DNA of 31,658 bases from a virus: IMG/VR virus record IMGVR_UViG_3300022074_000218, positions 1 through 31,658 of that record. The stretch is one strand, 5' to 3'. The position numbers and the translations under genes are program-made. Positions within the stretch are counted from its first letter, which is position 1. Every line of letters starts with the position of its first letter. Positions 1 through 31,658 of the stretch are shown in pieces. A model generated the notes under the pieces. It saw only the letters and a program-made list of their open reading frames with translations. It was not told the origin of the DNA and did not search any database.

Positions 1-215
1 TGATACTGACGAACACCAGCACCACTACCAACTGCTTGATAGTTCACTTGGTTTCCAGTCTCCTTTGCCATAATTTGGAACCAGGAGTTATACAGGGGAG
101 CAGGGAGGGTTGCTCCTGCTCCATTCAGTTTGAATGTACCTTTCTTTTCCTCAGCACCACAAGCAATAAGAGCGGGTGCAGTCAATGTAGCAACGAAAAA
201 TGCTTTGAGTTTCAT
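1..215 (-). CDS. pstS: PstS phosphate-binding lipoprotein, N-terminal part
   Basis: This is the first 71 codons of a periplasmic phosphate-binding protein of the Pst ABC transporter; the rest lies beyond the left edge. The N-terminus is a lipoprotein-type signal (MKLKAFFVATLTAPALIACG) with a lipobox-like LIAC. It is followed by the PstS hallmark LNGAGATLPAPLYNSWF and a YQAVGSGAGVRQ segment, which contribute to phosphate binding in the family. Phage-borne pstS is known from marine T4-like cyanophages, where it is thought to support phosphate uptake by the infected host. A Pho-box-like tandem repeat lies 34 nt upstream of the ATG, and a terminator separates the gene from the porin-like gene upstream. 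The family call is firm; completeness cannot be judged. Confidence 0.92.
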   Translation of the reverse strand, partial: MKLKAFFVATLTAPALIACGAEEKKGTFKLNGAGATLPAPLYNSWFQIMAKETGNQVNYQAVGSGAGVRQY

Positions 216-248
216 CTGTTTGTTAGATAAACCTTGGTATATAGAGAT

Positions 249-267
249 ACTTAATTTATTTTTAACC
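249..267. promoter_or_regulatory. Pho-box-like tandem repeat upstream of pstS
   Basis: On the plus strand, CTTAATTT (250-257) and TTTAACCA (261-268) both fit the cyanobacterial Pho-box unit PyTTAAPyPy(T/A), with a 3-nt spacer, so the TTAA cores sit exactly 11 nt apart. A TATATA/TATACC -10-like element lies at 236-243 on the pstS side. Cyanophage pstS is known to respond to the host PhoR/PhoB system. The match is by eye; the units read on the strand opposite to pstS, and only two repeats are clear. Confidence 0.5.
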
Positions 268-269
268 AC

Positions 270-295
270 AAAAAAAGACCTCCGTTAGGAGGTCC
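270..295 (-). terminator. Rho-independent terminator after the porin-like gene
   Basis: Read on the minus strand, GGACCTCC-TAA-CGGAGGTC forms a GC-rich stem of at least 7 bp (277-294 on the plus strand) followed directly by seven T residues. It lies 23 nt beyond the stop of the porin-like gene and before the pstS control region, so it should insulate pstS from upstream transcription. Confidence 0.85.
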
Positions 296-317
296 TGATT
301 GAGTTATGATAAGGTTA

Positions 318-692
318 TCAGAAAGCGTACTTAACGCCCAGTTTACCGCCAACGTTCAGTTCATCTTCGCCATCAATTTCAGTGCTGATGAAGGAAACTT
401 CGCCATAGACGCCAAGTGCTTCAGAAACTTCAACACCGATACCTGCCTTACCAGAGAACTCAGTCTCAGTATCAGCACCGTCAACAGCGACTACAGCAGG
501 TCCACCCTGGACGTAGTAGGAAGCAGCTTCACCGATAGGTCCTTCGTAACCGACGTGGATGTCCGTCGTTGCCCCGGTGTAGTCGTCTGCTGCCCAACCT
601 GCATTGGTCTCTACGTTAACATAGGGACCTGCAACAGCAGCGCCAGCGGACAGGGAAAGAGCAGCAGCTGCTGCGAATACAGATTTGATCAT
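318..692 (-). CDS. Secreted porin-like outer-membrane protein
   Basis: This 124-aa protein has a clear Sec signal peptide (residues 1-21, MIKSVFAAAAALSLSAGAAVA, cut before GPYVN). The mature part of about 100 aa alternates polar and hydrophobic residues, is rich in Gly and acidic residues, and ends in KYAF. A C-terminal aromatic residue is the usual signal of a bacterial outer-membrane beta-barrel. Small porin-like genes next to pstS are known in cyanophages. The short length would fit a barrel of about eight strands, smaller than a classical trimeric porin. The start has AGAGG about 9 nt upstream. It has its own sigma70-like promoter (840-868), a long structured leader and a terminator. Its channel function and substrate are inferred; it could instead be a surface adhesin or masking protein. 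Confidence 0.6.
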   Translation of the reverse strand: MIKSVFAAAAALSLSAGAAVAGPYVNVETNAGWAADDYTGATTDIHVGYEGPIGEAASYYVQGGPAVVAVDGADTETEFSGKAGIGVEVSEALGVYGEVSFISTEIDGEDELNVGGKLGVKYAF

Positions 693-740
693 TTGTTAAT
701 ACCTCTTAGTTACTTGCGGAATGATTACCCGCAGATGGAA

Positions 741-760
741 AGAACCTCGACATAGGTTCT
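741..760 (-). other. Hairpin in the leader of the porin-like gene
   Basis: AGAACCT-CGACAT-AGGTTCT forms a perfect 7-bp stem with a 6-nt loop in the predicted 5' untranslated region. A second possible stem, TGCGG/CCGCA, lies at about 715-733. The region 693-833 holds no gene that I can see and would be a leader of about 140 nt, unusually long for this compact genome. Confidence 0.5.
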
Positions 761-808
761 GTGTATGACAAAGACTAGCGCGAGTACTTGAGGCATTCGT
801 CTTTTCCT

Positions 809-827
809 AACTGGCACTGTGCCAGTT
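809..827. promoter_or_regulatory. Perfect palindrome just downstream of the porin promoter
   Basis: AACTGGCACTGTGCCAGTT has 9-bp arms around a single central base. The centre is too tight for a good RNA hairpin with the full stem, so it reads better as a DNA operator. It would lie at about +7 to +25 relative to the transcription start expected from the promoter at 840-868. Confidence 0.5.
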
Positions 828-839
828 GTCACATTATTT

Positions 840-868
840 AGTATAGTGAAAACCTTCAGATCTGTCAA
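840..868 (-). promoter_or_regulatory. Sigma70-type promoter of the porin-like gene
   Basis: On the minus strand TTGACA (863-868) is followed by exactly 17 nt and TATACT (840-845). The -35 box contains the TGA stop codon (865-867) of the glycosyltransferase gene upstream. An ACTAAATA sequence, like the T4 late promoter, overlaps the -10 region at 835-842, so early and late transcription may both start here. Confidence 0.8.
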
Positions 869-1686
869 GTAGGTTGGGTTTCCACTCTCTGGGTTGGTTC
901 AGAAATCCTTCCCAGATAAGGATCATAGTTCATAAAGTCTTTGATGTCAATGTTTGCTCCTTGCTGAGACCAGTATCCAAACTGGGCTTGATAGTTCTGT
1001 TTATGGAAAGCATCTACATGGTCAGGATGAATACTAGATCCCAGTTCTGTACGGTACAGGAGCAGGGGGATTGCAAAGGTGTTACCTGAGTTATAGATAA
1101 GATCATCTGCAACGGGACGTGGTTTCACCTTCTGATCTAGTTTATACTTATCTCCACGACAATGAAGTCTTACTAACTTCTCAGCATGATAGCGAGTGAT
1201 CACATAGCAAGCAGTGGAGAAATCATTCACAAACCTTTTATGAAGTTTGACATGAATATCTCCCGTAGAAATAATTGCAATCTGAACTACATCCCAATCA
1301 TAAGGGAACTGGCTATAAAAATCATTCCAAGTAAAATTCCAGTACCGAACCAAATCTAGAGAACAATCATCTTCCATGATGACAGCATAAGGGCTATCAG
1401 AAGTATCAAGATAATGTTTGATTGCTCTCAAGTGTGAAGTAGTACACCCCACCTCACGACTAGTCATATTATCAGGATATCTTCCTTTGAGAATATCACT
1501 CAGGTCATCCTCTCTACCATCATATGCAGAGATGCGTTCATAGTTTTCAATCTCCCAATATTTAAATTGATATTCCATGTACTGACGTCTCTCTGGTTGG
1601 TCATCCATATTAATATAATAAATGGGACCAATACCTCTTAACTTGAATACTGATTTATTTCTATCTGCATTTTCAAAGTCAATCAT
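865..1686 (-). CDS. GT25-family (LPS-type) glycosyltransferase
   Basis: This 273-aa protein shows the GT25 pattern. Near the N-terminus is YYINMDDQPERRQYM (family: INLxxRxDR), then ISAYDGRE, REVGCTTSHLRAI (family: GCxxSH), and an acidic MEDDCSLD that would coordinate metal and nucleotide-sugar. The family transfers sugars, often galactose, onto lipo-oligosaccharide or protein. The ATG at 1686 is preferred because it overlaps the TGA of the GT11 gene as ATGA; an upstream in-frame ATG would extend further into that gene. It is the last gene of the glycan cassette on this strand. Acceptor and donor are unknown. Confidence 0.8.
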   Translation of the reverse strand: MIDFENADRNKSVFKLRGIGPIYYINMDDQPERRQYMEYQFKYWEIENYERISAYDGREDDLSDILKGRYPDNMTSREVGCTTSHLRAIKHYLDTSDSPYAVIMEDDCSLDLVRYWNFTWNDFYSQFPYDWDVVQIAIISTGDIHVKLHKRFVNDFSTACYVITRYHAEKLVRLHCRGDKYKLDQKVKPRPVADDLIYNSGNTFAIPLLLYRTELGSSIHPDHVDAFHKQNYQAQFGYWSQQGANIDIKDFMNYDPYLGRISEPTQRVETQPT

Positions 1687-2486
1687 ACAACCTCCCATCC
1701 GGGGCAATAAAGATCTTTAGTACTTAGGTGTGCATTTTTAGGTCCAAACCATATTGAGGGAGCAATAACTTTCCCTCTACCTGCCAACCATGCACCCCAC
1801 CAAGAGAAAGTGGAATTGGCAATAATAAAATCACTACATTGAGACATCAAATACAAATCATGATATGGTCCTGCACTTTCCGATACAATAAACCTATCAG
1901 AAGAAAATAATTCCTGATTCATACACCACTCTGGGTCATCACTGAAAATAACAACCTGCCTATCAGAATCAAATTGTTCTAATGCCTTCTCATAATAATC
2001 AAGACCTAGATTAAAATGATTACCAGAGTTGATTAGAAAATCCCCTCTGCGAATATGAAGTGCAATTAGATTATCAAAATGCTCATCAACAATAGATTGA
2101 CACTCTCCAACAATTTTTTCTTTGAATGTAAATTGATTTCTCACTTCATCGGAACAATGTTTGAAATATTTTTCTGTTTGATAATATCCATACAAAGTAA
2201 AGTCTTTAGTTCTATCCTCTGTAAATACTGTTTCATCAAACTCAAATCCTTTCTCTGCATGATTCAAATGAGTTCCTAACATTCCAATATTATCTGGTTT
2301 GATGTCAAAACAATCAAACAATTCAATTCGTAAATGATTACCTAATCCATCAACTAAAACTTCATCGTGATTTGGAATAGTAAATGGTACACCAAGTCTC
2401 CTTGCTACACCTAGAGTTGCTGCATATTGGAACATTTGATTTCCAAGTTGCCCAACCTTTCCCAATACATTAAATCCTACAGTCAT
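1683..2486 (-). CDS. GT11 alpha-1,2-fucosyltransferase-like enzyme
   Basis: This 267-aa protein has the GT11 signature throughout. GKVGQLGNQMFQYAATLGVA lies at the N-terminus, HIRRGDF mid-protein (the HxRRGD donor-binding motif), then VVIFSDDPEWC and the C-terminal FIIANSTFSWWGAWL. GT11 enzymes transfer L-fucose from GDP-fucose to galactose. No GDP-fucose synthesis genes are visible in this window, but a GDP-mannose 3,5-epimerase-like protein is encoded in the same cassette; its product GDP-L-galactose differs from GDP-fucose only at C6. The start at 2486 gives an ATGA overlap with the upstream gene and is preferred over an ATG 18 nt earlier. Confidence 0.87.
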   Translation of the reverse strand: MTVGFNVLGKVGQLGNQMFQYAATLGVARRLGVPFTIPNHDEVLVDGLGNHLRIELFDCFDIKPDNIGMLGTHLNHAEKGFEFDETVFTEDRTKDFTLYGYYQTEKYFKHCSDEVRNQFTFKEKIVGECQSIVDEHFDNLIALHIRRGDFLINSGNHFNLGLDYYEKALEQFDSDRQVVIFSDDPEWCMNQELFSSDRFIVSESAGPYHDLYLMSQCSDFIIANSTFSWWGAWLAGRGKVIAPSIWFGPKNAHLSTKDLYCPGWEVV

Positions 2487-3451
2487 GATAATAATAGATT
2501 GCAAATTTGAACAGTTTTATTAAATCCCTCTATAGAGTTTTCTAAAAGAATATCAATCTTAGAATTATAATCCTTAAATGTTTCGTAGTCAACACTGTTC
2601 AACAAACAATCAATCCAACAACTAGAAGGATAAGTTACATAATACTTTGATCCAATGGAGTATAACTGTGATCTATTCAGATTATTTTTGGACAACCATG
2701 CGTTATCAACTAAGAACTTATCTTTTCCCTTCAAAATTCTACTTAGTGTTGGGTGAATATTACCTCCACTGACCGTTGGATGTCTAATAAAGTAACAAAC
2801 TCCCTGAGATAACTCTTCTATTCTATTCCAAGTATCTTCTTTCCATTCTGTAGTATAAATTCCAGACCATTCTCCAGAACTTGTATCTAATTTTATATCC
2901 TCAGAGTTTGGTTTATCAAATCCATTGGTAAAGAAGAAAACTTTACTTCCATCCACACGCTCAGATTTATCATAGTAATGATTGGGAACACCAACTGTTA
3001 TAAACTTCTCTATTGGAGTAGTTACATCATCGACTATATCTTCTTTCTTGATCCAAGTGAGAACATGATCAGCACTAAAATGGTATTTTCCCAGTCTAGT
3101 AATACCTTCTTGAGAAATACCATGCTGTATTGCAAAAGTCTTACAAGAAACTTTTTTACATAGATTATAATCAATACTATGATATATGTTACTTGTTCCT
3201 GAGGTAACTAGCATTGAATTTGCATCAATTGCGTAATCAATCAAAGAAGATTCCTGATCTATATTCATAACATAGAAATTTTCATATCTCTCAGCAAACT
3301 GATTTATCTTATAAGATAAAGAGTCTTTGATCACTTCTCCAAAGTTAGTGTAAAGTAAAACCTCATGACCACTGTTGCAGATATATTCAATCATAGGAAT
3401 CAAAAATCTAAGATGATTCCTAGTCATTGTGCATAATATTACTTTCTTCAT
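2483..3451 (-). CDS. Putative GT-B-like glycosyltransferase, unassigned
   Basis: This 322-aa protein matches no family that I can name with confidence. The N-terminus alternates hydrophobic strands with a helix (MKKVILCTMTRNHLRFLIPM, then GHEVLLYTNFGE), like the first Rossmann half of GT-B or glycerophosphotransferase-like enzymes. The middle has TFAIQHGISQEG and ITVGVPNHYY, and the C-terminal half has CYFIRHPTVSGG and YYVTYPSSCWIDCLLNS. The order of His/Gly-rich loop, short linker and HPTxSGG resembles CDP-glycerol transferase-type or capsule GT-B proteins. Both ends overlap neighbours by ATGA, so it is tightly coupled to the cassette. The role in glycan building comes from context. Confidence 0.5.
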   Translation of the reverse strand: MKKVILCTMTRNHLRFLIPMIEYICNSGHEVLLYTNFGEVIKDSLSYKINQFAERYENFYVMNIDQESSLIDYAIDANSMLVTSGTSNIYHSIDYNLCKKVSCKTFAIQHGISQEGITRLGKYHFSADHVLTWIKKEDIVDDVTTPIEKFITVGVPNHYYDKSERVDGSKVFFFTNGFDKPNSEDIKLDTSSGEWSGIYTTEWKEDTWNRIEELSQGVCYFIRHPTVSGGNIHPTLSRILKGKDKFLVDNAWLSKNNLNRSQLYSIGSKYYVTYPSSCWIDCLLNSVDYETFKDYNSKIDILLENSIEGFNKTVQICNLLLS

Positions 3452-4092
3452 GAATCGTTTCTCTTAATAGCAAAGATTAAATCATCATATCTATTTTTTA
3501 CATATCTAAGATCTACCTCATCGTAAGTATACTTACCCTCAAGAGTTTCTTCTACTTCATCAAAACATTCTTTCAAGTCTTCAAAATCTTCTACCTTTTG
3601 AACATCTTCAATAAACATAGTACCACCATCTTTCAACAAGGGAAGATAGTATTCAATACATTTCTTTTGAGATTCAAGTGTATGAGGTCCATCATCAAAG
3701 ATAACATCAAAACCATCTGGGAATACCTTTGCAACTTCTTCTACATTATCAGGTTGATATGCATCACAGTTAGCATAAGTAAATCTATCATTATCCATAA
3801 TCTCCCAACACTTAGGATTCATGGTCTCCTGAATATCAAGAAGGAGCATCTTTGATTTTGGAAGAAAGTCATGCCACATAATAGCAGAGCATCCATAGTT
3901 AGTGCCAAGTTCTAAAAGAGAGATATCTTTATTTTTGTACTCAGAAAGATTTTCTTGATAATAATCACAGAATCCATGCCAATCATTTTTATCTGTTCCC
4001 CATCCACCAATATGTCTTCCAGAAGAATCATACTGTCCATTGAATCCATTCATATCATACTTTTCAATGATCTCTACTAGTTGATTTGTCAT
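3448..4092 (-). CDS. SAM-dependent class I methyltransferase
   Basis: This 214-aa protein has a Rossmann methyltransferase core. LLELGTNYGCSAIMW (about residues 59-73) is the SAM-binding motif I, followed by MLLLDIQE (motif II acidic end). DVIFDDGPHTLESQKKCIEY and LLKDGGTMFIEDVQ match the layout of the macrocin-O-methyltransferase/cephalosporin-hydroxylase group, in which the DDGxH motif binds metal. In a glycan cassette it most likely O-methylates a sugar. The gene starts next to a divergent intergenic region shared with a plus-strand glycosyltransferase and overlaps the next gene as ATGA. Confidence 0.75.
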   Translation of the reverse strand: MTNQLVEIIEKYDMNGFNGQYDSSGRHIGGWGTDKNDWHGFCDYYQENLSEYKNKDISLLELGTNYGCSAIMWHDFLPKSKMLLLDIQETMNPKCWEIMDNDRFTYANCDAYQPDNVEEVAKVFPDGFDVIFDDGPHTLESQKKCIEYYLPLLKDGGTMFIEDVQKVEDFEDLKECFDEVEETLEGKYTYDEVDLRYVKNRYDDLIFAIKRNDS

Positions 4093-4103
4093 TATTTTTT
4101 TCT

Positions 4104-4120
4104 GGTATAATTAGGTATAA
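4104..4120. promoter_or_regulatory. Divergent promoter region with a direct GGTATAA repeat
   Basis: GGTATAA occurs twice, separated by TTA, in the 42-nt gap between the divergent genes. On the plus strand the first copy supplies a perfect -10 (TATAAT, 4106-4111), but I see no good -35 at 16-18 nt. On the minus strand the same bases read TTATACC twice. This may be a shared control site for the plus-strand glycosyltransferase and the methyltransferase operon. Confidence 0.4.
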
Positions 4121-4134
4121 GGTTTGCAGTTAAA

Positions 4135-4809
4135 ATGATAAAAATTTTTATTGGATATGACAAGAGAGAACGAACAGCAACTTCTCTTTTAATTGATTCG
4201 TTGAATAAGCACTCATCATCGCCACTATCTATAACTCTTATAAAGAGGGAGCAGTTAGAAGGGATTCTAACCAGACCTAGAGGTCCACTAGACTCTACAG
4301 ATTTTTCAATCTCAAGATTTCTTACCCCATACTTATCAGAGTATACAGGTTGGTCTATCTTTATGGATTGCGATATGCTCTTTCAAAATGATATCACAAA
4401 ACTATGGAATCTACAAGATGATAAACACGATGTAATGGTTGTCAAACATCAATACATTCCTAAGTCTGAAAGAAAGTTTGATGGAGAAAAACAAACACCA
4501 TACACAATGAAAAATTGGTCCTCACTCATGATGTTCAACAATGCTAAGTGTAAGTCACTTACATTAGATTATGTAAATACTGCTCATGGATTAGATTTAC
4601 ATCAGTTCAAATGGGCATCAAGTGTAGGAGAACTCCCTAAAACTTGGAATTGGTTGGCAGATGAATACGAATATAAAAAAGACGTATCTAATGTCCACTT
4701 TACTTTAGGTGGTCCTTGGTTTCATGATGGAATAGGTTCCTATAATAAGTCTGACTATGAGAATACGTGGAAAGAATATCACAAAGAATGTACGAATTAC
4801 TTATTCTAA
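4135..4809 (+). CDS. GT-A fold glycosyltransferase (only plus-strand gene)
   Basis: This 224-aa protein begins MIKIFIGYDKRERTA and has a GT-A/GT8-like layout. The acidic SIFMDCDMLFQNDI carries the DxD metal/nucleotide-sugar motif at about residues 77-79. The C-terminal half ends with HFTLGGPWFHD, where the Gly-rich loop and His are typical of GT8-like enzymes. It is the only gene in the window on the plus strand and sits inside a minus-strand cassette. It diverges from the methyltransferase gene and converges with the next gene, with a 9-bp overlap of stop regions and no visible terminator. This arrangement suggests later insertion or inversion. Donor and acceptor are unknown. Confidence 0.75.
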   Translation: MIKIFIGYDKRERTATSLLIDSLNKHSSSPLSITLIKREQLEGILTRPRGPLDSTDFSISRFLTPYLSEYTGWSIFMDCDMLFQNDITKLWNLQDDKHDVMVVKHQYIPKSERKFDGEKQTPYTMKNWSSLMMFNNAKCKSLTLDYVNTAHGLDLHQFKWASSVGELPKTWNWLADEYEYKKDVSNVHFTLGGPWFHDGIGSYNKSDYENTWKEYHKECTNYLF

Positions 4810-5067
4810 TTTCCTAACTCTTTTATCAAGATTAATAATATCTTTCTCAATCTCCTGAATTTTTTGTTCTTGACACTTTAGCCAATCAAAATACAACTCA
4901 TACTCTGTATCAATATCTTCAGGAGACCTGATACCATTGTCTAGATTGTACCTATCTATTGCCCATGGAGGAGGAGTAGATGTTTTCCACGGATACAAAG
5001 CATCCTCCAAATCAGCAACTATTCCCCATAAAAATACCCGTATCTCAAATAATCTTCCTCTTCTCAT
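4801..5067 (-). CDS. Small hypothetical protein with C-terminal coiled coil
   Basis: This 88-aa protein is not one I can assign. Residues 1-50 are rich in Trp and Pro (FLWGIVADLEDALYPWKTS, then TPPPWAIDRYN). The last 25 residues (EQKIQEIEKDIINLDKRVRK) have a clear heptad pattern. The start overlaps the stop of the upstream glycosyltransferase gene as ATGA, so it belongs to the glycan operon. The end overlaps the end of the convergent plus-strand gene by 9 bp. It may be an accessory or scaffold subunit, but nothing in the sequence proves that. Confidence 0.7.
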   Translation of the reverse strand: MRRGRLFEIRVFLWGIVADLEDALYPWKTSTPPPWAIDRYNLDNGIRSPEDIDTEYELYFDWLKCQEQKIQEIEKDIINLDKRVRKLE

Positions 5068-5789
5068 TTTATTGCCATCATACGCTTAGCATTTAAGTAT
5101 ACAGGGTCATCATACTTCTTTCTACCCTTTCCAGTCCATATAACTGTACCTTCCCTAAACTCCCAGTCCATAAAATTTCCATTGAATACAACAACATCTT
5201 CATGCGAAACATGTTCTACAAGAAGTTGATTTAATGCAACCTGATCAGCGTACCAAGTATTAGGGAGTGAATTGATAATCTCAACCAGTTTTCGGGTCTT
5301 ATCAATATAAGTATTATCAAAGTAAACAATACCTGCAGCGATTTTTGTACCCTCTCGAATCCAATCAGTTAAGTAAGTTACTGGATGTCTTACAAATAAT
5401 CCACATGGTTTATCTGGAAAATCAAAGTCTCTCATGACTAAACAGTCAATATCAAGAACCATAATTTTTTCAATATTTTCTAACAAGAAAGGTAGAATAA
5501 AAAATCTCAATGATGCATAGATACATTTTCTCTGGTCTTGATCCTCAGGGACATCCATCTCATTGAATGTGAATGACATTGGAGTTGTAATCTTTTCATT
5601 ATACAACTCAATATCTTTATAAACTTCTTTGGTAGGATTTATGATATGAACATGCACAGGTTTGCCACATTTATGTGCAGAATTAATGAATGGTCCTGCA
5701 TGATCTACAAAATATTTGCTATCACATGCGGCAAACACACATGGTTCAGTAGGATAATCTCCATAGATATCCTTTGATTCTATATTCAT
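5064..5789 (-). CDS. GT-A/GT8-like glycosyltransferase
   Basis: This 241-aa protein has N-terminal FAACDSKYFVDHAGPFINSA, the usual nucleotide-binding start of GT8-like proteins. A central IYASLRFFILP helix precedes KIMVLDIDCLVM, whose DxD motif would bind metal and UDP- or GDP-sugar. IAAGIVYFDNT matches the family GVxxfN segment, and DQVALNQLL is the helix that follows it. It is read in one unit with the epimerase upstream (1 nt between genes) and overlaps the next gene as ATGA. Sugar specificity cannot be read from the sequence. Confidence 0.75.
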   Translation of the reverse strand: MNIESKDIYGDYPTEPCVFAACDSKYFVDHAGPFINSAHKCGKPVHVHIINPTKEVYKDIELYNEKITTPMSFTFNEMDVPEDQDQRKCIYASLRFFILPFLLENIEKIMVLDIDCLVMRDFDFPDKPCGLFVRHPVTYLTDWIREGTKIAAGIVYFDNTYIDKTRKLVEIINSLPNTWYADQVALNQLLVEHVSHEDVVVFNGNFMDWEFREGTVIWTGKGRKKYDDPVYLNAKRMMAIK

Positions 5790-5790
5790 A

Positions 5791-6714
5791 TCACTTCTGA
5801 CCCGTGGTTTTCAAATACTCATCAAAGTATTCAACGGTTCTCTTCATACCATCTTCCAGACTAACCAAATCTTCTGGATTCATATCTACAAGACTAAGTG
5901 TTGTATTATCAGCAGTAACTCTATCACCAGCATTTTCACCTGGTCGCATAGGGAGATTGACAATCTCGGCGTCACTACCGGCAAGATCCCTAATCAGTTC
6001 AGCAATCTCACCCACAGTCTTATTCTCTGAAGGACCAACCTCTACAGGAACAGGTAACACAATTCCTTCACATGCTTTCTCTGTTGCCCGTACAAGTGCC
6101 TTAGCAACATCACCAACATAGACCATATCACTAACCTGTTTACCATCGCCATAGACTTCTATAGGGTGGTTCAGCAGTGCTCTACAAACAAATGCAGGAG
6201 TAATCTTTCTTACCTTGCCGGGACCATAGGGTGCTGCGGCTAGTTGACGTGGTCCATATGCGTTTACAACACGTACAATATTAACTTTAGTTCCTCTATT
6301 CCTATTATACATATCAATAAATCTTTCGATCATTGTCTTTGTAATGGAATAAGTATTATTCATCCAGTGGTTACCCACAGCAATGTAAGTACCAGGAAGA
6401 TTATATTGTGCTGCTGCTTCTAAGACATTCAATCCACCAATCAGGTTTGATTTTGCTGCCGGACGAGGATTTTGAATAGTCTCTTGAGTTCCCAAGACAG
6501 CAGCAAGGTGAATCCAAGACTCGCAATGTGCCATTGCTTCGGTGACGGCAACATCATCCATGATGTCTCCCTGAAATACTTCTACATCTTCAGGATATTC
6601 TTTAGCAAGTCTCCGATGATGATCAAAGATGACTGGGGTATGACCGTTTGTAAGAAGTTCTTCAACAACATAACGACCAATAAATCCCATGCCGCCTGTA
6701 ACTAATACTTTCAT
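5791..6714 (-). CDS. NAD-dependent sugar-nucleotide epimerase/dehydratase (extended SDR)
   Basis: This 307-aa protein starts with the NAD-binding glycine motif VTGGMGFIGRYV and has the acidic FDHHRR after the second strand. GDIMDD, LAAVLGTQ and the catalytic pair YSITK (YxxxK, about residue 126) follow. VNAYGPRQ, VYGDGKQVSDMVYVGDVAKA and RPGEN are typical of UDP-glucose/UDP-glucuronate epimerases and dTDP-sugar dehydratases. An oddity is the short region before the catalytic Tyr, where the family SSxxVYG segment is replaced by VGNHWMNNTYSITK, so the usual Ser/Thr of the triad is uncertain. It sits between two glycosyltransferases and probably makes one of their donors. Confidence 0.83.
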   Translation of the reverse strand: MKVLVTGGMGFIGRYVVEELLTNGHTPVIFDHHRRLAKEYPEDVEVFQGDIMDDVAVTEAMAHCESWIHLAAVLGTQETIQNPRPAAKSNLIGGLNVLEAAAQYNLPGTYIAVGNHWMNNTYSITKTMIERFIDMYNRNRGTKVNIVRVVNAYGPRQLAAAPYGPGKVRKITPAFVCRALLNHPIEVYGDGKQVSDMVYVGDVAKALVRATEKACEGIVLPVPVEVGPSENKTVGEIAELIRDLAGSDAEIVNLPMRPGENAGDRVTADNTTLSLVDMNPEDLVSLEDGMKRTVEYFDEYLKTTGQK

Positions 6715-7496
6715 AAAATTTTACCGTCAAGATAATTTTGTTTCCAATAGTTTATGTATGCAAGATTTGTTTCCCCATGTTCCCAGGGTTTCATAACCCT
6801 TCTACCACCAATATAGTGAACAATTTTGTTCCCTTTATTCAAAAAATTAATATCAGATGATAGCGATGTGTTCCATTCAGGAGTAAGGAAATCAAATTTG
6901 CCCTCTAGAATTATGGAGAGATATCCCTGAACAACAAATTTAGCAGAGATTCTATCATCACTAACTGCCTCTACAAATTTAGTAGTCATACCATCACTAA
7001 GCCACTTCTTATTGTCAAAGAGAATTACTCCAGAGTTTACACTCCAGTGCTTCAATGGTTCTACATCAGGTCTATCCCATCGCTCAAACTGATAATCATT
7101 TCTTGCTTTCTGCACCCCACAATTTGCCTTGTTAGGCATAGCAAGAATAGAGTGCTGCATTTCAATATTCTCTAATTCAGAGATATCATCAATGACTAGA
7201 GTATCCGCATCCAAATACAAACTCTTTTCAAATACAACACCAAATATTTCTGGAATCAAAACCCTAGAGTACATACATGGTAACTCTTCTTTCCACTCAC
7301 CACCCTTAGGATTCTTATCCAAAGATTGATTGTAGATGATATTCACCCCTGTCCCGTCAAACACCTCAAAGTCTTTTGGTTTTCCATCAGCTAGTAGATA
7401 GAATTTATATTTTGAACCGTTAGACTTTTGAAGTGAATTATAAAGAGCAATAACTCCAGGAATATAATTTTTATCAGAGCATGTAACTATATTCAT
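6711..7496 (-). CDS. GT8-family glycosyltransferase
   Basis: This 261-aa protein is a plain GT8 member. It has MNIVTCSDKNYIPGVIALYN at the N-terminus, YSRVLIPEIF, the DxD motif SLYLDADTLVIDD, and SVNSGVILFDNKKW in the acceptor region. NKIVHYIGGRRVMKPW near the C-terminus matches the family HxxGxxKPW motif that contacts the nucleotide-sugar phosphates. GT8 enzymes are retaining transferases, typically of galactose or glucose from UDP-sugars in LPS or glycogenin-type reactions. It overlaps both neighbours as ATGA. Confidence 0.88.
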   Translation of the reverse strand: MNIVTCSDKNYIPGVIALYNSLQKSNGSKYKFYLLADGKPKDFEVFDGTGVNIIYNQSLDKNPKGGEWKEELPCMYSRVLIPEIFGVVFEKSLYLDADTLVIDDISELENIEMQHSILAMPNKANCGVQKARNDYQFERWDRPDVEPLKHWSVNSGVILFDNKKWLSDGMTTKFVEAVSDDRISAKFVVQGYLSIILEGKFDFLTPEWNTSLSSDINFLNKGNKIVHYIGGRRVMKPWEHGETNLAYINYWKQNYLDGKIL

Positions 7497-8020
7497 TTTT
7501 GTAGATGATAAACTCCAATCTTAGGTCCACCCCAGAATCCTTTGATGTAAGGGAATGAATTCATTACTTCTTCATGAGACCAATCAGGTTTAACATGAAC
7601 TTCATAAGGATTACCTTCATCTGGTCCTTGTGGCATATAGATGATAGGAATACTAAGATACAAATTATCCGAAATATCAAGAAGTTTATTAGTCATAGCA
7701 AGTGCTTCTTCTTTCTTCATATGTTCAATGACATCACCAGCAAAAGTAATATCAGTTTGACCAACTTTACTATAATCAAAGGTCCTTACATCTTCTAGAT
7801 AAAAGTTATCATAGATTTCATCCAGTTTATACTTTGGAACCCAAGGTTCCCAAATTTCAACACCATACCATTCACAACCTTGGAGGTTTTCAAGGTTCTT
7901 AAATAAATTTAGATACGTTCCCTCACCAACAGCAATGTCTAAAATCTTTTTATGTTTCGGAGTTACATCAGAAATCCATTTGCGAATCTGATCTTTCCCT
8001 TCGTAATCACTTCTAGGCAT
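7493..8020 (-). CDS. SAM-dependent methyltransferase
   Basis: This 175-aa protein has a short class I methyltransferase core. ILDIAVGEGTYLNLF is SAM-binding motif I, YGVEIWEPWV the acidic end of strand 2, FAGDVIEHM the DxxEH motif IV, and LYLSIPIIYMPQG strand 5. The C-terminal DWSHEEVMNSF is also seen in phage and cyanobacterial methyltransferases of glycan loci. It lies 9 nt after the GT2 gene and overlaps the GT8 gene as ATGA. Sugar O-methylation is the most likely role from context; a small-molecule target cannot be excluded. Confidence 0.78.
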   Translation of the reverse strand: MPRSDYEGKDQIRKWISDVTPKHKKILDIAVGEGTYLNLFKNLENLQGCEWYGVEIWEPWVPKYKLDEIYDNFYLEDVRTFDYSKVGQTDITFAGDVIEHMKKEEALAMTNKLLDISDNLYLSIPIIYMPQGPDEGNPYEVHVKPDWSHEEVMNSFPYIKGFWGGPKIGVYHLQK

Positions 8021-8029
8021 TTTTACAAT

Positions 8030-8737
8030 TCAACTCCCTTTAATAATAGCATACTTGTCAAGACAATAGTCAATTTCATCTTGAATGTTCTTATCATATG
8101 TGCTTGATATTTGATTTTCATGCACTCTATTAGAAACTAAAACATCTTCAAAATAGATAGGATCACCAAAATTTGTTTTTAGATTATAATAATAATCACA
8201 ATCCATCATCATCACTAACTTCTCATCGAACCTAACCTTTTCAAAACACTTCTTCCTCATACTTAAGACAGATGGAGAACTGATTGAATTTACCCCTTCA
8301 ATCATTTTATCATTCCACTTTGGAAACATTTCCCAGTAGAAATTATATCCATCATCTTTAGTGTGATTGCAACCATTTACTAACCACATCTTTTTACTAT
8401 CATCAAATTCATTTTGAATTTTTTCTAACGATTCAGTATCATAAAAGAAATCGTCTTGAAACATTACTTTGATGATATCACCAGAGCATAATTCAATTGC
8501 ACTATTTGTATTAGCAGGTCCATTACCCCTATCACTTTCATTTTTAGAATAAACAATTTTGAATTTACCTTCAAATTGTTTTAATTCTTTTAGAACTTCA
8601 TCACCTACACTATGATCAGAAATACAAACTTCAAAATCTTTGTATGATTGTATCTGAATTGTTCTTAAAAGATCATTGAGATACTCAGATCCCCTACCAT
8701 TAAATTCCCAAGTAGGAATTGCAATTGAAATTGTCAT
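8030..8737 (-). CDS. GT2-family glycosyltransferase
   Basis: This 235-aa protein has a GT2 N-terminus (MTISIAIPTWEFNGRGSEYL) and YKDFEVCISDHS. GNGPANTNSAIELCSGDIIK matches the NxgxnxGi...GdyI segment, and VMFQDDFF holds the acidic nucleotide/metal site in place of a DxD. FEKVRFDEKLVMMMDCDYYY is the typical acceptor-side acidic motif. It is the second gene of the cassette and its start overlaps the stop of the GDP-mannose epimerase-like gene as ATGA. Donor and acceptor are unknown. Confidence 0.83.
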   Translation of the reverse strand: MTISIAIPTWEFNGRGSEYLNDLLRTIQIQSYKDFEVCISDHSVGDEVLKELKQFEGKFKIVYSKNESDRGNGPANTNSAIELCSGDIIKVMFQDDFFYDTESLEKIQNEFDDSKKMWLVNGCNHTKDDGYNFYWEMFPKWNDKMIEGVNSISSPSVLSMRKKCFEKVRFDEKLVMMMDCDYYYNLKTNFGDPIYFEDVLVSNRVHENQISSTYDKNIQDEIDYCLDKYAIIKGS

Positions 8738-9780
8738 TGTTTGATTTGCTCACTAATCCATGCGTATGTTTTACGAATACCCTCTTCTAAAGTCTGCTCA
8801 TAATCCCATCCAAGTTTTTCTCGTATAAGATTATTATTAGAATTACGACCACGAACTCCAAGTGGTGCTTCTAAGTTATGCCTTCTATGAACCGTTTTAC
8901 CAGCAACCTTACCAGCAATTTCTACCAATTCATTGATGGTAACCATCTCTTCAGAACCAATGTTTACTGGTCCCATAAAGTCACTATCCATCAACCGTCG
9001 AGTTGCCTCAATACATTCATCAATGTATAAGAAAGAACGAGTCTGTAACCCATCACCCCAGACTTCAATTACTCCTCCAGTTTCGGGTAAATATGCTACC
9101 TTGCGACAAATTGCTGCTGGTGCTTTCTCTCTACCTCCGTCCCATGTTCCCTCTGGGCCGAAGATGTTGTGGTATCTAGCAATGCGAACAGGGATGCAAT
9201 GGTTACGATTGTAAGCAAAGTAGAGACGTTCTGAAAAAAGTTTTTCCCATCCGTATTCTGAGTCTGGGTCTGCGGGGTATGCTGATGATTCACGGCAATC
9301 TGGATTATCGGGGTCTAGTTGATTGTGTTCTGGATACATGCAAGCAGAACCCGAATAGAAGATCTTGGTTTTATTTACATAATACCTTTCATTAAACTGT
9401 CTCTGTTCTTCTAGAACATTCAAGTTGATTGAAACGGAATTGTGCATGATGTCTGCATCGTTTTCTCCAGTAAAAACAAATCCAGCACCACCCATATCAG
9501 CAGCGAACTGATAGATCTCATCAAAAGAATCGTGATATTGTTCAGGAACAGAAGCATAGAAGTTGCCAAGATATCCCTTGAACCTAATACATCGACGAAC
9601 AAATTCTACATCACGAAGGTCTCCAGTAATAAATTCGTTTGCGTCTGTAGAGGAAAATTCAGGAACTTTTAAGTCAACACCGCGCACCCAATATCCTTCT
9701 TCACGTAATCGTTTAACCATATGGCTTCCAATAAAACCACCAGCACCAAGCACTAGTGCCGTCTTTTTGTACTCGCCCAT
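8734..9780 (-). CDS. GDP-mannose 3,5-epimerase-like enzyme
   Basis: This 348-aa extended SDR closely follows plant GDP-mannose 3,5-epimerase (GME). It has LVLGAGGFIGSHMVKRL, AADMGGAGFV, GSACMYPEHNQ (the catalytic Cys of GME), SEYGWEKLFSE (YxxxK), and the near-identical block NIFGPEGTWDGGREKAPAA with the second catalytic acid/base Lys. WGDGLQTRSFLYIDE and GVRGRNSNNN also match. GME converts GDP-mannose to GDP-L-galactose or GDP-L-gulose, in plants for ascorbate and wall glycans. As first gene of the glycan cassette it would supply an L-sugar donor. The ATG at 9780 (MGEYKK) has GGGA a few nt upstream; an in-frame TTG at 9789 is an alternative. Family call by memory of conserved blocks. Confidence 0.85.
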   Translation of the reverse strand: MGEYKKTALVLGAGGFIGSHMVKRLREEGYWVRGVDLKVPEFSSTDANEFITGDLRDVEFVRRCIRFKGYLGNFYASVPEQYHDSFDEIYQFAADMGGAGFVFTGENDADIMHNSVSINLNVLEEQRQFNERYYVNKTKIFYSGSACMYPEHNQLDPDNPDCRESSAYPADPDSEYGWEKLFSERLYFAYNRNHCIPVRIARYHNIFGPEGTWDGGREKAPAAICRKVAYLPETGGVIEVWGDGLQTRSFLYIDECIEATRRLMDSDFMGPVNIGSEEMVTINELVEIAGKVAGKTVHRRHNLEAPLGVRGRNSNNNLIREKLGWDYEQTLEEGIRKTYAWISEQIKQ

Positions 9781-9807
9781 TAGTCCCAATACATGTTATT
9801 ATTATAT

Positions 9808-9836
9808 ATTATACCAAAAAAGGGGTGGTTAAACAA
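9808..9836 (-). promoter_or_regulatory. Promoter of the glycan cassette
   Basis: On the minus strand TTGTTT (9831-9836) is followed by 17 nt and a perfect TATAAT (9808-9813). The start would be about 21 nt before the epimerase ATG. The -35 box lies in the loop of the terminator at 9815-9844, so the end of one transcript and the start of the next share bases. Confidence 0.6.
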
Positions 9837-9844
9837 CCACCCCA
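9815..9844 (-). terminator. Strong rho-independent terminator
   Basis: GGGGTGGTT-GTTT-AACCACCCC is a perfect 9-bp stem with a 4-nt loop (9822-9843), followed on the minus strand by six T residues. It ends the transcript of the gene at 9951-10160 before the glycan cassette begins. Confidence 0.9.
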
Positions 9845-9863
9845 TAAAGGTCTTTCATGCACG

Positions 9864-9941
9864 CCACTTGCTCTTTAACCTGAAACAAGAAACAGGGCGG
9901 GAGTTACCTCCATCCGCACCACTTGCTCTTAGGAAAAGCAA
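9864..9941 (-). repeat. Two imperfect copies of a CCACTTGCTCTT...CAAGAAAC unit
   Basis: CCACTTGCTCTT occurs at 9864-9875 and again at 9919-9930, and each copy is followed after 8-10 nt by CAAGAAAC. In the second copy CTTGCT pairs with AGCAAG over a 9-nt loop. The pair lies in the untranslated stretch after the gene at 9951-10160 and before its terminator; it may be a structured 3' end or a small RNA. I see no gene here. Confidence 0.45.
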
Positions 9942-9950
9942 GAAACCAAT

Positions 9951-10160
9951 TCAAAGAACATCTCTGACTGCACGAAGTGTTTTTAGTTTACCAATTAGAT
10001 CATCGACCTTTGCCTCCAGTGCAGCAACGTCTCCGCCACCACCACCATCACACTTAGAATGTGCTTTAGCTTCGAGTGCTTGCAGTCTCTTTTCTACTTC
10101 TTGGTCATACTGAGACATGGTTGCACCAGACTCAGATTTTACAACTTTTCTTGCAGCCAT
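9951..10160 (-). CDS. Small coiled-coil protein with a Gly linker
   Basis: This 69-aa protein begins MAARKVVKSESGATMSQYDQ. It carries two short heptad-like stretches (EVEKRLQALEAK and DVAALEAKVDDLIGKLKTLR) joined by a KCDGGGGG linker. The design suggests an oligomerising or scaffold protein. It has its own late-like promoter (ACTAAATA, 24 nt upstream of the ATG) and its own terminator, so it is a single-gene transcription unit, probably late. No family is recognised. Confidence 0.65.
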   Translation of the reverse strand: MAARKVVKSESGATMSQYDQEVEKRLQALEAKAHSKCDGGGGGDVAALEAKVDDLIGKLKTLRAVRDVL

Positions 10161-10183
10161 AATTTTAATTTGAATTCTCTATA

Positions 10184-10191
10184 TATTTAGT
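10184..10191 (-). promoter_or_regulatory. Late-promoter-like ACTAAATA
   Basis: ACTAAATA on the minus strand differs from the T4 late consensus TATAAATA at two positions and lies 24 nt upstream of the ATG at 10160, a spacing shared with the better late promoters in this window. The same octamer overlaps the porin promoter at 835-842. Confidence 0.45.
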
Positions 10192-10205
10192 TTTAAGGGG
10201 TCTTT

Positions 10206-10254
10206 ATGACTCCACCACCAGTTTTTTAGAGAAACTGGAAACTCCAGGGGTCAT
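10206..10254. other. Nested stem-loop between genes
   Basis: The inner stem is CCAGTTT/AAACTGG with a 7-nt loop (10218-10238). Around it ATGACTCC (10207-10214) can pair with GGGGTCAT (10247-10254) using one G-U pair when read on the plus strand. The outer stem has a C-A mismatch when read on the minus strand. No T run follows, so it is not a standard terminator. It occupies the 118-nt gap after the gene at 10279-10512. Confidence 0.4.
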
Positions 10255-10278
10255 ACGATCATCCCGACCAGGGCTAGT

Positions 10279-10512
10279 TTAACGACTTACCGAGTCTTTG
10301 ACATAACAAGGAACACCTTCGGGGTCTAACCATTTAGTGTATTCAAAATCATCAATGGCAGTCAGAAGTTGCATCTGATTGTCAAGGAGATACATGTCTC
10401 TGAAACGCTTTGTCCAACTATCTGCTTTTTGAATGCGATAGTCGGGGAACCCATTTTCAAGGGTTCCACACTCAACATAACGATATGGAAAACGCTCTAG
10501 GAGTACCTTCAC
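10279..10512 (-). CDS. Small hypothetical protein, GTG start
   Basis: This 77-aa protein (MKVLLERFPYRYVECGTLEN onward) has many aromatic and charged residues, no signal peptide and no membrane span. I recognise no family. The GTG start at 10512 overlaps the TGA stop of the gene before it (GTGA), the same coupling used by ATGA pairs elsewhere here, which supports both the start and the gene. Confidence 0.7.
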   Translation of the reverse strand: MKVLLERFPYRYVECGTLENGFPDYRIQKADSWTKRFRDMYLLDNQMQLLTAIDDFEYTKWLDPEGVPCYVKDSVSR

Positions 10513-10724
10513 GCTACCTCCACAGTTTCAAGATCAATAGCAACTTGTTCCATCAAAATATCATAATCATCAAGCGGATCACCAGAAAAAACTACTCCAC
10601 TGTTTTCATAATAACGACGGACCTTTTTGAGAAGTTTCGGATTCTTCACATCCAGGAAGAACTCACCATTTACAGCACCACGAAGGGTTTGAATGTCTTT
10701 CTTGAACTTGCTAGTCAGTGTCAT
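10509..10724 (-). CDS. Small hypothetical protein behind a sigma70-type promoter
   Basis: This 71-aa soluble protein begins MTLTSKFKKDIQTLRGAVNG. Its sequence includes GEFFLDVKNPKLLKKVRRYY and GVVFSGDPLDDYDILMEQVA. I do not recognise a family. The ATG at 10724 is preferred; a longer reading would need a TTG start inside the -35 box of the promoter at 10747-10775. It is followed by a GTGA-coupled second small gene. Its position straight after a consensus host-type promoter suggests early expression. Confidence 0.7.
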   Translation of the reverse strand: MTLTSKFKKDIQTLRGAVNGEFFLDVKNPKLLKKVRRYYENSGVVFSGDPLDDYDILMEQVAIDLETVEVA

Positions 10725-10746
10725 TGTTTTGTTTGTTGACCTTAGT

Positions 10747-10775
10747 ATTATAAGGGATTGACGGCGAACCGTCAA
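10747..10775 (-). promoter_or_regulatory. Sigma70-type promoter with a dyad over the -35 box
   Basis: TTGACG (10770-10775), 17 nt, then a perfect TATAAT (10747-10752). The -35 box is one arm of a perfect dyad TTGACGG-CGAA-CCGTCAA on the plus strand (10758-10775), just 2 nt past the 3' end of tRNA-Ile. The dyad could be an operator or a processing/termination hairpin of the tRNA transcript. Confidence 0.78.
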
Positions 10776-10776
10776 G

Positions 10777-10848
10777 TAGGACTGCCGGGACTTGAACCCG
10801 GATCACTCCGTTATAAGCAGAGGGCCTTTACCCTTAGGCGACAGTCCC
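10777..10848 (-). tRNA. tRNA-Ile (anticodon TAT)
   Basis: The minus strand folds into a full cloverleaf. It has acceptor GGGACTG with a G1-U72 wobble, T8, a D stem GCCT/AGGC, anticodon stem CTCTG/CGGAG with loop CTTATAA, a 4-nt variable region, T stem CCGGG/CCCGG with loop TTCAAGT, and discriminator A73. CCA is not encoded. The anticodon UAU reads AUA; most bacteria use a CAU anticodon with lysidine for this codon. The 5' 15 nt overlap the end of talC. Confidence 0.85.
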
Positions 10849-11487
10849 ATGGACTACCTTCCAATCAGCATCAAAGATTTCCAAACCTTTATCGGTAAGG
10901 ATATGATCATACATCTGATCAAAAACCTTTGGGGGTAAAGTGCAAATTTCTGCACCATTGTACCAAGAACGAATTGCTCTCTGTACATTTCTGATTGAAG
11001 CAGATAGAACCTGAGTCGGAACTCTATGTATTCGATAAAGTTCCGAAATAGATCTTACTACTTCCAATCCAGCAACAGACTGATCATCCAATCTTCCTAC
11101 AAAAGGAGAAACATAAGTTGCTCCTGCTTTTGCTGCTAGAACCGCTTGTGCGGCACAGAAGATCAATGTTACGTTAGTCCTTATCTTTTCTTTTGCCAAC
11201 TCTCTGCAAACCAACAAACCATCCTTTGTCATAGGCAGTTTAATTGTTGCCACACTACCGAACTTATCTACAAGACGAAGTCCTTCATCCAGCATAGTTT
11301 GTGCATCTCCAACTACTTCCATGCTGATGTCTTGTACACCCATGTCTTTGATCTCTTGGTAGACTGCTTCAGGATCTCTACCAGATTTGCGAATTAATGA
11401 TGGGTTAGTAGTAATTCCGTCAACCAATCCTGTTTCAAAACGGTCTCTAATGATTTCTGTATCTGCGGTATCAAGAAAAATTTTCAT
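10834..11487 (-). CDS. talC: Transaldolase, TalC type
   Basis: This 217-aa protein is the short TalC/fructose-6-phosphate-aldolase-type transaldolase common in cyanophages. MKIFLDTADTEIIRD, VDGITTNPSLI, and SVATIKLPMTKDG with the Schiff-base Lys near residue 86 are diagnostic. TNVTLIFCAAQAVLAAKAGA and YVSPFVGRLDD follow. Transaldolase links sedoheptulose-7-phosphate and glyceraldehyde-3-phosphate to erythrose-4-phosphate and fructose-6-phosphate, feeding the pentose phosphate pathway with Zwf and Gnd encoded nearby. The ATG overlaps the stop of the Phd-like gene as ATGA. The final codons GTC GCC TAA lie inside the tRNA-Ile gene. Confidence 0.95.
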   Translation of the reverse strand: MKIFLDTADTEIIRDRFETGLVDGITTNPSLIRKSGRDPEAVYQEIKDMGVQDISMEVVGDAQTMLDEGLRLVDKFGSVATIKLPMTKDGLLVCRELAKEKIRTNVTLIFCAAQAVLAAKAGATYVSPFVGRLDDQSVAGLEVVRSISELYRIHRVPTQVLSASIRNVQRAIRSWYNGAEICTLPPKVFDQMYDHILTDKGLEIFDADWKVVHGTVA

Positions 11488-11657
11488 TGTGCTTCGTTGT
11501 TCAATTCAGTATAGAGTTTAATAAGTTCGTTATCTGCGGGGACCATAACTGCTTTCTCCCCTTTCTCATTTACTATTCCAATGGTTTCACCATTTTCCAC
11601 CCTTTCAAACAATTCATTCCAGTTTTCTTCCCAGTGTTTCACCGAATAAAATTCCAT
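11484..11657 (-). CDS. Orphan Phd/YefM-like antitoxin-type protein
   Basis: This 57-aa protein begins MEFYSVKHWEENWNELFERV and continues ENGETIGIVNEKGEKAVMVP. This matches the layout of Phd/YefM antitoxins: a short strand, a helix with a V-E-N-G-E turn, then I-x-x-x-x-G-x-x-A-V-x-V-P. Family members bind DNA as dimers through this N-terminal fold and neutralise a toxin with the C-terminus. No toxin gene is next to it; the following gene, talC, is joined by an ATGA overlap. The start avoids a longer reading that would run through tRNA-Pro. It may regulate its own promoter or counter a host toxin. Confidence 0.6.
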   Translation of the reverse strand: MEFYSVKHWEENWNELFERVENGETIGIVNEKGEKAVMVPADNELIKLYTELNNEAQ

Positions 11658-11677
11658 AGTTGAATTATGTATAAGAG

Positions 11678-11751
11678 TCGGAACGATAGGATTTGAACCT
11701 ACGGCCGCCCGCTCCCAAAGCGGGTGCTCTACCAAACTGAGCTACGTTCCG
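11678..11751 (-). tRNA. tRNA-Pro (anticodon TGG)
   Basis: Cloverleaf on the minus strand with acceptor CGGAACG/CGTTCCG, anticodon stem CCCGC/GCGGG with loop TTTGGGA, T loop TTCAAAT and discriminator A73. The C1-G72 pair is a proline tRNA feature. It reads CCA. CCA is not encoded. The expected transcription start lies only about 2 nt before the mature 5' end. Confidence 0.95.
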
Positions 11752-11759
11752 TTGTAAGT

Positions 11760-11788
11760 ATTATACACTTACCTGTGCTTCCTGTCAA
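11760..11788 (-). promoter_or_regulatory. Perfect sigma70 promoter of tRNA-Pro
   Basis: TTGACA (11783-11788), exactly 17 nt, TATAAT (11760-11765). The -10 box is flanked by a perfect dyad, GTAAGT (11754-11759) and ACTTAC (11767-11772). It should drive tRNA-Pro, the Phd-like gene, talC and tRNA-Ile. The -35 box lies inside the coding end of the small membrane protein gene upstream. Confidence 0.88.
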
Positions 11789-11933
11789 AGGGTTCCCAGT
11801 GTTCCCAACCATATTTGTGGACTGCCCACATTCCTAAGATAGGAACGAACACTAGTGCTAAACACATGGGTGCTAGTGTAAATGGATTATTCAGCACCCA
11901 TGCAGCAAAGTGTCCTGCCTTATGTATAATCAT
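11769..11933 (-). CDS. Small single-span membrane protein
   Basis: This 54-aa protein begins MIIHKAGHFAAWVLNNPFTL and has one hydrophobic segment (about residues 18-36, TLAPMCLALVFVPILGMWAV), followed by a Trp/His-rich basic tail. GAGG lies 9 nt before the ATG at 11933; in-frame ATGs at 11939 and 11942 are possible but too close to it. The start overlaps the end of the acidic miniprotein gene. Function unknown. Confidence 0.65.
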   Translation of the reverse strand: MIIHKAGHFAAWVLNNPFTLAPMCLALVFVPILGMWAVHKYGWEHWEPFDRKHR

Positions 11934-12048
11934 CTTCATCATCCTCGTAAAGTGGACAAGGTTCCTCAAAAAGATGTTGCATTCTAAGTTGCTTAATTCT
12001 TTCTCTAAGTTGTTTGTAGAACTCTCGTTTCTGATCTTCGTCCATCAT
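11920..12048 (-). CDS. Acidic-tailed miniprotein coupled to zwf
   Basis: This 42-aa protein begins MMDEDQKREFYKQLRERIKQ, an amphipathic basic helix, and ends in a very acidic tail (YEDDEDDYT). The ATG at 12048 overlaps the TGA stop of zwf as ATGA, the coupling seen at other real junctions here, and the 3' end overlaps the next small gene. The helix-plus-acidic-tail pattern might bind a protein partner such as the dehydrogenase encoded just before it. That idea rests only on position. Confidence 0.6.
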   Translation of the reverse strand: MMDEDQKREFYKQLRERIKQLRMQHLFEEPCPLYEDDEDDYT

Positions 12049-13379
12049 CCTGGATAATCCCATGTGGTGATTTGGTCTGTTTTATGAAGAGGACCCCATG
12101 TTCCACCCCTATAAACATAGGGAGTAGTTCTAATGGGACACTCATCTCCAGTACAAAGAAGGTCATCAACAATACGCCAAGACTCAGTTACTTCCTCTGC
12201 ATGAACAAAGTGTGACTGGTCTCCACGCAATGCATCATAAAAAAGTTTTACATAACCATCAATAGCATTATTAGAATACCAATGTGTAAGTGTTGCTGTC
12301 TCCACTTTATCTTCTAAACCAGGTGCCTTCATATCCAAACGGATATCAAGATGAGGTCTGGGTTGAATTCTCATTACAATACGGTCATTATATTCATGAC
12401 CTTCAAATAAATTCAGTGGAGGTGCTTTCAGTTTAATAACAACTTCAGCACAAGTATAGGGCATTTTCTTACCCGTCATGAAGTGAAAAGGAACTCCTTT
12501 CCAACGCCAGTTATCGACATATATGTCACCAGCAACATAGGTAGGAGTACCACTGTTAGGATCAACGCCCTCTTCATTACGATAATCATCATACTGTCCG
12601 CAAATAAGTTTGTCACCAAGTCTTGCCGCAGACAGAACTTTTACCTTCTCTCTACGAATTTCTGTAGCATTGTTTTTACAAGGTGCTTCCATAGCAATAA
12701 GTGCTAAGATTTGAAGCATGTGATTCTGCAGCATATCCCTTACGGCACCTGCAGTTTCATAATATTGAGATCGTCCTTCACATCCAATACTCTCTGTAGC
12801 AAAGATTTGAACTTCTTCTATGAAGTTCCTGTTCCAAAGTGGTTCAAGTAGAGTATTGCTAAAACGGGTAGCAAGAATATTATTGACAGTATCTTTACCA
12901 AGATAATGGTCAATGCGATATACTTGTTTCTCGCGTAAACATCCAGTAACCACAGATTGTAAATAATTAGCAGATTGAAGATCGGTCCCAAAAGGTTTTT
13001 CAATAACGACTCTAGTTTTGTCTGGGTCATTAACTAATCCTGCTGCTTTTAGGTTTCTAATAGCATCGCCATACCTTTCAGGTGGAACCGAAAGGAAATA
13101 AGTCATATCATCAGTCTGAGGAATAGATGCAAGTGAATCTACATTGCTCAAATCACATTGGTGATAATCTAATTTTACAGAGAAGTCACCTTTATAATAT
13201 GTTCCAAGACTTTCTAACCAACTTTGACGATCATGTCCTGTTCGTGATGCACCAATGATTCTAAAATCTTCAGGAAGAAGATTTCTATCATGGAGATTTG
13301 CAAGCGCAGGAATAAGTTTCCTACGGCAAAGGTCTCCGGTAGCACCGAAGATTACAAGTGTTCTAGTGGGCAGTTCCAT
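12045..13379 (-). CDS. zwf: Glucose-6-phosphate 1-dehydrogenase
   Basis: This 444-aa protein catalyses the first oxidative pentose-phosphate step, glucose-6-phosphate to 6-phosphogluconolactone with NADPH formation. The N-terminus has the dinucleotide motif LVIFGATGDLCRRKLIPAL. VVIEKPFGTD and the active-site signature RIDHYLGKDTVNN follow, then FRSP-like substrate-binding stretches such as WRWKGVPFHFMTGKKMP. It is a little shorter than typical bacterial enzymes (about 480-510 aa). AAAGGA precedes the ATG at 13379. The start overlaps a small membrane protein gene and the stop overlaps an acidic miniprotein gene. Cyanophages carry zwf and gnd together to draw NADPH and pentoses from host carbon. 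Confidence 0.95.
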   Translation of the reverse strand: MELPTRTLVIFGATGDLCRRKLIPALANLHDRNLLPEDFRIIGASRTGHDRQSWLESLGTYYKGDFSVKLDYHQCDLSNVDSLASIPQTDDMTYFLSVPPERYGDAIRNLKAAGLVNDPDKTRVVIEKPFGTDLQSANYLQSVVTGCLREKQVYRIDHYLGKDTVNNILATRFSNTLLEPLWNRNFIEEVQIFATESIGCEGRSQYYETAGAVRDMLQNHMLQILALIAMEAPCKNNATEIRREKVKVLSAARLGDKLICGQYDDYRNEEGVDPNSGTPTYVAGDIYVDNWRWKGVPFHFMTGKKMPYTCAEVVIKLKAPPLNLFEGHEYNDRIVMRIQPRPHLDIRLDMKAPGLEDKVETATLTHWYSNNAIDGYVKLFYDALRGDQSHFVHAEEVTESWRIVDDLLCTGDECPIRTTPYVYRGGTWGPLHKTDQITTWDYPG

Positions 13380-13494
13380 TTCCTTTATAATTCTCTGTTT
13401 CGTAATAGTTATTCTCACCCTTTCTGTGCCCGAAATAAATGGTGGCACATACAAAGGGTAGTGCTCCCCAAAGTAAGACATCGGCAAAAGTCAT
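13363..13494 (-). CDS. Miniature membrane protein between gnd and zwf
   Basis: This 43-aa protein begins MTFADVLLWGALPFVCATIY, a single hydrophobic span. It is followed by a polar tail (FGHRKGENNYYETENYKGNG). Its ATG overlaps the TGA of the zinc miniprotein gene as ATGA, and its end overlaps the first codons of zwf. Small membrane proteins of this type recur through the region 11769-16269. Function unknown. Confidence 0.6.
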   Translation of the reverse strand: MTFADVLLWGALPFVCATIYFGHRKGENNYYETENYKGNGTAH

Positions 13495-13619
13495 TTTTTA
13501 GTTGGTCCAAAAACAATACATTTTCTACAGTTAGGACCTTCGCACTCCCAACCTTTATGGCAATAATCACAACCTTTACCACCACACTTAATGCAAACTA
13601 CGTGAGATTTATCGGACAT
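13491..13619 (-). CDS. Cysteine-rich zinc miniprotein
   Basis: This 42-aa protein contains eight... in fact seven cysteines in the order CIKCGGKGCDYC, then WEC, NCRKC. The CxxCxGxGCxxC core resembles one half of the DnaJ/tryptophan-RNA-binding anti-TRAP zinc fold, and seven Cys plus a His could bind one or two zinc ions. The gene starts inside the end of gnd (11-nt overlap) and overlaps the next miniature gene as ATGA. It might act as a small chaperone-like or regulatory factor for the pentose-phosphate enzymes; this is inference from position. Confidence 0.65.
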   Translation of the reverse strand: MSDKSHVVCIKCGGKGCDYCHKGWECEGPNCRKCIVFGPTKK

Positions 13620-14664
13620 CATGACCTCCAAACATAGCACGCATTCCGTTCAAGACTTTGTTTGCAAATCGTCCAAGTCTTCGGGACTCAAATCTTGAGT
13701 AGAGAGCAGAAGAAATAACAGGGGCTGGAACACCGAGATCCACAGCAGCGTGAACAGTCCAACGCCCTTCACCAGAGTCTGATACTCCCCCATCGTATTT
13801 GCTAAGCTCACTATCGCGGCGTAATACATCAGCGGTAAGGTCAAGTAACCAACTACCAACAACGCTACCACGACGCCATAACTCAGCCACTTCAGCAACA
13901 TTAATATCATATTGATATTCTGCAGGATTTTCCATCGGAGCAACCTCAGCATCGCCTTCGACCACATATTTCTTCCCAGCATCAGCTTCATGCAGGATAT
14001 TAAATCCTTCTGCATATGCTTGCATGATTCCATATTCAATACCATTATGCACCATCTTTACAAAGTGACCTGCTCCAGGTCCACCACAGTGCAACCAACC
14101 ATGCTCAGCAGAGGTCTCATAACTGAAAGGATTTGTCCTGGGGGCACCTCCGATACCTGGTGCGAGTGCCCTAAAGATTGGAGCGCAAACGGATACTGCA
14201 GTATTTGTACCGCCAACCATAAGACAGTATCCACGGTCCAAACCATAAACACCGCCACTAGTACCACAATCAAGATATTGGATGCCCAATTTGTCCAAGG
14301 CGATTGCTCTGCGGCGCGAGTCCTTAAAATTGGAATTGCCATGATCAATAACAATATCTCCAGGACCAAGTAATGGTAATAACTCATTGAGTGTGTCCTC
14401 TACTAGTTCTGCTGGAATGACAAGTTGAAAAATGCCAGGGGAAAGATGCTTCTCACCATCTTCATCAAAAATAGGATTTACTTGTTTTACTACTTGAACA
14501 AGGCTTTCCAGAGAAGTGGCAACTCCACTGATATAACCTGCCTCAAACGCTTCTTGAGCCTTTGCATAGTTTCTCCGATAACCCCAAGTTTCGATACCTG
14601 CTTTCATCATACGGCGAGACATGCCCTCACCCATTCTTCCGAGACCGATAATACCTACTTTCAT
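13609..14664 (-). CDS. gnd: 6-phosphogluconate dehydrogenase, decarboxylating (short form)
   Basis: This 351-aa protein oxidises 6-phosphogluconate to ribulose-5-phosphate with NADPH and CO2. It has the N-terminal fold MKVGIIGLGRMGEGMSRRMM, IDHGNSNFKDS, the substrate site DCGTSGGVYGLDRGYCLMVG, and the catalytic Lys in GGPGAGHFVKMVHNGIEYG. The C-terminus is all-helical with GGVSDSGEGRWTVHAA. At about 350 aa it belongs to the short (YqeC/GntZ-like) class, not the 470-aa class of Escherichia coli. The start codon overlaps the TAA of a 49-aa gene (TAATG), and the end overlaps the zinc miniprotein gene. Confidence 0.95.
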   Translation of the reverse strand: MKVGIIGLGRMGEGMSRRMMKAGIETWGYRRNYAKAQEAFEAGYISGVATSLESLVQVVKQVNPIFDEDGEKHLSPGIFQLVIPAELVEDTLNELLPLLGPGDIVIDHGNSNFKDSRRRAIALDKLGIQYLDCGTSGGVYGLDRGYCLMVGGTNTAVSVCAPIFRALAPGIGGAPRTNPFSYETSAEHGWLHCGGPGAGHFVKMVHNGIEYGIMQAYAEGFNILHEADAGKKYVVEGDAEVAPMENPAEYQYDINVAEVAELWRRGSVVGSWLLDLTADVLRRDSELSKYDGGVSDSGEGRWTVHAAVDLGVPAPVISSALYSRFESRRLGRFANKVLNGMRAMFGGHDVR

Positions 14665-14813
14665 TAGTTCTCCTGTATCGCAATTAAAGTGTCATAGGGA
14701 ATCCACGCGGGTTGTTCGCTTTTGAATTGAACTTGAACCTCCGTGATAACCCTTTCCAAATCTTTTCTATAAGTTTGCCTGGTGTTTTTAACCACCGATA
14801 ATGGATTGTTCAT
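14664..14813 (-). CDS. Small hypothetical protein before gnd
   Basis: This 49-aa protein begins MNNPLSVVKNTRQTYRKDLE and is predicted soluble and helical, with a Trp-Ile-Pro-Tyr turn near residue 37. The ATG at 14813 overlaps the upstream TGA as ATGA, and its TAA overlaps the gnd start as TAATG, so it is part of the chain of coupled genes. No family recognised. Confidence 0.65.
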   Translation of the reverse strand: MNNPLSVVKNTRQTYRKDLERVITEVQVQFKSEQPAWIPYDTLIAIQEN

Positions 14814-14947
14814 TGTTCTATTCCTAATTCATTAAGATAATCTATCCACCACTGTGGATCTTTTGGGCATTTCCATTGAGGCACCTCCATACCCCTTTCA
14901 GAATAATAATCATACAAAGCCTTATCTATAGTCTGTGCGATCTCCAT
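14810..14947 (-). CDS. Small soluble protein with a strong ribosome site
   Basis: This 45-aa protein begins MEIAQTIDKALYDYYSERGM and ends with a Trp-rich segment (VPQWKCPKDPQWWIDYL). An ideal AAGGAGG lies 9 nt before the ATG at 14947, which decides the start over a longer reading from 15028 that would overlap the neighbouring gene by over 100 nt. The end overlaps the next gene as ATGA. No family recognised. Confidence 0.65.
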   Translation of the reverse strand: MEIAQTIDKALYDYYSERGMEVPQWKCPKDPQWWIDYLNELGIEQ

Positions 14948-15131
14948 ATTCTTCGTCCTCCTTGTCAACGTCCTCATATGGGTTCTCCACATAGGGTCCT
15001 CGTTTTCGTAATGGTTCTTTTCGGACATAAGAAGTTTCTGAATTTACTACCGACATCCACACTGCCAATTTCATAACTATGTAAATTATACCTAGAGGCA
15101 AGAAACATGCAACTAAGATAAGAGGATTCAT
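14922..15131 (-). CDS. Small membrane protein with a charged tail
   Basis: This 69-aa protein has an N-terminal hydrophobic span (MNPLILVACFLPLGIIYIVM, continuing to about residue 28). A basic stretch and a highly acidic C-terminal tail (NPYEDVDKEDEEYGDRTDY) follow. The ATG follows directly on the TAA of the previous gene, and its last codons contain the ribosome site of the next gene. Expected topology is one helix with the tail in the cytoplasm. Function unknown. Confidence 0.65.
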   Translation of the reverse strand: MNPLILVACFLPLGIIYIVMKLAVWMSVVNSETSYVRKEPLRKRGPYVENPYEDVDKEDEEYGDRTDYR

Positions 15132-15302
15132 TTATACTCTCCAAGCAACAGCACTTTGACTCCTCCTTTTTAGTTCTTCAATAAGATCACCATATTCATT
15201 ATACATTCGATCACCAGGAATATAATGTCCTTGTTTGTACTCTAATGCACCAATGATTACTGCATAATCTTTCTTACTGAAATCGGGCATAAACTTTGTC
15301 AT
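15132..15302 (-). CDS. Small hypothetical protein
   Basis: This 56-aa protein begins MTKFMPDFSKKDYAVIIGAL and continues EYKQGHYIPGDRMYNEYGDL; the basic C-terminus is RRSQSAVAWRV. The start at 15302 gives an ATGA overlap with the preceding gene, which favours it over a start 33 nt upstream. It is soluble, with no recognised domain. It sits in the middle of a run of eight small genes between gnd and tRNA-Ser. Confidence 0.6.
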   Translation of the reverse strand: MTKFMPDFSKKDYAVIIGALEYKQGHYIPGDRMYNEYGDLIEELKRRSQSAVAWRV

Positions 15303-15475
15303 GAGGTTTTTGTTTGATATTCTGGTAAAGGGCATCCTTTAAAATTACGGATTTCATCCACTGATAAGACAAACATAGATGTAAATCCTAAACAAAAAGC
15401 GAACAATAATTGAGGAAAATTGTAATTGCATTGATTTGCTGTGGGATCTGGTTTATCATCGTGGGGGTAAATCAT
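15299..15475 (-). CDS. Small single-span membrane protein
   Basis: This 58-aa protein begins MIYPHDDKPDPTANQCNYNF and has one transmembrane helix (about residues 22-38, FPQLLFAFCLGFTSMFVLSV), then SVDEIRNFKGCPLPEYQ. A longer reading from 15562 would add a polar Lys-rich N-terminus but overlap the previous gene by 107 nt and lacks a ribosome site, so the ATG at 15475 is preferred with moderate confidence. Function unknown. Confidence 0.55.
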   Translation of the reverse strand: MIYPHDDKPDPTANQCNYNFPQLLFAFCLGFTSMFVLSVDEIRNFKGCPLPEYQTKTS

Positions 15476-15662
15476 TTTGCTGATCTCTAAGGACCTTTTC
15501 GACTTGTCGTCGGATTCGGTCCCTTGCTTCGGGGTTTTCGGTTTCTTTTCTGGAGTATCCATTTTTCTGATGAAAAATAAGGTGTCCTTGATAAAACATA
15601 GTTATACCAAAAATGAACGCAAGCACCACCCCCAGTCTTTCTATAAATGTAGATTCAACCAT
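15456..15662 (-). CDS. Small membrane protein with a basic helical tail
   Basis: This 68-aa protein has an N-terminal hydrophobic helix (residues about 9-26, LGVVLAFIFGITMFYQGHL). A long charged helix follows (ARDRIRRQVEKVLRDQQND). The start at 15662 lies within the end of the previous gene (22-nt overlap). A membrane anchor plus cytoplasmic coiled tail recurs in this cluster. Function unknown. Confidence 0.55.
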   Translation of the reverse strand: MVESTFIERLGVVLAFIFGITMFYQGHLIFHQKNGYSRKETENPEARDRIRRQVEKVLRDQQNDLPPR

Positions 15663-15835
15663 GGGAATACTGGCGGAATTACTCCAATAAGTCGAAGCAG
15701 ACCCTCAGCAAAAAGTGCAAGAACAACCCACCCAACACACATTGAAATAATTGAAGCGTTACGATTGTGTCTGCGTATGGCATCATCAATCATCTCCTGT
15801 ACTTGTTCTTCGGTTGTGAAGTTACTTTGTGTCAT
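15641..15835 (-). CDS. Small membrane protein
   Basis: This 64-aa protein has a soluble acidic N-terminus (MTQSNFTTEEQVQEMIDDAI), then RRHNRN, and a C-terminal transmembrane helix (SIISMCVGWVVLALFAEGLL) ending in a Pro-Trp-rich tail. The orientation is opposite to its neighbours in the cluster, which have N-terminal helices. It starts 1 nt after the stop of the zinc-finger gene. Function unknown. Confidence 0.6.
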   Translation of the reverse strand: MTQSNFTTEEQVQEMIDDAIRRHNRNASIISMCVGWVVLALFAEGLLRLIGVIPPVFPWLNLHL

Positions 15836-15836
15836 T

Positions 15837-16058
15837 TTAGGTTTCTTCAGGCATTTCGTTGTCTAGAGTTTTCCTTCTCTCTTCCCATGTTATTCCACCT
15901 TCCATACCTATACAAGGATTTATGCAGGTTTCATCACCTAACTTGTTGCACACCAACCCTGCAAGATCTAATTCATTTCCCATTTTGCCTGTGCCGGACC
16001 AATAATGTTCTCCAGCAATCCAAGTGGCACCACACTTGGGGCATTCCTTAGTCTGCAT
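15837..16058 (-). CDS. Small protein with an N-terminal zinc-binding CxxC
   Basis: This 73-aa protein begins MQTKECPKCGATWIAGEHYW. CPKC plus later Cys residues (LVCNKLGDETCINPC) would make a zinc site. GGAG lies about 10 nt before the ATG at 16058, and the start overlaps the end of the previous gene by 11 nt. It could be a zinc-ribbon adaptor. No specific family recognised. Confidence 0.62.
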   Translation of the reverse strand: MQTKECPKCGATWIAGEHYWSGTGKMGNELDLAGLVCNKLGDETCINPCIGMEGGITWEERRKTLDNEMPEET

Positions 16059-16269
16059 GTTTGTTGAACTCCCTAAAGGACTTTGCGAATTCGGCGCGAT
16101 CAGCAAGAAGTTTTTTTCTTAACTTACGCTCCATCCATTTCATTTTGACTCTTACAATAAAATACTTGAATTGTAAATCCAAGTATCGGATAAGTCTGAA
16201 AGTTTCATCATACCCTGCATAAGCAACTAATGCAACAAATGTGAGCATTAGAAGATAAAATAGAGTCAT
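16048..16269 (-). CDS. Small membrane protein, first gene of the minicluster
   Basis: This 73-aa protein has an N-terminal transmembrane helix (MTLFYLLMLTFVALVAYAGY). A long basic helix follows (IVRVKMKWMERKLRKKLL) and an acidic/basic tail. It is the first of about eight short genes running toward gnd. The 69 nt upstream, between it and tRNA-Ser, must hold any promoter; I see a perfect CGTATATATACG palindrome there but no convincing -35/-10 pair. Function unknown. Confidence 0.65.
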   Translation of the reverse strand: MTLFYLLMLTFVALVAYAGYDETFRLIRYLDLQFKYFIVRVKMKWMERKLRKKLLADRAEFAKSFREFNKHAD

Positions 16270-16286
16270 TTAATGTGTCCATCTAG

Positions 16287-16298
16287 CGTATATATACG
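16287..16298. promoter_or_regulatory. CGTATATATACG palindrome before the minicluster
   Basis: A perfect 12-nt palindrome lies 18 nt upstream of the first ATG of the small-gene cluster. It could be an AT-rich operator or contain a -10 element (TATATA). The stretch 16270-16338 otherwise shows no recognised signal. Confidence 0.3.
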
Positions 16299-16338
16299 TT
16301 CAACATTATCTTAATATTGTAACGTGTTGATACATAAA

Positions 16339-16421
16339 CGGAGAGAACAGGAATCGAACCTGCGAAAGTTTTACCTCCAGCCGCTTTCAAGGCGGTGTCC
16401 TCGACCAACCGGACTCTCTCC
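16339..16421 (-). tRNA. tRNA-Ser (anticodon TGA)
   Basis: A class II tRNA with the long variable arm of serine tRNAs. Acceptor GGAGAGA/TCTCTCC, anticodon loop CTTGAAA, T stem GCAGG/CCTGT with loop TTCGAAT, discriminator G73. It reads UCA. CCA is not encoded. Confidence 0.93.
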
Positions 16422-16428
16422 CCGAAAT

Positions 16429-16677
16429 TTATCGGATTTCAAAGTCCAATCGCTTTACCTTACGCCTACGTCTTTCTTCTTGATATAAAAGTTCTTCTCT
16501 AGAAAAGTGACTAGTAATTTTTCTTTCTACATTATTAGTAACCATGACCACTTTATCAAGGTCTTTGGCACCAACTTTGTTCTCTAGTAAACTCATCTGA
16601 TTTGGGCAACCACAAAACTGCAACTTACTGCTACTAGTCAGTTCTGTTTTGCATTCTTTACATCTTACAGTAATCAT
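16429..16677 (-). CDS. Zinc-ribbon-like small late protein
   Basis: This 82-aa protein begins MITVRCKECKTELTSSSKLQ and continues with FCGCPNQ, giving a CxxC...CxC zinc-binding knuckle. It ends in a very basic helix (YQEERRRRKVKRLDFEIR) suited to nucleic acid or protein contacts. A perfect late promoter TATAAATA lies 28 nt upstream, so expression is probably late. It is placed between tRNA-Val and tRNA-Ser. The ATG at 16677 is used; a longer reading needs a TTG. No specific family recognised. Confidence 0.7.
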   Translation of the reverse strand: MITVRCKECKTELTSSSKLQFCGCPNQMSLLENKVGAKDLDKVVMVTNNVERKITSHFSREELLYQEERRRRKVKRLDFEIR

Positions 16678-16704
16678 GTCTTTGAAAGTCAAATCAATTT
16701 TGAT

Positions 16705-16712
16705 TATTTATA
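16705..16712 (-). promoter_or_regulatory. Late promoter TATAAATA abutting tRNA-Val
   Basis: A perfect T4-type late promoter octamer begins at the base after the discriminator of tRNA-Val (16713) and lies 28 nt before the ATG of the zinc-ribbon gene. In T4-like phages this sequence is read by the gp55 late sigma factor with the sliding clamp. Confidence 0.8.
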
Positions 16713-16784
16713 TGGGTGAAGAGGGGATCGAACCCCCGACCGCCTCCGTGTAAAGGAGATGCTCTACCTCTGAGCTATTCACCC
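16713..16784 (-). tRNA. tRNA-Val (anticodon TAC)
   Basis: Cloverleaf with acceptor GGGTGAA/TTCACCC, anticodon stem TCTCC/GGAG-type with loop TTTACAC, T loop TTCGATC and discriminator A73. It reads GUA. CCA is not encoded. Only 2 nt separate it from tRNA-Asn. Confidence 0.95.
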
Positions 16785-16786
16785 GA

Positions 16787-16858
16787 CTCCCCCGGTAGGA
16801 TTTGAACCTACGACCAATCGATTAACAGTCGATGGCTCTGCCGCTGAGCTACAGGGGA
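16787..16858 (-). tRNA. tRNA-Asn (anticodon GTT)
   Basis: Cloverleaf with acceptor TCCCCTG/CGGGGGA (one wobble), anticodon stem ATCGA/TCGAT with loop CTGTTAA, T loop TTCAAAT and discriminator G73, as usual for asparagine. It reads AAC/AAU and is the only tRNA here without U34. Confidence 0.95.
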
Positions 16859-16877
16859 ATAAGAAGACCCGAAGGTC

Positions 16878-17534
16878 TTATGAGAGAATTGGAATGTTTT
16901 CTGTGATAGATTCAGAACCTCCAAGGATAAAACTCTCAGGATTAAATCCCCAATTGTATTGTAATGCTTGTTTATCTAGATCGGTAAAACCAAAGTATCT
17001 AAACATACGCATACCATTAGGAAAGAAACGAAATACATTATAAGACATAATAGTGTCTTCTACGGTAAAGTCTGGGTGAGCACCCTCACCACGAGGATGT
17101 CCAAGTCCTAAAGCATGACCAATCTCATGACGAAGAACATACTTCTCAAGAAAATCAACATGCGAATCATCATCTCTAACAAAAATTTTGATTCTATTGG
17201 GACGAGCAGAAGCACGTCCTACTACAGCTTCTTGAAGAGCAAAATCTCTATCTTTTAGTCCATGATCATTCTTCTTACTATTTTCATAGTTAGTAGAATC
17301 TGTAATTTCCTCAGTATAGATAAACCTAATATCATCATTTTTCTTTTTGGTTTTTACAAAAGAAATACCAGTAAGATCATCAATCTCTTGAAGAGTAGAT
17401 TTAATTTCCTTACGCTCAAGGAAAGAAAGTCCTTTCTTTTTCCAAGAGTAATTAATTATCTTGTCACCACCAGAAAGGTAATTGATATAATTAAACCAAG
17501 GTGTTGAAATAATATCGGTTACACTTTTTTTCAT
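16878..17534 (-). CDS. M10/serralysin-like zinc metalloprotease
   Basis: This 218-aa protein has the full metzincin zinc site LRHEIGHALGLGHPRGEG (HExGHxxGxxH, about residue 136 on). A Met-turn IMSYN follows about 20 residues later, and the C-terminal FTDLDKQALQYNWG corresponds to the serralysin/matrixin helix (LDIxAIQxLYG). Upstream, FNYINYLSGGDKIINYSW matches the start of M10B catalytic domains. It lacks a signal peptide, a prodomain with a Cys switch and RTX repeats, so it is a bare catalytic domain, likely intracellular or packaged. It lies between tRNA-Gly and tRNA-Asn in a tRNA operon. No ribosome site is obvious before the ATG at 17534. Role unknown: prohead maturation or host protein cleavage are guesses. 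Confidence 0.8.
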   Translation of the reverse strand: MKKSVTDIISTPWFNYINYLSGGDKIINYSWKKKGLSFLERKEIKSTLQEIDDLTGISFVKTKKKNDDIRFIYTEEITDSTNYENSKKNDHGLKDRDFALQEAVVGRASARPNRIKIFVRDDDSHVDFLEKYVLRHEIGHALGLGHPRGEGAHPDFTVEDTIMSYNVFRFFPNGMRMFRYFGFTDLDKQALQYNWGFNPESFILGGSESITENIPILS

Positions 17535-17569
17535 ACAATCAGAATTAAGAATAAAGGGAATAAATCCCA

Positions 17570-17641
17570 AGCGGAGTATCGGAATCGAACCGACGACATC
17601 TAACTTGGAAGGATAGCGTTCTACCGCTGAACTAACTCCGC
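17570..17641 (-). tRNA. tRNA-Gly (anticodon TCC)
   Basis: Cloverleaf with acceptor GCGGAGT/ACTCCGC, anticodon loop CTTCCAA on a stem CTATC/GTTAG that has one T-T mismatch, T loop TTCGATT, discriminator T73 typical of glycine. It reads GGA. CCA is not encoded. Confidence 0.92.
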
Positions 17642-17645
17642 AAGG

Positions 17646-17717
17646 AGCCTCTGACAAGATTTGAACTTGCGACCTGAGCTTTACAAAAGCCCTGCTCTAC
17701 CACTGAGCTACGGAGGC
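17646..17717 (-). tRNA. tRNA-Thr (anticodon TGT)
   Basis: Cloverleaf with acceptor GCCTCCG/CAGAGGC (one C-A mismatch at 6:67), anticodon stem GGGCT/AGCTC with loop TTTGTAA, T loop TTCAAAT, discriminator T73. It reads ACA. CCA is not encoded. Confidence 0.92.
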
Positions 17718-17720
17718 ATA

Positions 17721-17737
17721 TGGTAACTAAGTTACCA
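17721..17737 (-). other. Hairpin between tRNA-Thr and tRNA-Arg
   Basis: TGGTAAC-TTA-GTTACCA is a perfect 7-bp stem with a 3-nt loop in the 21-nt spacer of two tRNAs. No T run follows, so it is more likely an RNA processing signal than a terminator. Confidence 0.45.
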
Positions 17738-17738
17738 A

Positions 17739-17812
17739 CGACTCAGGTAGGACTCGAACCTACGACCGACTGCTTAGAAGGCAGTTGCTCTATCCATCTG
17801 AGCTACTGAGTC
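17739..17812 (-). tRNA. tRNA-Arg (anticodon TCT)
   Basis: Cloverleaf with acceptor GACTCAG/CTGAGTC, anticodon stem ACTGC/GCAGT with loop CTTCTAA, T loop TTCGAGT, discriminator G73. It reads AGA. It is the first gene of the tRNA operon, about 11 nt after the expected transcription start. Confidence 0.95.
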
Positions 17813-17829
17813 ATTTGCTTGCCTTGTGC

Positions 17830-17858
17830 ATTATAGGACACAAGGCATAGATTGTCAA
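17830..17858 (-). promoter_or_regulatory. Perfect sigma70 promoter of the tRNA operon
   Basis: TTGACA (17853-17858), exactly 17 nt, TATAAT (17830-17835). The -10 lies in the loop of a perfect 8-bp dyad, GCCTTGTG (17821-17828) and CACAAGGC (17839-17846). The -35 contains the TGA stop of the gene upstream. It should drive tRNA-Arg, -Thr, -Gly, the metalloprotease and tRNA-Asn/-Val. Confidence 0.9.
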
Positions 17859-18064
17859 GCGCGTTCTTGGTATCTCTGAAATTCTTCTGGGGTAATTTCA
17901 TCGATTGATACAACCTCTAGTTCATCTCCTTGAGGTTCAAACCACTCTGCAAACTCTTCATAAAGTGCCCTACAATCTCCTATGGGCATCTTTTCCATAT
18001 CAAATCGATCTATTGCCCAGTCTCTGATTCCCTTTACAAGTTCTTCAGTCGTCAATTCTTCCAT
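17855..18064 (-). CDS. Small acidic hypothetical protein
   Basis: This 69-aa protein begins MEELTTEELVKGIRDWAIDR and is rich in Glu and Asp; the end is ITPEEFQRYQERA. AAAGGA lies 6 nt before the ATG at 18064, which decides the start; a longer reading would run through the nuclease gene. Its TGA is part of the -35 box of the tRNA promoter. No family recognised; the size and acidity fit small early proteins that bind host targets, but this is speculative. Confidence 0.65.
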   Translation of the reverse strand: MEELTTEELVKGIRDWAIDRFDMEKMPIGDCRALYEEFAEWFEPQGDELEVVSIDEITPEEFQRYQERA

Positions 18065-18491
18065 AGTAATCCTTTCGGTAGTACCTGCTGAGGATGTTGC
18101 TATTGTAGTACCTGGGGACTCCGGTGTCAAGCTCTTCAGTAAGGACGTTGTAGTAGAAGAGTTGTCTTGTTTCTTCAAAATTAGTTTTGCCCTTCGTTTT
18201 ATGAAGGCTGAGGATAGTTCTACTAAAATTCTGCTTGCCGTATTTGATAATGTCTTCCTTAAGTTCCGGACAAGACCCATAATACTTTCTCCAATCAGAT
18301 TCTTGTTTTACTTTGCGCTTTTTTCCTTTTGGAGTTCTGAAGGACCAAAAATACTTTCGCCCAATGTATTGTCGTTTGTTTGAGAGATTGGTAATGTTAT
18401 AAACAAAACCGTGGTTATCCCCAATAAGACTCCCGTCAAAAGGGACGCCATTATAGATCCATGGGTTTTCATAATCAGTACCTGTACTCAT
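18045..18491 (-). CDS. GIY-YIG-type nuclease
   Basis: This 148-aa protein has HGFVYNITNLSNKRQYIGRK, where GFVY and YIG stand for the GIY and YIG halves of the GIY-YIG motif. A conserved Arg/Lys (KYFWSFR) and the SDWRKYYGSCPELKEDI stretch follow, with NFSRTIL and a distal Glu (NFEETRQLFYY) that could be the catalytic metal ligand. It is close to the small GIY-YIG proteins of T4-like phages. GIY-YIG homing nucleases interrupt or flank nrd genes in T4, and this one lies just after nrdB. It could be a free-standing homing endonuclease or a host-DNA nuclease. It overlaps both neighbours by 17-20 nt. Confidence 0.7.
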   Translation of the reverse strand: MSTGTDYENPWIYNGVPFDGSLIGDNHGFVYNITNLSNKRQYIGRKYFWSFRTPKGKKRKVKQESDWRKYYGSCPELKEDIIKYGKQNFSRTILSLHKTKGKTNFEETRQLFYYNVLTEELDTGVPRYYNSNILSRYYRKDYYGRIDD

Positions 18492-18636
18492 TAATGATAT
18501 CTAAAACCTTGTTTAGATATTTATGTGCTAGTTCTCTCTCCCTTTCCCATACATTAGAACCTTCCATGTCTACATCATGTTTCAATTTCATTACACGAAC
18601 TTTCAATTCTTCTTTTTGCATTTTATTTTTAGGCAT
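18475..18636 (-). CDS. Small helical hypothetical protein after nrdB
   Basis: This 53-aa protein begins MPKNKMQKEELKVRVMKLKH and is charged and helical throughout (NVWERERELAHKYLNKVLDI). The start lies just after the nrdB terminator, and its last 17 nt overlap the start of the nuclease gene. No clear promoter lies between the terminator and the ATG, so partial read-through is likely. No family recognised. Confidence 0.6.
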   Translation of the reverse strand: MPKNKMQKEELKVRVMKLKHDVDMEGSNVWERERELAHKYLNKVLDIINEYRY

Positions 18637-18667
18637 AAAAAAATAAGGGGATTCCTCCCCCTATTTA
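18637..18667 (-). terminator. Terminator after nrdB
   Basis: On the minus strand ATAGGGG-GAGGAAT-CCCCTTAT makes a 4-bp GC stem extended by A-T pairs with one bulge, followed by seven T residues. It lies about 11 nt after the nrdB stop. Confidence 0.72.
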
Positions 18668-18677
18668 AGCACAGAAT

Positions 18678-19808
18678 TTAGAGTTTGAAACCACTAAATG
18701 TGTCTTTGCTAACATCTTGTTTGATACCACCAACAACATAACTCTCAACTTCCGTCTCCTGTGGAGCAACCTGGAGACCCTTGGAAGAGATCCAATGCTG
18801 CGTCCAAGGCAGTGGATTATTGTTTGCAGGAATATCATATTGTGGTTTGAGGCCAATCGCTTTCAAACGACGATTAGCAATCCACTCAACATATTGCTGC
18901 AGCAATTTGTCATTCAGACCAATCATAGATCCATCACGGAACAAATAGTCTGCCCAACGCTTTTCTTCATTGACTGCGTTATCAAACATCTTATAGGTCC
19001 ATTCTTCCTCTTCCTTCATGATCTCTTTCATTTCAGGATCATCACCAGTCTTCCACTTATTCAGAATATTCTGGGTAATAGCAAGATGTTGATTCTCATC
19101 TCTAGCAATCAAAGAGATGATTTTTGCTGATCCTTCCATGAGTTTAAGTTCACCAAAGGCGAAAGAACAAGCAAAACTAACGTAGAACCTAATACCCTCA
19201 AGAACATTAACGTTTGCAACTGCTCTGTAGAGTTTTCTTTTGACATCTCTGATTTCCCATTTGGATGAAGGTGAATCTCTAAAATCACTTTGCCACATGT
19301 TACCATTGCCCCAAGTTTGGGCACTGTTAATGAAATCATCATAAGCACCCGTAACGCTGCTAGCACGCTCCAAGATACGTTCATCAGATACAATCTTATC
19401 AAAGACCTCTGAAGGATCAGAATAGACGTTCTTGATGATGTAAGTATAAGAACGACTATGAATCATTTCCATGAATCCCCAAACCTCCATACATGCCTCT
19501 AGTTCGGGGAGACTGCAATAAGGTATAAAAGCCATCCCAGGACCACGCCCTTGAATGGAGTCAAGCATAATCTGGTACTTGAGGTTACTGGTATAGATAT
19601 GCTTTTGTTCTGGACGAAGTGTTTGATAGTCTCCACGATCTTTCTGTAATGAGACCTCTTCTGGTCTCCAAAAATAACCAAGTTGCTGTGTTGTTAGTTT
19701 ATCAAAGACAGGATACTTATAAGAATCGTATCTCTGTACTCCAAGGGGTTTACCAAAAAACATCGGTTGCTTTTTGGTATTCACTTGTTCCGTATTGAAT
19801 ACGGTCAT
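18678..19808 (-). CDS. nrdB: Ribonucleotide reductase class Ia, beta subunit
   Basis: This 376-aa protein supplies the diiron-tyrosyl radical for NrdA. It has FFGKPLGVQRYDSYKYPVFD and LGYFWRPEEVSL. Diiron ligands and the radical Tyr are visible: LLDSIQGR (Asp), then MEVWGFMEMIHSRSYTYII with Glu, His and Tyr in the E-x2-H-x3-Y spacing of Escherichia coli NrdB. A second ligand set is ISLIARDENQHLAI (E-x2-H). The ATG at 19808 (MTVFNTEQVNT) lines up with the T4 NrdB start; a GTG at 19868 would extend it into nrdA. It follows nrdA by 40 nt and ends in its own terminator. Confidence 0.96.
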   Translation of the reverse strand: MTVFNTEQVNTKKQPMFFGKPLGVQRYDSYKYPVFDKLTTQQLGYFWRPEEVSLQKDRGDYQTLRPEQKHIYTSNLKYQIMLDSIQGRGPGMAFIPYCSLPELEACMEVWGFMEMIHSRSYTYIIKNVYSDPSEVFDKIVSDERILERASSVTGAYDDFINSAQTWGNGNMWQSDFRDSPSSKWEIRDVKRKLYRAVANVNVLEGIRFYVSFACSFAFGELKLMEGSAKIISLIARDENQHLAITQNILNKWKTGDDPEMKEIMKEEEEWTYKMFDNAVNEEKRWADYLFRDGSMIGLNDKLLQQYVEWIANRRLKAIGLKPQYDIPANNNPLPWTQHWISSKGLQVAPQETEVESYVVGGIKQDVSKDTFSGFKL

Positions 19809-19848
19809 CCCCTGAACTTCTGTTTTTGGTTCTTGCACCGAACTTAAT

Positions 19849-22146
19849 TTAAACTGCACAGGATTCACACTCTCCCTCCTCTATTGTACTTAATTCTTCT
19901 ACTAGACTTTGCAAATCGGGTTTCTCCTCAACAACCTCATCGGTCTTAATGTCATATGTGTTTTGGTAATATGATGTCTTCCACCCGTACTTATATGTAG
20001 TTAGAAAATCATTTGCCATAACCGAAACTGGAACCTCATTGTCTGGATAATTTTCTGGATTATAAGACCAATTACCAGATATAGCTTGATCAAAGAATTT
20101 CTGCATTACAGACACTACATTTATGTAACCTGCATTATCAGGCATCTCCCACAGTAATGTGTAGTTATTCTTCAACGTGGCATACTGAGGAACAATCTGC
20201 TTAAGAGGTCCTTTCTTTGATTTCTTAATGGACAAGTATCCACGCGGCGGTTCGATTCCATTAGTTGCGTTTGACACAACGGAACTGCTCTCTGATGGCA
20301 TTTGTGCGGACAGTGTTGAGTGCCGTAAACCATGTTCCAAGATAGATGCCCTAAGAGATTCCCAGTCATGTTCTAATTTCAGTGAACAAATTTCATCTAC
20401 ATCCTTCTTATATGTATCAATGGGAAGGATACCATCAGCATACTTAGTGCGGCCAAAGTTCTCACACCATCCTTTCTCTTTAGCAATCTGATTAGATGCC
20501 TTGAGGAGATAGTATTGGAAAGATTCAGCAAGACCATGGACAGCATCCCATGCATCCTGGTCGGCATAATTATACCCCAGTTTTGCAAGATAATGCGCCA
20601 TCCCAATAAAACCAATACCAAGAGACCTACGTGCCTTTGTCGCCGCTTCTGCTGCCGCTACAGGGTACTTCTGATAGTCAATTAGTTCTTCTAATCCACG
20701 AACAGAAAGATCGCAAAGATTTTCCAATTCATCATCAGATTTGACCTTACCAACATTAATAGCAGAGAGAATGCACAGAGCAATCTCACCACTAGTATCA
20801 TCAATGTGCTGGAGAGGATATGTGGGAAGAGTAATCTCCTGGCACAAGTTACTCATCTCAACCTTATCTTTGAAGGAAGAGTGACTGTTGCAGTGGTCAA
20901 TATTCATAATGTAGATACGACCTGTCTCTGCTCTCTCCTTCAGCAAGTTGAGGATTAATTCCTGTGCCCCAATAGTTTTTCTCTGAACAGACTCATCTCG
21001 TTCGTAACTAACATATAAGTCGTCAAACCTATCAGTGCCAAAAGCATCATAGAGACCCGGCGTATCATGCGGTGAGAAAAGGCTAATCTCTCCATTCTGT
21101 ATGAAACGTTCGTAGAAAAGTTTTGAAATCTGGATTGAATAGTCAAGTTTCCTTACGCGATTATCTTCTGTACCTTTATTGTTCTTCAGAACAATGATGT
21201 CTTCTATTTCTTGGTGCCAGATAGGAAAGTGGACAGTAGCTGACCCACCTCTAATACCGTTTTGTGTGCAGCATCGGACAGTTGATTCAAACTTTTTGAG
21301 GAAGGGGACCACACCTGTGTGTTGAACCTCTCCGCCTCTGATTTTAGCGTTGATTCCACGGATTCGACCTGCGTTGATACCGATTCCCGCCCTTTGTGCA
21401 ACGTATCTGCCAATAGCCATATCAGAGCTAAAGATAGAATCGAGGGTGTCATCAACATCAACAAGAACACAGCTAGCAAATTGTCGAAGTGGAGTTCGCA
21501 CTCCTGCCATGATAGGTGTGGGAATGTTGATTTTGTGCTTTGAGATTGCGTCGTAGTATCTTCTGACATAAGACAGTCTTGTCTCCTTAGGATATTCCTG
21601 GAATATAGTCAAAGCAATCATAATATACATGAATTGTGGTGTTTCATACACACCACCAGTGCTGCGATCTTGAACCAGATACTTATCTACTACCTGACGA
21701 AGACCTGCATAGGTAAACAGAAAGTCTCTGCTGTGATCAATGTAACTATTTACCTTTTCAATCTCTTCTTTAGAGTATTTGTTGAAGATTTCTTTATCGT
21801 ATACATCGATATTTGTGCAACTCATGATATGAGACTCCAAATTAGGGAGTTCTCTCATCTTTCCATAAAGACTTTTTCGTAGTGCAAAGAGTAAGAGTCG
21901 TGCAGCAACGAACTGATAGTTAGGATGATCCAGATCGATAAGATCGGAAGCAGCACGGATGAGGATTTCTTGGATCTCTGCCGTAGTAATGCCATCATAA
22001 AATTGAATACCAGACTTCATTTCTACTTGACTTGCAGATACTCCCGCAAGACCATTACATGCCTCTTCAACCATGAGATGCATCTTATCTAAGTCAAGAG
22101 ATTCAATTCTTCCATCTCGCTTTTGTACTTTGGTGCCATTGGTCAT
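19849..22146 (-). CDS. nrdA: Ribonucleotide reductase class Ia, alpha subunit
   Basis: This 765-aa protein reduces ribonucleoside diphosphates to deoxy forms for phage DNA synthesis. The N-terminal 90 residues form an ATP cone (TKVQKRDGRIESLDLDKMHL). Catalytic-barrel motifs include GGVYETPQFMYIMIALTIFQ, QFASCVLVDVDDTLDSIFSS with the catalytic Cys, NLCQEITLPT with the active-site Cys and Glu, and LSAQMPSESSSVVSNATNGI. The C-terminus ends CESCAV, the swinging Cys pair that is re-reduced by glutaredoxin. The ATG overlaps the primase stop as ATGA, so primase and both reductase subunits form one operon. Confidence 0.97.
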   Translation of the reverse strand: MTNGTKVQKRDGRIESLDLDKMHLMVEEACNGLAGVSASQVEMKSGIQFYDGITTAEIQEILIRAASDLIDLDHPNYQFVAARLLLFALRKSLYGKMRELPNLESHIMSCTNIDVYDKEIFNKYSKEEIEKVNSYIDHSRDFLFTYAGLRQVVDKYLVQDRSTGGVYETPQFMYIMIALTIFQEYPKETRLSYVRRYYDAISKHKINIPTPIMAGVRTPLRQFASCVLVDVDDTLDSIFSSDMAIGRYVAQRAGIGINAGRIRGINAKIRGGEVQHTGVVPFLKKFESTVRCCTQNGIRGGSATVHFPIWHQEIEDIIVLKNNKGTEDNRVRKLDYSIQISKLFYERFIQNGEISLFSPHDTPGLYDAFGTDRFDDLYVSYERDESVQRKTIGAQELILNLLKERAETGRIYIMNIDHCNSHSSFKDKVEMSNLCQEITLPTYPLQHIDDTSGEIALCILSAINVGKVKSDDELENLCDLSVRGLEELIDYQKYPVAAAEAATKARRSLGIGFIGMAHYLAKLGYNYADQDAWDAVHGLAESFQYYLLKASNQIAKEKGWCENFGRTKYADGILPIDTYKKDVDEICSLKLEHDWESLRASILEHGLRHSTLSAQMPSESSSVVSNATNGIEPPRGYLSIKKSKKGPLKQIVPQYATLKNNYTLLWEMPDNAGYINVVSVMQKFFDQAISGNWSYNPENYPDNEVPVSVMANDFLTTYKYGWKTSYYQNTYDIKTDEVVEEKPDLQSLVEELSTIEEGECESCAV

Positions 22147-23120
22147 ATTTTTTTCCAGGTGTTAAATTTAAGGGTTGCTTCTAAACCAGAGTATGTATTT
22201 GATTCTATCACAGATTGAACGTCAAGTCCAGATAAAACCATCTCATTAATGTCTTTATCATCTATATCTGAAGGCCAGATAACTACTTTATCTCCTTTGG
22301 TAATACACTTTGAGATTCGGTTGATAATCTCTCTATTACGGGGTTCGTTATCATAAATCCAAACAGGATCGCTAACACCCCAACAACTAACATCAGCGTC
22401 AGCTCCGCACATAGCAATCGAGTTGCGAATAAACGTACTGTCGAATGGACCTTCGGTAATGTAAACAGTTTGATTCTTTTGTATTTCATCAAGACCATAG
22501 ATTTTTGGCGCATCGTCATCAAACATCACGGTGATATATTTAACAACTTTAGAACTAGCAATTCCTATGCTTCTCCCCTGAACTCCAACTAAGTTTTGAT
22601 TATAAAACAAAGGAATAATAATTCTAGATTCTTCGTATTTTGTGCTACTAAAAGTGGGTTTGATAGAATTTACCCACTCCTTAAAATGTTCCGCAAAGTA
22701 AAATTTATTGGGATCAAGTTTTCTTGCAACTAGATATCCCTCTGGTCTAGGATCTTGTGATCCCTTTGGAAGATCTACCCTCTTTTTAAATTTAGGTGCC
22801 TCAAAAATAAACTTAGGTTCTTCTGCAACAAAATTTCTACCAGTATGTCCTTGTTTGAACTTCTCCATAGTATATTGTTTATGGACAACAGGATCCATGT
22901 GCTTCAAGAAGTTGTTAAACGACATTGAAGCACCGCAGTTGTGGCACTTAAAGTTAATATTTGCCTTTACAGAGTAAAGATAACCTCTTGTCTTGTTCTT
23001 ACTTTTCTTGGAGTCTCCGCAGATAGGACAACGAAAAGTGTATAGATCAGACTTTACTCTTTTGAATTTTGAAAGACGTGAAGATATAATTCCAATATAC
23101 TTTGAATCAATGTGATCCAT
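22143..23120 (-). CDS. DNA primase, T4 gp61 type
   Basis: This 325-aa protein makes RNA primers for lagging-strand synthesis with the gp41 helicase, whose end is encoded at the right edge. It has an N-terminal zinc ribbon (FRCPICGDSKKSK, then INFKCHNCGASMSF), as in T4 gp61. The toprim-like catalytic part shows VYITEGPFDSTFIRNSIAMC (acidic metal site) and VVIWPSDIDDKDINEM. The length is close to T4 gp61 (342 aa). The start overlaps the previous gene by 14 nt and the end overlaps nrdA as ATGA. Confidence 0.93.
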   Translation of the reverse strand: MDHIDSKYIGIISSRLSKFKRVKSDLYTFRCPICGDSKKSKNKTRGYLYSVKANINFKCHNCGASMSFNNFLKHMDPVVHKQYTMEKFKQGHTGRNFVAEEPKFIFEAPKFKKRVDLPKGSQDPRPEGYLVARKLDPNKFYFAEHFKEWVNSIKPTFSSTKYEESRIIIPLFYNQNLVGVQGRSIGIASSKVVKYITVMFDDDAPKIYGLDEIQKNQTVYITEGPFDSTFIRNSIAMCGADADVSCWGVSDPVWIYDNEPRNREIINRISKCITKGDKVVIWPSDIDDKDINEMVLSGLDVQSVIESNTYSGLEATLKFNTWKKI

Positions 23121-23508
23121 TCACTAAGGTTGCCACTGGTACTACTATAGCAGTTCCAGCATCAGAAATCAATGGTTTCAGCGTTTTGATTGCCTGTGGA
23201 TTAGACAGTGCTACAATTGCTCCCAGTGCTCCGAGACCAATCCAAAGTTTCCGTTCCAATAATGATAATCGTTTAGTAACGTTGTCATGATCGCTGTCCA
23301 TTTTATCACGGAGTTTGTCGATTTTATCAAACAATACTGCGTCGATTTCTTCTTGTTTTGTAATTCTTTCTTCATGGACGGCAAGCATCCGAGACACATT
23401 ATTATTTACCTCAGCAATTTTTTCGATAGCAGAATCTAACCTTGTGACAAGTGTCTCAAAGTTTTGAAGTCTTTCTTCTAGAACTGCAACCTTAATTTGC
23501 TCCGCCAT
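23107..23508 (-). CDS. Coiled-coil protein with a C-terminal hydrophobic segment
   Basis: This 133-aa protein has a long heptad-repeat region (about residues 5-85: VAVLEERLQNFETLVTRLDS onward, then ERITKQEEIDAVLFDKIDKL). A hydrophobic segment follows (WIGLGALGAIVAL) and a C-terminal GTAIVVPVATLV. Long N-terminal coiled coil plus membrane-like tail is a common design of conserved cyanophage proteins whose role is unknown. Its position before the primase suggests the replication operon; membrane anchoring of the replication complex is one possibility, but only an inference. Confidence 0.65.
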   Translation of the reverse strand: MAEQIKVAVLEERLQNFETLVTRLDSAIEKIAEVNNNVSRMLAVHEERITKQEEIDAVLFDKIDKLRDKMDSDHDNVTKRLSLLERKLWIGLGALGAIVALSNPQAIKTLKPLISDAGTAIVVPVATLVNGSH

Positions 23509-23674
23509 TTCCAGGTTTCCAGGTTTTTCTTACACCCTTCATGTAAATATATTTTTTTCTAGGTTTTACAGGAGGATCATCACCCGCTTCCGCAGTTCCG
23601 GCAATCTGCCCTTGGTGCAGTGCCATTTCTTCTTTAACTATATCAATTATTTTCTGTAGTTTCTTCCTGTCCAT
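23492..23674 (-). CDS. Small hypothetical protein, basic C-terminus
   Basis: This 60-aa protein begins MDRKKLQKIIDIVKEEMALH. A short N-terminal helix is followed by a disordered Gly/Asp/Pro linker and a basic tail (KPRKKYIYMKGVRKTWKPGN). The ATG at 23674 lies inside the end of the previous gene; a longer reading from 23761 would overlap it much further. The end overlaps the next gene by 17 nt. A similar tail is familiar from small conserved proteins of T4-like cyanophages. Function unknown. Confidence 0.6.
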   Translation of the reverse strand: MDRKKLQKIIDIVKEEMALHQGQIAGTAEAGDDPPVKPRKKYIYMKGVRKTWKPGNGGAN

Positions 23675-24047
23675 TATAGATCTGATAAAGTTGAGATAAA
23701 CAGTTGATATCCACCTGCACATCGTGTATATAACACTTTGGATATTCAGGTAATTTGCCAAGAAAAATAATGAAACTCTTCATAATAGGCCACAATTCCA
23801 TTTCAATTTTATGGAAGAGCATAGGAGTTGTGGCCTCGCCAAACACATTATACAGAATAATAAAGTGGTTCAATATAAGATGAACTTTTAATTGACCAGT
23901 ATTTCTGTACTTTTTAAGAAGTCTTTTTACATACTTAAAATGATTTAAATCTTTTTCAAAGTCTTCTCTAGTAACTGCTTGAGGATTTTCATAATTCTTA
24001 ATCGCAAAGAGGAGGAAATTATCCTCATTCAGTTCAGTAAAGTGCAT
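23643..24047 (-). CDS. Conserved hypothetical protein
   Basis: This 134-aa protein begins MHFTELNEDNFLLFAIKNYE and is mostly helical. It includes a basic helix (FKYVKRLLKKYRNTGQLKVH) and a hydrophobic central segment (LILNHFIILYNVFGEATTPM). It looks like the small conserved proteins that lie near the replication genes of T4-like cyanophages, but I cannot name its family. The start lies 13 nt after the late structural-like gene, and the end overlaps the next gene by 32 nt. Confidence 0.7.
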   Translation of the reverse strand: MHFTELNEDNFLLFAIKNYENPQAVTREDFEKDLNHFKYVKRLLKKYRNTGQLKVHLILNHFIILYNVFGEATTPMLFHKIEMELWPIMKSFIIFLGKLPEYPKCYIHDVQVDINCLSQLYQIYNGQEETTENN

Positions 24048-24059
24048 CTATTTCATTAA

Positions 24060-24632
24060 TTAACTAGCAGTGAATGTCTTAGTTGAACCAGATCCACCTG
24101 CTCCCTCTACATCTCCGGCAGCGAATTGCTTATCAGATACTGTGTTTGTACCAGCATCCTTGATAGTTCCAGAGATTGTCTGTGCCTGGATGGCATGTGC
24201 TTTACCAGCTGCAGCAGCAGTGAAAGTAAACTCAACACGGTTAGTATCACTTTGTGCTGCAGCAGTTGCAGTGATGTTTGCATTATCAGTTGTATTTCTA
24301 ACAACCAAGGTTGCACCATTGGTAACATCAACCTTCTCATTGTAGATAACAACAACAGAACCAGTTGCTCCACCAGCATATCCAGTCTCTTCAAAGTAGA
24401 CAGCAGTAATATCTGCTGCTGCAAGAGTATCAGTGCCGCGAGCACCAGCTCCTACAAGACCGTCAACTGATACAATAACTTCATCCCAGAATGTAGTTTT
24501 AGCATCATTTTTATAATGGCGCAGCACCCAACCCTCAGCGGTTGCAAAAATATTGGAAGGGTCTACACCACTTCCTCTCACTGCCCACTTTGGCTTTGAT
24601 TCATCTGCGTCAGTAATACCCCAGAGTGCCAT
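24060..24632 (-). CDS. Late virion-type protein with an Ig-like domain
   Basis: This 190-aa protein has a perfect late promoter (TATAAATA, 33 nt upstream) and a good ribosome site (GGAAGAG). Residues 1-60 (MALWGITDADESKPKWAVRG onward) are a small Trp-rich domain. The rest is Ala/Thr-rich and beta-like: VVVIYNEKVDVTNGATLVVR, then RVEFTFTAAAAGKAHAIQAQ and a repeat of GT-rich strands. This resembles bacterial Ig-like surface domains such as those of the SbsA family. It is probably a virion or decoration protein that binds carbohydrate, but no specific assignment is possible. Confidence 0.65.
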   Translation of the reverse strand: MALWGITDADESKPKWAVRGSGVDPSNIFATAEGWVLRHYKNDAKTTFWDEVIVSVDGLVGAGARGTDTLAAADITAVYFEETGYAGGATGSVVVIYNEKVDVTNGATLVVRNTTDNANITATAAAQSDTNRVEFTFTAAAAGKAHAIQAQTISGTIKDAGTNTVSDKQFAAGDVEGAGGSGSTKTFTAS

Positions 24633-24664
24633 GTTCTCTTCCGATAATTTTATTTGCTATTAGA

Positions 24665-24672
24665 TATTTATA
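24665..24672 (-). promoter_or_regulatory. Late promoter TATAAATA
   Basis: A perfect T4-type late promoter octamer, 33 nt upstream of the ATG at 24632. It fits the expectation that the Ig-like protein is made late. Confidence 0.85.
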
Positions 24673-24680
24673 ATTAGAAT

Positions 24681-24896
24681 TTATTCTGCAGCAGGTGCTT
24701 CTTCTCTTGCAAGAATTGCCTTTTCGACAACTGCAAGCAACTGATCATCCATATCAGTCTTAGTCAACTTAACCGCTTTACCCAAGATAACAAGACAGAT
24801 CTCAACCATTTTCTCGCCGAGTTCTTCATTTTCTGGAATTTTATTAACTGCATCTTTGATAATTTTGGATGCTAAGGGAAGTAAAAATGCAAGCAT
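24681..24896 (-). CDS. Small hydrophobic-start hypothetical protein
   Basis: This 71-aa protein begins MLAFLLPLASKIIKDAVNKI, continues with charged helices (ENEELGEKMVEICLVILGKA) and ends in AREEAPAAE. The hydrophobic N-terminus is too short and too mixed for a confident membrane span. No ribosome site is obvious before the ATG at 24896. It lies between two late-gene blocks. A holin-like or capsid-internal role could be imagined, but the sequence does not establish either. Confidence 0.6.
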   Translation of the reverse strand: MLAFLLPLASKIIKDAVNKIPENEELGEKMVEICLVILGKAVKLTKTDMDDQLLAVVEKAILAREEAPAAE

Positions 24897-24918
24897 GATG
24901 ATACGAGTAGATTATATT

Positions 24919-25839
24919 CTATATATCACCCATAAACTCCTTAAATGTTTTCTTTCTTCCTCGACAATGTGCTTTTTGAGAAAAACCTTTAGGATTGTTA
25001 CAATCAATAGACTTTTTATACTTATCAGACCAACCTTCATTCATCTTCTTGGTCTTCTCTTTCATCGAATTGATAAACTTACGATAGACTGCTGCCTCTG
25101 AAGTCTTACCCATTTCTCTCGCTCTCTGTTCCATAGCAACTGCTGCTTGGATCTTATGAGCATGTGATCTAGAAGAATTACGAATCTTAGATACAGATGC
25201 CTTAGCGGTGGCAACATCCTTGAATCCGAGTCCATGGATTGTGCCTTTTGGATTCTCATCAGTGTAAAGGTCAGAGTGCTTCTTAGAGTTAGCAGGTTGT
25301 CCCTTCTTTCTAGGAATACGAGGATTTGATTCCTCATTTACGTCACCAGAAGTGTCTTTTTTATGCAAATTTCTATACAGATGCTTATGAAGAGATTTTG
25401 CTCTCTTCATAATTTTATCTCTTTGTACAAAAGTTTTTTCTTCGCTTACACCACCATTACCACCATTGCCGTTACCGTTACTGCCGCCATTACCATTAGA
25501 ACCATTACCATTTCCATTCTTTTTCGTTCCCTCTTCATTAGAATCATCATCTTTAGAAAGATATCCACCACGACCAACATAATGTCCCAGAGGAATTTTC
25601 TTACACTTTTTATCAGTGTAACAATAGTAGTAACCTACTTTACATCTTTTAGTTTCTTCTTCTACCTTTTTCTTTTCAGGTAGTCCCTTATGATTTGTCT
25701 TTGCAAATTTCTTTACGTCGGACATGCTGGTGGAGGAAGCAACTTTGGAAACCTCAGGCGAGGGGTTTTCCATTTCCCCTTTCTGAGTCGCTCTAACCAT
25801 CCCGAAGAATCGTTGTTGCGCTTTTGAGACGGCGGGCAC
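24919..25839 (-). CDS. Late basic protein with a Gly-Asn repeat linker, GTG start
   Basis: This 306-aa protein begins, from a GTG start, MPAVSKAQQRFFGMVRATQK, which matches a small domain common in cyanophage and marine proteins. A KRCKVGYYYCYTDKKCKKIP region follows, then a low-complexity Gly/Asn/Ser linker (about residues 108-130) and a long basic helical part. The C-terminal DUF-like region (ATAKASVSKIRNSSRSHAHK, and later VYRKFINSMKEKTKK) ends near FKEFMGDI. The start lies 3 nt after the stop of the previous gene. It is likely a virion or prohead-internal DNA-binding protein. No enzyme motif is visible. Confidence 0.7.
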   Translation of the reverse strand: MPAVSKAQQRFFGMVRATQKGEMENPSPEVSKVASSTSMSDVKKFAKTNHKGLPEKKKVEEETKRCKVGYYYCYTDKKCKKIPLGHYVGRGGYLSKDDDSNEEGTKKNGNGNGSNGNGGSNGNGNGGNGGVSEEKTFVQRDKIMKRAKSLHKHLYRNLHKKDTSGDVNEESNPRIPRKKGQPANSKKHSDLYTDENPKGTIHGLGFKDVATAKASVSKIRNSSRSHAHKIQAAVAMEQRAREMGKTSEAAVYRKFINSMKEKTKKMNEGWSDKYKKSIDCNNPKGFSQKAHCRGRKKTFKEFMGDI

Positions 25840-25842
25840 TTA

Positions 25843-27213
25843 TCAGTCCCCTCTGTATCCTGATTTAGCAGGACGCCCAAAGGCATCCCTTGGTCCTGTA
25901 GCATCTGCCATTTTTTCGGCATCCGTTCTAGTATCTTTTTTTGCATTTTTAGCAGCATTTTTTAACACAGCGGCACGCGCTTTTTGATGATCGCCAGGTT
26001 GATATGGCTTTCGTTTTGCGTTTGCCTCACGAGAAATTCTCATCTGATCCTTGATTGACATTTCTTCTTTCTGCTCAACTCTATGACCGGAAGGAAGTTT
26101 ACCTTGCTGTTGCATTTGCATTCTCTGCTTATCAAGCATCTGCTGCTTCATCATCATTGTCTTCTTCTTAGCAAGCATCTGCTTTTCTTTTGAATCTACT
26201 TCTGCTTCCTCACTCATACGATCAACAACTTTCTGCGCTACCCTTTTGATCTTTGCTTTGATTCCGGTCTTCGCACCTCTTACTTTATCACCTGCCTTTT
26301 GCTTGAGTTCTCTACCCTTATTGTAGGCATCAACTTGTGCCTGAGCAGTGTCTTTCTTAGCAGAGGTAATCTTTTCTCCAGCCTTTTTCTTAACGGAAGA
26401 GAGTGCTTCTCCTGCCTTTCTCTTCATAAATTTAAGGCGACCCTTTGCCTTTTTCATCATCTGCTGTCTAGGTGACTCAGTATCATGACCATAGGTTACT
26501 TTTGCCTCAGTCAATACCCACTCAAGTGCTTCCTCAATATCACCTTCAGCATAACCCTCTTCCTGAAGTTCAAAATATACACCTTCAACCATTCCGTCAA
26601 ACTCATCATACTCAACCATCTCAATCAGAGTTCCACCCAGTTCAGATATTGCTTCTTCACCAAGTTTAGGGTTGATTGTAATCTTATTATTGACTTTCTT
26701 TTCCTTAATTTCTTTCTCCTCTTCGTCTTTCACAGGAGCAACTTCAGTCAGTTCGCTTCTCCAGTTTGAGAAAGACTCAGTCTTCACTTTCGGAACACAG
26801 TTAGGAACCATACGGTTTCCTTTCTTCTTCATGCCAACTTGCTTGTGAGTGTCCCAGCAAGGATCACCATCACCCTCAGTAACTTTTTCAACTTCTTCCT
26901 TCTTCATTCTCTTCTTCATCGCTTTGGCGATTGCCTTACGACGCTTACCAAGATACTTATCAGACTTATCAACATCACCATCATTATCAATATCAGAATC
27001 TTCCTGACCTACAGGATCAAGTTGCTTCTCTTCAAAGTGAGGATTCTTCTGCCCAGGAACCTTCTCCATGTCTTTACGGGCTTTCTCATTATTTGCTTGA
27101 CGCTTCTTCATATCTGTTTCCAGATAGGAATCATCCTTTTTCTTCTCAGAAATTTGCTGACGATATACCTCTGAAATGTCATTCAGGGGATTCTTATCAA
27201 TACCATTAGACAT
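25843..27213 (-). CDS. Large charged late protein with an EF-hand-like loop
   Basis: This 456-aa protein is very rich in Lys, Glu and Met, as virion-internal proteins often are. Near residue 72 is DSDIDNDGDVDKSDKYLGKR, a loop with acidic residues at alternate positions and a central Gly as in EF-hand or dockerin calcium sites. A Cys-containing module (CWDTHKQVGMKKKGNRMVPN) follows near residue 119. After an acidic segment come long basic helices and a Met/Gln-rich stretch (KKKTMMMKQQMLDKQRMQMQ). A late promoter (CATAAATA) lies 28 nt upstream. It is probably a prohead-core or virion protein; the exact role is unknown. Confidence 0.72.
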   Translation of the reverse strand: MSNGIDKNPLNDISEVYRQQISEKKKDDSYLETDMKKRQANNEKARKDMEKVPGQKNPHFEEKQLDPVGQEDSDIDNDGDVDKSDKYLGKRRKAIAKAMKKRMKKEEVEKVTEGDGDPCWDTHKQVGMKKKGNRMVPNCVPKVKTESFSNWRSELTEVAPVKDEEEKEIKEKKVNNKITINPKLGEEAISELGGTLIEMVEYDEFDGMVEGVYFELQEEGYAEGDIEEALEWVLTEAKVTYGHDTESPRQQMMKKAKGRLKFMKRKAGEALSSVKKKAGEKITSAKKDTAQAQVDAYNKGRELKQKAGDKVRGAKTGIKAKIKRVAQKVVDRMSEEAEVDSKEKQMLAKKKTMMMKQQMLDKQRMQMQQQGKLPSGHRVEQKEEMSIKDQMRISREANAKRKPYQPGDHQKARAAVLKNAAKNAKKDTRTDAEKMADATGPRDAFGRPAKSGYRGD

Positions 27214-27217
27214 GTTT

Positions 27218-28453
27218 CTACTTTGTCTTTTTCTTATACTTATTTATGAAATTCTTTATATCAAATGTTCCAGTCATTCTCTGAACATATTCTCTGTGTG
27301 CATCTGTACCTACAAGTCTCTGATCAGCAGGTACTCCCGATGGACCAGGATAGTTTACAACTGCTTCCATCACATCCTTGATCCAAGACTTAAACATATA
27401 CTCTTCTTTTGTAACACAGATGAGATGATTAGTTCCTCTACGAATAATCTTACCAACTAATCCTGTATTCAGGTTCTCTACAATATCACCAATGTTGAAA
27501 ATATTACCAGAGATATAATTTTCTCTCAATCCCTTTAGATCACACTTTGGTGCAATCTGCCATGTCTCAGCAACTGCTTTCTTCTTCAACTTCATACCAT
27601 TGAAGACAGAATCAAATAAAGATTGCGTTTCAGTATCATTCAATTCCTTTGGAGTTCCTTTACGGAATGAATCAAAATCACCATCTGCAACTGCTTTTCT
27701 CATCTTGGATGCAGACATTCCCTCTACACCTTCAGCATCTGCATCTCTTACACCAGCAGAGATAACACGAATATTTTCAAAGTTATAGAGTTCACCATTA
27801 TACTTGGTTGCCAGGTTCTCAAACTCTGCCTGACGATCAGAACCTACAACAATATTGACATTAGCATAACCATCTTCACTTGCAAGGACTAATACATTGA
27901 AAATGGTTTTCATCTCAGAGTCATTGACAATGCTTTCTGCATACTCAGGAAACATCTTTCTCATAAATGAAATCTTCATATCAGGATCAAGAGGATTCTT
28001 CTTTGGATCCTGAGATCTTGATGGATATACTTTTAAGTCTCCACCTTCTGCTGCTTTCTTTGCTGCAGAAAGTAACTTACCGTGACCAACAGTTGGAGGA
28101 TTGAATCTACCAAAAGTTACAGTCAAGGTATCAGTAGCAACCTCTTGATCTGTGGTTTCTGGTTCCTTTTCTGCAGGTTTAGACTGAGATTTCTTAAGAT
28201 CAATCTTTGTTGTTTTTGCTTTTACTTCTGGTTTCTTAGCAGTCTTTTCCTTAGAGGGTGCTTCTTCTTCTCCTTTAGTTCCTCTCTTAGTTACAAACTT
28301 CAGCTTTCCCTTTTCAGTACGCGCAACCAATTCTCTGGTCTTGGGGTTCATCCAACCACTACGCTGGCTGTCATACACCAATCCCTTATTCTTTGCTTCT
28401 ACAGAAGCAGCAGATTGTTTAGCCTCACTTAGAAATCGAAGAAAGTTTTTCAT
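27218..28453 (-). CDS. Late protein with a nucleotidyltransferase-like domain
   Basis: This 411-aa protein has a Lys-rich N-terminal region (residues 1-110). A nucleotidyltransferase-like domain follows: LTVTFGRFNPPTVGHGKLLS (TxGH in place of HxGH), VVGSDRQAEF, and GMSASKMRKAV, which corresponds to the family ISSTxxR. This fold is shared by NMN adenylyltransferase and cytidylyltransferases. After a linker comes a small beta-module (FNIGDIVENLNTGLVGKIIR, then HLICVTKEEYMFKSW) that resembles a KOW/SH3-like barrel. A late promoter (GATAAATA) lies 24 nt upstream. The mix of structural-type charge and an enzyme fold suggests a virion-associated enzyme, but activity is unproven. Confidence 0.72.
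   Translation of the reverse strand: MKNFLRFLSEAKQSAASVEAKNKGLVYDSQRSGWMNPKTRELVARTEKGKLKFVTKRGTKGEEEAPSKEKTAKKPEVKAKTTKIDLKKSQSKPAEKEPETTDQEVATDTLTVTFGRFNPPTVGHGKLLSAAKKAAEGGDLKVYPSRSQDPKKNPLDPDMKISFMRKMFPEYAESIVNDSEMKTIFNVLVLASEDGYANVNIVVGSDRQAEFENLATKYNGELYNFENIRVISAGVRDADAEGVEGMSASKMRKAVADGDFDSFRKGTPKELNDTETQSLFDSVFNGMKLKKKAVAETWQIAPKCDLKGLRENYISGNIFNIGDIVENLNTGLVGKIIRRGTNHLICVTKEEYMFKSWIKDVMEAVVNYPGPSGVPADQRLVGTDAHREYVQRMTGTFDIKNFINKYKKKTK
27241..27248 (-). promoter_or_regulatory. Late promoter CATAAATA
   Basis: A T4-type late promoter octamer (NATAAATA) inside the last codons of the gene at 27218-28453, 28 nt before the ATG at 27213. Confidence 0.75.
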
Positions 28454-28476
28454 CTATATTGTTGGTCCTTATACTA

Positions 28477-28484
28477 TATTTATC
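28477..28484 (-). promoter_or_regulatory. Late promoter GATAAATA
   Basis: A NATAAATA octamer 24 nt before the ATG at 28453, overlapping the stop codon of the gene upstream by 2 nt. Confidence 0.75.
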
Positions 28485-29730
28485 AAGTATAACCATCAGG
28501 GTTTGGAACTAAACACTTCTCAGTTAAGATAGTCTGAAACTCTTTAGTGACTGTTGCAAAAAACTGTGGTTGAGAGGTGAATGATCCTTTATACCTCAGT
28601 TCCATATCCAAAATATTTACACCCGCTTTTGACAATTTGAAGAATATTTTTGCAGCATTTGCCTCTGCTTTCTTTTCAAAATCAACAACAATTTTGTATG
28701 GTTTCTTATTGGCTTCCAAATCACTAAGACCACAAAGAATTGTATGGAGATCTATAGCCTTTCCAGCAGAAACATTTGGTTTCCCTCTCGCAATTTCACC
28801 AATACCTGTAACTAAAGCAAATCCAAAAGTAAAATCTTTTAATTTTTTATTAGCCGAAAGTTCATCATATAATTTTACCTTGAGAACAAGATTGATAAGA
28901 GTCTTAGCAAAAAGATCTGCGTTATCATTCATATATTGAGTCAATCTTTTAAACAAAATATTATTTGTTTTTGCAAGATCAGCATTAACAAATTTTCTCA
29001 TCGCATCTGGCGCTTTATCATTATCATATCCACCAGAAACACTACCCTTAATATTGATATATGCTCTATCAAATATCTTTTTATCTCTCTTTTTTGCTTC
29101 AAAAAGTTCTTTATCTGTCTGCCTATGAATATTCTCAATAAAAAGAATTCCATCTTCATGCGCTTGTCTAACAAGACCAGCAAAATACTCAGTCCTCAAT
29201 TCAGTTATTTCTTTCTTAATACTATCAAATTGATTACCATTTAATATAGTATCAAACGCTTTATTAATGAGAGTTGGATCTGCAGAATTTTTCTTTGGTT
29301 TCTTTTTAAGAGAAACTCCAAAGTATTTTTTATCTCCAGTTTTTACAATAAAATCAGATGAATTATAATCATCAAATCCATATGCTTTGATTCTAAATTT
29401 TTCAACTTCGTTTGGCCAGACATTACCAGTTAGGAATACCTTTTCCGCAACAGCATCATTACCTTGACCATGATTAGATTTTAACCAGTCTTTGATAGCA
29501 ATAGCAGCAGATATACCAACTGCAGCTTCTTTAAATGCTGCAGGAGTTGGTTCCATAAATGCAAGAAACTCATTACGAGAACTTCCAAATTCAACATTAT
29601 CAGCAACTTTTTTGGCAGCGTTAGATATCCACTCACCTAATGCCTCTGTTGATTCTGATGCTTTTTTTAATTCTGCAGCGGTAGAAAACATAGCACCTGC
29701 TGCCATTACCTCAGAATATTCTAATGCCAT
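28483..29730 (-). CDS. Conserved late protein, possible nuclease-like fold
   Basis: This 415-aa protein begins MALEYSEVMAAGAMFSTAAE. About residues 100-155 contain FRIKAYGFDDYNSSDFIVKT and KKYFGVSLKKKPKK. An Asp before a strand, then GVSLKxK, is the pattern of PD-(D/E)xK restriction-type nucleases, but the second acidic residue is not clear. The rest is helical with KLYDELSANKKLKDF and a C-terminal beta region (GSFTSQPQFFATVTKEFQTI). The real start at 29730 follows the late promoter and tRNA-Ala; a longer reading passes through the tRNA. It could be a head-associated protein or a late nuclease. Not assigned. Confidence 0.65.
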   Translation of the reverse strand: MALEYSEVMAAGAMFSTAAELKKASESTEALGEWISNAAKKVADNVEFGSSRNEFLAFMEPTPAAFKEAAVGISAAIAIKDWLKSNHGQGNDAVAEKVFLTGNVWPNEVEKFRIKAYGFDDYNSSDFIVKTGDKKYFGVSLKKKPKKNSADPTLINKAFDTILNGNQFDSIKKEITELRTEYFAGLVRQAHEDGILFIENIHRQTDKELFEAKKRDKKIFDRAYINIKGSVSGGYDNDKAPDAMRKFVNADLAKTNNILFKRLTQYMNDNADLFAKTLINLVLKVKLYDELSANKKLKDFTFGFALVTGIGEIARGKPNVSAGKAIDLHTILCGLSDLEANKKPYKIVVDFEKKAEANAAKIFFKLSKAGVNILDMELRYKGSFTSQPQFFATVTKEFQTILTEKCLVPNPDGYT

Positions 29731-29741
29731 CTTTTTATTTT

Positions 29742-29749
29742 TATTTATG
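29742..29749 (-). promoter_or_regulatory. Late promoter overlapping the tRNA-Ala 3' end
   Basis: CATAAATA begins with the last 2 nt of tRNA-Ala and lies 11 nt before the ATG at 29730. The leader would be only a few nt, shorter than at the other late promoters. Confidence 0.6.
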
Positions 29750-29820
29750 GAGAATAGCGGACTCGAACCGCTGACAGCCTGCTTGCAAAGCAGGTGCTCT
29801 ACCAACTGAGCTAATTCCCC
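29748..29820 (-). tRNA. tRNA-Ala (anticodon TGC)
   Basis: Cloverleaf with acceptor GGGGAAT/ATTCTCC, which includes the G3-U70 pair that identifies alanine tRNAs. Anticodon stem CCTGC/GCAGG with loop TTTGCAA, T loop TTCGAGT, discriminator A73. It reads GCA. Its 5' end overlaps the stop region of the gene at 29811-29978. Confidence 0.96.
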
Positions 29821-29978
29821 TTGTTTTTTTCTTCCTTAACGAGACGGAAATACATCTTATAGTATTTCCGTTTCATCTCATCAAGTACAGCAGCATCTTC
29901 TAAAAAGTCAAGTCTTCTGCAGTGTGTTGAACTACCTTCTAACTCACTTAGTAGTAGCAAAATGTCTACTGGTTTCAA
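29811..29978 (-). CDS. Small protein with a TTG start, overlapping tRNA-Ala
   Basis: This 55-aa protein reads MKPVDILLLLSELEGSSTHC and then a basic helix (EMKRKYYKMYFRLVKEEK). There is no ATG near the start, but GGAGG lies 6 nt before the TTG at 29978, and the TTG overlaps the TGA stop of the previous gene (TTGA), as ATGA pairs do elsewhere. The last codons and TAG lie in the first 10 nt of tRNA-Ala. A 10-bp perfect hairpin (29844-29871) is embedded in the coding sequence. No family recognised. Confidence 0.6.
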   Translation of the reverse strand: MKPVDILLLLSELEGSSTHCRRLDFLEDAAVLDEMKRKYYKMYFRLVKEEKNKGN

Positions 29979-30226
29979 AGTTTGCCTCCAACAACTCCGC
30001 TATTGATAACTCTAGTATAAAGATGTAGAGTTCCTTCTTGTTCACACTTAAGATGCCAACGAGACATCTCAAGCACAGCATCATAAGTTCCTCCAGTTAG
30101 AAAATTTTCTTGAGTATCTTTTCGGATACTTGCGTAAAGACCAAATCTTGTCTTGTAAATACAGAACGCATCATCAATCCACTCCACATTATCAGTTTCA
30201 AGATTTGGACGATAACCTGTACTCAT
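29975..30226 (-). CDS. Small hypothetical protein
   Basis: This 83-aa protein begins MSTGYRPNLETDNVEWIDDA and is a compact alpha/beta candidate (CIYKTRFGLYASIRKDTQEN, then EQEGTLHLYTRVINSG). The ATG at 30226 overlaps the stop of the previous gene as TGATG. No family recognised. It is part of a tightly packed run of small genes between tRNA-Ala and mazG. Confidence 0.65.
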   Translation of the reverse strand: MSTGYRPNLETDNVEWIDDAFCIYKTRFGLYASIRKDTQENFLTGGTYDAVLEMSRWHLKCEQEGTLHLYTRVINSGVVGGKL

Positions 30227-30456
30227 CAGCAATCCTCGCTTTTAATAATACCCTCTACTGGTTTGTTAAATCCAAAGGGACCTTGCTTTTCTTTTTCTTC
30301 TAGTGCCAACTTAAGTGCAACACCACCAACTGCTTCCATAACTCTCAGGATATCTTCTGCTTTTGCATTTTCACCAAGTTCTTTAGAAACATACCAGTAC
30401 TTAGGCCAGAAAGTTTCTCCTGCCTTTTCATAATCTTCAAGTGTCAGAAGTTTCAT
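30226..30456 (-). CDS. Small hypothetical protein
   Basis: This 76-aa protein begins MKLLTLEDYEKAGETFWPKY and is mostly helical. A central Gly-Gly-Val-Ala segment (VMEAVGGVALKLALEEKEKQ) precedes a Pro/Gly turn and acidic end. The start overlaps the end of the previous gene by 20 nt. No signal peptide, membrane span or known motif is seen. Confidence 0.65.
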   Translation of the reverse strand: MKLLTLEDYEKAGETFWPKYWYVSKELGENAKAEDILRVMEAVGGVALKLALEEKEKQGPFGFNKPVEGIIKSEDC

Positions 30457-30622
30457 TCTTTAGTTCCTCCTCAATTTGTTCATCTAGATCAGTAATCACA
30501 TTACGAATTTCAACAATTCGTGCGGGCACACATACAGGATCATATGTGTAAATTTTTTGCTCTTGGAAAAGAACGTGCCTAATTGCAGCAGCAGATTTTA
30601 CATCAAGGTTTAGAGTAATCAC
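30437..30622 (-). CDS. Small hypothetical protein, GTG start
   Basis: This 61-aa protein reads MITLNLDVKSAAAIRHVLFQ from a GTG at 30622. An AAGGAGG-type ribosome site lies 7-8 nt upstream, and the GTG overlaps the stop of mazG as GTGA. The C-terminal half is acidic and helical (VITDLDEQIEEELKNE). No family recognised. Confidence 0.68.
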   Translation of the reverse strand: MITLNLDVKSAAAIRHVLFQEQKIYTYDPVCVPARIVEIRNVITDLDEQIEEELKNETSDT

Positions 30623-31026
30623 AAGTCTCCCTCCTTACGATTTTCAGATTTGTGTACATCAAAACTGCCGCCAGGATAACGTGCTTGAAGTTTTTCAACA
30701 TTCATTTCAATTACTTCATCAAAAGTAGTATCAAGTGCCATACATGCTTGTGCCAGATACCAGCAGATATCACCCAGTTCACGTTTCATGTGAAAGACAT
30801 TTTCTTCATTGTAAGGTTTACCTTGCAGAAAAATCTTCTTTACAACTTCAGTGAACTCACCAGACTCAGCAGTCAAACCAAAAGCAGCAGTCATCAACTG
30901 AGTAACATTACAATCATTTACTTCTAGTTCACTCAAACGTGCAGCACAAACAGGCCAGTCAAGACTAGGAGGACTAGTTACTTCCTTTACAAATTCAAGG
31001 TATTTTTCGGTGTCAACGTTAGTCAT
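30619..31026 (-). CDS. mazG: MazG-type nucleotide pyrophosphohydrolase
   Basis: This 135-aa protein has the MazG helical core. LTAESGEFTEVVKKIFLQGK gives the ExxE motif (metal ligands), and MKRELGDICWYLAQACMALD gives ExxD. FDEVIEMNVEKLQARYPGGS is the typical end. The family hydrolyses NTPs or dNTPs to monophosphates and pyrophosphate. Cyanophage MazG was first proposed to act on (p)ppGpp; later work favoured deoxynucleotides, which would feed DNA synthesis. The ATG at 31026 is preferred; a longer reading is unlikely because the preceding gene ends at 31019. Confidence 0.9.
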   Translation of the reverse strand: MTNVDTEKYLEFVKEVTSPPSLDWPVCAARLSELEVNDCNVTQLMTAAFGLTAESGEFTEVVKKIFLQGKPYNEENVFHMKRELGDICWYLAQACMALDTTFDEVIEMNVEKLQARYPGGSFDVHKSENRKEGDL

Positions 31027-31348
31027 GTAAATTTGGAATAAATGGTTCTTGGCAATTTGGGGGTATCTGTTGAATTGGAATCTTTTGTCCAGCAATTTCA
31101 ACATATTCTACTTGCTTCCAACTGCCACCAACACCGCCGTCCATGTTGACAACAATGTCACGAGTTGGAAGTTCGTTTTGAGGGAATGGTTCGAGGTCAA
31201 CAATATCTCCAGGAAGAGGAGTAAATTGATAATAATGCCCGTCCCATTTAGCATTTCTCATGCCAATAAGATTAAGAGCATCTTTTTCCATACCACAGTC
31301 GGCAATCTTCTCGCCTCTAGGATTGAATACAGAATAGTAACCGTTCAA
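31019..31348 (-). CDS. Hypothetical protein, probable TTG start
   Basis: This 109-aa protein reads MNGYYSVFNPRGEKIADCGM from a TTG at 31348 that overlaps the helicase stop as TTGA, with GAGGG about 9 nt upstream. Later segments are WDGHYYQFTPLPGDIVDLEP and the Pro-rich PIQQIPPNCQEPFIPN. The next in-frame ATG is at residue 20 and would cut off the conserved-looking N-terminus. The beta-rich, aromatic make-up suggests a small globular domain. No family recognised. Confidence 0.68.
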   Translation of the reverse strand: MNGYYSVFNPRGEKIADCGMEKDALNLIGMRNAKWDGHYYQFTPLPGDIVDLEPFPQNELPTRDIVVNMDGGVGGSWKQVEYVEIAGQKIPIQQIPPNCQEPFIPNLHD

Positions 31349-31658
31349 AACTTAAATCCCTCAAATGATTTCTTTGGTTTTGGTTCCTCATAATTATACT
31401 CCTCTTCCTTCCCACTGTCAATGATGTCTTCCTGTGCTGACTGCTCACAATCATACAGACGCATCTTGGCACGGTCAATACCAACCACAAACCTTTTGTA
31501 TATAGTTGGATCATTATATCGGTTCTTCAACTGCTTCACCATAATTTGTCCGAGTCCCTCAAGGTCATCTGTAGAAATAAGGGCAAACATAAGATCAGCA
31601 GTAGCAGGCAAACCAAAGGACTCACTAGTATCAGTGAGCTCAACATCGCTGCTACCAT
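31345..31658 (-). CDS. Replicative DNA helicase gp41, C-terminal part
   Basis: The visible 104 codons are the end of a T4 gp41-type hexameric helicase; the rest lies beyond the right edge. GSSDVELTDTSESFGLPATA matches T4 gp41 SSDVNMSDIAESAGLPATAD, the RecA-fold region near motif H4, and LMFALISTDDLEGLGQIMVK then QLKNRYND continue the match. The C-terminal tail KSFEGFKF is aromatic-ended like T4. The helicase unwinds DNA 5' to 3' and works with the gp61 primase encoded at 22143-23120. Downstream, a TTG-start gene overlaps the stop. Confidence 0.9.
   Translation of the reverse strand, partial: GSSDVELTDTSESFGLPATADLMFALISTDDLEGLGQIMVKQLKNRYNDPTIYKRFVVGIDRAKMRLYDCEQSAQEDIIDSGKEEEYNYEEPKPKKSFEGFKF

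Follow-up and report, generated by a model that had tools for sequence, protein, structure and literature searches.

What is the role of an inverted repeat that encloses the -10 hexamer of a promoter lying directly before a phage tRNA gene? The question arises from a 31,658-base viral contig (the window, by which we mean the whole stretch analyzed), which, judging by its matches, comes from a T4-like cyanophage. On the minus strand, positions 11788..11752 read TTGACA GGAAGCACAGGTAAGTG TATAAT ACTTACAA, with a gene for tRNA-Pro (anticodon TGG, 11677..11751, minus strand, found by tRNA calling) directly 3'. The -35 hexamer TTGACA (11783..11788) and the -10 hexamer TATAAT (11760..11765), 17 bp apart and 5' of the gene, make up a predicted promoter of perfect sigma-70 consensus, and the arms GTAAGT (11767..11772) and ACTTAC (11754..11759) lie exactly around the -10, as an earlier note on this DNA had claimed and as we confirmed on the minus strand at 11788-11760. 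The dyad, GTAAGT-GTATAAT-ACTTAC, is 19 nt long (11772..11754), with 6-bp arms and a 7-nt loop that holds the -10 hexamer; it is present once in the window, where none would be expected even with up to three mismatches allowed. The right arm occupies the discriminator (-6 to -1), and the usual spacing from the -10 places the predicted transcription start at 11753, 2 nt before tRNA-Pro, in agreement with the earlier suggestion that the tRNA would be almost leaderless.

The coding end (..PFDRKHR*) of an upstream co-directional ORF (11769..11969, minus strand; phrog_1184, E 1e-28, function unassigned) takes in the -35 hexamer, the greater part of the spacer and some of the left arm; the TAA stop codon of this ORF (11771-11769) falls within the left arm. 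A spacer motif found in relatives, CACAAGTAG, had seemed regulatory but was rejected, because it encodes the last residues (..PFDxGHK*) of the upstream gene's product. On the other side, a 57-aa Phd-like ORF (11484..11657, minus strand; phrog_375, E 1e-10) starts 19 nt 3' of tRNA-Pro, and the transaldolase gene talC (PF00923, phrog_440) occupies 10834..11487 on the same strand. The window contains three perfect promoters, two of which (11760-11788 and 17830-17858, the latter also on the minus strand) are each located directly 5' of a tRNA. The second precedes tRNA-Arg (17738-17813) and carries the dyad TGCCTTGTG-tccTATAATg-CACAAGGCA (17820..17847, minus strand). The two had been said to share one geometry, which holds for the arms flanking the -10 but not for their dimensions, a loop of 7 with 6-bp arms as against a loop of 10 with 9-bp arms. 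Sequence similar to the third match (31393-31421) is apparently coding in other cyanophages, and this match is probably not a real promoter.

Taken alone, the 6-bp dyad at 11754-11772 is weak, because arms of at least 6 bp are expected by chance at about 2% of such promoters in a re-pairing control. We compared phage tRNA promoters as a group, using consensus promoters, tRNAs defined by ARAGORN or by motif, and gap-free arms. Redundancy was removed by identity-based filters, relatedness thus being partly removed; expected counts were obtained by re-pairing left and right promoter halves, and the collection-wide sets and counts are those among the matches listed. Arms of at least 6 bp were found in 5 promoters of a first set of 40 that included the window's two (0.8 expected), and in 8 of 69 phage tRNA promoters picked blind to the dyad, by promoter and tRNA motif only (1.3 after re-pairing); in the latter set, arms of at least 7 bp occurred in 5 against 0.55 expected. 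Among the matches listed, the tRNA-Pro-like set gave 6/48 with arms of at least 6 bp against 0.96 expected and the tRNA-Arg-like set 10/71 against 1.5, and the pooled 169 phage tRNA promoters gave 16 against 2.7, or 12 against 0.8 for at least 7 bp. When analyzed by family, again among the matches listed, dyads were present at 8/50 tRNA-Pro promoters (0.85 after re-pairing), 16/101 tRNA-Arg promoters (1.9 expected) and 4/12 tRNA-Ile promoters (0.6 expected), with no excess for tRNA-Met, Gly and Leu. Altogether, 34 of 279 non-redundant phage tRNA promoters among the matches listed have a dyad of 6-9 bp enclosing the -10, and the left arms of the 34 come in 30 sequences, which bears out the earlier hunch that different arms in one geometry denote a class.

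Examples are TATGAGGAT-gTATAAT-ATCCTCATA, with the same 7-nt loop as at 11754-11772, and CCTGATG/CATCAGG before tRNA-Pro, and TTGCCTAG-TATAAT-CTAGGCAA and TGACCCCTT/AAGGGGTCA before tRNA-Arg. Among promoters whose right arm is RTGNGGG, the left arm is complementary at no fewer than six of seven positions in 9 of 11 recognized tRNA promoters; mRNA promoters with the same GGGTAATCAA start are mostly without a complementary left arm. A dyad varying freely in relatives had been named in the earlier note as a result that would refute its reading. The arms are indeed diverse, but within the dyad-bearing subset they change together. The nearest orthologues of the tRNA-Pro/Phd locus have the same promoter without a dyad, and the paired change of arms is seen across the class instead. 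A search for the exact dyad as a conserved element was abandoned, as none of the 9 matches listed across viral contigs had a properly placed TTGACA. Most tRNA promoters, including most of those of tRNA-Pro, have no dyad, and the element is therefore dispensable.

The hairpins follow the 5' end of the phage tRNA, because phage tRNAs without a promoter have the same kind of hairpin. Leader stems were found before 130 of 502 promoterless phage tRNAs, compared with 54 and 56 for two control stretches lying upstream, and the 3' end of the stem peaks 4 nt before the tRNA; for all 865 leaders it peaks 4-6 nt before. In 13 complete cyanophage genomes, 32 of 80 leaders contain a stem against 7 and 13 in the controls. 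The window repeats this pattern: alongside tRNA-Arg and tRNA-Pro, its tRNA-Thr and tRNA-Asn have leader hairpins without a perfect promoter, TGGTAAC-tta-GTTACCA (17721..17737, minus strand) 3 nt before the promoterless tRNA-Thr, and AAGACC-ttcg-GGTCTT (16864..16879, minus strand) 4 nt before tRNA-Asn. With 6-bp arms 2 nt from tRNA-Pro, the dyad studied here falls among leader hairpins whose arms are at least 6 bp long and end no more than about 10 nt from the 5' end of a tRNA. At phage promoters that precede no tRNA, dyads are not clearly enriched (6/241 against 3.1 expected, P 0.09, among the matches listed). Bacterial tRNA promoters searched with the same pattern yielded 2/116 against 1.2 expected, none of at least 7 bp, among the matches listed, and bacterial tRNA leaders showed no excess of stems (33/148 against 36 and 22 in controls). 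The common factor of the hairpins is the phage tRNA 5' end and not a repressor site.

We therefore propose, giving it an even chance of being correct, that the dyad specifies a short leader hairpin of variable sequence in the read-through pre-tRNA, placed directly before the phage tRNA. Read-through is plausible because no terminator-like site was found in 10700-13600, including the interval between the phrog_1184 ORF and tRNA-Pro, and because the upstream ORF stops within the left arm. Transcripts entering from the upstream gene would carry both arms and could form a hairpin ending 2 nt short of mature tRNA-Pro; when folded, the read-through RNA is predicted to form GUAAGUGU-AUA-AUACUUAC, 8 bp with one G-U and about -6.6 kcal/mol, and the corresponding RNA before tRNA-Arg a 10-bp hairpin. 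We infer that the element acts as RNA and influences the folding or processing of the pre-tRNA: the hairpin might set the tRNA apart from upstream sequence, preventing its misfolding, and might offer a compact leader for 5' processing, defining what RNase P meets. The -10 would lie in the loop because promoter and hairpin must both fit into the roughly 20 nt before the tRNA and are thus superposed. RNA begun at the local promoter is predicted from its position to start past the right arm, with a 2-nt leader and no hairpin. Two pre-tRNA forms, one structured by read-through and one local and nearly leaderless, would make maturation dependent on promoter and infection stage; this proposal, jointly with the generalization that phages, unlike bacteria, commonly provide their tRNA genes with a private, fast-changing leader hairpin, is tentative and falls well short of an even chance.

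The main rival is a role at the DNA level, in which the inverted repeat in duplex promoter DNA tunes early transcription of the tRNA, either by supercoil-driven extrusion or through a symmetric protein contact tolerant of many sequences. We consider it unlikely but keep it in this place because a role as RNA predicts a sense-strand bias: with a strand-symmetric choice of stems in 237 leaders, the sense RNA is not more stable than the antisense (P 0.35), and beside the stems G-U is not favored over A-C (67 vs 74). An initial positive result for sense over antisense stability was selection-biased and was discarded for the symmetric version. Changes inside families favor G-U over A-C to a modest degree (71 vs 46, P 0.013), in part owing to one tRNA-Ser family. 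The gap between the -10 and the right arm is 0-2 nt in 34/34 dyads, a regularity which would suit a DNA element and is partly fixed by the limits of the search. Such an element would explain neither the same hairpins before promoterless tRNAs nor the lack of clear enrichment where promoters in those phages precede no tRNA. Somewhat less probable still is that the class is real and the repeat at 11754-11772 a chance palindrome. A random rate of about 1.7% per promoter allows for it, and a positional scan of perfect cyanophage promoters, 105 after removal of redundancy and taken from contigs and 13 complete genomes, found no clear excess of dyads centered on the -10; the signal appears only once promoters are split by their downstream feature, at tRNA promoters. 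The excess in the tRNA-Pro family, from whose rate we estimate a rather small chance that this particular dyad is spurious, and the extension of the RNA fold to 8 bp both speak against chance.

Proteins and terminators fare worse. Phd/YefM antitoxins are palindrome-binding autorepressors, and the Phd-like gene stands next to the tRNA; the earlier note had named it a candidate DNA-binding autoregulator, and on this reading the dyad would be the operator through which the Phd-like protein autoregulates the tRNA-Pro/Phd/talC unit. We found no support for this and regard it as highly improbable, since Phd-like genes and dyads occur independently. Dyads are present at tRNA-Pro promoters without a detectable Phd-like gene (loci L363, L476 and L540) and at promoters of tRNA-Arg, Ile, Thr, Leu, Ser and Met, whereas Phd-like genes also follow dyad-free tRNA-Pro promoters (L117, L136, L138, L152, L327, L464 and L467). 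A single autoregulator is unlikely to explain the dyads because the two dyad promoters of one genome differ in their arms, as do orthologues, and no conserved palindrome linked to a Phd gene was seen among tRNA-Pro orthologues. The dyads resemble palindromic -10 operators of the Phd/YefM or TetR type in that an inverted repeat overlaps the -10, but differ from them in their unconserved arms and in having no linked regulator. The 57-aa ORF itself scores 15.9 bits against the Pfam Phd_YefM cut-off of 29.8 and has a tRNA and talC as neighbors; the search for a toxin beside it was non-exhaustive. PeSL cassettes, in which a stem-loop would stop upstream transcription and seed module exchange, have been described in T4-like phages (PMC4503421) and likewise combine a strong sigma-70 promoter with a stem-loop in plastic regions; the present promoters and stem-loops lie near mobile, tRNA-rich loci. 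Compared with those cassettes, the present elements lack a U-tract, place the stem around the -10, differ in arms at almost all loci and are tied to tRNAs. No more than two T occur in the 6 nt past the arm in 28 of the 34 dyads, the local search found no terminator, and promoterless tRNAs would be shut off by a terminator 2-8 nt in front of them, so that a cassette of this kind is very unlikely, if less so than the Phd operator. NtcA boxes have been reported in cyanophages (PMC3037559), and the arms here end in GTA and TAC; a host NtcA box is nonetheless scarcely credible, as GTA-N8-TAC was not found in the dyad region, where the spacing contradicts it, and the site sits over the -10.

The closest parallel to the proposed leader hairpin is found in the T4 gene e, soc and I-TevI leaders, where a hairpin forms in upstream-initiated transcripts and a late promoter is internal; in gene e the promoter lies in the 5' strand of the hairpin and local transcripts escape the structure (PMC3014915). 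Here, too, the hairpin would belong to upstream-initiated RNA, and locally started RNA is predicted from the promoter position to lack the 5' strand and to be unable to fold it. The T4 hairpin, however, masks a ribosome-binding site and its internal promoter is late, whereas the present hairpin abuts a tRNA and the promoter has the sigma-70 consensus. In bacteria, too, a sigma-70 promoter sits just before the tRNA, which RNase P matures, but in the bacterial set tested neither dyads nor leader stems are in excess. What began as a single palindrome becomes a general feature of phage tRNA genes, open to testing and missing from those of bacteria. The feature is relevant to the way in which phages process their tRNAs from dense read-through transcripts, and it cautions against taking -10 palindromes in phages for repressor sites. 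No earlier description of such a leader hairpin or promoter class was found in the literature searched, many subscription papers lying outside its scope.

Several other elements were noticed. Phage tRNA leader hairpins at four groups of loci (L083, L107, L148; L117, L511, L600; L363, L393, L402, L582; L097, L298) have the conserved loops ACTGATCAC, GATCATCATAT, YTGACC and TCTGCAGG with stems that change in pairs, and are possibly distinct RNA elements. At 10747-10848 in the window, a tRNA-Ile gene runs over the 3' end of talC and is directly followed by TTGACGG-TTCG-CCGTCAA and then TATAAT, the 5' strand of this hairpin being a -35-like hexamer. An Rfam search of the window returned the tRNAs and one wcaG RNA, a cis-regulatory RNA family (RF01761, 92 bits; 9853-9950, minus strand), and nothing else. 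Many cyanophage mRNA promoters (L140, L133, L145, L643, L647 and others) have GGGTAATCAA or AGGTAATCAA at the transcript start, a few nt past the -10; at L162, L166 and L170 the transcript-start motif pairs with the -35 region through 12-bp arms, CTTGACTACCCA/TGGGTAGTCAAG. In many cyanophages, weak promoters are followed by a recurrent block near TAGAATAACACTGTAAGGGTTCAA, for example at MW117965 144632, OQ504979 153460, HQ634177 146236, NC_031906 145586 and HQ634175 114004. At L215 (S-PM2, about 7549, minus strand), a perfect 12-bp dyad, AGAAGTATTTTC/GAAAATACTTCT, surrounds a one-mismatch promoter with no known tRNA downstream, and this dyad may be a true operator.

Follow-up and report, generated by a model that had tools for sequence, protein, structure and literature searches.

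A consensus sigma70 promoter overlaps a predicted RNA hairpin upstream of phage tRNA genes

Results

The window, by which we mean the whole 31,658-nucleotide stretch analysed here (a 31.7-kb IMG/VR virus record), has a gene content of the T4-like cyanophage type and encodes a transaldolase, both ribonucleotide reductase subunits, a primase-type protein and nine tRNA genes, all nine on the minus strand. A wcaG RNA element, common in cyanophages, lies at 9853-9950 on the same strand (Rfam RF01761, 92 bits). The tRNA-Arg(TCT) gene (17738..17813, minus strand, with its 5′ end at 17813 or 17812) leads a cluster continued by tRNA-Thr and tRNA-Gly. Directly upstream of the site described below is a 69-aa ORF of unassigned function (17855..18064, minus strand; PHROG 23981), whose start codon was picked by eye, with an AAAGGA 6 nt ahead of the ATG; a relative of this ORF was sought in the phage collection and none was found. 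A near-consensus promoter, TTGACA-17-TACAAT, stands upstream of the ORF at 18102-18130 (minus strand).

Upstream of tRNA-Arg(TCT), the minus strand carries an exact TTGACA-17-TATAAT (17858..17830), whereas only 0.018 exact promoters with a spacer of 17 are expected per window (chance about 0.02). The TGA of its -35 box (17853..17858) is the stop codon of the 69-aa ORF, and its -10 box (17830..17835) lies within the loop of an inverted repeat. The original prediction of an exact sigma70 consensus is thus confirmed on the minus strand in both hexamers and in the spacer. The 8-bp dyad that it placed around the -10 box, GCCTTGTG (17846-17839)/CACAAGGC (17828-17821), is real but one base pair short: the full repeat (17820-17847) is a perfect 9 bp, with TGCCTTGTG (17839..17847) as the 5′ arm and CACAAGGCA (17820..17828) as the 3′ arm of a predicted hairpin whose 10-nt loop contains the -10 box and whose 3′ arm ends 6-7 nt from the tRNA, all on the minus strand. 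Folded as RNA, the site region reaches -15.5 kcal/mol (z -4.2), and 0.12% of shuffles with both hexamers held fixed produce a stem of 9 bp or more centred on the -10 box (P about 0.001). The repeat, sought by exact search, had no match in IMG/VR, and the window, examined for further copies of the arm sequence that could make up a regulon operator, contains it once only.

Two further exact copies of the promoter are present in the window, again on the minus strand. One precedes tRNA-Pro (11754..11788) and has a different repeat at its -10 box (GTAAGT..ACTTAC), ending 2 nt short of the tRNA; the other (31393-31421) apparently lies within coding sequence, with no tRNA downstream. Hairpins also occur before tRNAs that have no promoter: GGTAAC-TTA-GTTACC (17721..17735, minus strand) lies between tRNA-Arg and tRNA-Thr, a few nucleotides before the latter, and AAGACC-UUCG-GGUCUU (16864..16879, minus strand) lies 4 nt before tRNA-Asn. 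Directly 3′ of tRNA-Ile, a near-consensus TTGACG-17-TATAAT (10740-10776, minus strand) has its -35 box in one arm of a UUCG hairpin, TTGACGG-TTCG-CCGTCAA, and its -10 box in a CCTTA/TAAGG repeat.

For a survey of such sites, one promoter-plus-T-loop pattern served to draw phage promoter-tRNA units from IMG/VR and also to draw bacterial units; removal of near-duplicates at 75% identity left 341 phage and 124 bacterial tRNA promoters, and expected counts came from shuffles preserving both hexamers. Perfect stems that are 7 bp or longer and have the -10 box at their centre occur at 28 of the 341 phage promoters against 3.0 expected, and at two of the 124 bacterial ones against 1.1, which is no excess. 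Since the tests were sequential on growing sets, with several thresholds tried and shuffles that keep base composition only, we do not rely on modest ratios here or below. In the first phage tRNA promoter set the profile of stem positions has its maximum at the -10 box, a peak that was not seen in the phage promoters of protein genes compared with it. The geometry recurs: stems are 7-9 bp long, with about 4 nt between the left arm and the -10 box and 0-1 nt between the box and the right arm. Arm sequences are hardly ever alike, and nearly 90% of the phage tRNAs have no perfect stem this long. The promoter itself is common before phage tRNAs and invariant in three orthologous loci, in agreement with its predicted place at the head of a tRNA operon. 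The tRNA-Arg sites of isolated cyanophages are mostly not orthologous to the window site; analogous dyads are found in RN05-S and S-RSM4, a hairpin spans the whole promoter in S-BM3, and in Sf-CH3 the hairpin lies downstream of the -10 box. At the tRNA-Gly promoters L024, L564 and L593, among others, a strong stem of 6-8 bp is built from the -35 box and spacer (GACA..TGTC); this predicted pairing is another way to overlap a hairpin with a promoter.

The three direct relatives of the locus, L764, L765 and L766, were found via the 69-aa ORF. Their promoters are identical and their arms have changed, the exact arm sequence of the window being present in 0/3: L765 has ACCCUC/GAGGGU, L766 has ACCCUUU/AAAGGGU, and L764 has AUCUUGU/ACAGGGU, with two G-U pairs that break the DNA symmetry and an intact promoter. 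One pair appears as C-G, G-C and U-A, two pairs pass from C-G to U-G, and 95% of cells are paired; across these three sequences the covariation does not exceed what shuffling gives (76/500). The hairpin of L764 is weak, its fold being no better than shuffled (z -0.1). Of the conservation in related phages that the original prediction proposed as a check, the promoter and pairing at the same place are kept and the exact arm sequence is not. Mere chance would fit both the loss of the exact arms in these orthologs and the nearly 90% of comparable promoters without so long a perfect stem, but we consider a chance repeat at the tRNA-Arg promoter extremely improbable given the P of about 0.001 for the site, the enrichment of its class (28 against 3.0) and the pairing retained at the same place. 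In L765 and L766 the tRNA lies 73 nt from the -10 box, where the stem is kept with a compensatory change, and a second hairpin adjoins the tRNA. A long hairpin directly before tRNA-Arg is common to L765 (1745-1802), L766 (1745-1802) and L478 (S-H68), with stems GGTAGTTC..GAACTACC (L765, S-H68) or GCTAGTTC..GAACTAGC (L766) and a similar 17-nt loop; from its sequence, it is possibly an uncatalogued RNA element.

The position of the stem follows the tRNA. Where the -10 box lies 13-19 nt from the tRNA, 22 stems of 7 bp or longer are found at the box, with 0.9 expected; at 0-12 nt there are 5 against 0.9, and at 20-79 nt there are 0 against 1.0. Promoters more than 19 nt away have tRNA-adjacent stems (7 observed, 2.6 expected) and, at the -10 box, 1 against 1.1. 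Because the stem is absent from the -10 box at 20-79 nt and sits near the tRNA instead, the repeat does not appear to serve the -10 box. Phage tRNAs without any -10-like sequence have 35 stems ending 2-11 nt upstream against 6.7 expected, and the gap from stem to tRNA peaks at 4-8 nt both with a promoter and without a -10 box. The stem thus sits at a set distance from the 5′ end of the tRNA, L765 and L766 being the exception, and we conclude from these sequence comparisons that the repeat is tied to the tRNA, not to the promoter.

Perfect hairpins are nevertheless about three times as frequent where the tRNA has a consensus promoter (12.6%) as where it has no -10 box (4.2%), a difference for which tRNA processing alone is an insufficient explanation. 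This higher rate and the -10 stem of L765 and L766 lead us to keep a role at the upstream mRNA 3′ end as a rival, in which the site would be a composite cassette (similar to the PeSL elements discussed below) whose hairpin terminates the upstream mRNA or protects its 3′ end and whose promoter restarts transcription for the tRNAs. Such a cassette would also account for the upstream ORF's stop codon inside the -35 box, at the window site and in many relatives, and for a hairpin-to-stop-codon distance that is constant in L765 and L766 though the tRNA has moved away. We nonetheless think it unlikely: the stem is not followed by a T-tract (no more than three T within 8 nt in 48 of 51), hairpins are present between adjacent tRNAs too, and the hairpin rate shows no dependence on an upstream CDS, being 13.5% where the upstream neighbour is a CDS, 10.5% where it is a tRNA and 12.1% where it is neither. 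On sequence grounds, we reject an intrinsic terminator for want of this T-tract.

A helix in the sense RNA tolerates G-U pairs, which read as A-C mismatches on the opposite strand, whereas symmetry at the DNA level has no such bias. Among hairpins of promoterless tRNAs, single interior mismatches are G-U in 22 cases (3.5 expected) and A-C in 4 (3.3 expected). At the -10 dyads the strict threshold gives 6 G-U against 1.6 and 2 A-C against 1.2, which are few cases, and at a looser threshold the G-U excess is gone (8 against 3.6, with A-C at 7 against 2.8). A first wobble count at promoters, using shuffles without a fixed -10 box, had put A-C above G-U; once the hexamers were fixed and the set enlarged, G-U exceeded A-C under the strict threshold alone. 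Among relatives of dyad promoters, 11 changes are double Watson-Crick, 12 are G-U and 3 are A-C, some of these being non-independent, and GNRA loops stand at 8 observed against 0.65 expected, their complement at 2 against 0.30. Pairing of the sense RNA is thus conserved through compensatory and G-U changes, moderately so for the -10 subset. At IMG/VR phage promoters without a nearby tRNA, -10-centred stems are in about twofold excess with mismatches of the same kind (G-U 15 against 4.4, A-C 4 against 2.9), which suggests that other phage promoters overlap predicted RNA hairpins too.

These data bear on the DNA operator originally proposed in place of an RNA hairpin, at which a dimeric phage or host regulator bound to the repeat would block the -10 box. 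A repeat of about 9 + 10 + 9 over the -10 box is, as generally known, typical repressor geometry, and such repeats are commoner at promoter-bearing than at promoterless tRNAs and mildly enriched at non-tRNA promoters. However, arm sequence and loop length vary between phages and even between two promoters of the window phage, so that the repeat is not one protein's operator. No second copy turned up in the window or in the exact IMG/VR search; arm changes compensate or turn into G-U, as in L764; the repeat leaves the -10 box when the tRNA is 20-79 nt away; and phage tRNAs without a promoter have the same kind of hairpin. A conserved half-site across related promoters, expected of an operator for a dimeric regulator, was not found. 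We consequently regard this claim as unsupported and judge an operator quite unlikely. We deem it very unlikely that a cruciform or strand hairpin in the DNA tunes promoter opening: the loop surrounds the -10 box, and symmetry is kept where sequence is not, but stems of 6-9 bp are short for cruciforms, and the effect varies with distance to the tRNA, is present without promoters and favours sense G-U pairs. The repeat may still have a DNA role at some promoters.

Discussion

Our comparisons suggest that the repeat is maintained as an RNA hairpin a few bases before the tRNA and not as a repressor-binding site, an RNA-level reading that we consider fairly well supported by the sequences. We propose, with a probability of roughly 55%, that two elements are superposed at this site, a sigma70 promoter and a hairpin that would aid RNase P in read-through RNA. 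The strong host-type (sigma70) early promoter would initiate the tRNA-Arg-Thr-Gly RNA near 17823 and leave a leader of only about 10 nt, too short for the hairpin to form; the original remark that the left arm lies upstream of the transcription start stands for this promoter-made RNA, and it does not extend to RNA reading through from the upstream gene, which would have both arms. Only in such RNA would the hairpin form, its 3′ arm stopping 6-7 nt short of the mature tRNA, so as to sequester the upstream mRNA or distal leader and leave a short single-stranded leader free for the RNase P protein. Read-through precursors would thereby resemble promoter-made ones and be cleaved cleanly. The transcript of the 69-aa ORF is the likely source of the read-through RNA, and the promoter at 18102-18130 is a possible one for read-through into the tRNA cluster. 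That the -10 box lies in the loop may reflect the approximately 40 nt between stop codon and tRNA, which have to accommodate both elements. We infer the existence of the read-through RNA, the formation of the hairpin and its role in processing. The gap of 4-8 nt between stem and tRNA matches the leader span from N-8 to N-3, the positions -8 to -3 that the bacterial RNase P protein contacts (PMC11143913). Stable stems 2 nt from the cleavage site slow RNase P about tenfold, and where the proximal leader pairs with the distal leader or with the RCCA the loss can reach orders of magnitude (PMC10731613).

Promoter-early stem-loop (PeSL) cassettes of T4-type phages are reportedly the subject of Arbiol et al. 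2010 (doi 10.1093/gbe/evq006) and Comeau et al. 2014 (doi 10.1093/gbe/evu129), both cited in PMC4503421. They resemble the window site, where a strong sigma70-type early promoter and a stem-loop likewise share a short phage intergenic space. In contrast to these cassettes, the window site has its -10 box in the loop and is tied to tRNA genes; its sequence, lacking a T-tract, does not make an effective terminator, and the copies in the window do not share arm sequence as several similar recombining copies would. Stem-loops flanking pre-tRNAs control bacterial RNase P, for example in E. coli valVW (PMC10731613), where a leader hairpin near the RNase P site affects processing of a polycistronic precursor; there, however, the inhibitory stem is 2 nt away, whereas the phage stems mostly leave 4-8 nt and overlap a promoter. 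Repressor operators over a sigma70 -10 box share with the phage sites an inverted repeat that covers the -10 box, but the phage repeats have no conserved arms or second copy, tolerate sense wobble and depend in position on the tRNA. Our literature search for hairpins before phage tRNAs found no paper describing them.

More tentatively, we suggest that phages widely merge a tRNA promoter and a processing hairpin in an overlapping 40-nt element, in which initiation would give a short leader without hairpin, read-through would give a hairpin-capped precursor, and either route would present a leader ready for RNase P. Phage tRNA genes are many and lie dispersed between protein genes in long co-directional operons; their excision from mixed transcripts has received little study. 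As the present case illustrates, a palindrome that covers a -10 box is not necessarily an operator. A hairpin that recurs at a constant spacing from the RNase P site and is fused to a promoter lends itself to direct tests and could help to locate phage tRNA transcription units. If true, the overlap of promoter and hairpin would represent a compact and little-noticed design for phage tRNA production.
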